Part shown: piece by piece, positions 1 through 64,000 of the stretch
Numbering within the stretch: the first letter of the stretch is position 1
Layout of the letters: each line of letters opens with the position of its first letter
Assembly (NCBI RefSeq): GCF_033473495.1
Contig: NC_088935.1
Coordinates: 496,001-560,000, forward strand
DNA: 64,000 nucleotides
Source of the DNA: Cercospora beticola
Lineage: Eukaryota; Ascomycota; Dothideomycetes; Mycosphaerellales; Mycosphaerellaceae
Reading direction: 5' to 3'
Program-made: the position numbers and the translations under genes
Notes under the pieces: generated by a model
Told to the model about the DNA's origin: nothing
Databases searched by the model: none
The model's input: the letters and a program-made list of their open reading frames with translations, nothing else

Positions 1-563
1 GAGGGTGTCTTCAACGGTTCGATGAGTGAAGGGACCTGAGAGAGAGGAAGAGATGGAGTGGACACAGACGCGACTGCCGAATTTCAGCCGAAGCAGCAGC
101 AGTGCTCGGGAAAGCGCGTACGCGTCGTCGTCGGCATCAACAGCAACAACGATCTCGCAGTGACGTCTTGACACAACCGACAGGCTGGCGAAAGAGAGAC
201 ATTCGCACGATGAGGTCTCGAAGCATCCAATTCACAGGCCGAAGTGCCGAGACTGAGCGGCTCAAAGGCAATGCTTGATTCTTCTGGAGCATCATCGCAA
301 GATCGCGTGCCTGCAGTTCGGCTACGTCACGATGAAAGCAGCTCTCCCTTCGGCCCTCCGCGACGAACCAACCAAAGTCGCACAAGCCAGAAAGAACAAT
401 TCCCATCTCGCCCGTGTGTGAGGTAAGAAGAGAACCCTGTGAGGCCATCACAGTCAGCACGCAAGCTCGATGTGCCATCATCGTACTTCGTAGTACACAG
501 TAGTCTCCCAACATAGTTTCTACAAGAAGCGGCTCTTTTGTTCTTTTCCTCAAGTCTTTCCCA
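1..563. other. Upstream region, no gene seen
   Basis: Flank before the aldo-keto reductase gene. Open frames here are short and lack fungal splice logic or recognisable motifs. The last 100-150 bases are probably the promoter and 5' leader of the next gene. Confidence 0.4.
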
Positions 564-1730
564 ATGGCATCCAGACTTCTCGCAAACACAACAAATTCTC
601 TCCGAAGAGCTCAACAAGTTACATCTCATCTTAGCAAGACCGCATCGCAACAATTCAGAATGGCTTCGACTACTCAGCTGAAGCTCAATACGGGAGCTTC
701 CATTCCTGCCGTTGGTTTCGGAACTTGGCAGGATAAAGATGCGCAGGAAGATGCTGTGTACTTGGCTTTGAAGGCTGGGTATAGACATATTGATACTGCG
801 AGGATTTATGGTACGGAGCCTGCTGTGGCGAAGGGTATTAAGAAGTCTGGTGTTCCAAGAGAGGAGATTTTTATCACGACGAAGTTGTGGAATAACTCGC
901 ATAATCCGGAGAGTGTGGAGAAGGTGAGTCTTGATCATTATCACGACAATGTTGGGGAGATAAACTGCAGATTCGCTGACATGAACTGTCATTGCAGGCC
1001 CTCGATGCAAGCCTGAAAGATCTCGACACCGACTATGTAGACCTCTACCTCATGCACTGGCCTTCACGTAAGCCTCCCCACCATCACATCACCAGACTCC
1101 ACACTAACACGAGGAACCACAGCCTTCAAAGACGGCGACTCCATGTTCCCCAAAGAAAACGACAAAGTCCTCACCGGAGATGCCGACTACATCAACACCT
1201 ACGCCGCCATGGAAGCCCTCCAAAAGAAAGGCAAAACCCGGGCAATCGGAATCTCAAACTTCTCCCAATCCGAACTAACCCGTCTCCTCCAAAACTGCTC
1301 CATCGTCCCCGCAGCCCACCAATACGAATGCCACCCCTACCTTCAACAAACAGCCTTCTACTCCTTCCACAAGGAAAAAGGCATCCACGTCACACAATAC
1401 TCTCCCTTTGGAAACTCGAATGAAATTTACGATAGTGGGAAGAATATCGGGAAATTGATCGAGGATCCGGAGTTGGTGGAGATTGGAAAGAAGTATGGAG
1501 GTAAGAGTGGAGCGCAAGTTGCGTTGGCGTGGGGTGTTACGATGGGGAGGAGTGTTATACCGAAGAGTAAGACGGAGGCACGGATTAAACAGAATTTGGA
1601 GGGGGATTTTGTGTTGGAGAAAAGTGATTTGGAGAGGATTGAGAAGATTGATCGGAAGTTGAGGTTTAATGATCCAAGCAAAAACTTTGGGTGGGAGTTT
1701 TATGCGGATTTGGAGGGGAAGAAGAAGTGA
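564..1730 (+). CDS. Aldo-keto reductase, possibly mitochondrial
   Basis: Three exons: 564-923, 998-1067 and 1123-1730, giving about 345 residues. Introns are GTGAGT...GCAG and GTAAGC...ACAG, and the frame is kept across both. The family reduces aldehydes and ketones with NADPH. The expected catalytic tetrad is visible: Asp and Tyr in GYRHIDTARIYG, Lys in ITTKLW and His in DLYLMHWPS. The C-terminal half has GISNFSQSEL and IPKSKTEARIKQN, which match the NADPH-binding end of the TIM barrel. The first ATG adds about 32 residues rich in Arg, Ser and Gln with no acids (starting MASRLLANT), like a mitochondrial presequence. The internal ATG at 661 (MASTTQLKLN) would give the usual cytosolic length, so two start sites are possible. 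Substrate cannot be read from sequence. Third-position usage changes abruptly near 1420, from C/A-ending to G/T-ending codons. Confidence 0.9.
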
Positions 1731-3459
1731 AGGCGCTGATGCGAGGTTGATGACGAGGGAGATGGATATGGATGTTGCTGATGTTGTGATGTGAGTTGCA
1801 TGTGCGATAGAAGGGTTGTCGAAGCAGCAACATACGTTTCGACGAATAACAGTCCATCGCCCTTGGTCGTTGTATAACGATAGACGTTGATGCACATTGA
1901 TGGACATTTGATTCTCTCGCAACAAATCAATCACTTAGGAGGCATGCGCATTACTTTCCTCATCCTGTCTAGTTCTTGGCTACTAGTCTCCAGTCTCCAC
2001 TTTGCCACAGAACGCCTGGAGTCTACTCCGCAAAATCTCGTATCTCTCAAACAGCTTTTTGTATTTGCCGCATTTGGATAGACAGCAATGTAGTAGATAA
2101 GGTCACAGCTTTCTTTTTTCTACGAAGAGGCGTTTATAGGCGCTGTGAGCGTGAACTCTCGTCGTCGAGCACGGTGCTCGGTTTTGCCGTGGGGCCGTGT
2201 ACGGCACGTCTTTATCTCAACGGCGCCACTTCCGTGGACTTAGGTTAGGCTTGCCAATCAAAAATGATCGACGAGGAGGGATAATTTCACATGTGTTTGC
2301 TGCAGGTTGCTGGTTGGTTTCAGTGCGCCAAGTGATGCGTATGCGTATTCGTAAGGATTTTGCGAAGGTGTGGAAAAATGTGTAGATGAGGGTTGTGAGT
2401 GCTGGGAAATGGAAGCGATGATGAGGAGGAAAGACATGTTTGAGAGGGCTGTGAAGATGGTCACCGATGAGACCGACAGAACGGCACGGCAAGAGAGAGT
2501 GAAATATATTGCTTGTTGCAGAGTTGAAGGTAGCTCCGACACATAGCAGTTGCTGGCAGGTCTGCAGGCACGTGTTACAGTTGCGGATGTTGTGCAGCAG
2601 CCGCGCGCGTCTACTAGAGACGGAGAATTATGCTGGATTGCGATCATCGGTCAAGTTGAGGTTTGAAACAATTGTCAGCCAGTTCCTGGGTCGATGTTCG
2701 CGATGTCAAGACCGTTGAGACAGGTTTCAGAGCTTTCGACAGGACATGCTGGAGAGATCGAGAGCTTTGCATCGTAGTTCTGTTGACATTCGTGGCTGTT
2801 GCGAGGCGTCAAGTGTGCAGTGGTGTGCAATTGGTGGAGGTGAAGGGGTGGACGAGAGTAGCAAAGCGTATGTAGACCCCTTATCCGTTGGATGAGGTTA
2901 GGGTTCTGCACGAAAGCCGAGATGGGACTGATGCGGGCGGGTTCCTGGGCTAAATCCGTGATTGAGTTTGTGCCCCTGGCAGCTGGCGAGTGCTAAGTGG
3001 GGCGTGCAATTGTGCATGCACGCGCCGAAAGATTGACAGGCGGACGGTGGTGACAGCAAACCAGGTGGTGGGAGCTGGGTGTGGAGGGATGGGCGGTGGT
3101 GAGTGGTGAGGGAGGAATGCTGGCGGTATATGAGGGTGCAGCAGGAAAGGGCAATGCGCTGCCGTGATTTGCTCGGAGGAAGCGCTGGCTGCTGTCTGGA
3201 CGTCAGATTGCTGGAGGGCTCACAAGCATCGCACTGATTGCGCACTGCTCCCTCCATCTCCCGCGGCGCCACAGCGCGCAGTCTGCTTGGCCACCAGCGC
3301 AACGGGCCATGCCCGAAACAGCGTCGCCGCATCTGCTGGGTGAGCGTTGGCGCTTGCGATTGGCGCCTTGCATGCACGCTTTGGGAAACGTCGAGGCCGA
3401 CGGTCCAAGTCACACAATTTAGACACGCTCCCTCTAGCGGTCGAGAGCGGACGCCCTCG
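1731..3459. other. Intergenic, nothing convincing
   Basis: 3' flank of the reductase and a long 5' region for the coiled-coil gene. Several small open frames overlap on both strands, but none has coding-like third positions or a motif I recognise. G-rich stretches dominate 2600-3200. Confidence 0.4.
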
Positions 3460-6400
3460 ATGGTGATCATGGACCACTACGCAGACCACGCCTCCGCTAC
3501 GAGGCCTAGCATCACCACCACCTCTACGCCGCGCATCCTCCACCCTCCTGCTGTCACGGCTGCTCCTCCTGCTGCTCACGACCTCGACAACCTCCATACC
3601 ACCTCCGCTCACGCCCCCTTCGAGCGCGACTCCCTCCTCCACTACTCCTCCAGCAACTACGACTCCAGCGGCGCCGCCTCGCCCGCCGTCACCGTCGCCC
3701 ACGCGACAGAAGCTCCGCCAGCTACAGGCCTCGCCGCGCGCAAGAAGACTTCTCTCGCGGCCATCAACGCGCCTTCCTTCTCCGCATTCCGCTCACAAGT
3801 CCCGAGCACTGTCCGTCCGAACGGTCATCTCGCAGCATTCCAGCAAGCCAAGTCGCCTCGTGCCGCTTCGTTTTCCATAGCCGAGAAGGCATCCCCGCGG
3901 CTTGCCGACCCGCATTGGAGGCCATACTCGCTGGACAGTCCACTGCCAGTGCAGACAACACCACACGCCCACCGGCGGCAGAGCAGTGAGGTCGCAGGAC
4001 CCCTGTTCGGCCACGAGGCAGTCCACGCGCGCGACGACCTTGACAGGTATGGAGCTCAGACGCGTGTGAGACAGCCGTTGGTGACAGTCAAAAGCTGACA
4101 GTTGACAGGTCGTCGTACACAATCCCCGCTGGGTACTCGACCCACGACCGCAGTGCGTCAATAGACTCGCACATAGCCAGCACTGTACCCTCTTCGGCGT
4201 ACAGTAGCCCACGGCCCTCCAGTCCCCCCTTTCACGCGAAGCATGATAACACGATTTCCCACGCACATAAGCATTCAATTGCCAGTATTGATAGTAACGA
4301 ACAACAATTTTCCGATTCGGGAGCAAGCAGGCGATCATCCATGCTTTCACTAAGCAAAGCACCCACAATGACTCTGCAAATGGACGGCGTACAGAGGAGG
4401 CTGACAGATGAGGAGCTTGAAGCCTATTCGCAAGGCTCGGCTGGGTCTATAAAGCGACCCAAATCACCCACAGGCGCGGGAGGCCTGGGGAGATTCTTTG
4501 GGTGGAATGGATCAGGAGGGACTGAAGGCACGTCGTCTCCCACCACTACATTCTCAGATCGGTCCCTTTCCCCTATACCATCTCCCGGCGTGGCTAAAAC
4601 CTTGCCCATCGAGATGGCGGGGGAACGAGTATACGCTCGGCTGACTCCGCCAGGCCTGGACGTGCACAAAGCGAATGCCTCGTACTTCCACAATCCGGAC
4701 ACTCCTTTGCTGCTGGGTGACAGTGCTTCGAATGCCCATGTCCGCGAACTGGAACGAGAGCTGAAGCACATCAGCGAGGAGCTCGCGAATTCGATACGAC
4801 GGGAGATGGAATTGGAGGATGAGCTCGATCACGTACGGGCTGAGATGCCCATCATTCCACAATCCGAGATCGGAGGACGACGAAGTAGCGACTACTTCTC
4901 AGACAGTGGTGCTAGCTCGACAAAATTCCCAATCACCGACGTCGATGCGAGGCTCGAGCAATTGGACAAGAAGGTCCGCAGGGTTGAGCAAGAGAAGGCA
5001 AACATCAAATTGGAGATGGCTTCGAAACTGCAGATCGAGCTGAATAGGAGACGAGACTTGGAAGAATTGGTCAGGGATCTGGAAGATCAATTGGACAAGA
5101 AAGAGAATCAGCAGGACCTGGTCGTTAAGGTGAACGAGCTGGAAAGTACCCTTGACGAGACTAGGAGGCGTTTGGGGCAAGAGAAGATGACCAAGGAGAA
5201 CTTTGAAGATCTCTACAGTGCCACTATGGAGGAGCTGAAGAGGTTCCGCAACGAGGCGGAGAACCTGCGAAACGAGGTGGTTCCATCACTGAAGTCCCGC
5301 CTGGAGGGTCTCGAGGCAGAGGCTGCAGACAACCAGGCCGTCGTTTACGAGAACTCGCGCTTGCAACAGGAACTTGCTCACCTGAAGGGCGACAGCCGTC
5401 ACTCTCGATTCAACAGCATCGCCGAGGAAGGAGTGGCGAATGCTGGCCGTATGAGCATGCACCGATCTGGTTCGCTAGCAAGGAATGGCAGTCTGCGTCG
5501 TGTCGGATCGATCAAGAATGACCGTGCTGGTGCCACTCGAGAACGCGCTGGATCTCTTGACGGCGACAAAGACACGATCGATCAGAGAGACGCCCTCCAC
5601 AAGGCTCTGCAGCTTCTCATCAAGCGTTACGACAGACAACAAAAGGAGCACGAGCGCGCCATGAAGAAGATCGTTGCCGCGAAAGACAAGGCTGAGAGCT
5701 CCACGCCAAGGCGAGCGGTGTACGCAAAAGAGGTTTCCTTCCTGAAGGCCGAAGTCTCAACCCTTCGGAAACGTACTGAAGATGCTCTTGAGCAGAAATG
5801 GCAGTACGAGAAGAATCTGGGTGGACTGAAGATGGACCTGGATCGTGCCGAACAGGAGACTCGCGGCCTTCGAAACATGCTGTCAGATCGGGACGACCTT
5901 GGACCCTCCAGTCCTTCAGGAGGCCCTGAAGATGACAGTCAGCTCAAGTTGACCATCTCGCGCGCGGAAAATGAACGAGATCATGCCAAGCAGGTTGCTA
6001 ATGACTACCGCGAGAGGGCGAAGGGAGCGGATCCCGAGGCTGCGAAAGAACTGATGGCCTCAGCTGCTCGAATGGACGAGCTTGCTGTGGCACTCGAGGC
6101 ACAAGTTCAAGCCAACACCAAGCTGCGCGAGCGACTCGCAGCGGCCATTGCGAAGGGTGAGAAGGAACAGAAACTGTCCACGAAAAGGATAGAAGAGATG
6201 CAGAAACGTCTCGCTGGCATGGAAGACAGCGTCCTTGCAGCGCAACAGCACTCCGAGACCACGCTCGCCAACCACGATGCCCAAGTCAAGCGCATCGACG
6301 AAGCCGATACCCCAGCCCTCTCACGTCTCACCATCACCATTCCTGATTCGAGCAAACTTTCGCCCGTTTCTCCTCTCCTGCGGGTCAGCCCCAAACTGGG

Positions 6401-6653
6401 AAGCAAGAAACTCAGCGACACTTCTCTACTCGAAATGAGCCGCACCCAACTGCTTGAGCGCAAGGTGCGAGAATTGGAAGGCTTGTTGCGTGAAGCGGAA
6501 GAGGATGTGCAGCACGTTGTCGAAAGGGTCAACTCCAGCCAGATGGAAGTTGCGGAGCTACAGACTGAGCGTGACGCTGCCTTTACGCAAATGCGCAAGT
6601 TGCAGGCGCAGATTGTGGAAGAGAGGGAGAGGGCTGAGAAGTTTACGAAGTGA
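3460..6653 (+). CDS. Large coiled-coil protein, fungal-conserved type
   Basis: Two exons, 3460-4046 and 4109-6653, joined by a 62-nt intron (GTATGG...ACAG), for about 1043 residues. The start is the first ATG of the frame after an upstream region that reads poorly; an ATG nine bases later (MDHYADH) is equally possible. The first ~270 residues are Ser/Thr/Pro/Ala-rich and look disordered. From about residue 405 the protein is almost continuous heptad coiled coil, e.g. RELERELKHISEEL, DLEELVRDLEDQLDKK and VRELEGLLREAEEDV. The coil is broken near the middle by a Ser/Arg-rich segment (SGSLARNGSLRRVGS) that looks like a kinase target. I do not recognise a named domain. It resembles filamentous-fungal proteins annotated loosely as M-protein-repeat or myosin-like; a cytoskeletal or polarity scaffold role is only a guess. 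The final AAG-TGAGCT could also be read as a splice donor, so the C-terminus may extend. Confidence 0.85.
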
Positions 6654-7710
6654 GCTTGACCTTTCCGCTCGCTAATACGTGGAACTCTTCTGGACTCATG
6701 AAGCACTGATGATCGAAACAAATATTGGACACTACTCACCTGCATTTCTGGATTTTGGGGCCTCGATCGAGGCTATTGTACGCTTCTTTGCCCTGGCTTT
6801 TACTATGATACACATATCTCAATGGCGTCACATGCGGCGAAGAATCGCATTGGATTGCGATTCGACTGGATTATCTTTGGAGCAACTACTATTACTTACG
6901 ACCGGACTGGAAATGGACTTCGTCCGGGTCGTTGGTGTGGCATCTTTGGGCATCTTATCGGGGTTGGGGCATATGACACCATAGATGGGGATATGGCGAT
7001 CACTACTACTTACTATTACCGCTTACTACTTAGAGATACCAACAATTTAGAGGAAAGAGAAAGAGATTCGAGGGGAAGAAAAGAGAAGAGGAAGGACAAA
7101 GCGAGAAACTATTAATGCGCCATGTCTGTGTATGCGTGGTCGCGCGCATGCAAGGGAGATGGAAGATGTATAGATATATCATGTCGAAATACATGTATGT
7201 GTATCATGTGTGATACTTGCATACTTCATCTTCTCTTCTCAAGTTTATCTTAAGAATTCGTATTGTTCTTGAGATACTGTATTGGTAGACAGACATCGGG
7301 AATTGCGTGGCATGGTCGAAATGCTGTAGTTGTGAGTCCTTCGTCCTGCAGCGCGAGGATGTGAGAAAGTCCAACTTTTTGGCTTCTGGAATGAAATTCA
7401 ATTCACTATCTAACTTTTATAGAGGATAAAGTAGTTATGGCATGACGTGGTCATGGTTTTGAATATGAAGTGGGAATCGAAATGTGGAGAAGTAATATCG
7501 AAGGAAAGACGTAGACTGTTGTATACTACGTGTTTGAGTTGAAGCAGAAGAGGCGAAATAACAAGTTACAAGAAATTTAAGATCCCAATGGAATCCTTGA
7601 TCTGGAAGCAGAAGTTCAGAAGAACGAATACCGCCGTTTCTTTCGCGTTGCTGTCGTACATGGTTAGCTTTACTTTCTCTAGAGAGAGAGGGAATGGGGA
7701 GTCCGGTGGT
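6654..7710. other. Convergent intergenic region
   Basis: Lies between the 3' ends of two convergent genes. It holds AT-rich low-complexity stretches, e.g. repeated TACTACT around 7010-7030 and TATA/TGTATG around 7150-7210. No gene seen. Confidence 0.4.
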
Positions 7711-8667
7711 CTAGATGGACGTACTTCTATCGACCAGATCCTGCAGGTCGTATATCCCGCCTCTGTGTCTGCGGTGCTTTTTGCGACCGCGATGGTGACT
7801 GTGGAGCGGGATTTCGTATATGATGTCGTTGTCTTTCTCTTCGGTTACGACGATGGTCTCGGAGTCCAGGTGTTTGTGCTTGTTTTTGTGCCCGAGATGG
7901 ATGTGGTCATGCTGGGGATGGAGGTGGGTGTGCCTTTCGATAACAGTCGGTAAGCTGTGGTGAGTTGCGTCGCTTGCTACCGTGGAGGCATCGAAAGGAG
8001 TGACTTCGACAATGCGTGGTTCTTCGGTCTTGGCTCGTTCCGTGCGCATTTTGATCGGCAGTGTGTGGTAGAGTGAGGAGTGCGAGTGTTGCACGTTGCT
8101 TGCTGGAGCGGATCGCGTGGGAGAGCGTGGAGGGCTATTCAGACTTGGAGGCTCGAATTTGGGTGGAAAGGGCCACCATCTGTGATCACGCCAGAGGATG
8201 CGGCGAGCTTGCATGTCGTATTGATACCAGTCTTTTCGGCGTGAATCCCAGAACAAGATCTCGCCGGTTTGGTAGACTCGGTGCTCTGGATAGGTGCTTG
8301 CGAAGGTCAATCGCTGCACGCCGTCCGGGCGGAAGTGTTCTCGTTTTACAGAATCATAGTGGATGCGTCCAAGCCTTGCGTATACATAGCAGGTCGTCTC
8401 GGGCTCATAGCAGAAGTAGTCCCTATTGACTGGATCCCACACGAATGGTAGAGGGGCAGTTCCAGGGCAGTGTTTGACGAAAGGGATTGAGAGTGAAATC
8501 GGGTTTGGCGAAGGCAGATCATACCATGGACTGAGTTGGCGTGCGATCCCTGGCGTGGATGGTGCTTTTGCCGTGAATTGCAGTGCTGGAGTCTTTCCTT
8601 CCGGCCATTCGTGATATCTGAATTGTGGTATAGCCGCTCGAGTCATGGCCGCGCTCATCGCGCTCAT
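7711..8667 (-). CDS. Hypothetical protein, His-rich C-terminal half
   Basis: Single uninterrupted frame of 318 residues starting MSAMSAAMTRAA at 8667. The middle (about residues 70-170) is rich in aromatic residues and looks folded: FVWDPVNRDYFCYEPET, YYV-type strands, then FWDSRRKDWYQYDMQAR and WRDHRWWPFPPKF. The repeated Trp/Tyr/Asp pattern suggests a small beta-domain, but I cannot assign a family. The C-terminal third is low complexity with many His and Lys (HTHLHPQHDHIHLGHKNKHK, later HHRGRKKHRRHRGG), possibly metal- or nucleic-acid-binding. No signal peptide or membrane segment is visible. Coding character is supported by consistent codon use and absence of stops, not by a recognised domain. 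Confidence 0.65.
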   Translation of the reverse strand: MSAMSAAMTRAAIPQFRYHEWPEGKTPALQFTAKAPSTPGIARQLSPWYDLPSPNPISLSIPFVKHCPGTAPLPFVWDPVNRDYFCYEPETTCYVYARLGRIHYDSVKREHFRPDGVQRLTFASTYPEHRVYQTGEILFWDSRRKDWYQYDMQARRILWRDHRWWPFPPKFEPPSLNSPPRSPTRSAPASNVQHSHSSLYHTLPIKMRTERAKTEEPRIVEVTPFDASTVASDATHHSLPTVIERHTHLHPQHDHIHLGHKNKHKHLDSETIVVTEEKDNDIIYEIPLHSHHRGRKKHRRHRGGIYDLQDLVDRSTSI

Positions 8668-9528
8668 TTGGACATCGCGAAGGAACAGTGCGAGCTAGCA
8701 ACGCAGAGGGCGCGACGGATCGCTTAGTACTTACAGTAGATTGCGCATTCCAACAGAGAAGCTTCGCGTGGTTGGTCACAAGGCAGCGGTCAAGACCAGC
8801 AATACTTGGTGAGAAGACCAAGCCACGCACCCACGCAGACGGCCGTTGGTCGCCAGCTGACTGCGATGAGCGATGACAGACAGAGTTGCATATCACACCA
8901 TGTCCTGGCAGCGCGCCTCTCATAGGTCGATGGCGCCTCGCAGCCCAACCAGACGACAGCCATCATGCACCACCGCTGCGGGTGAACTGGTCGATCGATC
9001 ATGTTCTTCAGGACGAAGAACCATATTCGGCCGGAGCAGAGAGGCCACATGAACCGGTATTGCAGATGTCGTGCATAGTGCATATGTCGACAGCGACCTA
9101 GTGGATTGGCTGGAGCAAGACAGATTGCCATGTGCCCGCTGAGAGGGCTGCTCACGCAGGAGCCGGAGCTTGGAAGGGCGGTCGATTGCGTACGTCCTCG
9201 CGCCGCTCCAGCCGACCCAGAGTCTCTAGCGATCCAGCAGATAGGCGTAAGCGATGAGCAGGCACGTCCAAAGCACAGATTCGCTTGCGAGAGGTGATGT
9301 TGCGAGTGGTCGGCGTTTGGGTGGGTAGGACAGCATGGACAGCCTGACCGTTGCCAAGGCTCCAGCGGACGCGACTGCAGCGGAGAAACTTTGAAGCTCC
9401 CGCGCTTGACAGGTGCTGCTGCTTCGACACCACCTCCGCCATCGCCCGCACCCATCAGCCATTGACACCACCTCGATGCGGACGCACTGACGAGGCCTGG
9501 ATCACGAGTCTCGCGCATTACCGGCACG
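8668..9528. other. Divergent promoter region
   Basis: Shared upstream region of the minus-strand hypothetical gene and PRP40. No ORF with coding character. It probably holds both promoters and 5' leaders. Confidence 0.4.
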
Positions 9529-11931
9529 ATGAGCGATTGGGCGGCGGCGCAGGCTGCCGATGGCCGCACGTACTACTACAACAAAATTACCAAGGAAACT
9601 CGATGGGATCCGCCGCCGAATGTCGAGGTCGCACCTCCTTCCAAAGGCCCAGCTCCCACAGGGCCAGCTGGCAGTGCTGCGGATTGGGCTGAAGCAAAGG
9701 CGGCCGATGGGAAGACGTATTACTACAACAAAGTAACCAAAGAGACCAGCTGGACTCTTCCTGAAGCTGTGCGCAGGCAGCAGGAACAGCAGCAGCAAAA
9801 CGGACGTCCGGACTTCGTGGCTGGCGGTGGAGGTGGATACGGCGGACGCGACGACTACCACGGAGGGCGCGGTAGGCGCGATGACCGCGACCACGGCCTG
9901 CCACAGAAGCCCTCGTTCGACCGAGGCGGCGATCGCGGCGACCGGGGCGGAAACCCATGGGAGGCACGTCGAGAGCAGGTTGGGTATGGCGGTCCAATGC
10001 CCGTCAAGACGGATGAGCCAGAGTATAGCACGGCCGAGGCTGCTGAGGAGGCTTTCTTCAAGCTGCTAAAACGCAACAATATCACGCCTGACACTGAATG
10101 GCAGGATGCACTACGCCTCGTCATTCGCGATCGCGAGTACCGCGCTATCAAGGACCCGAAGGAACGCAAGAATGCCTTCGAGAAGTACTGCACCGAGATG
10201 CGTGCAGAGCAAAAGAGCAAGGAAAAGGAGCGCAAGGAGAGGGCGCGCGAAGACTTCCGCCGCATGCTTTCCACGCACGACAACATCGAGCACTACACAC
10301 GCTGGAAGACAGCTCGACCCACCATCGAGCACGAATCGGCGTTCAAGAGTGTTGGTGATGAGGACGAACGTCGCAACATCTTTGATGAATACGTGCTTGA
10401 GCTTAAGAAGCAGCACGTAGAGAATGAGGCGAAGCGGCGTAAGGACGCCATGAATGAGCTACAGAAGACTCTTGAAGTGCTGATACTGGACCCAAACACA
10501 ACGTGGACGGACGCAGAAGAGAAGATCGACAATAACGAGCGATTCGTTACGAATGAAACGCTGAAAGGCGTACACAAGCTCGACATCTTCCTCGCTTTCG
10601 AGAACCACATGAAGGCGCTCGAACGATCTGCCAACGAGGCGACGCAGAAGGAGAAGCAGTTGAAGAAGCGAAAGCAGCGACAGGCTCGCGATGCCTACAA
10701 ACAGCTTCTCAGCGAGAAATTGCAAGAAGGCCAGATCAAGGCAGGTTCGAAGTGGTCAGACTTCTTCCCCTTGATCAAAGATGATGAGCGCTTCCTCAAC
10801 TATCTCACAGTTCCCGTTCCTCCATACCCGGGTGCCACAGCTTCGAACGCCCGAGAGCTCTTTTGGGATATGGTTGAAGATGAGGAACGCAAGCTACGCT
10901 CAAAGCGGAACGATGCACTGGACGTCCTTGAAGAGCAACGCTTCGAGGTAACTCTTGAGACGTCACTAAACGAATTCACAGAGATCATGCACTCACACCC
11001 AAAGACGGCAAATCTGAACCAGGACGAAGTGAGCATGATCTTCGACAGGATTCTGCAAAAGGTCAAGCGCCGTGAAGAGGAAAAGCAGATCGGCGCCGAG
11101 CGACAACAGAAGGCCATTGTCGACAGCGTTCGCACGGCAATGAAGAAGGTTCATCCTCCGATTCGTTTGGACGACAGCTACGAGGATGTAGTTGCTAGGC
11201 TGTCAGGCATTCGCGACTGGGACACAGCTGAGGATGAAATTCGACGACGGGCATATGATAAGTACATGGCCCGTCTCAGAGAGAAGGACGATGACCGCCG
11301 TCGCGACCGCGAGAGAGACCGTAGCAGAGATTACCGCAACGGATCTCGTCGAGACGATCGAGATGACCGCAGAGATCGCGATCGCCGACATCGCACCCGC
11401 ACACCAGAGATTGATGCTTACGAGGCCGACAGACGCAAAGCTCAAGCTGATCGCGAGAGACAGTACAGGAAAGCGTCCTTTGGCCTCACGCCACCACCAC
11501 GTGGTGTCGATCGCTACGACGAGCGCGACCGTCGCGATGATCGACGCGACGATCGAAGACGGCCAACGAGAGATGACCTGTACGAAAGCGAGCGCCGTGC
11601 TCGCGAAGCTGAGCGTGAGAGGAATTACATGTCTCGTGCTGATCCTCGCGACAAGGGTAAAACTCTTGATTATGGCGACGACGACGTGGTCGGTAGCCGG
11701 CCACCGAGTGTGAGGAAGAGACGCGAGAGCGATGCCAGCATGGCGAGTCGACGCGACAACAAGGTTAGTACTCACATCGATACTGTTTTGAACATTTACT
11801 GAAAATGACTGCAGCGACCACGCCGCGAAGGCGGACGAACCCGTTCTCCTGAGCCCGATACCAGCTTGCTGAAAGAAGAGCCTCCTGCCCTTCAAAGTGG
11901 CTCGGAGGAAGGTGAGATTGAAGAGATCTAG
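9529..11931 (+). CDS. PRP40: Pre-mRNA processing factor Prp40
   Basis: Two exons, 9529-11763 and 11815-11931, with a 51-nt intron (GTTAGT...GCAG), for 783 residues. Prp40 is a U1 snRNP component that bridges the 5' splice site to branch-point proteins early in spliceosome assembly. Two N-terminal WW domains are clear: WAAAQAADGRTYYYNKITKE followed by RWDPP, and WAEAKAADGKTYYYNKVTKE followed by SWTLP. After a Gly/Arg-rich linker come several FF-type helical modules, starting at EAFFKLLKRNNITPDTEW and repeating about every 65-70 residues (DFRRMLSTHDNIEHYTRW, AYKQLLSEKLQEGQIKAGSK). The last ~200 residues are an Arg/Asp/Glu-rich RD-type tail, as in filamentous-fungal orthologues. The short second exon ends EEGEIEEI. 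Domain order makes the assignment secure. Confidence 0.95.
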
Positions 11932-12971
11932 TCGACTTCTTCATGCACGTTCCGTGCCCGAGATCTGTTCTCGATGCTACTGCACCCGAACGCGCGAAGA
12001 CGAAGGAAGCCGCAGAGAGGAGCAAGAGCCTGAAAATGCGTACGTCCTGCACCCCTCGCTATGGTTCTTCTGAAATGCCTCGGCAGTGTCAGCAATGGAG
12101 CAACGACCCCTTTCACGCGACGAGATCGACTCCAGCTACGAGGAAGTTCGAGTGCGACGATATCGTCAAGAGCATGGCTGGGAAGGAATTGAATCGACTT
12201 ACGTACGTGATCCTTACATGGAAACTTGTCTTTTTGAGAGGATCGTATGAAGGATGTAACACTAAAGCATGTCTTTCTCCTGCAGCACACTCAGAACATA
12301 CGCGTTGCATATGAAGCCGGAAGCAAAACGAGTGACTTGTTTAATTCCATTCGGTACGTGTCATAAAAGCACCAAAGCAACGTGGTTAACCTCAATCTTG
12401 CTTTTTTGATTTTCATCCTCGACCACCATCTTGTGTTAGCGCTGGCGGTAAGCAGTGCTGCACATTCTGACATCTCTGCCACCCTCGTTCAATCTCTAGC
12501 AGCCCGTTCGCCTTTTTCATCAACGAAGAGCTGACTGTGATGAAATCATCAAACTCGTGCGTCCCGTTTGGCCACTGGCTGACAGCAACGTTGCCAACGA
12601 GCTGCGCTAGTTGCTCCTCCCGTTCATTTCACTCGTTATTCCCGTCATATTGTCATTCGAGAGATGCCGCTTTCCTCATCCTGCGGGGTAGGACGTTTCC
12701 TGCGACATCTGGAAGCACTGGAAGCAGAGTATGCTGAAGCTGATACGGATCGAAGCAGTACCAAGAGGGTCGCATCTTGGTAAGTCGGAAATCATCTCTT
12801 CGTCAATGTCATCATCGTCGTCGCCGTCATCGCCCCGCTCCAGAGCCTCATCGGCGCCGCTCTTAACAGAAGCTCTGCGCTTCGTGCCGACGCGGGACTT
12901 CTTCAACAGGCCCTTCAAAAGAAGGCCGTTGGCGTTGAGTTTTTCAAAGTTGCCTCCTGCAACGGTGCCCT
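11932..12971. other. Convergent intergenic region with a coding-like stretch
   Basis: Lies between the 3' ends of PRP40 and RLI1. Most of it shows nothing. On the minus strand, directly after the RLI1 stop and in another frame (about 12975-12770), a run reads like protein, with basic KSRVGTKRRASVK followed by acidic DGDDDDDIDEEM and GC-ending codons. No ATG-started gene model can be built for it. See findings. Confidence 0.3.
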
Positions 12972-14966
12972 TCAAGAATCGTCTTCCAAGAAGAAGTAGT
13001 TGCCCGAGGACTTCTGGTCGGTATCAAGCTGCGAGTTCAGCTTGTTGATACGTGGACGGTAAGTGTTTGGATCACGACGGAAAGTGACGTCCAAGTTCTT
13101 CAAGAAGGTGTTGCAACCTGTCAAGAGAGATTGTGGCCTGTTGGCACGAGACTTGACGGATGGCTGGCCGTCGAAGACGATGACGCGGTCGGCGAGGTAG
13201 GTGGCCATGATGAAATCGTGCTCGACGATGAAGGCTGTCTTTTTGGCGTGCATGATGAAACGCTTGATGACGCGTGCTGCGACAATACGTTGTTCGGAGT
13301 CCAAGTAGGCCGAAGGTTCGTCGATGAGGTAGATGTCGGCCGGGATACCGAGGGCCAACACAATAGCGACACGCTGCAATTCACCACCAGACAGGTTCTG
13401 GACCTCTTGGTCGATGAAGTCGTCCATCTTCAATGGCTTGTAGACATCTGTCTGGAACTGTGGGGAGAGGAATGCGGCCTTGATCTTCTTGAAGAAGAGC
13501 TGACGCACAGTGCCCTGGAACTTGGGTGTGATCTTCTGCGGCTTCATCGAGATGTTCATAGGAGGGATCTTCTTGCCATCGTCCGGTGGCAACGCTCCAG
13601 CCAGCATCTTACAGAAAGTCGTCTTTCCGGTACCGTTCTCACCCATCATGACGATGATCTCAGAGTCGGTGAACTCACCAGACTCGATGGTGAGGTTGAA
13701 GCCACCCATAGTCTTGGTCATATTTGGGTATACGTAGTCGCGGTTTTTGTCGGCCATGAATTCGTCGCTGGCATCTCCAATACGGAACTGAAGAGATTCT
13801 TCTCTGAAACGCAAGTTCTCGGTTGGGATGTTGCCGTCCAAGAAAATGTTGATACCTTCACGGACCGAGAAGGGGGCGGTAACCACACCGTATACGGCTG
13901 GCTTTCCGTAGAGACAACAAATGTAATCGGAAAGATAATCCAGAATGGACAGATCGTGCTCGACGACAATCACGTAGCAGTCTGGGCGGAGAAGACTGCG
14001 GATGATTCGACCAGCGGCAAGACGTTGCTTGACATCCAAGAACGAGGAAGGCTCGTCGAACATGTAGACATCGGCTTTTTGCACGCAGACCATGGCAATG
14101 GCGAAACGTTGCAACTCACCACCGGACAAGAGATCGATATCGCGGTCCCAGACTTGGATCAGTTCTGCAGCAGTGTTAGCCAAATTGGATAGAGCGTGCG
14201 TACATCAATGTCTCACCTAGGGCTTCGGTGATCTCTTCGAGTCTCTCCTTGCTCACTTGCGAACGATCGGTGACCAAGTGGCCAACGGTTCTATTGGTGC
14301 CTTTCACGGCCTTTGGGATTTGATCGACATACTGAGGCTTGGTGACAGCCTTCAGGTCATCCTCAAGAATCTTGGTGAAGTAGTCTGGCTGGCGTCAGTG
14401 TATGCTCCTCCACATCCCGACCGCGTTTGGTAGTTTTTCTCACTTTGCAGTTCTGATCCTCTGTAGTACTTCAGGATCTCTTCCCAATCCGGAGGATCAT
14501 CGTATCGTCCCAAGTTGGGCTTCAGCTTCCCAGCCAAAATCTTCAATGCCGTACTCTTTCCAATACCGTTGGTTCCCACCAAACCCAACACTTGTCCTGG
14601 TCGTGGCAAGGGCAGTCTGTGCAGCTTGAAGCTGTTGGCGCTGTAGCGGTGGGAGACTTGCGTTTCGAGGTTCGTGGGCAAGTTGATGATGTTGATGGCG
14701 TCGAAGGGGCACTTTTTAGGGCAGATACCGCATCCGATGCAGAGGCGTTCAGAGATGAAGGCGATTTTGCTGGAGGGGTCGACTTCGATGCACAGCTTTC
14801 CCGTCCGCACCACGGGACAGGACTTTTTGCACTCTTGACGACATTTCTTCGGCTTGCACTTGTCTGAGTTGACAATTGCAATACTGTGGGCGACTGTCAG
14901 CGCTGTGTTTCCTGCGAATCAGTGCGTGTGGTGGGGCAGGACGCACCGTGTCAATTTGTCCGACAT
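12972..14966 (-). CDS. RLI1: ABCE1-family ribosome recycling ATPase Rli1
   Basis: Four exons on the minus strand: 14966-14947, 14883-14444, 14384-14217 and 14164-12972, giving 606 residues. The first exon codes only MSDKLTR plus part of a codon. Rli1 splits ribosomes after termination and in quality control, and carries two 4Fe-4S clusters. The N-terminal cluster ligands are visible in [15 protein letters not shown] and [15 protein letters not shown]. The twin ABC cassettes have Walker A motifs GTNGIGKST and GENGTGKTT and two LSGGELQR signatures, with Walker B and D-loops [13 protein letters not shown] and [12 protein letters not shown]. The protein ends [10 protein letters not shown], the usual Rli1 ending. 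Length and motif spacing match the family. The gene shares an upstream region with CHD1 on the opposite strand. Confidence 0.96.
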
Positions 14967-16061
14967 GTTGCTGGAGGCCTCGAGGCTGCGCCCAGAGTGC
15001 GTTCAACAATACGAAGGAGCGGCACGGCGGGGAAGTGGACGAGGTGGGCGCCGCGCAGATGTTGACCGCCGCAACTGAAGCAGTATGAGTCGAGCAGAGG
15101 AGCAGACGCGGTATGCAATTGGCAAAATTCCTGGGGCGAGTAAGAAGTTCAGACGTGTTCTGGTTGGTGGGCTGCTGTGGGCACTCGACGGGCGGTTTGG
15201 AGGGGTCCTCGTGCTGGCTGCCGACACAGGAAGCGGTGGATTTTCCCACACTTTGGCGACGGCGAAGGTGCGATCCGGGCGGAGCAGACGCGGTTCCTCG
15301 ACGCAGTAGAAGTACACTACGACTACCAGAACAACATCATCTCTTCACGACGCAAACAGCAGTGCGACGCCGTTCTTGGCTGGACGCCGGCCGTCATTTT
15401 CCATTGTCCCACGATCGGCTCCCAATTGTTGGCCTGACGCCCCGACTCCCGGCTCAGGCATCCGCTCCGTCCAGCGTTCTCGGTCTTCAGAACGAGCGTG
15501 CACACATTCACTTCACCCAGACCAGACCACCTCCCACACTCCCTCCCTGTTATTGCTGCCGCCGAGGCCAGTGCAGCCATGGCCTGTAAGTAGTCCTCCT
15601 CTCCCTTTTTATTCGCAGTTTTCGCGTTCTGTATCCGCCTGGAGCGACCGAGGCCATCTCCCAAGTCTGCCATCGAAGGACCATCGCAACCGATATATCC
15701 CATCGCCAGAACACCTCGAGACATCTTGAGACGCCGATACCACGCGCGCTAGATACTCTGTGACCCAGCGCAGCGCCCACAAGTCACCTCCTGCCGCCGG
15801 AGACCGCCAGCCATCCGACCGAGTCATCATATCCATCTCATCACGAGGGCACCTATCGCGGTCGGACATGTGCCATATGGCATTGCTGTCTAATCTAGCG
15901 ACGTTCGAGCGGGGAAACTGGTCGCGTAGTGCTGTTCGACGGATGTGCAAATTTTCAGCTCGTGGGAGCTGCTCAGTCTTGAGATATCGCGCTAACACCT
16001 TCATCTCCCAGCGGCTTCCATTCATGTTCCTACACATCCAAAGCCCTCTCACGATATCTCC
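14967..16061. other. Divergent promoter of RLI1 and CHD1
   Basis: About 1.1 kb between two divergent housekeeping genes. Pyrimidine-rich tracts and several short upstream ATGs occur near 15580-16040 ahead of CHD1, so the CHD1 leader may be long. No gene seen. Confidence 0.4.
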
Positions 16062-19000
16062 ATGGCGAATGGGCACACAGATAATGTCGATGGAGACCTC
16101 TTGAAACCACCTGCCCAGCCACGCCGAAGCGAGAGCGAAATTTCCGACACGAATGACTTTCCCACCGCCATGGACTCACCCGACGCCGCGAACGAGGGCA
16201 TGTTCTCCGATGATGATGCTGTGCACGATATGGCTACTTCAGAACTCGATGAAGATGAGGACGCGCCTGGGGAAGAAGACGCAGATTTTGACATGGAGAG
16301 TCCTCGGCCCAGGCAAGACGACGCGCATGCACACGACAGATCATCGTCCGAACCCTCTTCGAGACCTGGGAAACGAAAAGCGGATGTGGACGACGAGGAA
16401 TACATGAAACAGAATCCCGAGCTCTATGGGCTTCGACGCAGCGTAGGCGCCGCTTCCTCCTCACTTCCCCATCACTCCTGCTGACAGTCCATCGATAGGG
16501 CCGAGCTCGACCAGCTAGACGTGTGGTGAGGATGCCTTGCACTTACATGCCTTATATGCATCACTGATTTGTTTTCTAGGTCGACAGCTCTGATGAGGAA
16601 GAGGATGACGACGATGAAGATGCCGTCAACACCGGCAGCCGGCGGAAACGCCAAAAGACCGCCCCCGCCAGACCAGGTATGTAGTCCTGCCCGCAACATA
16701 TACTATACCACCGAGGAGAATGCTGACGTTCCTTGTGATAGCTTCCATTCGGGAATCATCGCGTGCCGCTACATCAGACGTCTCAGACTCAGATCAGGAC
16801 ACCTATGGCGGTCAGCGCGGCCGCACGTTTGCGAAAAAGCACAGGCAAAAGATGCAGGACATCGCCTCTGGCTCAGGTACACCTAACCTGGGCGAGGTGC
16901 GCTTCTCGTCACGTCGCGCAGCAAAAGTCACAACCTACAACGAGGACGAGAATTTCGATGAGTTCGAAGAGGATGATACGGAGAACTTGACGCCGAACTA
17001 CTGGACTTACGCAGAAGAGGATAACACGCCGGCGATCGATGCCATCCTCAATCATCGTGTGATAGAGGGAGTTGGTGCGTAAAAATCTAAACGCCGTACC
17101 ACGACAGAGTTAACGCGCATCTGCAGAGACTGAGCTTCCTGACAAGCATGACTACGAATTCTACGTGAGTGTTCACTGACACCGACATCACATGTGAGGT
17201 GCACTGACGTGATTACAGATCAAATGGCAAGGCAAAGCACATTACCATGCAACGTGGCATACATGGAAAGAGCTCGCCGAATCTGGCTACAAAGGCTTCC
17301 GTCGACTAGAGAACTATTTCCGCAAGATTGTCAAGATCGAACAGCAGGTCAAGACCGATCCCGATGTCGCCGCCGAAGACAAGGAGCGATGGAACCTCGA
17401 CCGCGAATCATACCTGGACTCTCTTAATGACTACGTGCAAGTTGAGCGCGTAATCGGTTCAAGAGACGGTGACGATGGCGTCGAATACTTCGTCAAGTGG
17501 AAGAGCTTGTTCTACGATGCATGCACATGGGAGACTGCCGAACTGATCAGCAGCATAGCGCAGACGGAGATTGATCGGTACCTCGATCGCTCTGCTAAGC
17601 TCCCAGTGTCGGACAAGTCCGAGCAAAGCCTCAGCACCCGCTCGCCGTACAAACCATTCCGAGTGCAGCCCTCCTACATCAAGGGTGGCGAGCTGCGAGA
17701 GTTCCAGATACATGGCCTGAACTTCTTGGCTCATCACTGGTGCAGAGGCAACAACGTCATTCTGGCAGATGAGATGGGTCTCGGCAAGACCGTGCAGACG
17801 GTATCGTTCATGAACTGGCTTCGACACGATCGGCGTCAGCAAGGACCATTCATTGTGGTTGTGCCTCTGTCGACTATGCCAGCTTGGGCAGACACTTTCA
17901 ACAACTGGACGCCTGACTTGAACTACGTCGTCTACAACGGCAATGAAGCTGCTCGAAAGATCATCCGCGAGTACGAACTTCTCGTTGATGGCAACCCGAA
18001 GAAGGTCAAGTTCAATGTGCTTCTCACCACATACGAGTACATTCTCGCAGACGCTTCTTTCCTCTCACAGCTGAAGTGGCAGTTCATGGCAGTCGACGAA
18101 GCTCATCGCCTCAAGAACCGCGAATCTCAGCTATACGCCAAGTTGATGGACTTTGGAGCTGCCAGCAGGTTGCTGATCACGGGTACGCCTATGCAAAATA
18201 CTCTGGGCGAGCTTTCTGCGCTCATGGATTTCCTCATGCCTGGCAAAGTACAAGTCGACGAGAACATCGACCTGATGTCAGAAGACGCCAGCAAGAAGCT
18301 CGCCGAACTGACTGATGCTATCTCACCCTACATGATTCGGAGAACGAAGCAGAAGGTCGAGAACGATTTGCCGCCAAAGACCGAAAAGATCATCCGTGTT
18401 GAGTTGTCTGATGTTCAGCTCGAGTACTACAAGAACATTCTTACTCGCAACTACGCCGCCCTGAACGCCGGGCCCAAGGCACAGAAGACGTCGCTGCTGA
18501 ATATCATGATGGAGCTGAAAAAAGCCTCGAATCACCCCTTCATGTTCCCGAACGCAGAAGAACGGATACTTGCAGGCAGCGACTCCCGCGAGGACCAGCT
18601 CAAAGCTCTCATCACATCCAGCGGCAAGATGATGCTGCTAGATCAGCTGCTCACCAAGATGAAAAAGGATGGCCATCGAGTGCTTATCTTCAGTCAAATG
18701 GTCAAGATGCTTGACTTGCTCGGTGACTACCTCCAGCTTCGAGGATATCAGTTCCAACGACTGGACGGCACTATCGCAGCGGGTCCACGTCGCATGGCAA
18801 TCGACCACTTCAACGCCCCGGACAGCCAAGATTTCTGCTTTCTGCTGTCTACTCGAGCTGGTGGTCTCGGTATCAATCTGATGACCGCTGACACAGTCAT
18901 TCTGTTTGACTCCGACTGGAACCCACAAGCAGATTTGCAAGCTATGGCTCGTGCACACCGTATCGGCCAGAAGAAGCCAGTCACCATCTATCGATTTGTG

Positions 19001-21181
19001 TCCAAGGACACCGTCGAGGAGGAAGTCCTTGAGCGTGCTCGCAACAAGCTGATGTTGGAGTTCATCACCATTCAACGTGGTGTCACCGACAAAGATGCAC
19101 GGGATCTTGGCGATCGCATGCAACGCATTGGTGCAAGCACTGCTGAGCCCACATCTTCTGACGACATCTCCAACATCCTCAAAAAGCGAGGACAGAAGAT
19201 GTTCGAGCAATCTGGCAACCAAAAGAAGCTGGAGGAGCTTGATATCGATGCCGTCCTTGAAAATGCCGAGGAGCACCAAACTGAACAACCTCAAGGCATG
19301 ACCACAGATGGTGGAGAAGAATTCCTGCGCAGCTTTGAGTACACCGACGTCAAGATCGATCTGGAATGGGACGACATCATTCCCAAGGCCGAGCTGGACA
19401 AACTCAAGGAAGAAGAGCGGAAGAAGCAGGAAGCTGAGTACCTTGAGTCTGTCATTGAGCAGAATCAGCCGAGAAAACGCAAGTCTGCGATGGAAGATGG
19501 TCGTGACCAACGTGCGGCAAAGAAGCGAGCTCGCGAGGCCAACATGCAGCACATCGACGACGAAGGTTCCGGTCCCGACGATGACTCCGACAATGGCCTG
19601 GATCCGAAACGTGCACTAGGTGAGAAAGAGTGTCGTCACCTCATTCGCGCTTACGAACGCTATGGCGCGATGGACGAGAAGCAGGACGAAATCATCAAGG
19701 CAGCACGGCTACTAGGACGCGACGTCAATGTGGTTCGGGATACTCTTAAAGAAGTAATTGACACCGCAATCCGACTGCAACAGGAAGAAGTCGATCGCCA
19801 GAATGAGATCGAGAGGACGACTGGCAAACCTGTCACTAAGAAAGAAAAGAAGGCAGTGCTTTTCGACTTCCGCGGGGTCAAGCGACTCAACGCCGAAACG
19901 CTCACAGAACGCCCAGAAGAGATGCGCATGATTCGCACCTGCGTTGAGCAGTGCGCTGACTGGCGAAATTTCCGCGTGCCCGAAGCTTCAAAGCCCGCCA
20001 CGTACACCAGCGAATGGGGTGCGAAAGAAGATGGCATGCTTTGTGTCGGTATTGCCCGCCATGGCTATGGAGCCTGGGTTCCCATTCGCGATGACACCGA
20101 GTTGGGCTTGGGCGAAAAGTTCTTCCTCGAGGAACATCGCGTCGGAGCCAAGGAAGAGCGCAGCAAGGCCGGCGACGAGAAGACAATTGCCAAATCTCCC
20201 GGTGCGGTGCATCTCGTCCGTCGGGCCAACTACTTGCTCAGCGTGCTCAAAGACAAGATGAGCAATGGGACAAACCAGGCCGCTAAGAAAGCCCTCGAGA
20301 ATCACCATCGCAACAATAGGAAGCATCTTGGTCAGTTCCATGGCCGGATGAACACACCTGGACAGTCTGGAAGTCCTGGCCCCATGCGTAACAAGCATTC
20401 AAGCGATGGGCGAAGACTCCACCAATCTGATATTCGTAACAGCATGGATCGGCGTACACCGTATGCCGGTTCGCCGAATGGCCATCGTCCACGCGGTTCT
20501 GAGGGTCGACGACCTGGCCATCATCGCAACGGCAGCTCCCATGCAAATGGCGTGCCCAAGCCATTGACCGAATCAGAACAAAAGGCGCGTCGTATCCTTG
20601 ATGCTGTGAGCCCGACGCTTCTGAAGGTCTCCGGCGCCACGAAGAAACGCATGCCCGACGACGAGGCTCGACTCAAGCTTATCAAGGCAGGCATCGTCGC
20701 CATTGGCAATCATATCAATGCCCAGATCCCACAATATGGCAAAGACATTGTTGATCCACTGTGGGACTATGTGAGTGAGCATCACTGGCCACAGTCCAAA
20801 GCAGTGGAGAAACGTGTCCCTGGAAACAAGCTGCGTGACATGTACACGAAACTCGCAGGCAAGGACACTGCGACCAAGAACAATCCCGTCAAGCCCAAGC
20901 CTTCTGCTAGTACCAATGGCACCTCGAAGGCGGAGGAGCCAAAGGCAGAGCAAAAGGTCGAGCCAAAGGCGGAATCAAAAGCGGAAGCCAAGGCAGAGTC
21001 CAAGGAAGAGCCGAAGGTCAACAACAAGGCCGAGGAGGACGAAAAGCCTCAAACGGAAGGCAAGGTGGAAAAAGAGCCTTCGTCCAAGGCAGAGAGCGGC
21101 AAGCCGGAATCGGACCACGAGCCCAAGGCTGACGCTCCCGCCTCGGAGCCGAAGCAAGAAACTGCTGCTGTCGAGGACTAG
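16062..21181 (+). CDS. CHD1: Chromodomain helicase Chd1
   Basis: Six exons: 16062-16442, 16499-16525, 16580-16676, 16742-17074, 17127-17164 and 17219-21181, for about 1612 residues. Two internal exons are tiny (27 and 38 nt), so simple ORF-based models would truncate the N-terminus. Chd1 slides and spaces nucleosomes at transcribed genes. The order seen is: acidic N-terminus with NPELYGLRRS; chromodomain 1 (EFYIKWQGKAHYHATW); chromodomain 2 (ERVIGSRDGDDGVEYFVKWK, near residue 365); and a SNF2 ATPase with Walker A ADEMGLGKTVQT (near 476), box II VDEAHRLKN and helicase motif AHRIGQKKPVTIYRFV. A SANT/SLIDE-like region follows, then a C-terminal helical domain (LDAVSPTLLKVSGATKKR, HHWPQSKAVEKRVPG). 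The tail is a Lys/Ala/Glu-Pro repeat (units like KAE, KAES, EPK), probably disordered. Confidence 0.96.
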
Positions 21182-21905
21182 GAGCCGTGCGTTTCGAATT
21201 TTGTGCAGCTCGATCAACTGGAGGATTACAGCATTGCTACCCATGACGGTTACTGGACACAATGTCTCAGAAAGGCGTACAGAAAGCGATAAAGTGCAAG
21301 AAATTATTACTGCGGGTTCATGCATACACAGAGATAGCTTTCGCAGCTCTGTACGGGAAAAGCGTTGGCGCTGGCGGATGTGTTATTCTATTATATTGAC
21401 ATTCGAGTTGCATGCACAGTCAGACGACGCCGGCGACGCGTCCGTCTCTGTATGGAGTTTGTGATTCGGCACTCGCTGTAATGAGCGAGCAAAAGCCTTG
21501 AGAGCTGAAGAGAGCATAAATGTACGAAACGCTCCGTACAGATGTACTTGTACTAGATACTATGCAGAGTGCCATTAGAGGCTGTGCTGCAAACGACACT
21601 GAAAATATCTTGAACATGTTGCAATCCTTTTCGATTTATATTCTAATGCGACTTTCAATTGAGCTGATTCCATATCGATTGTGCCTGTTGACGTCTGATT
21701 GCATGACTCGCGTAGCTCTTGAGCTCCGAACTTCTCCAACTTCACGAACTTCACATTACCAACAACTCTTCATGTGAGACGACCCGCTCCCTGTCCTTGC
21801 GCGCGCCCTCAATTCAAGCTGGGCTGATTCGCGTCGACGACAAATCAATACACCCAGAATCGTGTTTGCGCGCGCCAGCTTTGGCAGCGCAGCACGCAGG
21901 CAGTC
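21182..21905. other. Intergenic, nothing seen
   Basis: 3' flank of CHD1 and the promoter of LSM8. AT-rich around 21360-21700. No coding or RNA gene recognised. Confidence 0.4.
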
Positions 21906-22401
21906 ATGTCTTTAAACAGCTACCTCAACAGTAAGCCTCACCTTTCACAGCTCGATGGACCTTTAGCACACTACACTTCCTACCTACACAAATCGGCCCT
22001 TGCTTTCTACTGCTCGCTCACACGAAATTCTTTCGCAGAGCGCTAGCCCTACATCCAAACCCTTGCAGAATCGCAAAAGCCTAGACCGAACCACTTTCTA
22101 ACAATTCTACCTTCTTTCTTCTCAAACAGAAAAAGTCTGCCTCATCCTCGTCGACGGCCGCTGTATGGTCGGCAATCTCATCTCATGCGATCAAGTCACG
22201 AATCTGGCACTGGAGAATTGCGTCGAACGAATTATTAAGAGCCCCGATGACGATGAGGAAAGTGAAGAGGAGGCTAGAGGGCTGTTTATGGTGAGAGGGG
22301 ATAATGTGGTGGTTTGTGGATTGGTGGATGAGGAGTTGGATGGGAAGATTGATTGGACCAAGGTTAAGGGGAGTGAGATTGGGGGGACGAAACATGTATA
22401 A
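21906..22401 (+). CDS. LSM8: U6 snRNA-associated Sm-like protein LSm8
   Basis: Two exons, 21906-21930 and 22130-22401, giving 98 residues (MSLNSYLNKKVCLILVDGRC at the start). The intron is 199 nt, longer than most here, with GTAAGC donor, a CTAAC branch-like motif and ACAG acceptor. LSm8 is the subunit that distinguishes the nuclear LSm2-8 ring, which binds the 3' end of U6 snRNA, from the cytoplasmic LSm1-7 ring. Sm motif 1 is seen in VCLILVDGRCMVGNLISCDQ and Sm motif 2 in GLFMVRGDNVVVCGLVDEE. The length matches LSm8 orthologues. The first exon encodes only eight residues plus one base, so the start depends on the splice call, but the join restores the conserved strand exactly. Confidence 0.93.
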
Positions 22402-22840
22402 ATGGAAGGGGGAAAGGAACGAGAGACATAAGGGCGAAGAGTGCTAGAGACGCTGTGTGGGAAGTTGAATGACTGGAAGGTCTGCGTAGAGATGATTTGG
22501 ACAAGTCTGAAGCAGGACTAAGCGCGCAGGCACGAGATGCCTTACAGCACTGGGAAACTGCTCGCATATCGCAAAGACATGAGGTCGAAAGCGAAGAAAT
22601 CGATTCAATCCTCCACACCTGACTACCCGGAGCTTGAAGAATTCTAATGCGCTGACCCTTCTCTCGTAGTGATCATCTTTCAGAACGGCGCAACCTTGAT
22701 CTTTACTGCTTCTGAGCGCTTCTGCATCCCTCTTCCAGGACTCGAACTTCGTGCTTCTCCGCAGTCAAGACTCTCTATCCAAGGTCGTCTTCATCTTTGC
22801 TGACTGCCAGGCGCCGCTGCTAACACCCATGTCTTCGAAC
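22402..22840. other. Convergent intergenic stretch
   Basis: Lies between the LSM8 stop and the 3' end of the minus-strand RING gene. No coding or RNA gene recognised. Confidence 0.35.
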
Positions 22841-23304
22841 TCACTCGCCACGTCTACGACCCCTCTCTGGATCACCGCCGCCTGCATTACCGCGACCCCG
22901 AGGCTCCTGACCAGAACCTGTTTCTATCAAAGTGTCAGCGAACTCGAACTGCGATACGCGAAGACATACACAAGACTCAACTCACGTCCAGCATTCGCAC
23001 CACCGCCATCATCAAATATAGTAATCTCCAGCAGATAGAACACATTGGTTCGACGATCCGGTCCTTGGTAGAGCACTTCGCCGTCTACAGGGCACTTCTT
23101 GTTCACGGTCGTCCAGACGATAATGCAGGATTTGCAGAAGGCGTGTTGGTTTGAGCAAGGGATCGCTACTGTGTCGGTGATGGATTTGTGGCAGAGGGGG
23201 CATGAGCCGGTTGAATGAGTGTCAGGGATTGGTGTTAGGCCTGTTGCGAGGAAGTCGCGTTTGCTTGGGAGGGTGGTGGACATGGTGGATAAATATTTGG
23301 GCAT
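22841..23304 (-). CDS. Small RING-finger protein
   Basis: Starts MPKYLSTMSTTLPSKRDF at 23304. A C3HC4 RING is complete: CPLC, then CSNQHAFCKSC, then CPVDGEVLY, with spacing typical of E3 ubiquitin ligases. The 3' end is uncertain. Read straight through, the frame stops at 22927 after a weak Ser-rich tail. If the GTGAGT at 22985 is spliced to the TAG ending at 22924 (62 nt), the protein instead ends in a Gly/Arg-rich tail (TGSGQEPRGRGNAGGG, then GRRRGE) at 22841, about 132 residues. I favour the spliced form because its donor is strong and the tail looks more protein-like. Its neighbour at 23.9-24.6 kb is also a RING protein in the same orientation, and a third occurs at 44.2 kb. Target unknown. 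Confidence 0.65.
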
Positions 23305-23862
23305 GGGTTGTGCATGTTGCAGGTTGAAGGTTGAGATTTAATTGTATGGGGAGATTGGAGAAGTGAACAGGTTCGACAGGTGAATGAGCAAGTGTCATCG
23401 AGCTCTCAGTAAATCGCAGTGGAGTGCTACACAAGTACAGTAGATGAGTCATTGCCTGAGAACAGATATGTCCTCTGTGAGTGAATGACTAGGCTAGAGG
23501 ATGCTTATAGTTCTTCGGCGCAGAAATGCATCGCCGAGAGGGAGAATGTGTAATGGATGAAGAGCAATGTACCGTGTTGATTTCATTGAGACACTTTGCT
23601 AATACTCTTCAGAAGCCTTGTATCAATTCGCGTGGGTATTGAAAATGTCGACGAAAACGCGTCGAGCGTTCGGACCTGCTTGCGGCTGTGTCTGGTCTTC
23701 TGTTGTGCTCTTGCGGCATTTCTTGCTTGAAGGCAAGAACAACACAGATAGTCATCATTCGATCAGGTTGGATAGGCCAGTTCCGCAGCCGAGTTGCAGG
23801 AGCATGTGTCGTAAGATAATGAATCCTGATTGTGTCCACGATCAGCGCCCCCGATATCTAGA
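23305..23862. other. Intergenic between two RING genes
   Basis: Separates two same-strand RING genes, so it contains the promoter of the smaller one and the 3' flank of the larger. Nothing else seen. Confidence 0.35.
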
Positions 23863-24582
23863 TTACAGCGCTGAGATCCCCTGAAGTTCGGGTGGGACAT
23901 CTACCAGGATAGACAGGGTCGTTGCCATGTTTATCAGCGCTGTGAATGATGTGATAGCCATTAGAAGTTGCGCTCGTCTGGCTTCCGCGAGGATGATTGC
24001 ATCTGCGAGCTGGCTGTCGTCCAGGCTGTCAATCTCGCGACCCGAATCCTCGGTAGCCTTGGCCAGGAACTTTGTGTAGACTCCTTTCCATTGATCTTGC
24101 TCTCCAGATCGCAGTACCTCAGCAGCATTCTGAAAGGTTTTGCGTTCCTCGCGTGCCTGCTCGATCTCGCTTTGTGATGCTAGACCCTCGTTGGAAGAGC
24201 CCCAAAGCCCGTAAAACTTTTTCTCCACCTTGCGGCGCGTCTTTCGGACAGCTTGCTGAATCGCCGGGATTACTCTCTCCATCTCTCTCGCGCCTTCGTT
24301 CAGGCTCTGAATCATGGCCTCGACTGATTCCGGACCTTCTCCCTCATCGTCAGTCTCCCAATCGTCCTCGCTCTCGAAGAGCACGCCACGATCGAGCGGG
24401 CAGGTGCTCTTGTCTGTGAGCCAGAGCGTGATGCACTCTCTGCAAAAGACGTGGTCGCATGGTAGCTTGACCGGTTCTTTGAGGAGATCCTGACAGATGC
24501 CGCATTCTGCGCCCTCTTCCACGGTGGCGCTCTTGAGCTGCGTGGAGAGGAAGCTCTCGCGATCGTTGGGCGGACTTGCCAT
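23863..24582 (-). CDS. RING-finger protein with C-terminal hydrophobic segment
   Basis: 239 residues if started at the first true ATG (MASPPNDRESFLSTQLK at 24582); the frame is open further upstream but without an ATG. The N-terminal RING reads CGICQDLLKEPVKLPCDHVF, then CRECITLWL and CPLDRGVLF, a C3HC4 pattern of ubiquitin E3 ligases. An acidic linker (ESEDDWETDDEGEGPE) leads to a long helical region (AREMERVIPAIQQAVRKTRR). Near the C-terminus a hydrophobic run (AQLLMAITSFTALINMATTL) could be a membrane anchor. It is related in layout to the neighbouring small RING gene, suggesting an old local duplication, though identity is low outside the RING. No substrate can be named. Confidence 0.8.
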   Translation of the reverse strand: MASPPNDRESFLSTQLKSATVEEGAECGICQDLLKEPVKLPCDHVFCRECITLWLTDKSTCPLDRGVLFESEDDWETDDEGEGPESVEAMIQSLNEGAREMERVIPAIQQAVRKTRRKVEKKFYGLWGSSNEGLASQSEIEQAREERKTFQNAAEVLRSGEQDQWKGVYTKFLAKATEDSGREIDSLDDSQLADAIILAEARRAQLLMAITSFTALINMATTLSILVDVPPELQGISAL

Positions 24583-25083
24583 TGGAGCTGCTGGTAGAGA
24601 ACTCCGATGAAGACTTGAGGGCGCTTTGAGTTGCCGTGTCAGAGCTGTGATGTGATGTCGGAATTGGGAGTCATGGAGTGTGAGTACAGACAAAGCTGAC
24701 ACGCCGCTCAAGATGAAAATGGTGTTACTTGAGTCGTTGCGGTGGATGTTTTGAATTGTAGTCGTAATACATCGGCAGTGTTGAAGTTGCGGGTTGAGAA
24801 ATGTTTGCTGCAAGAGTGGCGCTTTTATGAGCGAGCTGCAGGGTCAAGTGAACCGCATGTGAACGCAAACGAGGCACTGGTGTTCCACCGGCTTCTGCAT
24901 GGCTCACATAAACCTCGAAGAACAGCCAAGGCCTGCCTGTGTCATATGCCAACTTCGCTCATGGTTGGCCAGAGCGCACCGTTCGTTCTCAAGACGAGTC
25001 AAATGAAGCTGGACGGGGAGAGCAGGTTGTAGGCAATGCCAGTTCAAAGAAATGCACGCCCAACCTCTCGAAGTTCGCGCATC
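24583..25083. other. Intergenic, nothing seen
   Basis: Promoter side of the RING gene and 3' flank of the next minus-strand gene. No gene or RNA recognised. Confidence 0.35.
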
Positions 25084-26091
25084 TTACACGTCATCCGATG
25101 AACTGAGCAGCATCACTTCTTTTCCGCACGAGCTGCACGACTTCGGGCAGTTGCGCCATTCGTGAAAGCCATTGTTTTGCTGCTGTATGAAGCCCACGAA
25201 CTTGGTGACCGCCTGGATAAGCAACTCGTCTTCCTGGCGCAGGGCATCGACGAACTCAGCTACAGACCAGGGCTTGTTGAGGTTCCAGCGCGGACAGTGC
25301 ATGTACATGAAATCCTCAATGTCGCAGTTGCATACCGCCGGATCGAACTTGCCACCTCTCCGAGTGAGTCGTATGAGGCCGGTCGGCAACAGCGATAAGA
25401 CAGTCTCATCAGCGGCATGTTCCCGTTGTCCAGAAGGTGTCCGCCACCAGGTCCAGTGCCTGATGCTGACCGTACTCGCTGCTGAGCTCTCCTCCTCATT
25501 CTCTTCCATCCATCGATAGAGTGTCTCCATGCCGTGGTCATCGCGCACGTCGAATCGAAAAGTGTTCGATCTGTAAAAGGCTGGCAACATCGTACTCAGT
25601 TCATTGCTCAGAACGGGAAGGGCTTCTGCCAACGCTGGGAGACCAGTTTTCGAGAAATGCTCCTTATTCGAGCAAGAGTCGTCAGAAAATCGTAGTAGAG
25701 GGCAGATTGGCCCTTGCCCAACAACACAGTATTCGTAGATTGCTGCTCGTACTTCTCTTGGTATGTCGACTAAGCTGGGGCCTTTGATATCGCAAGTGGA
25801 TGAAGCAGATCTTGTAGATGTACTTGGCGATGATTCGGACTCTCTGCGAAGTCTTTCCTCTAGAGATGCTTGACTTGTGGGAGAAAGGGGCAAATCTGTC
25901 AGTGCTCTTTGTAACCAATATGTAGTCGCCAGCGTGGTTCGAAGCTCTGCTGTGGGTTGCTCGATAGAGCGAATGTCATTTTTGGTGACATGGGCACCTA
26001 GGCCGTAGTGGCCCTTGCTTCTGATGTGGCTGTGTAGATCGATGCGTTTTCTCCTGAGCACAACTCGCTCTTTTAAGTCCAATTCCTCCAT
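25084..26091 (-). CDS. Hypothetical protein with DIPREVRAAIYEY-type motif
   Basis: Single exon, 335 residues, starting MEELDLKERVVLRRKR. After a charged N-terminus and a Ser-rich linker, residues ~110-130 read LVDIPREVRAAIYEYCV. This has the shape of the short helix found at the start of many ascomycete F-box-like or 2EXR-type proteins (L-x-LPxEIRxxIYxY). The rest has folded-looking segments (FYRSNTFRFDVRDDHGMETL, RHWTWWRTPSGQRE) as in that broad class. A C-terminal CPKSCSSCGKEV has paired cysteines that could bind zinc. These proteins are numerous and poorly characterised in Dothideomycetes. The F-box comparison is inference from one motif. Confidence 0.75.
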   Translation of the reverse strand: MEELDLKERVVLRRKRIDLHSHIRSKGHYGLGAHVTKNDIRSIEQPTAELRTTLATTYWLQRALTDLPLSPTSQASLEERLRRESESSPSTSTRSASSTCDIKGPSLVDIPREVRAAIYEYCVVGQGPICPLLRFSDDSCSNKEHFSKTGLPALAEALPVLSNELSTMLPAFYRSNTFRFDVRDDHGMETLYRWMEENEEESSAASTVSIRHWTWWRTPSGQREHAADETVLSLLPTGLIRLTRRGGKFDPAVCNCDIEDFMYMHCPRWNLNKPWSVAEFVDALRQEDELLIQAVTKFVGFIQQQNNGFHEWRNCPKSCSSCGKEVMLLSSSDDV

Positions 26092-26766
26092 GGCCTCACT
26101 ATCAGAGTGAGACTCGCGAGTGAAGAGTAAGCAGCTAGGCGGACAAGTGGCATTGAGGAGGATATAGCGTGATGCTTGGGTACATCACCGGACCAAAAAT
26201 ATAGATTAGACTTTATGGAGGACAAGCTGCTTACGGTTTTGGCATGGATAGCTCATTTCATGACCAGATAACATCAGCCAGGTGTCTGCAGAGTATGTGC
26301 GCCATCTCGATGCCATGTACCAGTACAGCGAGCCATTCTGCCAATTTGCCAGTAGAAGGCTCCGTGAAATTTGCTACTCGTTCGACCCTGGTGTGAAGCA
26401 GTGAGTGGTGAAATTCGTTCACGGCGAATAGCCACATATGCGAGATCTGTCATAGCAGAGTCCGGCCGATATGTTTCAAAGCTGTCACATGCACGTAGGC
26501 TCTTTTGCATGAATGGCTCGTGTTGGTCCTTTTTGGAGAACAGAGAAACGGAAGAGGAAGTCGAGCTTGGTGTCAAGTTCGGCAGCCGGCACGTCCCGAG
26601 CTGCAGATCCGGTTAAACACAAACACGAAACTGTCACGTCTCCGTGCTGTAGCAAGCATCACGGCGAAAGATCGACTAGCACCATCCAGAATCAAGTTCA
26701 TCAGCACCCGTTTGACCAGACAACCCGACGCGTCACATCTGCAAGACTCCGCGAAAATCACACATC
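26092..26766. other. Divergent promoter region
   Basis: Lies between the minus-strand hypothetical gene and DPB4. No gene seen. Confidence 0.35.
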
Positions 26767-27772
26767 ATGCCCGGGCGGAAGTCGAACGTGTCGACCACCT
26801 CGAATGGACCAGAAGAGATCCCAGAAGGCACGCCAGTAGCACAATCGAAGGCCAGCAAAGATAAGGATGGGCTCAGCGTGGAAGACTTGTCACTGCCGAA
26901 GTCGATGGTTGCGAGATTAGTATGTTGATTTGGCCTCCTGCGAGCATGCTGTGGACTAACGCCGCTTCTCCAGGCAAAAGGAGTCCTACCGCCAAACACA
27001 CAGATACACAAGGATGCATTACTGGCACTGCATAAGAGCGCGACAGTTTTTGTGAACTTCATCGCTTCCAAGTAAGTCAAGATCACACTCTCATGGCAAG
27101 ATGTCGTAGCCACAGTTACCAGTGGGACTAATCCGCCACCAGCTCCAACGACAACGCACAAGCCGCAGGAAAGAAGACGATAGCGCCGCAAGACGTAATG
27201 GCTGCCCTCAAAGACTCAGAATACGAGATGTTCATACCTCGTCTGGAAGCTGAGTTAAAGAGTAGGTGCCAGATCTCAGCCATGTACTGCCAGCCTCCAA
27301 GATCTTCCACTGACATGATACAGAATATAATGATACCCAATGTGATAAGCGCAACACCTACCGACGGAAAGTAAAAGCAGACAAAGACGCTGCCACCGAC
27401 AAGCCAACAGGCGAAGGTGAAACGTCAGAGATCGCCAAAGACGGAGAAGCCACAGCGGCGACGACAAATGGCGCTAGCAATGCTGGCGCTGAAGACGAAA
27501 CTGACAGACCAGCCAAGAAACTCAAGGCTGAAAACGGTGCAGCAGTAACTCCGGGCGGTGATGAGGACATGGTCGACGATGACGGAGACGATGAGCAGGA
27601 CGCCAATGACCAGGACGACGAGGAAGAAGATGACGAAGAGGGAGCAGAAGACGAAGTGCCTGACGAAGAAGAGTCTGAAGATGATCAGCCAATGGAAGAT
27701 GCACTGGAGGAGCAAGTGGAAGATGCGGGAGGGATTCGAGACGAGGCTCTGGATCAATCCGACAGCGACTAA
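26767..27772 (+). CDS. DPB4: Histone-fold protein, DNA polymerase epsilon subunit D (Dpb4-like)
   Basis: Four exons: 26767-26919, 26974-27071, 27143-27261 and 27324-27772, giving 272 residues. All introns are 50-71 nt GT-AG. The histone fold spans roughly residues 40-135: LPKSMVARLAKGVLPPN, then IHKDALLALHKSATVFVNFI, ASNDNAQAAGKKTIAPQDV and MAALKDSEYEMFIPRLEAEL. This pattern is that of Dpb4/POLE3, which pairs with Dpb3 in DNA polymerase epsilon and also serves in ISW2/CHRAC-type remodellers. The C-terminal half is an acidic low-complexity tail (VDDDGDDEQDANDQDDEEED) as in filamentous-fungal Dpb4. A CBF/NF-Y-like subunit is the alternative, but the combination of fold details and acidic tail favours Dpb4. 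Confidence 0.88.
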
Positions 27773-28097
27773 GTCTCTGACAGCTGCAGCATATTGGAAA
27801 CGCCAGTCATACCACATTCCACCGAGAAGAGCGTTCAGCCCCACCGTATGTATGATATGCCAAGGTTCGAGAGCTTCAAGGGGAAACACCCAGAAATTGA
27901 GGCAGCAATTTCCACGTCAGAAGCTTGGCAAGTTCACCCCACCACCCGCAGAGTTTTTTCTCGCCCGTCGACCTCAACAAACCATCATTGCTGCCTGCCC
28001 TGGGGCTCCACAGTCATTCCTCTGGCGATGTGTTAGATGTCGCCTTCATATATTATTTTCAATCAGGCTGACCAATCATTTCACTACGATCTTCGCA
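27773..28097. other. Region upstream of the tRNA gene
   Basis: 3' flank of DPB4 and the 5' flank of the tRNA-Arg gene. It contains the TATA-like element listed separately. No other gene seen. Confidence 0.4.
28049..28055 (+). promoter_or_regulatory. TATA-like element upstream of tRNA-Arg
   Basis: TATATTA, 43-49 bases before the inferred mature tRNA 5' end. Some fungal tRNA genes use an upstream TATA element to place TFIIIB. That matters here because an insert displaces the internal A box downstream. The functional role is inference. Confidence 0.35.
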
Positions 28098-28101
28098 GCC
28101 C

Positions 28102-28152
28102 GTAAGTCAAGCAGCTTCGGTATCCTTCCAGTCCTGCGCTAATTGGTCAAAG
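28102..28152 (+). other. Spliceosomal-like intron in tRNA acceptor stem
   Basis: 51 nt between tRNA positions 4 and 5. It starts GTAAGT, has CTAAT (28139-28143) as a branch-site-like motif nine bases before the 3' end, and ends AAAG. Removal joins GCCC to TGC and yields a seven-pair acceptor stem with GTAGGGT at 28306-28312. Its length matches mRNA introns nearby. AAG is a minority acceptor, but TRL1 intron 2 in this window also ends AAG. Confidence 0.7.
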
Positions 28153-28184
28153 TGCTGGCGCAATGGTAGCGCGCAAGACTTCTA

Positions 28185-28222
28185 TTGCACGTCCAGGATT
28201 AAATCTGGCACTGCAGGACGAG
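28185..28222 (+). other. Canonical tRNA anticodon-loop intron
   Basis: 38 nt inserted one base 3' of the anticodon (positions 37/38), the universal site of nuclear tRNA introns. Removal gives the loop CTTCTAA between CAAGA and TCTTG. An AGA near its 3' end could pair with the anticodon, as in typical pre-tRNAs. It would be cut by the tRNA endonuclease and sealed by Trl1. Confidence 0.75.
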
Positions 28223-28237
28223 ATCTTGAGGTTGTGG

Positions 28238-28292
28238 GTGAGTTACGCATGCAAGTTCAGCCTTCTTGGACAATTTGTTAACAGCAAAACAG
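28238..28292 (+). other. Spliceosomal-like intron in tRNA T stem
   Basis: 55 nt starting GTGAGT, with TTAAC (28278-28282) ten bases from the end and terminating ACAG. Removal rebuilds T stem GTGGG/CCCAC around loop TTCGAGT. The boundary can slide by one G without changing the product. The last intron base supplies the first G of the B box, so the B box is intact in the unspliced DNA. Confidence 0.75.
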
Positions 28293-28388
28293 GTTCGAGT
28301 CCCACGTAGGGTGTCCGTGTAGTACGCTACAGCGCTCAATTGTCCCTCGTACGCCTGGTCCACCAGGTGTAATTAGACTCTGATCTTC

Positions 28389-28397
28389 TTTTTTTTT
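28389..28397 (+). terminator. Candidate Pol III terminator (T9)
   Basis: Nine T residues. This is the first run of four or more T after the tRNA, about 75 bases past its 3' end, which is a long trailer. A short perfect hairpin CCTGG-TCCA-CCAGG (28354-28367) lies between tRNA and T run. Confidence 0.45.
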
Positions 28398-29949
28398 GTT
28401 TTCACTTACTCAGGTGAAGGTTGCTCACGTCGGTCTAGCCCCCAGCCGCATAGTATCTTTCCGTCTTACCGCCAGCAGAAAAGACAAGTTGCTTTGCTCT
28501 TGGACAGGGCAATCGCGTTCCGTATCATTTTGTCAGACAAGCCATAGTGTCATTCCTACTCAAATCTCTGACCACCAGCCCAGGCGCTTGTGTCTGCTCT
28601 CAGACGAGCGGCGTACTTGCTAATGCCTACATCTCAACAGCAAGCTCGAATATTGCCCATGCTGGCACCGACAAGATTATTCCACGACGCACGTCCTCAA
28701 CCCAGTCGGCGGAGTTGCAACGCCCATGATGGCTGACTTTGGTCAAGGCTTTCTTTACTCAGCTGATCTGAATAGCACGACCTGTATCTCACTACGTGCC
28801 AAGCAAAGACTTCCGGCGCCTCATGCTCACAGACATCACCGGTGTGATGCCCTATGGACGGTCGCCCGACACATCTTGCCACCGAAGCTTCATGCCTCTG
28901 CAGCATCTCTCCGAGGGAAAGGCCGAAAGCGATGTCGTGAAGCCCGGATCACAAGTCAAGGTGAAGGCAGGCAAGAAAGCCGTTATACGGCCCTCTCATG
29001 GGTACAGTATGAGAGCGCTATGGCAATGGAGCGGCTTCCGCGGATCACAAGGCGAATCGCAGCATAGCCTTCATTGCTTGGCGGCAATGACACCAACATT
29101 CTATGTATGCCTTACCTGTTCGGTCTACACAAGACTCTACGCCGTATAGTCAAGGTCGCGATTGCTATGCGCGATCCATGATCCAGCGTTCAAGAACACT
29201 CGAATGTCTCGATCTCGGCGCGTTCGGTGTCTTCCGGTCTGGACAAAGCATCTCGAGCATTCGGTCCGGGATTTTGGAACAAACATAGTTGCCTCAATTG
29301 AATCTAGGCTCTTTCTATAGAAGAGGCTGAGAATTGGCATGACTAAACTGTTTCAGATCAATTCTGAGCTTACGGTCGATGACCTACTTTCTTCACTCCG
29401 GATCGCAGGGGTCTCTTAGGGCTTCACGCTTGGTCACATGATGGATTCTGAGACATTATGCTGCATACAGCACCATGATAGTTGAATCGAATCTATCGCG
29501 GACGGAGTCTTGGCCAGTTCACAGGGAGATCAGGCTGAACCCTTCCACGACTTCAGGCAATCGCACATACCAAAGGGACAACGAACAGGGCTCTCGGTGG
29601 AAGACAACACTTTCTGAAGTACTATGCCGCGAAATAGCCCAAAAACCGAAACACTCAAGCCCTAATTCTTGGGGACCGTGTCTTGGAACGTTCAGAGGGA
29701 ATCAGGCTGAACCGGTGAGTCCTTCCAGCATTGCAGAGGACTGCTCTCCTTCACAGCGACGATGAGCATGGATGCAATACCATAAATGCATTACACCGAG
29801 ATCGGGCATAGAAGGTAAAATGTATTAAAGGAAAGCTCAAAGCCATCGATGAGTGATCATCAGATCAGCAACGAACACAGTAACAGCACAACACAATTTC
29901 ATTCTCCATCACCATTTCCAGCACAACCTCACCTCCTCAAACAACAAAC
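28398..29949. other. Intergenic with a coding-like remnant and a decayed direct repeat
   Basis: About 1.5 kb without a complete gene. Around 28796-29075 one plus-strand frame has GC-rich third positions and protein-like text (DFRRLMLTDITGVMPYGRSP, later VKPGSQVKVKAGKKAV) but no matching start, domain or splice model, so it may be a gene remnant. A ~40-base imperfect direct repeat (GTCTTGG...ATCAGGCTGAACC) occurs near 29508-29547 and 29680-29737. Confidence 0.3.
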
Positions 29950-30270
29950 ATGCATTTCACCAGCCTCCTCACCACCACATTGGCCTTCTTCACCATCACC
30001 AACGCCATCCCAGTGGATTCTACTCTCGATGCCCGTGAAGTAAGCTCCAGACCATCAACGCCTATCGACAGAATACTCACCCAATACTCATAGATCCAAC
30101 TCCTCGAAGCTCGCGAAGCAGACCCCAACCTCTTCGGAGCAATCGCCAAAATCGCAACAAAGCTCAAGCCAGGCAAAAGCACTCCTGCTTGGAAGCCAGA
30201 TCTGAGTAAAGTCATGCTCGGTCAGAAGACCAAGGATAGGCTCAGACTTAACGGCCCATCTCGCGTCTAA
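29950..30270 (+). CDS. Small secreted cationic peptide precursor
   Basis: Two exons, 29950-30039 and 30094-30270, separated by a 54-nt intron (GTAAGC...ATAG), giving 88 residues. The first ~20 residues (MHFTSLLTTTLAFFTITNAI) are a good signal peptide with a likely cut after NA. A short acidic segment with two EARE-like sites follows (DAREIQLLEAREADP). Then comes a strongly basic C-terminal part of about 47 residues that begins NLFGAIAKIATKLKPGK; from that Asn to the end it has eight Lys and three Arg against two Asp, and no Cys. This order of signal, acidic pro-segment and cationic helix is how secreted antimicrobial or signalling peptides are often built, and small secreted proteins of plant-associated fungi may be effectors. 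Family unknown; the role is inference. The gene is real if the intron is, since the frame opens on both sides. Confidence 0.65.
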
Positions 30271-30743
30271 GAAGAAAAGGCAGACAGGAACTGGGGGTTG
30301 GAAGCGTGTGCTGGACACCGCTTTGTATTATGACTTTGACGCAATATGAATGAAAGAAATGTAGGATTGGATGAGGAGTGACGGGATGAGGCGTTTTGAA
30401 ATTGCAAGTTTGTACTGCAAAGCCAAAAATGACCATGTATGCATCCTTGATTTCCCATTCTTCTTCCACGTTTCTAATAGACAGCCAGAGGACTATAAAT
30501 CAATCTGGAAATCCATTATGCGATAGATCGCAATATCTGTGGTGTAGCGGGCATGAACAGCTGGAACGACAATTACTCGGAGAAAAAAGGGTCGCGAAGG
30601 AAGGTGGCGTAACGACTGATGCTCGACGCTATCGCTAATATCGGCCATGCAAGTGCAAGATGCCATTACTGTATGACTTTCCATCTATTTCATGACTGCC
30701 AATCGAAAATTTCGTGCCTCGTTTCCGGACTGCAGGTCTCCCT
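30271..30743. other. Convergent intergenic stretch
   Basis: Between the peptide gene and the 3' end of TRL1. Nothing recognised. Confidence 0.35.
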
Positions 30744-33352
30744 CTACCTCGATAAAACACCCTTCACGACACCCTCCAACTCGACGCTACCCTTCACAGC
30801 CATCTCATAGATACCGTTGCCCTCCGCACCGCTGGCACCTTGCTGCAACCACGTAGCCAACAGGTCGTTTGACTCCTTTGGCTTGATGTCCGCGGACGCT
30901 GTGCCTACAGTGATATGCGCAGTGGAGTTTGTGGACTGAAACTGCTCGTTGCTTCCCTCAAATGGCGACAGCCTCACGACAAACGCCATGACTCGGTGAT
31001 TCCATACCAGACGTTCGAGCCGTACTCTCGCCATGCCAATCTTGGGGTCGTTCAGTGCGTAGGCGCGCTCTTCGGTAGGAGCCGCGGCTTGAGCGTGTAA
31101 TCCGTTTAGATGTGTCCACACTTCTTGATGCTCAGCGGCGTTCGCGCGATGGATGAGAGTAACATGAAATTCGCTCTGGATGCGGCGCTGACTGCGAAGG
31201 GTGTTGTACATTCGAGCGGTCTCGGCTGGAGTGTCGGCAAACATGGCGTTGAGAGTTGGCACCACACGTCCAGCGGGTACTTGCACACAAAAGTACTCGA
31301 TCTTCTTCTCTTTCGGGCGAGCCTGACCATTTTGCTGTGCCTTGGGGGCATTATTGCCCTTGGGCTTCTTGTTCTCAAAGCCTTTGATCTCGTGCTTGAT
31401 GTCAACAGTGTAGTCACTCAGTGCCCACTGAATGGCTTCGTCCATGTCGTCCGGCGTGGGCATCTCTCGTTTGTGGAACAGAGCTGGATACTCAGTGTAA
31501 AGTGTGGTGATGACTGTCTCGAGGTTCTGGCGAGACTCAAGAACAGGATCAAGGTTGATCACCAGGTCAAATCCATCGTCAGGAGGTGCTTCGCTGTTGA
31601 CCGGCTCGAATCGATGCAGGAAGCCCTCCATAATGCCAATGATCTCGTCTGCTCCCTTGCTAGTGTGGATGGTCTGGTGGTTGTCGCCACGCGAGAGTAC
31701 TCTGTCTCGCAGCGCGGTTCTGATATGCTCGTAATTTCCGCGGTCATGTACGAAGTGGAGCGCCACGAAACGTGTGTTGGGCACAACTCGCTGGACATCT
31801 TGGATCAGCTGCTGGCGCTCGCGTCGTTGGTGATTATTGCGATCAGCGATCATGGCGTCGTACTTCTCCAGTTCCGCACAGCATGCATTGGCGAATGCCT
31901 GGGGCTTCCCGCGCTTCACTGTGATGTTGTCGTTTTGTATGTGTCCCCATCCGAACAGCTTGCACAAAGCCAAAGCGATAGTGGTCTTGCCGCATCCAAT
32001 AGTGGCTACAGGAACAAGAATCACATCTCCAGTCACTGCATCATTTGACACCTGACCTTGCTGAGCCTCGAGGCGGATGATTTCTGCACCGGTGAGACCT
32101 CGTTGGGCCAGAAATTCGTCGCGCATTTGAATGATCCCGTGGTTGTGCTGGTACGCTTTTGCGAGTGCTGGGTTACCGTGTAGCTTCTTCCTGGCGAACA
32201 TGATATACTCTGCTGTGATCTCTTTGTGCTTCTTGTATTTGGGCTCCTTTCCAGAGATGATCGCTTTCGTGCATTCGCGCCATTGCCGGTACATGAGATA
32301 AGGTTCCTTTTCAGTAAGATCAGCACATGCCGTGTCATCGATGGGCAGGTAGAAATACCTCGAACTTGTACTTAAAGAACCAATCATGCCACACTTGGGT
32401 GTTGGCCCTCGACTGGCACCGAATGACAAAGCCTTCTGTATCCCGGCCCTCAAAATTGCCAGTCTCCGCCACCTTATCGAGAAATGACTTGACCTCATTG
32501 ATATCGTCTTTGACGAGGTACGTTGTCTTCTTGAAACCCCAGTCGTCCGCAAATCGGTCCACCAGATGATGAGGGTATGTGGCGAACTCAGGTAGGTTGA
32601 GGTTGATGCCATGCAGATAAAGTCCAGCGGCCTGCGTGAATCGTCAGCCATCTTGTAGCTTCAAAATTGATCGATCACGAGCGCAACGGTCGTGATGGTC
32701 ACAATCTTTGGAGAATAGCAAGACTTACCTCGGGCGTGTATGCCAGCACATGTTCTTCGAACTCGTCGTCGCACAGCTCTGCAACAGCTGTGGCGTTCAT
32801 TGCTCGAAGTTGTGCCGCAAGCTGCTGTCTGGTCTTTCCAACTGTCGCAAGGTGTCTATCCACCCACCTCTCTCCTGCGGATGCGTGACTAGTCTCGACA
32901 TCGCCTCGGTCACCAGTAGAGTGCTTGCTGCATACGATCAAAGTACCATCTTCGAGTCCGGCAATGAAGATGATGCAACCATTCTCCTTTACGCTCAACT
33001 CAAATGGTCCACGAGTGTTGACTGTAACATTCTTCCACTCTGTTTCGGACACTTCTCCGTGATTGAAGAACTTGTCGTAACCTCGCACGGCGATTTCGGG
33101 CGTGCCTTTGGACGTTCTTGTGGTAAAGAGGCCTCTGGCGTAGCTTGGCAAGTTGGGCTTCTTGTAATCCCAATCTTGCATGCGCCACGAGTCGACTTGA
33201 ATATTAGTGCCATTGACGGCGAAGGTAGCCTTCTTGCATGAGAAACCACCTTTGCCTTTTCCTTTGCCTTTGTTGTCCTCGAAGCCTCGCACCATCACAG
33301 CGATCTCATGAGGATCCTGCGCCCGGTATGGCGCGCCCTCGTAGAGCGCCAT
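30744..33352 (-). CDS. TRL1: tRNA ligase Trl1 (ligase, kinase and phosphodiesterase)
   Basis: Three exons: 33352-32729, 32631-32359 and 32306-30744, for 819 residues. Fungal Trl1 heals and seals tRNA halves after intron removal and joins HAC1-type mRNA in the unfolded-protein response. All three modules are visible. The N-terminal adenylyltransferase has its nucleotidyl-lysine in SVKENG (K122) and a later EGFVIR (274-279). The central polynucleotide kinase has a P-loop ATIGCGKTT (400-408). The C-terminal cyclic phosphodiesterase has the paired HxT motifs FHVTLIHR (H680/T682) and AHITVG (H763/T765). The start MALYEGAPYRAQDPHE resembles known fungal starts; the frame opens further upstream but without an ATG. 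Intron 1 is 97 nt (GTAAGT...GCAG). Intron 2 is 52 nt and ends AAG. Length matches the family. It lies about 2.4 kb from an intron-containing tRNA gene. Confidence 0.95.
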
Positions 33353-33927
33353 GATTGCGATGTTCGTGGAACCTTGCGATGCGGCCTGAGGATCCGTGCA
33401 CCTGATGTCGCCTTCGATGCTGTGGCTGTTCAGCGCCAGCCGGAGAAACCCACCTGCACACCTTCGTGAAGCGGTGGTAGTCAATCGTCTGAACTCGACT
33501 TTTGGTCCTGGATTTCACGACGTGCGAGCTCAAGATGCGCGAAACAGCTGTTGCTCAAAATTTGGAAGTGTGGTTGTAAGGAACGTCGAGAAGGAAGCGC
33601 CACTTGTTTATGAAAGCGCTCCTGAGGCCACCAACCTGAGTCACTTCCACAGGATCAAGACACCGCCGCTGCTTTAGGCCAAAAACGTTGCCGCAATCGC
33701 GAGGCAGGTGAAGGTGAATGTTTGCAGTCGGGCGTCAAACAGCTTTGACGCAGGAACACAGTCATCAGTGAACGGCGAAAGTGGCTGTGCCTGTGGCGCT
33801 TGTGCTTGGCAACAACAGCGATCCCCAAAGGCACAGACACGAGCCTGATCCTTGACCGACTTGAGCAAAGTACAACTTTGTACGAAGAGCTCCGATCAGC
33901 TCACGTCCTCCAGGAAACGCTGACAAG
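33353..33927. other. Divergent promoter of TRL1 and dynactin p25
   Basis: Shared 575-bp upstream region of two housekeeping genes. No coding or RNA gene recognised. Confidence 0.4.
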
Positions 33928-34659
33928 ATGGCGACGCGACCGACTGCCGGGACGCGTCGCTCGACGAAGACCGAATACATCACAACAGTGAGCCCAAAAC
34001 GAAATGCACATTGCTGAGCACGAATTGACCCAGGTAGGACACTGGCAACAAGATCTCAAGACGCTCGTTCATTGAAGGGAAGCAAAACATCATGCTCGGT
34101 GGCAAGTCCGTCGTGATGGCAGGCGTGCACATGCGGGGCGACCTGCACTTGATCGAAAAGCCACCAGCTGAGGGCGAGAAGCCAAGAGCTCCTCGAACAG
34201 CCATCAGCATTGGAAAGTATGTCAGCGCTGTCCCACTGCGCAGTGCTACTCGTGGGCTAAGACGTGCACAGAGCCAGCATAATATCTACCAACTGCATCT
34301 TGCAACCTCCCATGCGATTACATCACGGCGAGATGACATTCTACCCCATGCGCATCGGCGACAACGTCTTCATTGGAGCTGAAACGCACGTCTCCTCGGC
34401 GGTGATCTCTTCTCATGTGCATGTTGGCGAGAACTGCGTGTTGGGTCCCTTTAGCATGCTCAAGGAAAGCTGCAAGGTGTTGCCCAACACTGTTGTTCCG
34501 CCAAACATGATTGTGCCACCAGGCTGTATTGTTGCGGGTCGGCCTGCACGCATCATTGGGGAAGTCGGTGACGGCTGGGGTCAGCCAATTGGCGGTGGTG
34601 AAGGGGAGGAGCTCGTTGAGGGCGGCGACCTCAGACCGCTTGTCAGAAAGATCGAATGA
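33928..34659 (+). CDS. Dynactin p25 subunit (DCTN5-like)
   Basis: Three exons: 33928-33987, 34038-34216 and 34272-34659, giving 208 residues. The 50- and 55-nt introns are GTGAGC...GTAG and GTATGT...ACAG. The protein is a left-handed beta-helix of hexapeptide repeats, as in dynactin p25, which sits at the pointed end of the dynactin complex and helps dynein bind early endosomes in filamentous fungi. Evidence: the N-terminal block EYITTDTGNKISRRSFI followed by QNIMLGGKSVVMAGVHMRGD, then ASIISTNCILQPPMRLHHGE, MRIGDNVFIGAETHVSSAVI, VHVGENCVLGPFSMLKESCK and the closing turn NTVVPPNMIVPPGCIVAGRP. Order and length match p25. A gamma-carbonic-anhydrase-like fold relative is the alternative, but the DTGNK start is characteristic of p25. 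Confidence 0.92.
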
Positions 34660-35021
34660 TTCCATGTGCTATCAAGTGAGCACTTTTGCGAGTGAGACAT
34701 CCCGCAGACAGCAGATCACCTCGCGTTCGAGTCCCTGGAGTAGGTATTGGTCCTTTACTTCTCGCACCCTCGGGTTGGAACATCAGAACAAACACGAGCC
34801 GCAGAGGATGGCGCTTGCCGCATCGCGAAATGCGCTTTCCCGGCAGCGAGTACCCTCCAGGCGCACCATTCGTGCCTGCAGCTCATGGCGGCTGCCGACT
34901 GAAGCATTTGAAACCTGTGACTGACTGCTCTCGCTGATTCAACACAGTCTGGAGGCAGCACACAACAAACCATTTCGACCGACTTTGCGCAACCATCTAC
35001 ACCGCATCACTATCAGGCACC
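34660..35021. other. Intergenic, nothing seen
   Basis: Short spacer before the BTB-like gene. A B-box-like string at 34723-34736 was checked for a tRNA and rejected. Confidence 0.35.
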
Positions 35022-36468
35022 ATGCAGGGCGGCTCGACCGACACAGTCATCGCCGAGAACGAGAGTCCAGTGCGTTCACAAGCAGTTGCGAACAGTAATG
35101 ATCATGCGTAAGTTGACTCTGACAAAAGCTCCAAATCTATGGTACTAATTGTGCAGACCCAGCGTCATGTTCAGTGTCGGTTTTCCGAGGTACGACGCCA
35201 GCCATCATCCACCGCCAGCATTGTTGCCGAACCAGACCACGAAACTATCTAAATCAGTGTTCGAGCAAATCTGCAGATTAGGGCTCAAAACGACACGCGG
35301 ACCAAAATTGACCCTTGTTGACATCCGGAAAGAGGAAGATATCTAGTACCCAATCATCCTCCGGATGTTTCAATGGAGTTCAAGTGGCGAGTACTCGCCC
35401 GAAGTGGACAGCCTTGCGCAGAAGCTCTCTGTCAAAAGGAGGACAAACCGAGGCAACGATGAGAGTTATCCCTACAGGAAGGACCATGATGAACATCGGA
35501 GCGGCCAATATTATCAAAGCGTCCAGACGACGCACGAGATGTTCAGACACGAGCTCCTGGTCTACAGATTCGGCCGTGAGTATGATATGGCCGACTTGCA
35601 ATCATATGCACGCCAGCGACTGATTGGATACTTTCCCATCTTCATCGAAGAGATTCGCCACATCTTGTCGTCGTTCACCCGAGACGAACTACGCGACCTG
35701 GCCAAGCACGATTCAGACTTTGCGCACTGCCTCAGTGAACGACTCCTGGAGGCAAAAGATCAGTTCAACAATACCGACGATCGCCAGATGCTGTGTTGCG
35801 CTGTCAATGTCGAGACAGCTTGTCGTTCGGTGGCGGAGCAAGTACTAGGGATACCTTGGACGACTCTGATGGAGAAACTCTACGACCAAAGTTCAGAGAT
35901 TGTACTTCGAATCGTGAGAATGCTCAATCCAGGGGCTGCGAAGGAGAACAGCAACGGCAATGGCAATGGGACAGCTCTGTATCGTGGTGCTACGAGCAAC
36001 GTCGACTGGGGACAAATTGAAAAAGACCTGGCCACCATTGGCGCTATCGAAAACGGCCGAGTCATTATTGCGACGGAGGCCATTACTGGAACCCTGATGG
36101 ACGCCGCTGACACCGCCAGTTCTTCCAACACCTTCCGAGTCGAGCCCAGCCAGTTTTTGACCGTTCAAGACGATGCAAAGGGTAGCGGAAATACTTTGTT
36201 AGTCATGAACAGATTCGGTAGGTTTGGCACAATACCGCAGAACTCGGGCATCATAAACGTGCGAGAGATCGCCCGCGCAGGCATGAAAAGGAAATCCAGA
36301 GACTCCGCCTTTATCCAGCCTTGGGCCATTTGGGATGCGCCACAAAATGGGCCATCCGGACCCAATCCTCATGTATCTCCGCCGATTTCCACAGACCCGA
36401 GGCTTCGAAAGCGACGAAGCGATGGAGAGGCTGGCTCTTCGAGGCTTGGAGATGCTGCGGAAAACTGA
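35022..36468 (+). CDS. BTB-like protein gene interrupted by an in-frame TAG
   Basis: Exon 1 is 35022-35107; a 49-nt intron (GTAAGT...TGCAG) leads to 35157-36468. The joined frame is open for 464 codons except for a TAG at 35344-35346 (codon 92). Text on both sides of the stop belongs together: KLTLVDIRKEED before it and YPIILRMFQWSSSGEYSP after it resemble the strand-helix part of a BTB/POZ domain, followed by ELLVYRFGREYDMADLQSYA and RQRLIGYF, typical of fungal BTB proteins. The C-terminal half contains low-complexity Asn/Gly and a Lys/Arg cluster near the end (RLRKRRSDGEAGSS). An alternative is a 66-nt intron 35346-35411 that removes the stop in frame, but its donor is weak, no branch site is visible, and it would delete the BTB-like strand. 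So this is either a recent pseudogene, a readthrough gene or an alternatively spliced one. Confidence 0.6.
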
Positions 36469-38537
36469 GGGTGGCTGCTCTTCACCATGTCTGCGTCAGT
36501 GGTCTTCACCAGTCTTGCAGATGAAGCGCTCTGACGCAGGCATCATGTCTATGGCAATGACGAATAGTGGTGGGAGTACTTTCGGCGAATCTCGATGACT
36601 GAGCCTCGAGACGATAAAACAAGCTCTCCGTACACGCCTTGGCTTGATACTATTTTTCGTATAGAACTGGTGTTTCTCTCCGCCCCGCTGGAGTTCGGCA
36701 CAGTTGTACAAGTGAGACTCGGCCAATTGGAAGTAACCTGTACGACCTGCATGTTTCACAGCTAGAGAGGCACGATTGCTGCACGGAAGGCTTCTGGTCA
36801 CTTGTGGTTTGTGCGTGGTGTGCTGAGGAGAAGTGGGGACCGTGAAGCCTACGCAGAATCGGCAGTTGATAGTTCTACTCCAAAGGATTGATGAAACATC
36901 ATCATAGGTGCATCAGATGGCGGCATTCTAATCCGGATCCTGCGGACTCTCGTCAGCGGGAAAGATACAATGGAACCTTTCCCATTTTTCTTGTCATCTT
37001 TACGGCAGAAACTGCCGACTGTGGACACCTCGGATGATGCAGAACACGTGGCCGAGCAAGGATGGATGCTATATCCTTGTCATGTTACGTTGGGGCTGCT
37101 TCGACTTCTTTTCTGCTTTCGCGTGCGTTTTCCCTTTTGCGCAACGTGTTCGCGTTTGGGTTACATTTCACAGGTTTCGAAGCGTGGTAGGGAGTGGTAC
37201 TAGCACAGCTAGAGTGTGACACTGATGCACGACAGCTCGTGGGTTTCGGAGAATTTCTTCCTTTTTGTGCTTCGTGAGTAGTGCTGCAGCTCCTTTGCTC
37301 GCGGGTCGGTGTTTGTGAGATGTTCCACAGGAATGGATTGGGGGCTGCACTGGGCTGGTCTTCAAGGGTGGAGCTTCTACGACTGTCTCTGTGACCTTCA
37401 ATTTCAAAGCTATGATTGTTTGGCTGTGACAGTAGCGCTGATATGTGCTGATGAGCTGGCACGGGCCGTGCATAGGGCTGAAAACTGGGTCTTTTGAGCG
37501 ATGATACGATCCTGTGATTTCAGACTGCAATCGAGAGCCGGTAGTTGCAGACTTGCAGAGGGTATGGACGCACAGAGCATGCAGACGGTCGACGCGGGTT
37601 GGCACGGCCGGCTCATCTTGCGTTGCATGCAGTAGTCAAACACCGAAGGCAGAGGAAGAGTCAGGCAAGCAGACTTCTGTTTCCCACGCGCCGCGCACGC
37701 GAATGAGATCGCCGTCGTGAGTCGCGGGCGTGTCAGGTTGGCCTTCCAGAATAGCAGCAAACTTCGCCATCTTCCCGGCTATATCGCGAGTGCCATGGCC
37801 GCGTCGCCAACGGTTCCATGAGCGGGAGCACGTCGACTCGCTTCAGACCGCGCGCATGTGTTCCGTGGGCGGAGGCGACACTCCCGCCCCTTGCGCTGAC
37901 GCTGTGCTGCGCTGCAGGGCCCAATGCCGGGCGTGAGAGCACACCTCTCGCGTTGCTGAGGGTGTGATTGTGCCATGAGAGGAGTGCAGGAGCAGCATCA
38001 CCGCCGCCACGCTGCCGACACTCGGCCACGGCAAAGACTCGGGCGAGGGAGCGTTCGCGCAGCAGCAGCGCAGCGTGTGACTCTGCTTTGGTGCGCTGGT
38101 GAAAAGACCGGGCGATTGACGTATATAGAGCGACGGGGGGGCGTGCATGATTGGGATGAGGGCATCGCTGTGCCAGACTTGGCCGTGCTTGCCGCCGCCG
38201 CTGCCAGCCCCCAGCGCCGCTTGGCGATAGAACTCTCCTCTCCTCCTCCGCTAGTGTCAGTCCAATCTTCCGGGCGCTGCATCTATACCTCACCGAGCCC
38301 GCTCGCACGCACAGCTCTGCTTGCTGCGTACCCTCCGCGCGCGTTGCACAGCCTGCCCCCTCTGCGCAGCACACAGACAGGCACAGCTGCGCCCACGCAC
38401 CACCACCCGAAACGCCATCATCTCCACGCGGCCGACCCCAGCAGCCCACCCTGCTGCCCGCTCCCGCGACAGACCAGCTGCGCCTATCTTGCGACCCGAA
38501 CACTACCGCAGAGTCATTGATGGCATTTGGAAGCATC
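36469..38537. other. Long upstream region of the G-alpha gene
   Basis: About 2 kb. A GC-rich minus-strand open frame at 37733-38560 is low-complexity and lies antisense to the leader of the G-alpha gene, so I do not call it. The last ~300 bases are C-rich like a fungal 5' leader. No gene recognised. Confidence 0.4.
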
Positions 38538-39768
38538 ATGTGCTTCGGAAGCAGCAGCAAAGATGATCCCGACGCGAAGAAGAGCAGGGAGATCGAGAAG
38601 CAGCTGCGGGAGGATCAGAAGCGCCTCGCCAAGGAGGTGAAGCTGCTGTTGTTGGGTGAGCACGCATCACGACACGGCGAGAATCCGCAGGGCGATCGCT
38701 GACGGGCTATGTACAGGTGCGGGAGAATCGGGCAAGTCTACAGTGCTGAAGCAGATGCGCTTGATCCACACCAAAGGCTTCTCCAAGGAAGAACGAAAAC
38801 AATGGAAAGTCACCATTTTCCAAAACCTGCTGCACGCTTTCCAGGTCGTGTTTGGCGCTATGGAAGAGCAGGAGGTCGATTTCGCCGACCCAAGCAATAT
38901 CGTATGTCACAGATTCCCCATTTGGTGAGCATGCATGGACTGACATCTGCCAGCGATACGCCGAGATTGTTGCCGCGGATCCGGACATTGGCCCTGAAGA
39001 CCCAATGCCTTTGGACTGCCTGAAGGCTTTCACCAGCTTGTGGCGCGATGCAGGCGTGCAAACTGCCATTAAGAAGGGCAACGAATACGCACTGCACGAC
39101 AATTTGACATATTACTTTGCAGACATTGAAAAGCTGTTCGCCAAAGACTTCCTCCCATCAGACCAGGACATTTTGCGAGCGCGTCTACGAACGACCGGAA
39201 TCAGCGAGACCATTTTCGAGACCGGCAACCTCACGTACCGCATGTTCGATGTCGGTGGACAGAGATCAGAACGAAAGAAGTGGATCCATGTCTTCGACAA
39301 CGTGCAAGTGGTGCTCTTCTTGGTCGCAATCAGCGGTTTCGACCATGTCTTGGTCGAAGACCGAAATGGCGTAAGTGACAGCATACCTGACGTGGCGGGG
39401 TAAGAGCTAACTGAATCCAGAACCAAATGCATGAAGCACTGATGCTTTTCGAGAGCATCGCCAACAGCAAATACTTCGAAAAGTCTGCGCTTATCTTGTT
39501 TTTGAACAAGATCGATTTGTTCAGAGAAAAGGTCCAGTCAGGCAAGGCACGCATCAAGGACCACTTCCCAGACTATACAGGAGGAGACCGCGACGTCGAC
39601 GCCGGCCAACAATTCTTCGCAACCAAGTTCAGGAACCTGGTCCGAGATCCCGAGAAGGATGCATATGTACACTTTACAAACGCCACCGATACGAACCTCC
39701 TCGACAAGACGATGAAGAGCGTCCAAGATATGATTGTGCAACGCAACCTGCATAACTTGATGTTGTAA
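38538..39768 (+). CDS. Heterotrimeric G protein alpha subunit, fungal group II
   Basis: Four exons: 38538-38655, 38717-38901, 38954-39370 and 39421-39768, giving 355 residues. Introns are 50-61 nt. G1/P-loop GAGESGKST (40-48), switch I RARLRTTGISE, switch II FDVGGQRSERKKW, NKID and TNATDT are all present, so it should bind and hydrolyse GTP. I chose the ATG at 38538 because MCFGSS matches the start of group II subunits (Neurospora GNA-2 type); an ATG 18 bases upstream adds six residues. There is no Gly at position 2, so no N-myristoylation, but Cys2 could be palmitoylated. The C-terminus NLHNLML lacks the cysteine used by pertussis toxin. Group II proteins usually have weaker phenotypes than the other G-alphas. 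Group assignment rests on the N-terminus and is inference. Confidence 0.92.
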
Positions 39769-40940
39769 GGGCAGAGAGGATATCTGATTCGAGCATACCA
39801 TTCTTGTGATACCCAACAGCTTGGGCATCGGCGACGCAGAGAGACGTCGTACCTTTGGGATGCGAGACATCCGATGCAGCAGAAGCAAGTACAAATCCAA
39901 CAACTTTTATTGGCATAGCGAGTTCGATTCATGGGGAAGGCATCAAGGGCATATTTATCCCACCACGACTGAAGGCGAAGCCCTCCGATGGACAGCGACG
40001 GCAGAACTTCGGCGCCGCGATGATGACTGCAGGCCATTCGCGAGAAATCCGACTGAACCTTTTTTACTTGTGTGCGAGAAGAAGAACGAACCAAACGCCG
40101 CAATGCTATCAGGCTGAACTGGACTGGGGCGGCGTAACACCAAAGCAAAAAAATAAACCCCTTTCTCAACCAACCTTCGCACGAAGCATTTTCTCCCGGG
40201 CGGCGCAGGAGAATTGCGTGAAAGCGCAGTTGAGGGATCTGATTGATTCGTGGCTTTTTGTGTCCTAGCAATGTGTAGCTCTAATCGTGTTTGGAGGCAA
40301 GCATTTCGAGGTGGTGATGGCCAATAGCGAGCAGATGAAAAGAGAATGAGAGGCGGTCACAAGCGCCGAGGGGTCAAATGGGCCACGGGCGCTGCTTTAT
40401 TCGATCGCGCAGCAGTCACATAGAGATGTTGCAGGCCTCAAGGCATTGGCAGGTTGATTGCAATGTTTTTTCTGAAATATTCGAACTTGATTTCACATGT
40501 GTGCGCGTGAGGGTGGTGTTGGGTGGATTGTTTGTTTGCTCGCCCGCTTGTGCCAGCAACGGTTGAGCTTCACTTTGCGTGGTGGCAGGGGGCGACTCGA
40601 AGAGGTGAGTGCGGTTGATTTTCCAACAAACCTCAACTCACTTCGACCTCTCACTTCTCATTTGGGCAGTGCTTGTTGATGACACCCTAAGCTTGCTTTG
40701 ACATGTGCACTCTCTACTGAACTTGCTTACTCGAACATTCTCCTTCGCAGTGAGCACCCACCCACACCCACCAACAGAGCAAGCTCTACCTCCCACACCA
40801 CTTGGACATCACCCTTCTTCACAGGTAGGTAAGAACATCAAAAGTAACCCCAAGACCCCTTCGAGCCGCCGAGCGGCAAGCGGCACGCAGCATTGGCATT
40901 TGGCATTCAGCACAAGAACACGAACACAAAGACATTCATC
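39769..40940. other. Intergenic, nothing convincing
   Basis: 3' flank of G-alpha and promoter of the SET gene. No coding or RNA gene recognised. Confidence 0.35.
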
Positions 40941-42756
40941 ATGGACATCCCATTCGACCCCTCAAAATGGCAGCCCACTCGAGACTACGAAACCTGGGAA
41001 AAGCAATACTCGGAATCAGAGATCCTCCAACTTGGCCAAATCCTCGCATCGAACACCAAAGAAATCCTATCTCATCCTTACGATGCGAGAACCTGGATCA
41101 AGCGAAGCTACACATTGAAACTCCTTCGATATCCCGAGTTGGCAGCCGGAGATGGATTCAAAGCTGCGAAACTTTGTAGGGATGTGGTTGGGGTTTTGGA
41201 AGGTAATACGAAGCCGAATTTTCGGCTGGGGTGGAAGATGGGGTTTTGGATGAGGTATGAAGAGGACGATGAAGCTGAGGACGGTGGGTTTATGAACGGC
41301 GTGGATGATGATATTGAGGAGTATCTGGCGAAAAGTCATGACGTCGACCTCGATGAAGAACACGAGCTCCAAGCTGTCAAGTTTGCTACGCTCTTGTCTG
41401 AGGCAGAGAAGATGATTCTGGATAATCTGGATTATGCGCCGAATCGCGAGGAAGGGCTGTATTCTTCGAGGGCGTATCCGTGGATGAAGGAGGAGCATTC
41501 GGGTAGAAGCGACAAGACGCTCGGAGAGATCGAGAAGGAGTTACAGGAGGCTCACAGGGAGCGATGCGGGACGAAGGAGAGCCTTCCGTGCTTTTCGAAG
41601 AGATACGCGTTCGGATTTGGCGTTGGTCCGAACAACGGCAAAGATGTGATTGGCGTTTTTGCGAATCGTGATTTGGCTGAGAATGAGGTTGTATTGGTTG
41701 ACAAGAGCAGACTTTGGGTGAGTCTTTGCATGAACTCTGGCTCCTGCATCAGCGAACGCTGTGGAGAGTGCAAGTGGGCATTTGCTGACTTGTTGGACAG
41801 GGCTGTGCTGGTCCTGGAACAGCGGAGAGCAGCTTGGTGAACAGAGGCAGATCGTCGAATTTGTACGGCGGAACAGGTTGTCTCGATGAGCTGCATCCAA
41901 ATGACGAGAGCGATGCTGTTGAGCACGACTTGCGTTGGGTAAGTACGATAATTCGCAGCTTCCACTTTCACGCTGACTCTTTCCTCAGCTCCGCGACCGC
42001 CTCGGTGCGGAAGCTCCACACACCATCCTGATGGCCCGATGCCTCCTGGCCTGTGTGCAAGACAACATCTTCAACCCTCTCGATCACACTCTCATCGCCC
42101 GCCTAACTCCCCATTACGACACCAACCTCCGCAAGATCTTCTGTCTCGACAAAGATATCTCCATCCTCAACGAAGCTCTCACTCGTTTTGGCATCGACAT
42201 CTTCGCAAACCACAATTTCGATACGTGGGTTCTCTTCACCCTTGAAGCCCGCGTGGCCAACAACGCCTGGAGTGATCCACAAGCTGCATGCCTCAGCCCT
42301 CTCTTCGCTCTCATTAACCACTCCTGCGATCCGAATTTGAGTTGGCGCTCGTTGGCAGACCATCGGACGTTGATTCTGGAGACCAAGAGACCGATCAAGG
42401 CAAGTGAACAGCTCTTCATCGAGTACGATGCTTTCCAGCACTACAAGCCAGTCAAAGAGCGGAGAGCAAAGCTGAGGCTGTGGTTGAGGGAGGACTGCGT
42501 TTGTACGAGATGCGTGGAGGAGGTAAAGGCGGAAGAAGAAGAAAATGCTGCTGCAATTGGGCAAGTGAATGATGTAGGAGAGAGTGGTGGGGTTGAAGTG
42601 ACTCCGGGTTGGATGGATGAGAAGCCGGCTGAGTTACCTGAGGATGGAGTGAAGGAGGGGAAGTGGGAGGGATTGTGGAAAGAGAAGAAGAACCGGCGGA
42701 AGGGGAAGGGTAAGGGGAGGAAGCGAAGGGGGAGGCGGGATAGCTTGTCGCCTTGA
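40941..42756 (+). CDS. SET-domain protein (SMYD-like)
   Basis: Three exons: 40941-41717, 41801-41938 and 41989-42756, giving 560 residues. Introns are 83 and 50 nt. SET proteins transfer methyl groups from S-adenosylmethionine to lysine. The hallmark segments are GVFANRDLAENEVVLVDKSR (SET-N), ALINHSCDPNLSW (the NHS motif that closes the S-adenosylmethionine pocket) and EQLFIEYDAF, then a post-SET CVCTRCVEEV. The SET fold is split by an insert (GCAGPGTAESSLVNRGRSSN on) where SMYD proteins carry a MYND zinc finger; here most zinc ligands are missing, as in other ascomycete members. The first ~200 residues are helical and acidic. The C-terminus is a Lys/Arg/Gly stretch that could be a nuclear signal. 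The target, histone or not, cannot be told. Confidence 0.88.
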
Positions 42757-42929
42757 ATGGCAGTTGAAAATGTCTCCTTTTGGTCTTGATAGGCATGATA
42801 CTACCACTTTTTGTAAAGTGAGCAATGAAATGACTTTTGAAAATTGAGGCTTCATAGTCTGACTCTGTAACTCAATGCACGAGAGAGCCAACGGATCCAC
42901 AGATCAAGCAGCGGAAGCAAGGCTCGACC
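42757..42929. other. 3' flank of the SET gene
   Basis: Short spacer between the SET stop codon and the first unit of the tandem array. No feature recognised. Confidence 0.3.
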
Positions 42930-44110
42930 TTCAGAGACAGATCTACTTTACAGGTTGTTTCCTGTACAAGATCCAAGTGAATGCCACCTGGAGTCGATAT
43001 TGGGGCGAACTGAAAGTCCGTGGCTCTACGGAGACAATCATCAGAAGGACCGTGTCTCCAGCATAAGACGGTATTAAATGCTGCCTGGGTAGAAAAATTC
43101 CGGCGAGAGAGGGTTCCTTGATTCACAGAGACATGCTAGATTGCTCAGAGTATCTCCAACATAATGCTGAGCTGTGCGCTTCCTGGATTCCGGCTTTCCG
43201 GCGAGAAACAGTCCATTGATTTCCAGAGACGTCTGCAAATGGCAATACATATCCAGCATCCATACATGTTGAACGCTACCACGCCGAAAAGTTCTGGTGG
43301 AGCGTCAGCCTGTTAATATGCAGAAGCACTTCCAATTGCAACTTTTCTCCATCCCGAGATCGCTTGCAACGCCGCCAGAAGTGAGATTTCACAGAATCCA
43401 TAGTCCGTGCATTTACAGAAGCATTCACAATTGGCAACCTGTGAGCTGGCTGTTCGCTAGAACTACTGCTCCATGTCTCTGACTTCTGCCTTGACTCGAC
43501 GCCGACGGGTCTCCAGGCATGCCGCGTTTTACCTTAGACCACCGTAGCCAGCTCCTCCACCACCGTGCCTGCTGTGGTGCGATACAACGCGACGCACTGG
43601 CTCACGGATAACGACCTTTCCGAGCTGTCAAGCTGCCTGCCTCATACTCTAGTATGAGATTGGTCCGAATACTGCCAGAGGTAGAGTTCTCTGGGGATTT
43701 GGTATCATGGATGCACAGAGACATTCGCAGGTGAGGCATTTCCACTGGAAGAACGAATTGGATACTACTAGGAGTGAAAATTTTGACGAGTTGTGAGTCT
43801 GCAGATTTGCTGGACCAATGGAAGATGGCGATATGTCCCCAAATTTTGATCGAACTTAATGCCTCTGAGGGTGTAATGTCTGCGGATCATGGCAGTCTGT
43901 AGAGTTCAGAGACATCCTCGAATGGCAGCAGTCCTCCAGGATAAGATGCAACTAAACGCTACCTGAGGTCGATTTACTGGCGGGCTGATAATCATTCGGT
44001 TCGCAGAGATATCCACTGAGGATATAGAAACGACTGCATAGCTTTCGTAATAACGAGCCTGAGTACAGGGCGGAAACTGGGCTCGAAGGTTTTTGCTTGA
44101 CGGAACTACC
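42930..44110. repeat. Decayed ~97-bp tandem repeat array, about 12 units
   Basis: Units begin with CAGAGAC-like text at about 42932, 43030, 43126, 43224, 43321, 43416, 43514, 43603, 43716, 43801, 43907 and 44003, i.e. mostly 95-98 bases apart. In the clearest units (1-5, 9, 11) a second anchor lies 25-30 bases in: a TCTCCAGCATAA-like block followed by ...AACGCTACCTGG. Units differ a lot from each other and stops occur in every frame. Units 1, 4 and 11 can each be read as a helix-like peptide starting QR and containing L/V-N-A-T, so either a minisatellite or the remains of a repeat-protein gene (97 is one more than 32 codons) is possible. Unit edges are by eye. Confidence 0.6.
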
Positions 44111-44164
44111 GGCATAGCTTAACACATTTCTTCCTGTAACTTCGAACCCCTAGTAGCTGCTCGT

Positions 44165-45502
44165 TTAAATTTGCCCACCATTGCCTTGAGCAGTTCTGAC
44201 CCTTTGTGCTGGCCACCTGAAAAGTTTCTGTCGATCGAACGGGCAAGTATTGCTTCTCCTGAACCATCTTTTAATGCAATCCCTGCAGAAAACATGGTCG
44301 CAAGGCAGCTTTACTGCATTGCGAAACCGGTGGAAACAGATTGGACATTCCTCTTCGGGCGGTCTCTTCACTACACGAAGATGGTTGGCCAGGAAGGTGT
44401 CCTTACTCGGCAGGGCAGCCGCGTTTGCTCGAGATGCACCGCCACCACCGGTATCTGCTCTTAATGCAGATGCTTGTGAAGGACGCCAATACTCAAAGGA
44501 TATTGACGAATTCTGAGCATGGGTCCTCGCTGTTGCAGAGGAATTCGCCGTATTTTCTTCGTTGACTGGGAATGTCTGGTTGTATGACCACGCGTTGGAT
44601 GCATCGACTTGTTGCTGAAGTATTGCTGCAACATTTTGGGGCATTTGAAGTGATTGGCCGCTCGAGAGCCCACTGATTGCATTGTGCTGCTGCGGTGGCA
44701 TTGGTAGTCCTGGTGGTGGCATTGCTGATCCCGTTGGCAGGTGGGACCATGTCGGCTGCGTGTTGTATGTGCTCATCTGTGTCGGATGCGGTTGAAGATA
44801 AGAGGGGGCGAAGCGTGGCACGGCCTCTACTGCTTGCCGGTCAAATACAGCGTACATTTGCATCCATAGCTCTCTGCGACGTGACTCGTCCATGGAATGT
44901 AAAGCCGGCTCTTCAAGACCTGTCTGCCATCGGAGCTGCCGCATATGCTGATGTGCAGCTGGTGGCACTGACGACTGATAATGACTGCCCTGGTAGTGAT
45001 CTTGCTGGCTCTGGTGCGCAATCGGATTGTGAAGATTGCCATATTGATTGTTGGCAGTCATGGGTGTATTGCTTGGGTGCGACTGTACACCATGATGATA
45101 AGAAGGTGTTTCTTTGACCGCGGGCGGGCGAAGAAAATCATGGCCGCTGTTTGACGCGTTATTGCCGAAGTCGACCGCGGGTGTCGCCCCATTCGAGGCG
45201 CTGCTATCGTATGCGCTCAGGCTGAGTCCAGGCCGTGTCTGTTGCCAATTGTCTGTCGTAGAAAACGAAGGGTCATAAGTCTCGTGAAAGTCTGCTGGCG
45301 AATGTGAATACAGCGGCGTATGCGAACCCGCCGAAGTGGTCTGGCTTGGTGGTGCCATCTCGTTTGGCGACGGAACACTGGTCGACCCTTGCGGGACATG
45401 TGCTGTGTGTTGACAGGGACTCGGCAGACGCGGTGGACAGCAACTGCAATCGATGGTTTGGATGTGCCTGCATGTGAAGTACGCTTGGCAGTGGCGCCAC
45501 AT
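44165..45502 (-). CDS. RING-finger protein with long disordered N-terminus
   Basis: Single exon, 445 residues, starting MWRHCQAYFTCRHIQTIDCS. The N-terminal ~330 residues are rich in Gln, Ser, Pro, His and Asn with no fold visible. The C-terminal RING is complete: CPICFHRFRNAVKLPCDHVF, then CRDCIKRWF and CPFDRQKLF, a C3HC4 pattern of ubiquitin E3 ligases. It is the third RING gene of the window and shares the sequence KLPCDHVFCR with the one at 23.9 kb, so the three are probably members of one expanded family. A few N-terminal cysteines (CxAYFTCRH...CSCC) might bind metal but do not match a known finger. Target unknown. Confidence 0.82.
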   Translation of the reverse strand: MWRHCQAYFTCRHIQTIDCSCCPPRLPSPCQHTAHVPQGSTSVPSPNEMAPPSQTTSAGSHTPLYSHSPADFHETYDPSFSTTDNWQQTRPGLSLSAYDSSASNGATPAVDFGNNASNSGHDFLRPPAVKETPSYHHGVQSHPSNTPMTANNQYGNLHNPIAHQSQQDHYQGSHYQSSVPPAAHQHMRQLRWQTGLEEPALHSMDESRRRELWMQMYAVFDRQAVEAVPRFAPSYLQPHPTQMSTYNTQPTWSHLPTGSAMPPPGLPMPPQQHNAISGLSSGQSLQMPQNVAAILQQQVDASNAWSYNQTFPVNEENTANSSATARTHAQNSSISFEYWRPSQASALRADTGGGGASRANAAALPSKDTFLANHLRVVKRPPEEECPICFHRFRNAVKLPCDHVFCRDCIKRWFRRSNTCPFDRQKLFRWPAQRVRTAQGNGGQI

Positions 45503-46767
45503 TTTGGTAAGAAAGAGCGTGCAGCGAGTCGGACCCTTGCGTTTCTAGGACGACGGTCAGCTTTTTGGACTTTTACGTCGTTTTGAGAGTCGATCACTAA
45601 CGCGAAGACCGGCACCTCCAAATTCGTCTGCTCGTGCAGGCTGATTCGGACAGTCGTGTGAAGTATATCTGTAATGTGCTGGATCATGTGTGTCAGATCT
45701 CTTTCGTGCACAGAATTCTACCCGGATTTTGTAAAAGTCGCCTGTCTTCTTCGGTCGAACTGCTTTGACATACTTGATTGTCGCGGTGGAGCCTGCCAGA
45801 AAAAGAAAGTGTGCTTCTTAGGAATGATGGAGGATGAGCAGGACAGGAACCGATCAGATGCTCATAAACCGTCAAGAAGCTTTGCTTTCGGTAATGCATT
45901 TCGAGCTCGACCGCGGGGCTTTGCACGCGGCCTGCAAAGTCTTTCGGCTCTGTGCGGCGGTTTACTCGAGCACAATACACGTAGTCAGCTAAGTGCGACC
46001 AGAAACTCAGATTCTGTACCACTAGATAATTTGAACGATACCGTCCGCGCCGGCCAGAGTGGCTTGGGTGGTTCTATTGCTTGGGCGCTGTGCCGCCGAT
46101 GCCGGGCTCCATATGAAGGGCATTTCTGTTACTCAGCTTGCACTTCGAGGCGAGGGGATGGACAGAGTCGGCTGGTGGAATCTTTGGGCCACATGCTCTG
46201 GTCCAGAAGACAAAGCGCACCACGAATGATCGGCGGACCTCAAGAAGCAGGTATGGCAATGCTCACGAGCGAAGTGAGCCTCATGAAAACGAACCCATCA
46301 CATTCTCATGGCCTCAGAGCGGCTGAGGAGCCTACTGATATGCGGTCGTGGTCTGCTAGCACCGCTCGATGCGTCTGAGGTCTGGGCACGACGCTGCTCT
46401 GCTCTCCTTTGAGGAGCCCGGCCGGTTCCGGGTGGGCGGGTAGGCGAATAGAAGCACTTGCGAGACGTAGGCAATCTGAAGTGAGGTGAAGGCTGTACTG
46501 ACATGTGCGATTCCGGGCCGTCCGAGAGCGAGTTGAGGCAAAGCTTTCGTCAGAAGATTGCCAGGTGTGAGTGTGAGGTTGTGCACGAGGCGACGTGAAG
46601 AAGGCGCGTGAGCACAGACCAGGCGTTCGACGGCAGGTTCCGCTGCGTCATTGTCGCGACCGCGACCACCTTCTTCTGTTCGCGACCGGCATTGTTCAGA
46701 CACAACCTTCGACATCTTGCGCCCACGTCCGATCCAGCTCACGAAGACACCCCACACGCTTCTCACC
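45503..46767. other. Divergent promoter region
   Basis: 1.26 kb between the RING gene and TFIIF-beta. Open frames on both strands here lack motifs and start/splice support. Nothing called. Confidence 0.35.
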
Positions 46768-47820
46768 ATGGCGCAAGTGAAGCCGGAGATCAAGGTGGAG
46801 GACACGAAGCACATTGGCGACGTCGACGAGTTCGAGGAGGACACCGACTTGCAGATACCCAGAGGCGGAAATGCGTGGCTGCTCAAGGTCTCTGAGGACA
46901 TGTGGAAGACGTGGAGCGAGATCCACAAGAATGCAGCAGAAGGGGAACAGGTCACTGTGGGCCATCTCCGTGTGTTCCATGCACCGCAGAAGAATGGGAA
47001 GCAAAAGATCCAAATTCGCCTGGACGATGCCTTGCCGCAGCAGAAGTCGATACCCAAGATGTACAATCTGGACCTGAAGAGCGATCGTTACAACAACACA
47101 GTCATCTTCTCCGAGAAGGATCTTCCAGGTCACAACAGCAATGTCCGTCCGAACCGCCCACCACCAGGTCAGCGACCCGGCGGCATCAACAAGTTTGATC
47201 GCTACAACAACCAGCAACCGCGCAAGCCTGGCTCTTACCGAACAGCGATTCCGAAACAAACTGCACTGGCGCCCAAGGTCGTTAATGAGGCCGACATGCA
47301 TCCGGTGGAGGACAAGACCAGTCTGGACCATTTCGCGAAGACATATCAAGCCGCCCTACACGCCGGCAAGAAGACTCAAATCGTCACAGACGCACGCATC
47401 AAACATCCCGGTACAGATCGCGACTCTTTCAAATTCGGCACTCTCACCTCGAAAGTGGGTGCTGGCAACAGGAAGAAGCCAGTCAAGGAGAAGGCCGTTC
47501 GTATGGAGAAGGCTGCCTTACTCGACGCGCTCAAGAACTGCTTTAAGGAGTACTCGTACTGGTCTCTCAAGGCCTTGCGCCAGAGACTACGGCAGCCGGA
47601 AGCTTACATCAAAGAGACTTTGGACGATATCGCTACGCTTATGAGGCAAGGAGACTTTGTGCAGACGTACAAGCTCAAGCCTGAGTATCGCGCACTGTTG
47701 GACGAAGAAGGCGTGGTCGTCAAGGAAGAGTCAGCTGCGGCGAAGATGGAGACGACGGACGAGGGCACGGGCGACGAGATGGATGAGGATGAGGAGTTTG
47801 AGGATGTGAAGATGGAGTAG
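46768..47820 (+). CDS. TFG2: TFIIF beta subunit (RAP30/Tfg2)
   Basis: Single exon, 350 residues, starting MAQVKPEIKVED. TFIIF accompanies RNA polymerase II into the pre-initiation complex; Tfg2 pairs with Tfg1 and has a C-terminal winged helix that contacts promoter DNA. Features: GNAWLLKVSEDMWKTWSEIH (the conserved start of the dimerisation beta-barrel), then KMYNLDLKSDRYNNTVIFSE, a Pro/Arg linker, the central KTSLDHFAKTYQAALHAGKK, and the winged helix EKAALLDALKNCFKEYSYWS, LKALRQRLRQPEAYIKETL, ...DFVQTYKLKPEYR. The C-terminal 30 residues are acidic. Length and order match fungal Tfg2. The frame is open upstream, but the ATG at 46768 is the natural start. Confidence 0.94.
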   Translation: MAQVKPEIKVEDTKHIGDVDEFEEDTDLQIPRGGNAWLLKVSEDMWKTWSEIHKNAAEGEQVTVGHLRVFHAPQKNGKQKIQIRLDDALPQQKSIPKMYNLDLKSDRYNNTVIFSEKDLPGHNSNVRPNRPPPGQRPGGINKFDRYNNQQPRKPGSYRTAIPKQTALAPKVVNEADMHPVEDKTSLDHFAKTYQAALHAGKKTQIVTDARIKHPGTDRDSFKFGTLTSKVGAGNRKKPVKEKAVRMEKAALLDALKNCFKEYSYWSLKALRQRLRQPEAYIKETLDDIATLMRQGDFVQTYKLKPEYRALLDEEGVVVKEESAAAKMETTDEGTGDEMDEDEEFEDVKME

Positions 47821-48612
47821 TGGGCAAGGCGGCGCATGAAGGTGTCAGAAGCGCGCGTCGTCCGAGAGACGCCAGTTGAGATTGATTCGGCCATGGAGAC
47901 AGGCTGTGATGAATTGCATTGAAAAGCACCAGCGTGCTACGAGTATTAGAATGTAACAGTAGGTCAAATCGCGCTCTGCGCCAATATTGACATGATCGAG
48001 CTTCTTCTTCCAAGATCATGTTCCTTGCTGATGTGCCAGCAGTCGCTCACGTGAGCTGGGTTCGATACTGACTTTGCATGTCCATACTCTGGTCAGGCGA
48101 GTGGCCTCAGCCAGCTTTCGTACTGAAAAGATTGTCAGAACCAACTATTTTCGAGCAAAGGCATGTCAACTGCACTGGTTCCAGTCTACTTTCCTCGACG
48201 TCCGGTATCCTATCGTCTCGCCGCAAAGTCAGCGTGAAGTGGCCTCAAAAATAATTTGGTTCTCAAGCCACCACGTATCCCTCAGAAAAAATATTAAATT
48301 TTTGAGGACGAATATGCAGAGCGAGAATATATTCTACAACCCTGCCACCTCTCTGCACTCCCTTTTCATTCGATCACAGATACGCTGACTACACTCGCTC
48401 GTGATCAAAAAGCTTTTGAGAACAAGAACGACAACTCCTTACAACCAGCTAAAGATCTCAAGCACGCAGCAACGAACCAAACCCACCAGCTATCACTCCG
48501 AGACGAAAAGGACGCATCTCACAACCCAACAAAGCGCGCGAGAGAGGAATCTTCGGACACAATCGACAGGACCTCTCCTCGCCTCTCTCCTCCGCCAAGA
48601 GCAAGATCCAAG
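47821..48612. other. Intergenic, nothing seen
   Basis: AT-rich around 48200-48330. No coding or RNA gene recognised; probably the promoter of the next gene. Confidence 0.35.
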
Positions 48613-49395
48613 ATGTCTGTCCCGCGCTCCCACCCCTCTCAAACCTGTCTCCGCTCTCTCTGTCACCACTCCTCCATCTCGCATCTCATGTACAAAAAAG
48701 CCGAAATCAGAGAGCATCTCAAGAAGATGGAAGAGATGATGAGTGAGTTGGAAATCCGCGGCTGGGAACCAAAAGAAAATGTGGAGTTGAAGGATTTGGC
48801 TTTTTTGCCGGAGAGTCGGGTTGTGGAGATTTATGAGAGGGTGGATGCGTTTGTGAAGAGTGTTACTCTTCTTGATGGGAAGAAGAAGACTGCGTCGCTC
48901 CGGGGTGAGAAGGGGGCCCGTGGTGCGAAAGGGTGGAAAGGGAGGATTTTGGGGAGAGTTTTTGTGAGGAAGGAGAAGAAGAAGGCCGACGCTCTCCAGA
49001 AGAAGGCGGCTTCTGAGCCAACGAGGGTGGCGAAGCCGAAACCGATCAGGTACTGTCATGAGACGAGACAGGTCTCGCAGGACGCGATCGATTTGGCGGG
49101 GTTGAGAGTGAGGTTGGTGTGCTTGGAGAAGCGGTACGACGAGAAGAGGATGGAGAAGTGGCCGGAGGCCACGATTTTGGTTGAGCAGAGGTTTTGTAGG
49201 GAGATGCCACTCCTTGACGACGTCGAGCCAAACCGTGACTCTGGGGTGGAAATGGGGGCTGAGGCGGCTGGTAGGCCTGAGGGCGAGAGTCCTGGGGAGT
49301 CGACATCAGCGAGACAGGATGAGGTCGAGGCCGACGTGCCGCCTCTCTTTTGCGTTCAGCTATACGATGCTCCCTGGAGTGACGACGAAGCCTGA
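48613..49395 (+). CDS. Hypothetical protein, basic middle and acidic end
   Basis: Single exon, 260 residues from the ATG at 48613 (MSVPRSHPSQTCLRSLCHHS). Residues ~30-80 are helical with a leucine/methionine pattern (KKAEIREHLKKMEEMMSELE). A Lys/Arg/Gly segment (RGEKGARGAKGWKGRILGRV) follows, then a more folded-looking part (QDAIDLAGLRVRLVCLEKRY, EATILVEQRFCREMPLLDD) and an acidic C-terminus. I do not recognise a family. Third positions switch from C-ending near the start to G-ending later, as in other genes of the window, which supports it being coding. An alternative start is the internal ATG of MYKKAEIRE at about 48688. Confidence 0.6.
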   Translation: MSVPRSHPSQTCLRSLCHHSSISHLMYKKAEIREHLKKMEEMMSELEIRGWEPKENVELKDLAFLPESRVVEIYERVDAFVKSVTLLDGKKKTASLRGEKGARGAKGWKGRILGRVFVRKEKKKADALQKKAASEPTRVAKPKPIRYCHETRQVSQDAIDLAGLRVRLVCLEKRYDEKRMEKWPEATILVEQRFCREMPLLDDVEPNRDSGVEMGAEAAGRPEGESPGESTSARQDEVEADVPPLFCVQLYDAPWSDDEA

Positions 49396-50877
49396 AAGGA
49401 TAGCGTACGATAGACGGAGACAATCGGAATAGTATCGCGACTCCATTTCATAGTATCGTCCAAAGTCTTAACATCGGCTGACACGTTGGCATGGCTCATG
49501 TACCTTTTTCTGAGATGCTGAACGGAATATGCCGTGGTCGACGGTCCCTTCATTGGCCGTTAGCATTGCTATCGTGACTTACGGTCTAGTCGCTCAGGAG
49601 ATGGTGCCTGGGTTCAGGGTAGCAGGTAAGCTTTTTGATAAACTGTATAAGCGAACGGATTCGTGAGGTTCTAGCAGTGAGTACCTTGAGCAATTTTCGT
49701 CACCTTAGCTCTCCGCTACGTGACTATGATGTCTGCGCATCGATGTGGCGAAGCCATGTTCTAGCGGAGCAGGGGAATTCCGGAGACATGAGGTAGCGCA
49801 GACGCAGTGAATGTGGAACACGTGCATCGCTCTGAGAGCAGAAGACGTTCGTCGGTGACGAAGGTCGCTCGAAGGCCTCCGGTCTCGCAGCAGCATTATC
49901 CGAGACAGTGCGGACGATACGGATACTGTAGTAGGCAGAGAAGACCTAAGTGTCGCTGTGCCATAGGCTTTTCCTGGTAGCCGTCACACGCTTCCAGCGC
50001 GCTATGTTGATCATGCCCAGCCGGTTTCAGGGTATGCAGTGAAGCCAATGCCAGAGCTAGAAACTAGGTCTCTCCGGGATGATCATCCGAAGCTCCCGTT
50101 TGGTTGCTGCTTCGTCGTGGTATGAGACTGGAGAGGAGCTGTCTGAGACAGTAGGAGCTCATGATAGTGAGGTTGCAATACGGCCGCAAGAGGAGTACGA
50201 GGAGGAGGAGCTTGGCACAACGGCTGTGGTGGTGGAGAGAGATATCGTGGCAGTCGCGATCTGGGCTTCGCCGGCGGACTATGTCGCCGATGGCAATGCA
50301 GACGGACAAAAGGACAACGCGACAATCGGTGCGTGTATAAGCTTGCAGAAGGGCGAGGTGATGGGAAGCAAGAACAGGCGATGCGCGTGTCCAATGTCCA
50401 AAGCAAGTGCCAAGTGACGACAGACGCGCAGCAGCAGGAGGCAGCGCAGGCCCAATTCCCCGAAGTTTACGAAGTTTACAACCAACCTTAATCGCGGCTA
50501 TAAGAAACCGGGCACGGTTTCCCCTTCACCATCACATCGAGGAGCGAGTGTGCTTGCCCGCGTCGTCGTGCAGACGTTCTGCACTTCTCACGAACAGCGC
50601 ATGGTGCTGGCACAACGCGACATTGATATCGTCCGGAGCAGATTCGCCGACGGTGCTGGCCCCACTAGCCGAAGACCGGCTGTTCGGGCCTTGTCTCAGG
50701 CTTTCGGAGAGGTGTGCGAGCCAACGACGCTTGCGTGAACCGATCATCGGCACTCGAACAACCGCAGTCGGCAAACTCTCGTCGCTCGCAGGCAGGCAGG
50801 CAGGCAGGCAGGCACGCCGTCACGCCAACAACAGCTGAGCATCACGTCGCGCCAGCAGCACCGCCCACCGCGCCGCC
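49396..50877. other. Intergenic region before the Zn2Cys6 gene
   Basis: 1.5 kb without a supported gene; it includes a short tetranucleotide run listed separately and the likely promoter and leader of the transcription factor gene. Confidence 0.35.
50791..50814. repeat. (GGCA)6 microsatellite
   Basis: Six perfect GGCA units, 64-87 bases upstream of the Zn2Cys6 gene start, probably in its promoter or 5' leader. Length could vary between strains. Confidence 0.85.
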
Positions 50878-53012
50878 ATGGAGTCCGCACTGCAGCAGCC
50901 CCCGTCGCCGGATGATGTCGACGCTGCAGCGTCGCAAAGTATCGCGACTCCAGACGGGCAACTCAAGCGGAAGAGGCAGCCCCGAAACAGTGCCTGCCAA
51001 GCATGTGCTGCGCTCAAGGTATGCACCATCCACCGTATGCGTCGCGACAGAGGACCGCCCCAGCCTGATTCGTCAACAGATGAAATGTATCGCGACGCCC
51101 ACTGGTCGATGCGAGAGGTGAGTTCTTCGATACATGTTCTGTGCGTGCGTAATCGAGCAAAGCTTCGTCGACCTTTGAGTTCCAACCACAACATGACCCC
51201 ATCACCGCCGACAGCAGGGGCACTGCATACTGCCAATTGCAGCGCTCACTCGCTCGCCAACGCCGAGATCGATCCTGTACCACATGGTCCCAAAGTCTCT
51301 GTCTTGGCCGAAAGTGGTGCGCCATGCTCCTCTGCCCACCATGCACAATCCCTTCACCGACCACTTCTGCCATATTGCCTTTCGATCTGCTCGATCCGCC
51401 TATGAGACTTCATGCTGATCACGATGGACCAGGTGCCATCGCATGGAACGAGAATGCATCCCCGCCGTTCCCAAAGCACGAAAGCGCCGCACTGCCAGTA
51501 ACGTCGGCGAGTCAGAGGGCATTCCATTGGGAGAGTTTGCAGGTCCTTCAGCTTCGCACTCAGGCCCACCGCCCAAGTTCGACCTACCTGCGGGGAATCA
51601 TCCCGAATATCAGGCTGATCGCAGCAACCTCCTATCGCGGCATGACCTTTCACACAACGACAGCAAATCCTTCATTGCACTATTCGCGCGGGGCCTCGGA
51701 AACAGTGCTGTGAGTCAATATCGAAAGTATCCGATGCGTGTTGATAAGACACTGACACATTTCACAGGCATGTGAAGAGTTGCTCCGCGGCGTCGACTAC
51801 AACTTTGTGCATAAAGCCTTCACCATCTATGCACAGTTGACACCATATTTTCCATTCGTCGAACTTCGGCCTGGGGCAGACATTATTCGCATGGTCGCGA
51901 GTCGACCAGTCTTGACCCTTGCCATTTGCACAGTATCGTCTGGGGCACATCTTGAGCTGCAGGATCGTCTGACTCAGGCATTTCGTTATGCCTTGTCTTC
52001 CAAGGTTCTGTTAGGAGGGGAGCGGAGCATGGACGTACTCACCGGTCTTCTTGTTTTTCTGGCATGGTATCACCAGTATAGGTCTCAGCACCAGTTCTAC
52101 CAACAGCTCTCACTTTTGGCGGGGATAGCGGCAGACCTGGGGCTATACAACAGATCTTACCTGCCTCCAGAGGACCCATCGAGCAACTTAGAGCGCGACC
52201 GGGCGTTTGTCGGTTGCTATTATCTCTGCGCCAATCTGTCAGCTATTGGTTTTGACAGGCCGAATCCCATGCGATGGACGAATCATCTTCGAGCTTGTGC
52301 AGAGAGCGCTGCTGCGGCAGGCGGTATGCCATCCGACAGGGCTCTGGTAGCCGTCCTGGAGCTGTCTTGCGCCATCGATGAAATGGAGGATGGCCTCCGA
52401 CAAGCCACTGATGGTCGGGATCCGATATCGCCACAGGTGATAGATGGCTACACAAGAGCAGCAAGTCAGCGACTCAAAGCTTTGAAGCGAGAGTTTCCAT
52501 CACTAGGTGGCACCCTAGGATTCGCAGCATCAAGCATTCACATTTATCAGCGGCAACTGCGAGCTGGCCCTAGTCCGGAGTCATCAATGCTCATACAATG
52601 CGCTTGCAGCGTAAAGGAATATGTGGACGAACTCCTGGCCCGACCTCCTGCGACGCTGCATCAGATGTCGTCTGTTGACTGGGCAAGCATGCTGGAAACA
52701 TTAGTTCTCATGTCGCGCGTATTCCGGCCGCTGCCAAGTGCTGGTGGGTGGGAGGCAGGTGCACTTACCTCGATGCTGCAACGAGATCTGGCTCTCGAAT
52801 CTGTTATCGCACACATGGAGAATGCACCCCAAGCTGACCCATTGGCGCCACGGCATGAGTCTTTACTGCTCACCTTCCGTAACCTGTGCGAAGCGATCAA
52901 ACGCGGTTCTGCTGCTGGCGGGGGACCTGCAGGACAACGTGCACAGCTCAGCTATTTCGGCAGCGGTGTACTGGAGCCAGCTTTCTGGGACAATCTCGCC
53001 GGTGTGTCGTGA
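50878..53012 (+). CDS. Zn2Cys6 fungal transcription factor
   Basis: Four exons: 50878-51018, 51080-51117, 51433-51709 and 51768-53012, giving 566 residues. The DNA-binding domain is assembled from three exons: C40-x2-C43-x6-C50-x7-C58-x2-C61-x6-C68, a perfect Gal4-type binuclear zinc cluster preceded by the basic KRKRQPRN. The second intron is unusually long (315 nt, 51118-51432); I placed its end at GACCAG because that supplies CHRMERECIP and completes the six cysteines, whereas nearer AG sites do not. After a Pro/Ser linker, residues from ~155 form the helical middle-homology-type region (ACEELLRGVDYNFVHKAFTI, LTPYFPFVELRPGADI, YYLCANLSAIGFDRPNPMRW). Such factors usually control nearby metabolic or stress genes, but no cluster is apparent here. 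Target unknown. Confidence 0.9.
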
Positions 53013-54017
53013 CAGCCAGACAGTGTTGCGTGTTCCAGAGACGATTGGACTTCCCGGCGGCTCCCGCAGACCGCTGCCGGCTCCTAGCCAACTCGCCGGC
53101 AACACGACTACTGGGCCGAACACGATGCAGAAATGCCGTGGGCAGCACATGTGACTGTGCAAAGCTGTCATATGGAGTATACGCACGACAGTGATTGAAG
53201 AGTTCGTTGTTGAATATGCAATCTTTGCTACGACCCAGAGTCGGTACAGCATTGACTCAAAACAGTAATGAAACTCCACGTTAACCACTCTGTTTCCTCA
53301 CCTGGGGTACGGAGATCGACGCCAAAGATTCCGAGTCGAGGACTGGTCGCGGATCCCGGACCGACCGTTGCTGAAACCGGGGGAACATGCTCAGATAACA
53401 AATTAAACGTTGACAGCGATTGGAGATCAAATGTCAGCACTCAAAGATACTGGGGTGAATGATGGCATCATTGGCATACGTATGCAGCTTTGAGCACGTC
53501 GTGCGCACCAGCCTGCTGCTGCTGTTGTCCAATGCCCAACGCATCGAGCACGTGCATGCAGCAAATATCAGGTTGTGCGTAGATCGTCTGATCTGATTCA
53601 CAATCACGCAGACCGGAATTCGCATCTCACTGCACTAATAAACGTGTAGCTGGAATTACGCTGAAGACGCCGAGAAATATTAAGCTTCTCTCACGAACCA
53701 TTTTCACATGCTTGAGGCCGACTAAAACGGAAAGGCTGCGCGTCGTCTTTCACGCCCGTTCTCCTTAAGCAAGGTTTAGGTACGAATGCAAACGTCTAAA
53801 TTCGAGATCCCTGGTCGGCGTTTTTCGGGCACCCTTGACTATGGGCCAGGTTGACGTGTTGCCTACCTATCAATTCAGGATAAACGCTCTCTCCGTGCGC
53901 GGTTGCTCATACAGGTAGGCGCCGCAGCAATCAGCAGCTTGCTTTCTCAACGTGTGCCCACTTCACTTCAGTCTGTTCAACAACACACTTTCTCTCGCTC
54001 TTGGCTGGCCATATGCG
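53013..54017. other. Intergenic, nothing seen
   Basis: 3' flank of the Zn2Cys6 gene and promoter of the membrane-protein gene. No coding or RNA gene recognised. Confidence 0.35.
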
Positions 54018-56212
54018 ATGAATAACGACGAGCATCATCACAGATTCGCAAATAGCACGAGCCAGCTGCCTCTTTACCAGATCACGACATCTGACACATC
54101 ATACGGAAGGAAAGCTTCGCGAAGTCCTTCGCCCGCTTCAACTATGAGGAGCGATATCAAGGCTCAGTCGCCGCATTATGATAAACGAGAAGATGAGAGT
54201 CCTTCTGGGGACAAGACCGCTTCACTTGTACGACAACAACGTGAAGTTTCGAATCTGGAACTCTTTTACGACCTTTTCTTTACGGCGAATTTGACGGTTT
54301 TTACTGCGGTGCATGAGGTTAGGGATTCGGAGACGCTGAAGCAGTACGTGGGGTTCTTTTGCATGTGAGTACTTCTTCCTCGTTCGAGGTGGTGTGGGAG
54401 GGCTTTGAGAGGGAGGGTCTGGGACTGGACTGACTGACTTTGATGACAGATTGTGGTTCACTTGGTATCAAGTTAGTCTATATGATGTTCGTTTTGCATC
54501 CGACTCGCTGTTTGAGCGAATTGCCAAAGCTGTGCAGTTTTTGGTTATGATTGGGTTTGCGGTCGTGGGGCCCAAGTATAATGTGGGTGGTGCGAAGGAA
54601 CAAGCTGAAGATGATGCTGAGGGGACGACTTCAGAGGGGTATTTCGTGAGTTCAGAGATACTCTTGCTATACTGTCGTTGCTTGCTGACGTGGCTTCTAG
54701 AAATCTTTGTCGATATACCTCATGATCAGCCGGATGATGTTAGTGTTCCAGTACATTCAATACATCTGGCTCAATCGACGGAATAAGCAAGCATATTTGC
54801 CCATATCGCTCATCACTGCGACTTATTTCGTTGCTGCTATGGCCTATTTTGGATTGATCTGGACTTTTCGGAGCGTCGAAGAGGAACATCATACCTACAG
54901 AGCTTGGTACGCTATCGCCATCATCGAGACTGTCATCGCCACGACCATCTCGTCTGTCTGGCGAAATATCAGCTTCAAGGGCACGCACCTGGTGCAGCGC
55001 ATGTCACTCTTGACCCTAATCATCCTCGGCGAAGGGGTCATCGCTCTGGCGACAAAATCTCAACGCATCGTGCAATCGGAAGGTGCTCTGGAGTTCACTG
55101 CATCGACTGTCGCAAACATCTTCTGCGCAGTCCTGATCCTCTACTTCATCTACATGCTCTACTTCGACGCCCTAGTCGAAGACGAACACATTGGTACAAT
55201 AATCCAACAAGTCTGGTCAATCCTGCACTTCCCCCTCCACGTCGCCCTCGTCCTCAGCGTCGAAGGCCTCGCCCAATGCATAACCTGGCGCGCCGCCGTC
55301 GTCCGCGGCAACATCTTCACAAACCAATACATGCAATGGCAATCCATGGTCAACGAAGGCGCCTACTCCGAAGTCGGCCTCCAAGTCAACGAAACAGCCC
55401 ACTACCTCATCTACCGCGGCCTCCTCACCTCCCGCGACCTCTCCGAAACCCTCGAAATGCTCTCATACGACCTCAACAACGCGGCAAACGCCTCCGCCAT
55501 CATCTCCAACGGCAACGAACACCCTTCCCTCGCGAAAGACGCCTTGTATTGGATTTATTTCACCCTCTACAAAACAATCTACAACATCGCCGGTTTCGAC
55601 TCCCCGGTTCAACGCACAAGTCTCGAATCCGCCTTATCCCCCTCTCCCGCAAACGAAACCAACCCTTCAGGCGTCGACTCCGAAAAAGTCGATTTCGGCT
55701 CCCTTTCGACTTTCACAGACGTCCTCCAATCTACTCAAACCACAGCTGGAGTTTTCAACCTCACTTACGTATACTTCTTCACCTCTATCGGCTTAGTCAT
55801 TATCCTATGTATGTTAGTCACATACCTCTCGAATCACCGGCTCTTACTCCAAAAACGGCTTTCAGGAGAATTGGAGAGTAGGAAATGGGAGTTTTTGAAA
55901 TTGGGATTTGGGGCGCTGATTGGTGTGGGGTTGTGTTGTACGAGTTTTGCGAATTTGGGGAATCCGAGGGGTGGGGGGTTTGTTTTTAGTCCGTGGGTTG
56001 TGCCGACTGTTATGTTGGGGTTGCTGGTTGTGGTTGTTGTGAGGGGGTGGAAGACTGGGAAGGGGGAGAGGTGGGGGTTTGGGAGGATGGGGAGTGTTTC
56101 GGGGCAAGGGGGACGAGGGCCAGATGGCCAGAGGGAAAGGGAGGGGGATGAGGTGGAGTTGGTAGAGAGGAGGGACGGGGATGGGAGGGGAAGAGCAAGT
56201 GGGAGAGTGTAG
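54018..56212 (+). CDS. LtrA-like multi-pass membrane protein
   Basis: Three exons: 54018-54364, 54450-54645 and 54701-56212, giving 684 residues. The protein looks like the low-temperature-requirement-A (LtrA) family, a poorly characterised group of membrane proteins found in bacteria and many ascomycetes. After an ~80-residue hydrophilic N-terminus comes the family start VSNLELFYDLFFTANLTVFT, then repeated hydrophobic segments (AVQFLVMIGFAVVG, ISLITATYFVAAMAYFGLIW, MSLLTLIILGEGVIALATK, NIFCAVLILYFIYMLYFDAL). A long soluble loop follows (about residues 355-530), then more membrane segments (FFTSIGLVIILCMLVTYL, VVPTVMLGLLVVVVV) and a Gly/Arg-rich tail. The signature RMSLLTLIILGEGVIA is the conserved LtrA helix. 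Codon use switches abruptly near 55860 from C-ending to G/T-ending. Function unknown. Confidence 0.85.
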
Positions 56213-56369
56213 ATATAGATGGAAGGTTGGGGGAATAATAGATATCTAGATGGTAGAGGGATGGGTAACGAGATCATGAGTATTGCGAATGCTGGCATTC
56301 GTGTTTTGAAAGGATTCTATTTCGTCTGGTACTTCGCTTGGCTCTCTGCTGCGAGCAATGTAGTGGTCA

Positions 56370-59360
56370 TCATACCAGACCCAACTTGATCTTCCGCTTA
56401 CCAGTACTCTCCTCCGCTTCATCGCTGATCTTCACCTTCACCTTCTGGAACAGCTCAACCTTTGTTCCGGCTCTGCTTCCCTCCTTGATCTCCAACGAGT
56501 ACTCTTCAGCATCAAACACACTTTCAGGCTCCCTTTCGCCACCCAGCTGCTCACCACCCAAGTCTCTCAACCTGACAAGACCTTCAATACCAAATCTTGG
56601 TACAAAAACCACGAATCCGTTGCTGAAGATCCGCATCACAAATCCGTCTTCGTCCATCACACGACCCTTCAGCGCTTGTCCAACGTAGTATTCTACACTG
56701 GCGCGGCCCGCCATCTGTGCATTACGATGTCTGACGTTGATATTCTTGCACACTCCTTCAATCTTATGTTTCGACTGCAACGATGAGTCGAGAGGCTCGT
56801 ACTCAATAGCAGCAGCCAACTGTCGATGTGCTTCCAGATCTGCATATCGTCGAATCGGACTTGTAAAATGTGTATAGATCTCTGACGCGAGACCATAGTG
56901 TCGGAACTCTGGGTAAGATTGTGTGCCGGAGCAGAAGTATTCGGCGGACATCATGCATCGCGTAGCGAGGATACGTACGAGCGTGTTAAAGAAAGGTTCT
57001 TGAGGATCCGTGCAGGTATCAAGACTGTCGGCGAGGGCTTTGGAAGAGTCCGAGCGAAGTTCCATGTTCTTCTTCACTTTGAGCTGATTGCTTAGTTCTT
57101 CGAAGTTAGTCTTTGGAGGAGCAGCGTGGCGGCGGAGTAGAGCAGTCTGTGGAAAGGCGGAATAGTTCTTGCCAGCAACGGAGATGTTGGCGAGCAACAT
57201 GAATTCTTCGACGAGCTGATTGGTGTCCAGTAGTTGTTTGGTCTTCACATCGACAGGATCGGAAGTCTCGCTCTCTGTTTCCACTCGAACTTCAGGTGAG
57301 GCGAGGTTCAGTGCACCAGCTGCCATGCGCTTCGCTCGCAGCTTCTTTGACAAGTACATGAGATGGCGCATGCCTTGTGTTAGCTCGTCCTGCTGCGATT
57401 GATCGTCTATGCGAAGCTGTGCACGTTCGTAGCTGAAGGCCTCTCGAGATTTGATGACGCTCTTGGTGAAGTCGACCTTGACGATATCGGCATTCTGATC
57501 CAGTTCCCATAACACGCTGAACGCGTACCGCTCGACGTATGGCTTGAGTGAGCACAAGTCGGTACCGAGGAGCATAGGCAACATGTCAATACGCTTGTCC
57601 ACCAGGTAGACTGTCGTACCGCGTAGAGCGGCCTCCTTGTCCATGGCATTGTTTGGCTTGACGAAGTGTGAGACGTCAGCAATATGCACCCCCACTTCGA
57701 AGTTGCCGTTGGGCAATTTCTTCGCATGCAAAGCGTCGTCAATGTCAACACAGCCTGGAGGGTCAATGGAGCATATGAGCTCCTCGCGAAGATCTTTCCT
57801 GCCTCTCCAGCCTGGATCGTTGACATCTGCTGGCACTTTCCAGTCGTGTCCCTCAGCTGGCAAACAGTCTAGCACAGTCTTTGGGAAAGGCCTGTACTGC
57901 ACATCCCACTCAAGTAAGAGAGCTTCAGTCTCGGCACCCTTTGTTTCCAATTCACCCAGACTACGAATGAAGTGGCCAACAGGGTACCGTGACTCGCGAT
58001 CCCAGGAGTCAATAGTGACCAGTACGCGCTTTCCAAGAAGATCGCCGGCTTGCCTCGTGCGCACTCTGATCTTCGGGATACGCTTGTCCATTGGTATGAG
58101 AAAGACGGTCTGTTGCGCTCGGCTTTGCTTGGCTCCCGATTTGACAGAGTCCTTGTCGATGTGTCCCACATACTGTCGCCAGTTACGCTTAATGATGCCA
58201 ACGACTTTTGCGGTCGGCTGAGGCTTGCCCTCTGCTACTTTGCCATGCGCACGCTTGACTTCTTCCTGCAATGCTCTTCGCTCTTGTACCGAGATGACAC
58301 CTTCATTGCTGCCATCCTCGACTTCTGCGTTGTCGTTTTTGCCAATGTCTTCCTCTTCGATGACTTTGCTTGAGGGGGCTTTCCATTGATCTCTAGGCAA
58401 GACTTCAAGCACCACAACATCTCCAGATACTGCACGATTGCTACTCTCGCGTCCTTGGATGATGAGAGGACGATCGAATGCTGGGACGTGCACTGTTCCT
58501 TCCAGATAATTGTATGGCGATACGCTGAATGTGCCTTGATGCATAGTTCCGTTCTTGACACCAGTGAGCATGGCAGACGTGGAAATATAATCAGGATAGA
58601 GCAATTGCGTTTTGGCATCTCGTGATGCACGTTGGTCACGACTAGAAGCAACCATATCCAGCAGACGGTCTGCATCTGGCAGACTAGACACATAGTCGTT
58701 TAGATTAGTGGCAACCACACCTTCCTGCTGAGCCTTGCGCAAACTGTCCTTGTCATCGGACAGCATCACAATATCAGGACATCGAATGCTTTGACGAGCT
58801 TTAACTGCCTTCTGCAGATGCTCTGAGTACCATTCGCAGGCTTTGCGAATCCCACGATCATTGCGGTCATTAATGGTCTCGCCCGGCTCCCGAGTGGCGT
58901 AGGTCTCCAAACGGAAGTCGTTGAAAAAGACATAGAATCGCTTGCCGTCATTCTTGGTCAAAGCAATGAGTCTGTGGTATAACGGTAGTGACCGGTTCTT
59001 GACCTCCTCCAGCACAGTCTGCAGCACAATAACATCTTGCACTGTGTTTTCGGCCTCGAAGAAGTCCATGGCATTGAGGAAGGCATTTGTATCAGGAACC
59101 AGGTAGTGCCCGCCGGGATAGAGCTTAGTACCAGCAGGTGTGGCGGAAAGAACGAACGGCTCCTTCTTGCCATTGAATCCTGCTGGAGCGATGTCGATGC
59201 ACTCGGTGCATAGGTTGGAGGAGCATGGTATGTCTTGGCGGAGGTAGAGCTCGCGGACAACTTTTTGGACCTTTCCTGACTTGAGCGTTCGGAGGTATGT
59301 CTTGCTGCTTAGAGTCGTGCCCGAGCCGGTCGACGCGTATGACCTCTTGAGCGAAGTCAT
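56370..59360 (-). CDS. DIS3: Exosome catalytic subunit Dis3/Rrp44
   Basis: Single exon, 996 residues, starting MTSLKRSYASTGSGTTLSSK at 59360. Dis3 is the processive 3'-5' exonuclease, and endonuclease, of the RNA exosome. The N-terminal PIN domain has VPDTNAF (D90) and further acids in IVMLSDDKDSL; the CR3-type cysteines precede it (CSSNLCTEC). Two cold-shock-like domains follow. The RNB catalytic core has SIDPPGCVDIDDALH with D533, D539, D541 and D542, matching the metal-binding aspartates of RNase II enzymes, then VGVHIADVSHFV and FTSPIRRYADLEAHRQL. A C-terminal S1 domain (VEYYVGQALKGRVMDEDGFV) ends the protein. All active-site residues I can check are intact. Its stop lies about 157 bases from the stop of the convergent LtrA-like gene. 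Confidence 0.96.
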   Translation of the reverse strand: MTSLKRSYASTGSGTTLSSKTYLRTLKSGKVQKVVRELYLRQDIPCSSNLCTECIDIAPAGFNGKKEPFVLSATPAGTKLYPGGHYLVPDTNAFLNAMDFFEAENTVQDVIVLQTVLEEVKNRSLPLYHRLIALTKNDGKRFYVFFNDFRLETYATREPGETINDRNDRGIRKACEWYSEHLQKAVKARQSIRCPDIVMLSDDKDSLRKAQQEGVVATNLNDYVSSLPDADRLLDMVASSRDQRASRDAKTQLLYPDYISTSAMLTGVKNGTMHQGTFSVSPYNYLEGTVHVPAFDRPLIIQGRESSNRAVSGDVVVLEVLPRDQWKAPSSKVIEEEDIGKNDNAEVEDGSNEGVISVQERRALQEEVKRAHGKVAEGKPQPTAKVVGIIKRNWRQYVGHIDKDSVKSGAKQSRAQQTVFLIPMDKRIPKIRVRTRQAGDLLGKRVLVTIDSWDRESRYPVGHFIRSLGELETKGAETEALLLEWDVQYRPFPKTVLDCLPAEGHDWKVPADVNDPGWRGRKDLREELICSIDPPGCVDIDDALHAKKLPNGNFEVGVHIADVSHFVKPNNAMDKEAALRGTTVYLVDKRIDMLPMLLGTDLCSLKPYVERYAFSVLWELDQNADIVKVDFTKSVIKSREAFSYERAQLRIDDQSQQDELTQGMRHLMYLSKKLRAKRMAAGALNLASPEVRVETESETSDPVDVKTKQLLDTNQLVEEFMLLANISVAGKNYSAFPQTALLRRHAAPPKTNFEELSNQLKVKKNMELRSDSSKALADSLDTCTDPQEPFFNTLVRILATRCMMSAEYFCSGTQSYPEFRHYGLASEIYTHFTSPIRRYADLEAHRQLAAAIEYEPLDSSLQSKHKIEGVCKNINVRHRNAQMAGRASVEYYVGQALKGRVMDEDGFVMRIFSNGFVVFVPRFGIEGLVRLRDLGGEQLGGEREPESVFDAEEYSLEIKEGSRAGTKVELFQKVKVKISDEAEESTGKRKIKLGLV

Positions 59361-59616
59361 GTCGTGTCAAAGTGCTGATGATTCGAGCGCTGATGGATTG
59401 ATGCTGCTGTGTTTGAAGCCGGCCGAGAATTCGATGCAATGCGCCACAGCTGCGCACTGCACGTGACCGCGCGATCGGCGGGATTCGGACCCTGCATTCC
59501 TGCATTCGCCACTCCTCCACCACAGCTGACGTGCCTTGTTTGGCTGTGCCTCACTTGCCTCTTCTCCTCCTACACTGACATCTCAACCCTCGTGCTGAGC
59601 ACATCCCACAATCACC
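59361..59616. promoter_or_regulatory. Shared divergent promoter
   Basis: 256 bases between the start codons of DIS3 (minus) and the next gene (plus), so both promoters must lie here. No TATA box is obvious. Confidence 0.5.
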
Positions 59617-60933
59617 ATGCCGCCAGGGCTGCATGCGTGGCACAGCCTCGTGGCTCGCCACGCGAAGAGCCTCAAGGCTGCCTTATCGAAAGGCTTACGG
59701 GCCATCGATGCTCAAGTCAGCGGGCAGCGAGCAGCTCAACTCGAGCCCATCTTCGCCCGAAACGCACCGAAACAACCACTCCATCCTCTAGCACGCATTC
59801 GACAGAGCCAATCCCGTCAATATTCGACTCCCCGACGATTTTCTTCAGCTGGTAGCAAGCCTGGTGTCCGGTACGATCGTGCATCGTTCCCGAAATCGAG
59901 GATAGGATCTTACGTACAGTCATCGTCGGGACGAGCACCATTCGCTTCGACTCTTCGACCCAATCTGACTGGCGGGACACTCGGTCGTACAGCAGGCGGA
60001 TACTCGCACGGCGGCGGAGGGGGCGCCAGATACTTCAGCCATGGCCCAGCTGTACAATCTCAAGTTGTGCAGAATGTGTCTCAGGCTATGCGTGCCTTCT
60101 TCACGCAAGGTCAAAAGGCCCAGTACGATGGAGTGAACAGCAATGGCAACAAGCGCTTCAAGGCTGTGTCTGCTTTGCAGGAAGAGACCGGCCGCAAGAT
60201 GCGCTCTGTGCCAGCTGCCACACCCGGTTCATGGATCGACTTCCACGTCAACCCAACTATCACCGCACTCACTCCTCTGAGCTCCGTCGTCGGCTACACC
60301 ATGTCTCAGACCACTGAGAAGCACAACCTGAACACCGAGGGTCTCCTCGATGTTCTGTCTGTCGACTTCTCGCGAGCTCTGAAGGATCTGGCTGCTGTGC
60401 TCAATGACCTCAAACGACTGTCAGCGCTCGGGGACTTACCAATCACATACCAGAAGGATCATTTAAGAGTGCACTTTCCGGGCTGTGACGCCGATACGGT
60501 GGAACGTCTCTGCTCTGAGCTTAACGTACAGCGAGGCACTGTCACTCAAGATCCAGCATTTGACGCCTTCGCTGGAACCGAGATAGCCTTACTCTTCCCA
60601 TTTGCTCCTAGCAATGACCCGTCAGCCATGAGCGAAGAATCCTGTGCAAGTGATCTCTACGACTACCCGATCAAACCGATGATGGCATCCCAAAGGCACG
60701 TTATAAGTCTCGACGATATGCTGTCGGGCAGCCCAGCATATTCTACGCAATCGGACACGGGTTTCGAGGACATACTCGAAGAAGAGCAGTATTCCAATCC
60801 CTGGCTGTCATCACCTGATTATCAGTCAGTGCACTCCGGAAGCTATGGGTCGAACAAACACGATCCGCTTGAATACCAAGGCTTTGAAGGAATCTATCGA
60901 TTCATTGAAGAACTGGATTCGGTCCGGAGATAA
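59617..60933 (+). CDS. Fungal-conserved protein, mitochondrial-looking N-terminus
   Basis: Single exon, 438 residues, starting MPPGLHAWHSLVARHAKSLK. The first ~75 residues are basic with few acids (ARHAKSLKAALSKGLRA, ARIRQSQSRQYSTPRRFSS) and contain RQYS, like a mitochondrial targeting sequence with a processing site. A Gly-rich stretch leads to a conserved-looking core (ARYFSHGPAVQSQVVQNVSQ, AMRAFFTQGQKAQYD, then GSWIDFHVNPTITALTPLSS and VLSVDFSRALKDLAAVLNDL). The C-terminal ~100 residues are acidic and Ser-rich. I recall ascomycete proteins with this core carrying the label casein kinase II beta 2 subunit, but I see no zinc-binding CK2-beta cysteines, so that name is probably misleading. 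Function unknown. Confidence 0.78.
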   Translation: MPPGLHAWHSLVARHAKSLKAALSKGLRAIDAQVSGQRAAQLEPIFARNAPKQPLHPLARIRQSQSRQYSTPRRFSSAGSKPGVRYDRASFPKSRIGSYVQSSSGRAPFASTLRPNLTGGTLGRTAGGYSHGGGGGARYFSHGPAVQSQVVQNVSQAMRAFFTQGQKAQYDGVNSNGNKRFKAVSALQEETGRKMRSVPAATPGSWIDFHVNPTITALTPLSSVVGYTMSQTTEKHNLNTEGLLDVLSVDFSRALKDLAAVLNDLKRLSALGDLPITYQKDHLRVHFPGCDADTVERLCSELNVQRGTVTQDPAFDAFAGTEIALLFPFAPSNDPSAMSEESCASDLYDYPIKPMMASQRHVISLDDMLSGSPAYSTQSDTGFEDILEEEQYSNPWLSSPDYQSVHSGSYGSNKHDPLEYQGFEGIYRFIEELDSVRR

Positions 60934-63900
60934 TGGGGACTTCAATCTCCCATCATCCAGCATCACGATTGCATGAATAACAGAACTTGGCTACACCAGA
61001 GGCATCAGAATGATATCCCCACTCGCGCGTTGCTTGCATTTCTTATCATAACACTACCATGAAGTTCATATGGCTTGGACAACAGTTGCGTAGTATTTCC
61101 TATGTAGTCTAACACGAATCAAGGCAATTTGAAACAGTTTAACTACTCGCACAATTTTCCCCGTTCGCGTTTCTTTGCTTGAAGCTTGCCATCTTCACAA
61201 CAACTCCGTTACCACCATTCAAACTTGCTCCATCATTGGGTCAGGCAACCATTGGTCATGCAGACCCGCCACATTTCTGCTTGCTTGCTTGCTTCGGCTC
61301 CTACACCCTCGGACCAAAGCAAACATGCACCCTTCTGCATCTGTCATCACACTCCTCTTCCGACTGAGTCTACACCGGAAGTTTAAGTCCAGTCATGCTT
61401 GTTTGCTTATTGCCAATGCTGTCAGATTGTCAGCCGTACCTGTTGTCACACCTGCACATCTGCAGCATCGCCACACAGCTGCACGTTTTTGTAATTAATT
61501 ACTCTTTCCTTCCCGCGTGGTGGCATGGCAATGATGAGTGATTGTGAGTTCGAGTGGCTAACGCACGAGCACGAAAGTAAGTATCACAAGGCACCACAAG
61601 GGAAAGGTAGAGGTAGACGTATGCAGGTAGCCGCGTCGGCATGCCGTGACCGAGCTTCCAGACCCTACATCTATTCTGCTTCTAGAATCTGTGTGTTGCG
61701 TACGACGTGTCAAGTGTGTCAGAAAAGCCGGGCAATGCACAATTCCCGAGCTTTCTGCAATGCAAGTATGACTTGCGGCATCACGCACGACACGACACGA
61801 TGCATTGCCAACGCAGAGAACAAAAGACGCAAGCCACCATGTGCTGCTGCTGCGTGTTATCTGCCGCGGCACATCTTTAATCTTTCGGTTTGTGAAAGGA
61901 AGAATTGGGGTGGACGAATTGGCAGTTGCCTTAGTTGCCACGTCAGACACCATCTCTAATGCAGATCTTGCCATTTCGGAGAATTTTGAAGGAGAATCTG
62001 GGGTCTGAAGATGCGAGGGTCCTGCTGTGCTGGGACACGGGAAGATTAAGTTTAGAACGGGATCCAGGTTGCTTGTGCAGCGTGAAGAAATGTCGCGAGG
62101 ATGGAGAAGAGGGAAAAGTATATGTTGACTTCACTTCAGCCCACCGTTTGCCTTCTACAGCTAGTTTCTGCTACTGTTTTCAGCGTCGGCCGCCTCTGAG
62201 GGTGTGGTGTATTCTGTGAAGAGGGTGTTGTTGTGGCGAGTTCCGCTGCCGAAGAACAAGGTGTGCTGTCTGCTTTGAGCTGTCCTGACCGGTATCCATT
62301 GATCAAGGCTGACAGGCGAATATATTCGTATCTTACCAGCATACGAGACGCGGTGCTACGAATAGACATCGACACTCCGGTGAACAATTATCGAATCCGT
62401 TGCCTGGAAGAATGACGCAATTCTTGCAAGAGCCCGATTGATACTGGCGTTCGGGAGGAGTGAAGCTCGAGGCAGCTGACACGGCACGGCCGACTGAGTG
62501 CTTCGTAACATTCGCGCCATTGCAAAACCTACCTCAATTGCAACCGGAACAGGCACTTTACACTCGGCGGATCGTCTTGGCTCGATAGCTACACGTACGA
62601 CACCAATTCGACAGTCTGTTCGAGGCGTCCACTGCAACCGCAAGGCGTGCTAGAGGTTGCGATATGGAGTCGCAAGAAGCCACTAGGCAACTGCGTGCAT
62701 ATACCTCGTTTTTGCCACCGGATTCCGAGACTTCGCCATCGCAGGCGACACGTTGCTTTGCCACCCGTATAGCGCGTGGACGACCTCGTGTCGATGTCGA
62801 CGGTAGTCGTGGCGGTAGTGGGAGTGTAGCATGGGTGAGGGACATGTTGGGCATCCATAGGGACAATGACCTCGTGCCCCACTAATCGCGAGCGCCTCCA
62901 GGACAACGCGTATCGAGACGTCCGATCTTACTCGGTCCTGTGTGCTGAGCCCGAGAACAGGTTCGTGGAGTTGCCCTTGTTTGACAGCGAAACAAGCAAC
63001 TGCACGGCGGCAGCTTCAGCGACCATGACTCGTTTTCCCGGAAATGTGCTGCGTTCTATATCCTGCACATTGGGTTTCGAGCTACTTCGAGCCCAGGCGC
63101 TTTGCGTCAGCGATATGAAACAAGCTAGAGATCGACCCCAGGGCCCGTGGCCATCACTAACATTCTTGGATTATTGCCAAATGGCGAGGTCGAGGCGTAG
63201 GACAAATCAAGGTGATGGGGCATACCACGGAGTCAACTCCCGAAGCATAATCATTCACTGGATCTCGGATGGGCCGGTGCGGTGATGTCCATCCTATCAG
63301 CAGGCCTCGCGCGGCCAATCCCGGGACGTGTCTTCCACAAAGGTCGTTAGGAAAAGCCTCATCTGACATATTTAGCCTGCTAGAGGCCTCCATAATTCGA
63401 GATGAAGTCCGGACAGCTTGGACGTAACTTCCGTAGCTCTGCACCTTCTAGTCATGAGGAACGGAGATACGAAGGTCTTCCGCGGGCTGCCCTGGTCAAG
63501 CCTGAACCACAGCGTCATTTCCAAAAGTCTTACGGATTGTTTGCTGACCTGGTGCATATGTTGGTCGGCTATCTCGGCACCCTCGAACGCTGTTCCCAGA
63601 CCCCGTGGGATAGGACCATAGAATGAGTAGCTGCAAGGACGGCCCGTCCTTTTGACTTTCGTAAGCTATCGACCACGCGCTTTCGCTCTTCCTATTATTT
63701 TGCACGCGTTGAATCCACGCTTCTCGCTCGCACTCTCGGGATGAATGGGGCGAACACTTCTCGTTGCATCGGGTACGCCATCATTCGTTCACGTATTCAT
63801 GGCGGTGAATGGCTCAGGCTGTGGTGATTCGATACCACTTGCAATGATGATGCAGGATACAATGTACCTGTGGAGATGCATGTGATCGCTTTTTCAAAGC

Positions 63901-64000
63901 CGGCCGAACCCTGGTCCATAGAGAGGTCACCTTGCCCATTATGCAGGCAGATGTGGAGTCGGCCGCACATAGCGTGCTTTGGAGCGCATCTCTTGGGACG
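60934..64000. other. Terminal 3 kb, no convincing gene
   Basis: Only short, overlapping open frames on both strands. One plus-strand stretch at 62233-62415 reads like protein (RYPLIKADRRIYSYLTSIRD) but has no ATG start and no clear splice partner. No tRNA, rRNA or transposon hallmark seen. It may hold a gene remnant or regulatory DNA. Confidence 0.35.

Follow-up and report, generated by a model that had tools for sequence, protein, structure and literature searches.

How a tRNA gene interrupted at three places could yield a tRNA, and which splicing machinery would act on its precursor, is the question raised by a locus at 28098-28313 on the plus strand of the window, i.e., the whole stretch of 64,000 nucleotides that was analysed (C1:496001-560000 of a 36.07-Mb, 10-contig genome). 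Removal of three inserts of 51, 38 and 55 nt from this locus left a fully paired 72-nt tRNA-Arg(UCU) with an acceptor stem of 7/7 pairs (two of them G-U), a D stem of 4/4, an anticodon stem of 5/5, a T stem of 5/5 and the loop CTTCTAA. The same cloverleaf, proposed in a first-pass annotation of this DNA, was reproduced at the level of individual bases, and ARAGORN identified the joined exons as tRNA-Arg(TCT). Neither the raw, unjoined locus nor the whole raw window yielded a tRNA with ARAGORN, and the raw window gave no match to Rfam at gathering thresholds, results that bear on the reasons for which genes escape tRNA search programs. When the 38-nt intron was kept, ARAGORN misplaced it and gave the anticodon as TTA; the TCT call thus depends on placement of this intron at 37/38.

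Placement of the 38-nt insert after nucleotide 37, also part of the initial description, was indicated by the pairing of the anticodon arm (Table 1). The 51- and 55-nt inserts lie at positions 4/5 and 52/53 rather than 37/38. Both are of the form GT..AG, with a donor near GTRAGT and a YTRAY motif 9 and 10 nt from the end, and the GTAAGT and GTGAGT starts, the branch motif 9-10 nt from the 3' end and the AAG and CAG ends attributed to them in the first-pass annotation were all read in the two inserts. The A and B boxes reported there were likewise found, the former uninterrupted and the latter (GGTTCGAGTCC, by pattern match) restored in the DNA by the last G of the 55-nt intron together with exon 4. 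A TATA-like motif within 80 nt upstream, as seen at this locus, was present in 16/39 tRNA genes scanned. The 75-nt gap from the Arg gene to the first T-run of four or more exceeds the corresponding gap in 36/38 other tRNA genes scanned, the T-run being even farther from L030 (85 nt) and from L013 (none within 130 nt).

Table 1. Features of the tRNA-Arg(UCU) locus and of splicing-related genes in the window.
Feature	Position	Strand	Basis or remark
Prp40-like gene, WW and FF domains	9529-11799	+	same window as the Arg tRNA gene
TATA-like stretch TATATTATTTT	28049..28059	+	about 49 nt upstream of the Arg tRNA; putative Pol III role
Exon 1, positions 1-4, acceptor 5' strand	28098..28101	+	sequence reading
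Spliceosomal-type intron 1, 51 nt, between positions 4/5	28102..28152	+	GTAAGT..GCTAAT (9 nt from end)..AAG
Exon 2, positions 5-37	28153..28184	+	A box and D arm unbroken
Canonical 37/38 tRNA intron, 38 nt, TSEN type	28185..28222	+	position and anticodon-arm pairing
Exon 3, positions 38-52	28223..28237	+	
Spliceosomal-type intron 2, 55 nt, between positions 52/53	28238..28292	+	GTGAGT..GTTAAC (10 nt from end)..CAG
Exon 4, positions 53-73	28293..28313	+	T loop, acceptor 3' strand, discriminator G
T9 run	28389..28397	+	nearest candidate Pol III terminator, 75 nt past the tRNA
Trl1, fungal tRNA ligase (ligase, kinase and phosphodiesterase domains)	30747..33352	-	Pfam PF09511, PF08303, PF08302

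The reading to which the anatomy, the restored cloverleaf and the splice signals point, together with like inserts elsewhere in the genome and two paralogues that lack the intron, is that of a nuclear tRNA-Arg(UCU) gene with two U2-type introns (at 4/5 and 52/53) that would be removed by the spliceosome, in addition to a 37/38 intron that would be processed by TSEN and Trl1. Judged from sequence, this is very probably correct. With both internal promoter boxes (A and B) unbroken at the DNA level and no T-run longer than 3 inside the gene, Pol III could transcribe the whole locus. The nuclear spliceosome would take out both GT-AG introns, the acceptor and T stems would form only after this removal, for RNase P and RNase Z, and the 37/38 intron would be removed last by TSEN and Trl1. 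In budding yeast TSEN is cytoplasmic, so that the spliceosomal step would come first. The same reading, already advanced on first inspection of the locus, withstood the tests applied to it. It also covers 12 further tRNA genes and one U6 gene, including intron-present and intron-absent paralogues, with splicing at the RNA level predicted for all of them.

Five mRNA introns in the window were available for comparison. The joined exons of Trl1 were identical to Cercospora berteroae protein P0122 at 795/819 positions without gaps, so that the genome is probably that of a Cercospora, a leaf-spot fungus, or of a very near relative. By this homologue Trl1 has two introns (97 and 52 nt); RLI1 has three (63, 59 and 52 nt, by homologue P0002), their removal leaving 606 aa and no stops. 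With two introns alone, 14 stops remained in RLI1. All five introns carried CTRA[CT] 9-12 nt before CAG or AAG (9 nt in the 59-nt intron), and their donors were GTAAGT, GTATTT, GTGCGT and, in two of them, GTGAGA, 2/5 fitting the GTRNGY used by the scanner described below. The Arg inserts measure 51 and 55 nt as opposed to 52, 52, 59, 63 and 97 nt for the mRNA introns, a small sample (n=5). The resemblance to mRNA introns of this genome that had been claimed for the inserts therefore stood with respect to branch motif, branch spacing and overlapping lengths but not fully with respect to donors, which are looser in mRNA (n=5). Trl1, the joining enzyme for the 37/38 intron, is encoded about 2.4 kb from the doubly interrupted Arg tRNA gene. 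Two TSEN-family matches were noted in the genome, and the window also holds a gene resembling that of Prp40, a U1 snRNP protein.

Other split tRNA genes were sought with a scanner that begins at a T-arm. From 0 to 2 stretches of the form GTRNGY..YTRAY..AG, 40-110 nt long, may be removed, the 37/38 intron may have up to 60 nt, and each solution is scored by its stems and its invariant bases. As YTRAY is required 3-22 nt before the intron end, the presence of a branch motif is partly built in; the tightness of its spacing is not. In the window, the Arg gene was the one solution (score 22.5) among 19 GTTCRANNC sites. With real splice signals, 37/89 T-arms of the loci read solved at 19 or above, and for 10 of these the best solution was one with a spliceosomal-type intron taken out. 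At least 13 tRNA genes with 15 spliceosomal-type inserts were found in these loci, which make up part of the genome: the 10 scanner genes, the window Arg gene, an Asp gene (L050) recognised by eye and then aligned, and a Trp gene (L011). The tRNA genes resolved in these loci number 40, i.e., 37 solved by the scanner (L013 being of mitochondrial type) and the window, Trp and Asp genes, so that 13 of 40 describes the loci read and is no genome-wide fraction. Similarly, the 44 matches to RF00005, for which 62/905 candidates were scored, are no census.

The split genes comprise Arg-TCT of the window and Arg-CCG (L047), with two introns each, Ser-AGA (L022), Ser-TGA (L041), Leu-CAG (L028), Leu-CAA (L029), three Thr-AGT genes (L048, L064 and L080), Ala-CGC (L093), Asp-GTC (L050), Trp-CCA (L011) and L030, a weak Met-CAT by both scanner and ARAGORN; isotypes are scanner calls except for Asp (ARAGORN). 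Inserts were located in the acceptor, D, variable and T regions and in no case (0/15) at 37/38. All were GT..AG and 51-59 nt long, within the 40-110 nt allowed, and 14/15 carried YTRAY 9-12 nt from the end (3-22 nt allowed), with a second motif at 14 and 15 nt in L030 and Ala, respectively. The exception was the Asp intron, which has no YTRAY in range and was missed by the scanner for this reason. For L028, two 3' ends (51 or 56 nt) scored equally, and the CAG end was taken. Imperfect stems were noted in L030, Ala L093 and Trp L011 (anticodon stem 4/5) and in L047 (acceptor stem 6/7).

ARAGORN, when only the spliceosomal-type introns had been removed, agreed for 8/13 genes and misplaced the 37/38 intron in Arg-TCT, Leu-CAA, Thr L048, Ala and Trp. 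When applied to the 13 raw loci, it reported nothing in 6 and a gene in 7; in six of the latter the proposed tRNA had a long anticodon-loop intron and a shifted anticodon, and L022 was accepted as intronless. The scanner gave this Ser-AGA gene 21.0 with the intron as opposed to 20.0 without it. Because both programs also accept L022 without an intron, its standing as a split gene rests on its paralogue.

Clean pairs of genes with and without an insert were available for Asp (L050 and L037) and Ser-AGA (L022 and L007), and none for Arg-TCT. The mature tRNAs of L050 and L037 are identical, L050 having in addition a 53-nt GTAAGT..CAG insert; their 37/38 introns differ and their 3' flanks are alike. 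L022 and L007 are the same up to CTTCG, after which L022 has 53 nt (GTAAGC..CAG) before TCG where L007 is uninterrupted. A second Arg-CCG gene (L003) is also uninterrupted. The three Thr-AGT genes share an intron site. Their exons are identical at 70/70 positions in each pair (11/11, 25/25 and 34/34), whereas their introns have diverged (26/54, 27/54 and 34/55 identical), as have their flanks (30/80, 35/90 and 35/82 upstream; 45/80, 40/80 and 37/80 downstream). The donors of the trio are GTAAGC, GTATGT and GTACGC, each followed by CTAAC 10-11 nt from the end. The Thr-AGT intron (11/12) falls within the A box, splitting the internal promoter in the DNA.

These comparisons bear on the possibility that split genes are pseudogenes, i.e., spare tRNA copies that received intron-like insertions and are never spliced while intact copies do the work. 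The uninterrupted copies for Asp, Ser-AGA and Arg-CCG are what it would predict, and eukaryotic D- and T-arm insertions, as described in a review (PMC4090602), mostly affect one of many synonymous genes and were taken for pseudogenes. Nevertheless, all three Thr-AGT copies found are split, with exons conserved amid diverged introns and flanks, and the split genes have intact or almost intact exon stems. Retention of the donor, branch and acceptor signals in introns that have otherwise changed is not what dead copies would be expected to show. On balance, this explanation is unlikely.

For Arg-UCU, the search proposed in the first-pass annotation gave no uninterrupted copy by BLAST. BLAST of the genome (E up to 10) with the joined 72-mer found no second copy, a result that counts against a spare-copy origin; of the window locus itself the search recovered exons 2 and 3 but neither of the two short exons (1 and 4), and an Arg-UCU gene that has diverged could therefore escape it. 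No other TCT anticodon was present among scanner-solved tRNA genes. The pattern CTTCTA followed by a T-arm occurred at 43 genome sites as opposed to 129 for a reversed control (3 of the 43 were covered, one of them in L030). One further site, C5:1942215-1942255, is a candidate for a second Arg-UCU gene, as it fits both the TCT-tRNA pattern and a T-arm-plus-terminator pattern, with a spacing that implies no intron; it is absent from the Rfam tRNA matches, where it would be expected, 62/905 candidates having been scored there. The codons that this tRNA should read are in use, AGA appearing 30 and AGG 26 times among 4,039 codons of five window ORFs (the count for two of these takes in some codons of unspliced introns).

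Taken beyond the window, the favoured reading would make a whole class of nuclear tRNA genes spliceosome-dependent. Introns would have spread to roughly twelve positions, several isoacceptors, among them Arg-UCU, Thr-AGU and perhaps more, would be encoded only in split form, and two unrelated splicing systems would act in order. From the gene structures, we consider this broader proposal likely, with somewhat less assurance than the reading of the Arg gene itself. If it holds, spliceosome activity would set the supply of particular tRNAs.

Splitting of the same kind was noted in a U6 gene. The Rfam search of the genome gave one full U6 match (77 bits), uninterrupted, at C2:3146896-3146997 and one broken match at L094 (G000:C7:2731466-2731685), where U6 is split by two GTAAGC..ACTAAC..CAG introns of 50 and 52 nt in the order ..GATTAGCA / GTAAGC..ACTAAC..CAG / TGGCCCCTGC / GTAAGC..ACTAAC..CAG / ACTAAGGATGACAC... 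The borders of these introns are putative, placed by the general U6 sequence together with the model match. Directly before TTTGAAAC in L094 stands CACTAATTCGCAACAG, which is probably the end of a third intron. No split was seen in other Pol III-type RNAs, namely 5S (two full-length matches) and SRP RNA (one), and no intron was apparent in U3, for which two full-length matches span 215 and 219 bases and a third, partial match falls below the cut-off.

A second alternative is that the inserts are introns of the archaeal or red-algal type, cut by TSEN at a bulge-helix-bulge and sealed by Trl1. The genome contains both TSEN-family matches and Trl1, and multiple non-canonical tRNA introns occur in archaea, nucleomorphs and Cyanidioschyzon, according to PMC4090602. 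However, the inserts have in common a GT donor consensus, a terminal AG and, 9-12 nt before their end, a branch motif, none of which TSEN needs, and in the spacing of this motif they agree with the mRNA introns of the window; moreover, U6 is split alike and is no known TSEN substrate. A bulge-helix-bulge score placed no insert above shuffled sequences but failed to separate the 37/38 introns, the positive controls, as well. We regard this mode of removal as very improbable.

That the cloverleaf was built by chance, through selection of convenient segments, is hardly credible, for in spite of the freedom of the scanner (up to two introns and a variable 37/38 intron) and one intron-bearing match with decoy set A at thresholds of 16 to 18, none of 40 dinucleotide-shuffled windows (about 21 sites each) gave a solution at 17 or above, five decoy signal sets (28 T-arms solved with each at 19 or above) gave 0 intron-bearing solutions at that level, and intron-free paralogues exist. 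Intron-like strings as such numbered 23 across the window as opposed to a shuffle mean of 12.4 and maximum of 25 (60 shuffles), which is not clearly above chance.

An origin of the inserts from introners was considered and rejected. The mutual similarity of 16 introns (14 from tRNA and 2 from U6 genes, Trp being left out) reached a top score of 20 where the 95% level of the null was also 20. No further copy of either window intron was seen in the genome, the whole Arg locus giving one genome match. In a search for relatives, an exact-match scan of viral contigs gave 0 matches.

The view put forward with the initial description, that no such introns had been reported inside a tRNA, agrees with the literature: none of the matches listed from the open-licence PMC literature was recognised as reporting spliceosomal introns within tRNA genes, a collection that lies mostly apart from subscription papers and preprints. 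The nearest parallels are in other structured RNAs. Among small structured RNAs, PMC5832005 names U3 and U6 alone as known to be frequently interrupted, and U6 introns are known in fungi. Fungal U6 introns resemble those described here in being short GT-AG introns with a branch motif in a small Pol III RNA gene, an arrangement also present in this genome at L094. They differ in that the host here is a tRNA and that one precursor carries two spliceosomal-type introns and one TSEN-type intron, the former breaking the acceptor and T stems. Fungal U3 introns are likewise GT-AG, and their RCTRAC branch lies at a mean distance of 15 nt from the acceptor (PMC5832005), but they belong to a different RNA with another maturation pathway. 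Spliceosomal introns of ascomycete nuclear rDNA, as listed for one fungus in PMC11782384, are mRNA-type introns in a structured non-coding RNA as well, but rRNA is a Pol I transcript.

Among tRNA introns proper, the canonical eukaryotic kind at 37/38, processed by TSEN and Trl1, is represented by the 38-nt insert, whereas the other two Arg inserts lie elsewhere and have mRNA-type splice signals. Archaea, nucleomorphs and Cyanidioschyzon merolae have several introns per tRNA gene, also outside the anticodon loop; the review PMC4090602 ascribes the archaeal and C. merolae introns to the splicing endonuclease and leaves the nucleomorph ones (3-24 nt in Guillardia theta) unexplained. The inserts described here, in contrast, are GT-AG sequences of 51-59 nt that carry a branch motif. 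A case of spliceosomal intron gain in related fungi is that of the introner-like elements of Dothideomycetes (PMC4457414), but the tRNA and U6 inserts lack the mutual similarity above shuffles that would liken them to such elements.

In the usual division of labour, tRNA introns are left to TSEN and mRNA introns to the spliceosome. If the inserts are spliced as proposed, the spliceosome would act on short, presumably uncapped Pol III transcripts, with a donor 4 nt into the mature tRNA and before the tRNA folds, and the production of the affected essential RNAs would depend on two distinct splicing machineries. Such processing would bear on exon definition, the sequence of steps in tRNA maturation and the colonisation of structured RNAs by introns. 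The paralogue pairs and the Thr trio render both intron gain and intron constraint directly testable.

Several further features of tRNA-like sequences were noted in the course of the survey. Genome-wide, T-arms followed by TTTTTGC gave 58 matches as opposed to 14 for the reversed pattern, which suggests a preferred terminator context. Groups of T-arms with alike 3' ends and T5GC runs nearby were seen at G000:C7:1261542-1262740, C8:747299-749136, C5:2689074-2689696, C2:4225480-4226322 and C1:1371202-1371742, and the anticodon regions of those read in L027 and L018 are unusual. At G000:C2:3501091-3504621, tRNAs of mitochondrial appearance (Ile TAT, Lys TTT and Leu TAA) lie in a contig of nuclear size and may reflect either a mitochondrial DNA insertion or an assembly join. 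Finally, the tRNA-like sequence L066 (G000:C4:3635832) is rich in AT and has the look of C-to-T change of the kind that repeat-induced point mutation leaves.
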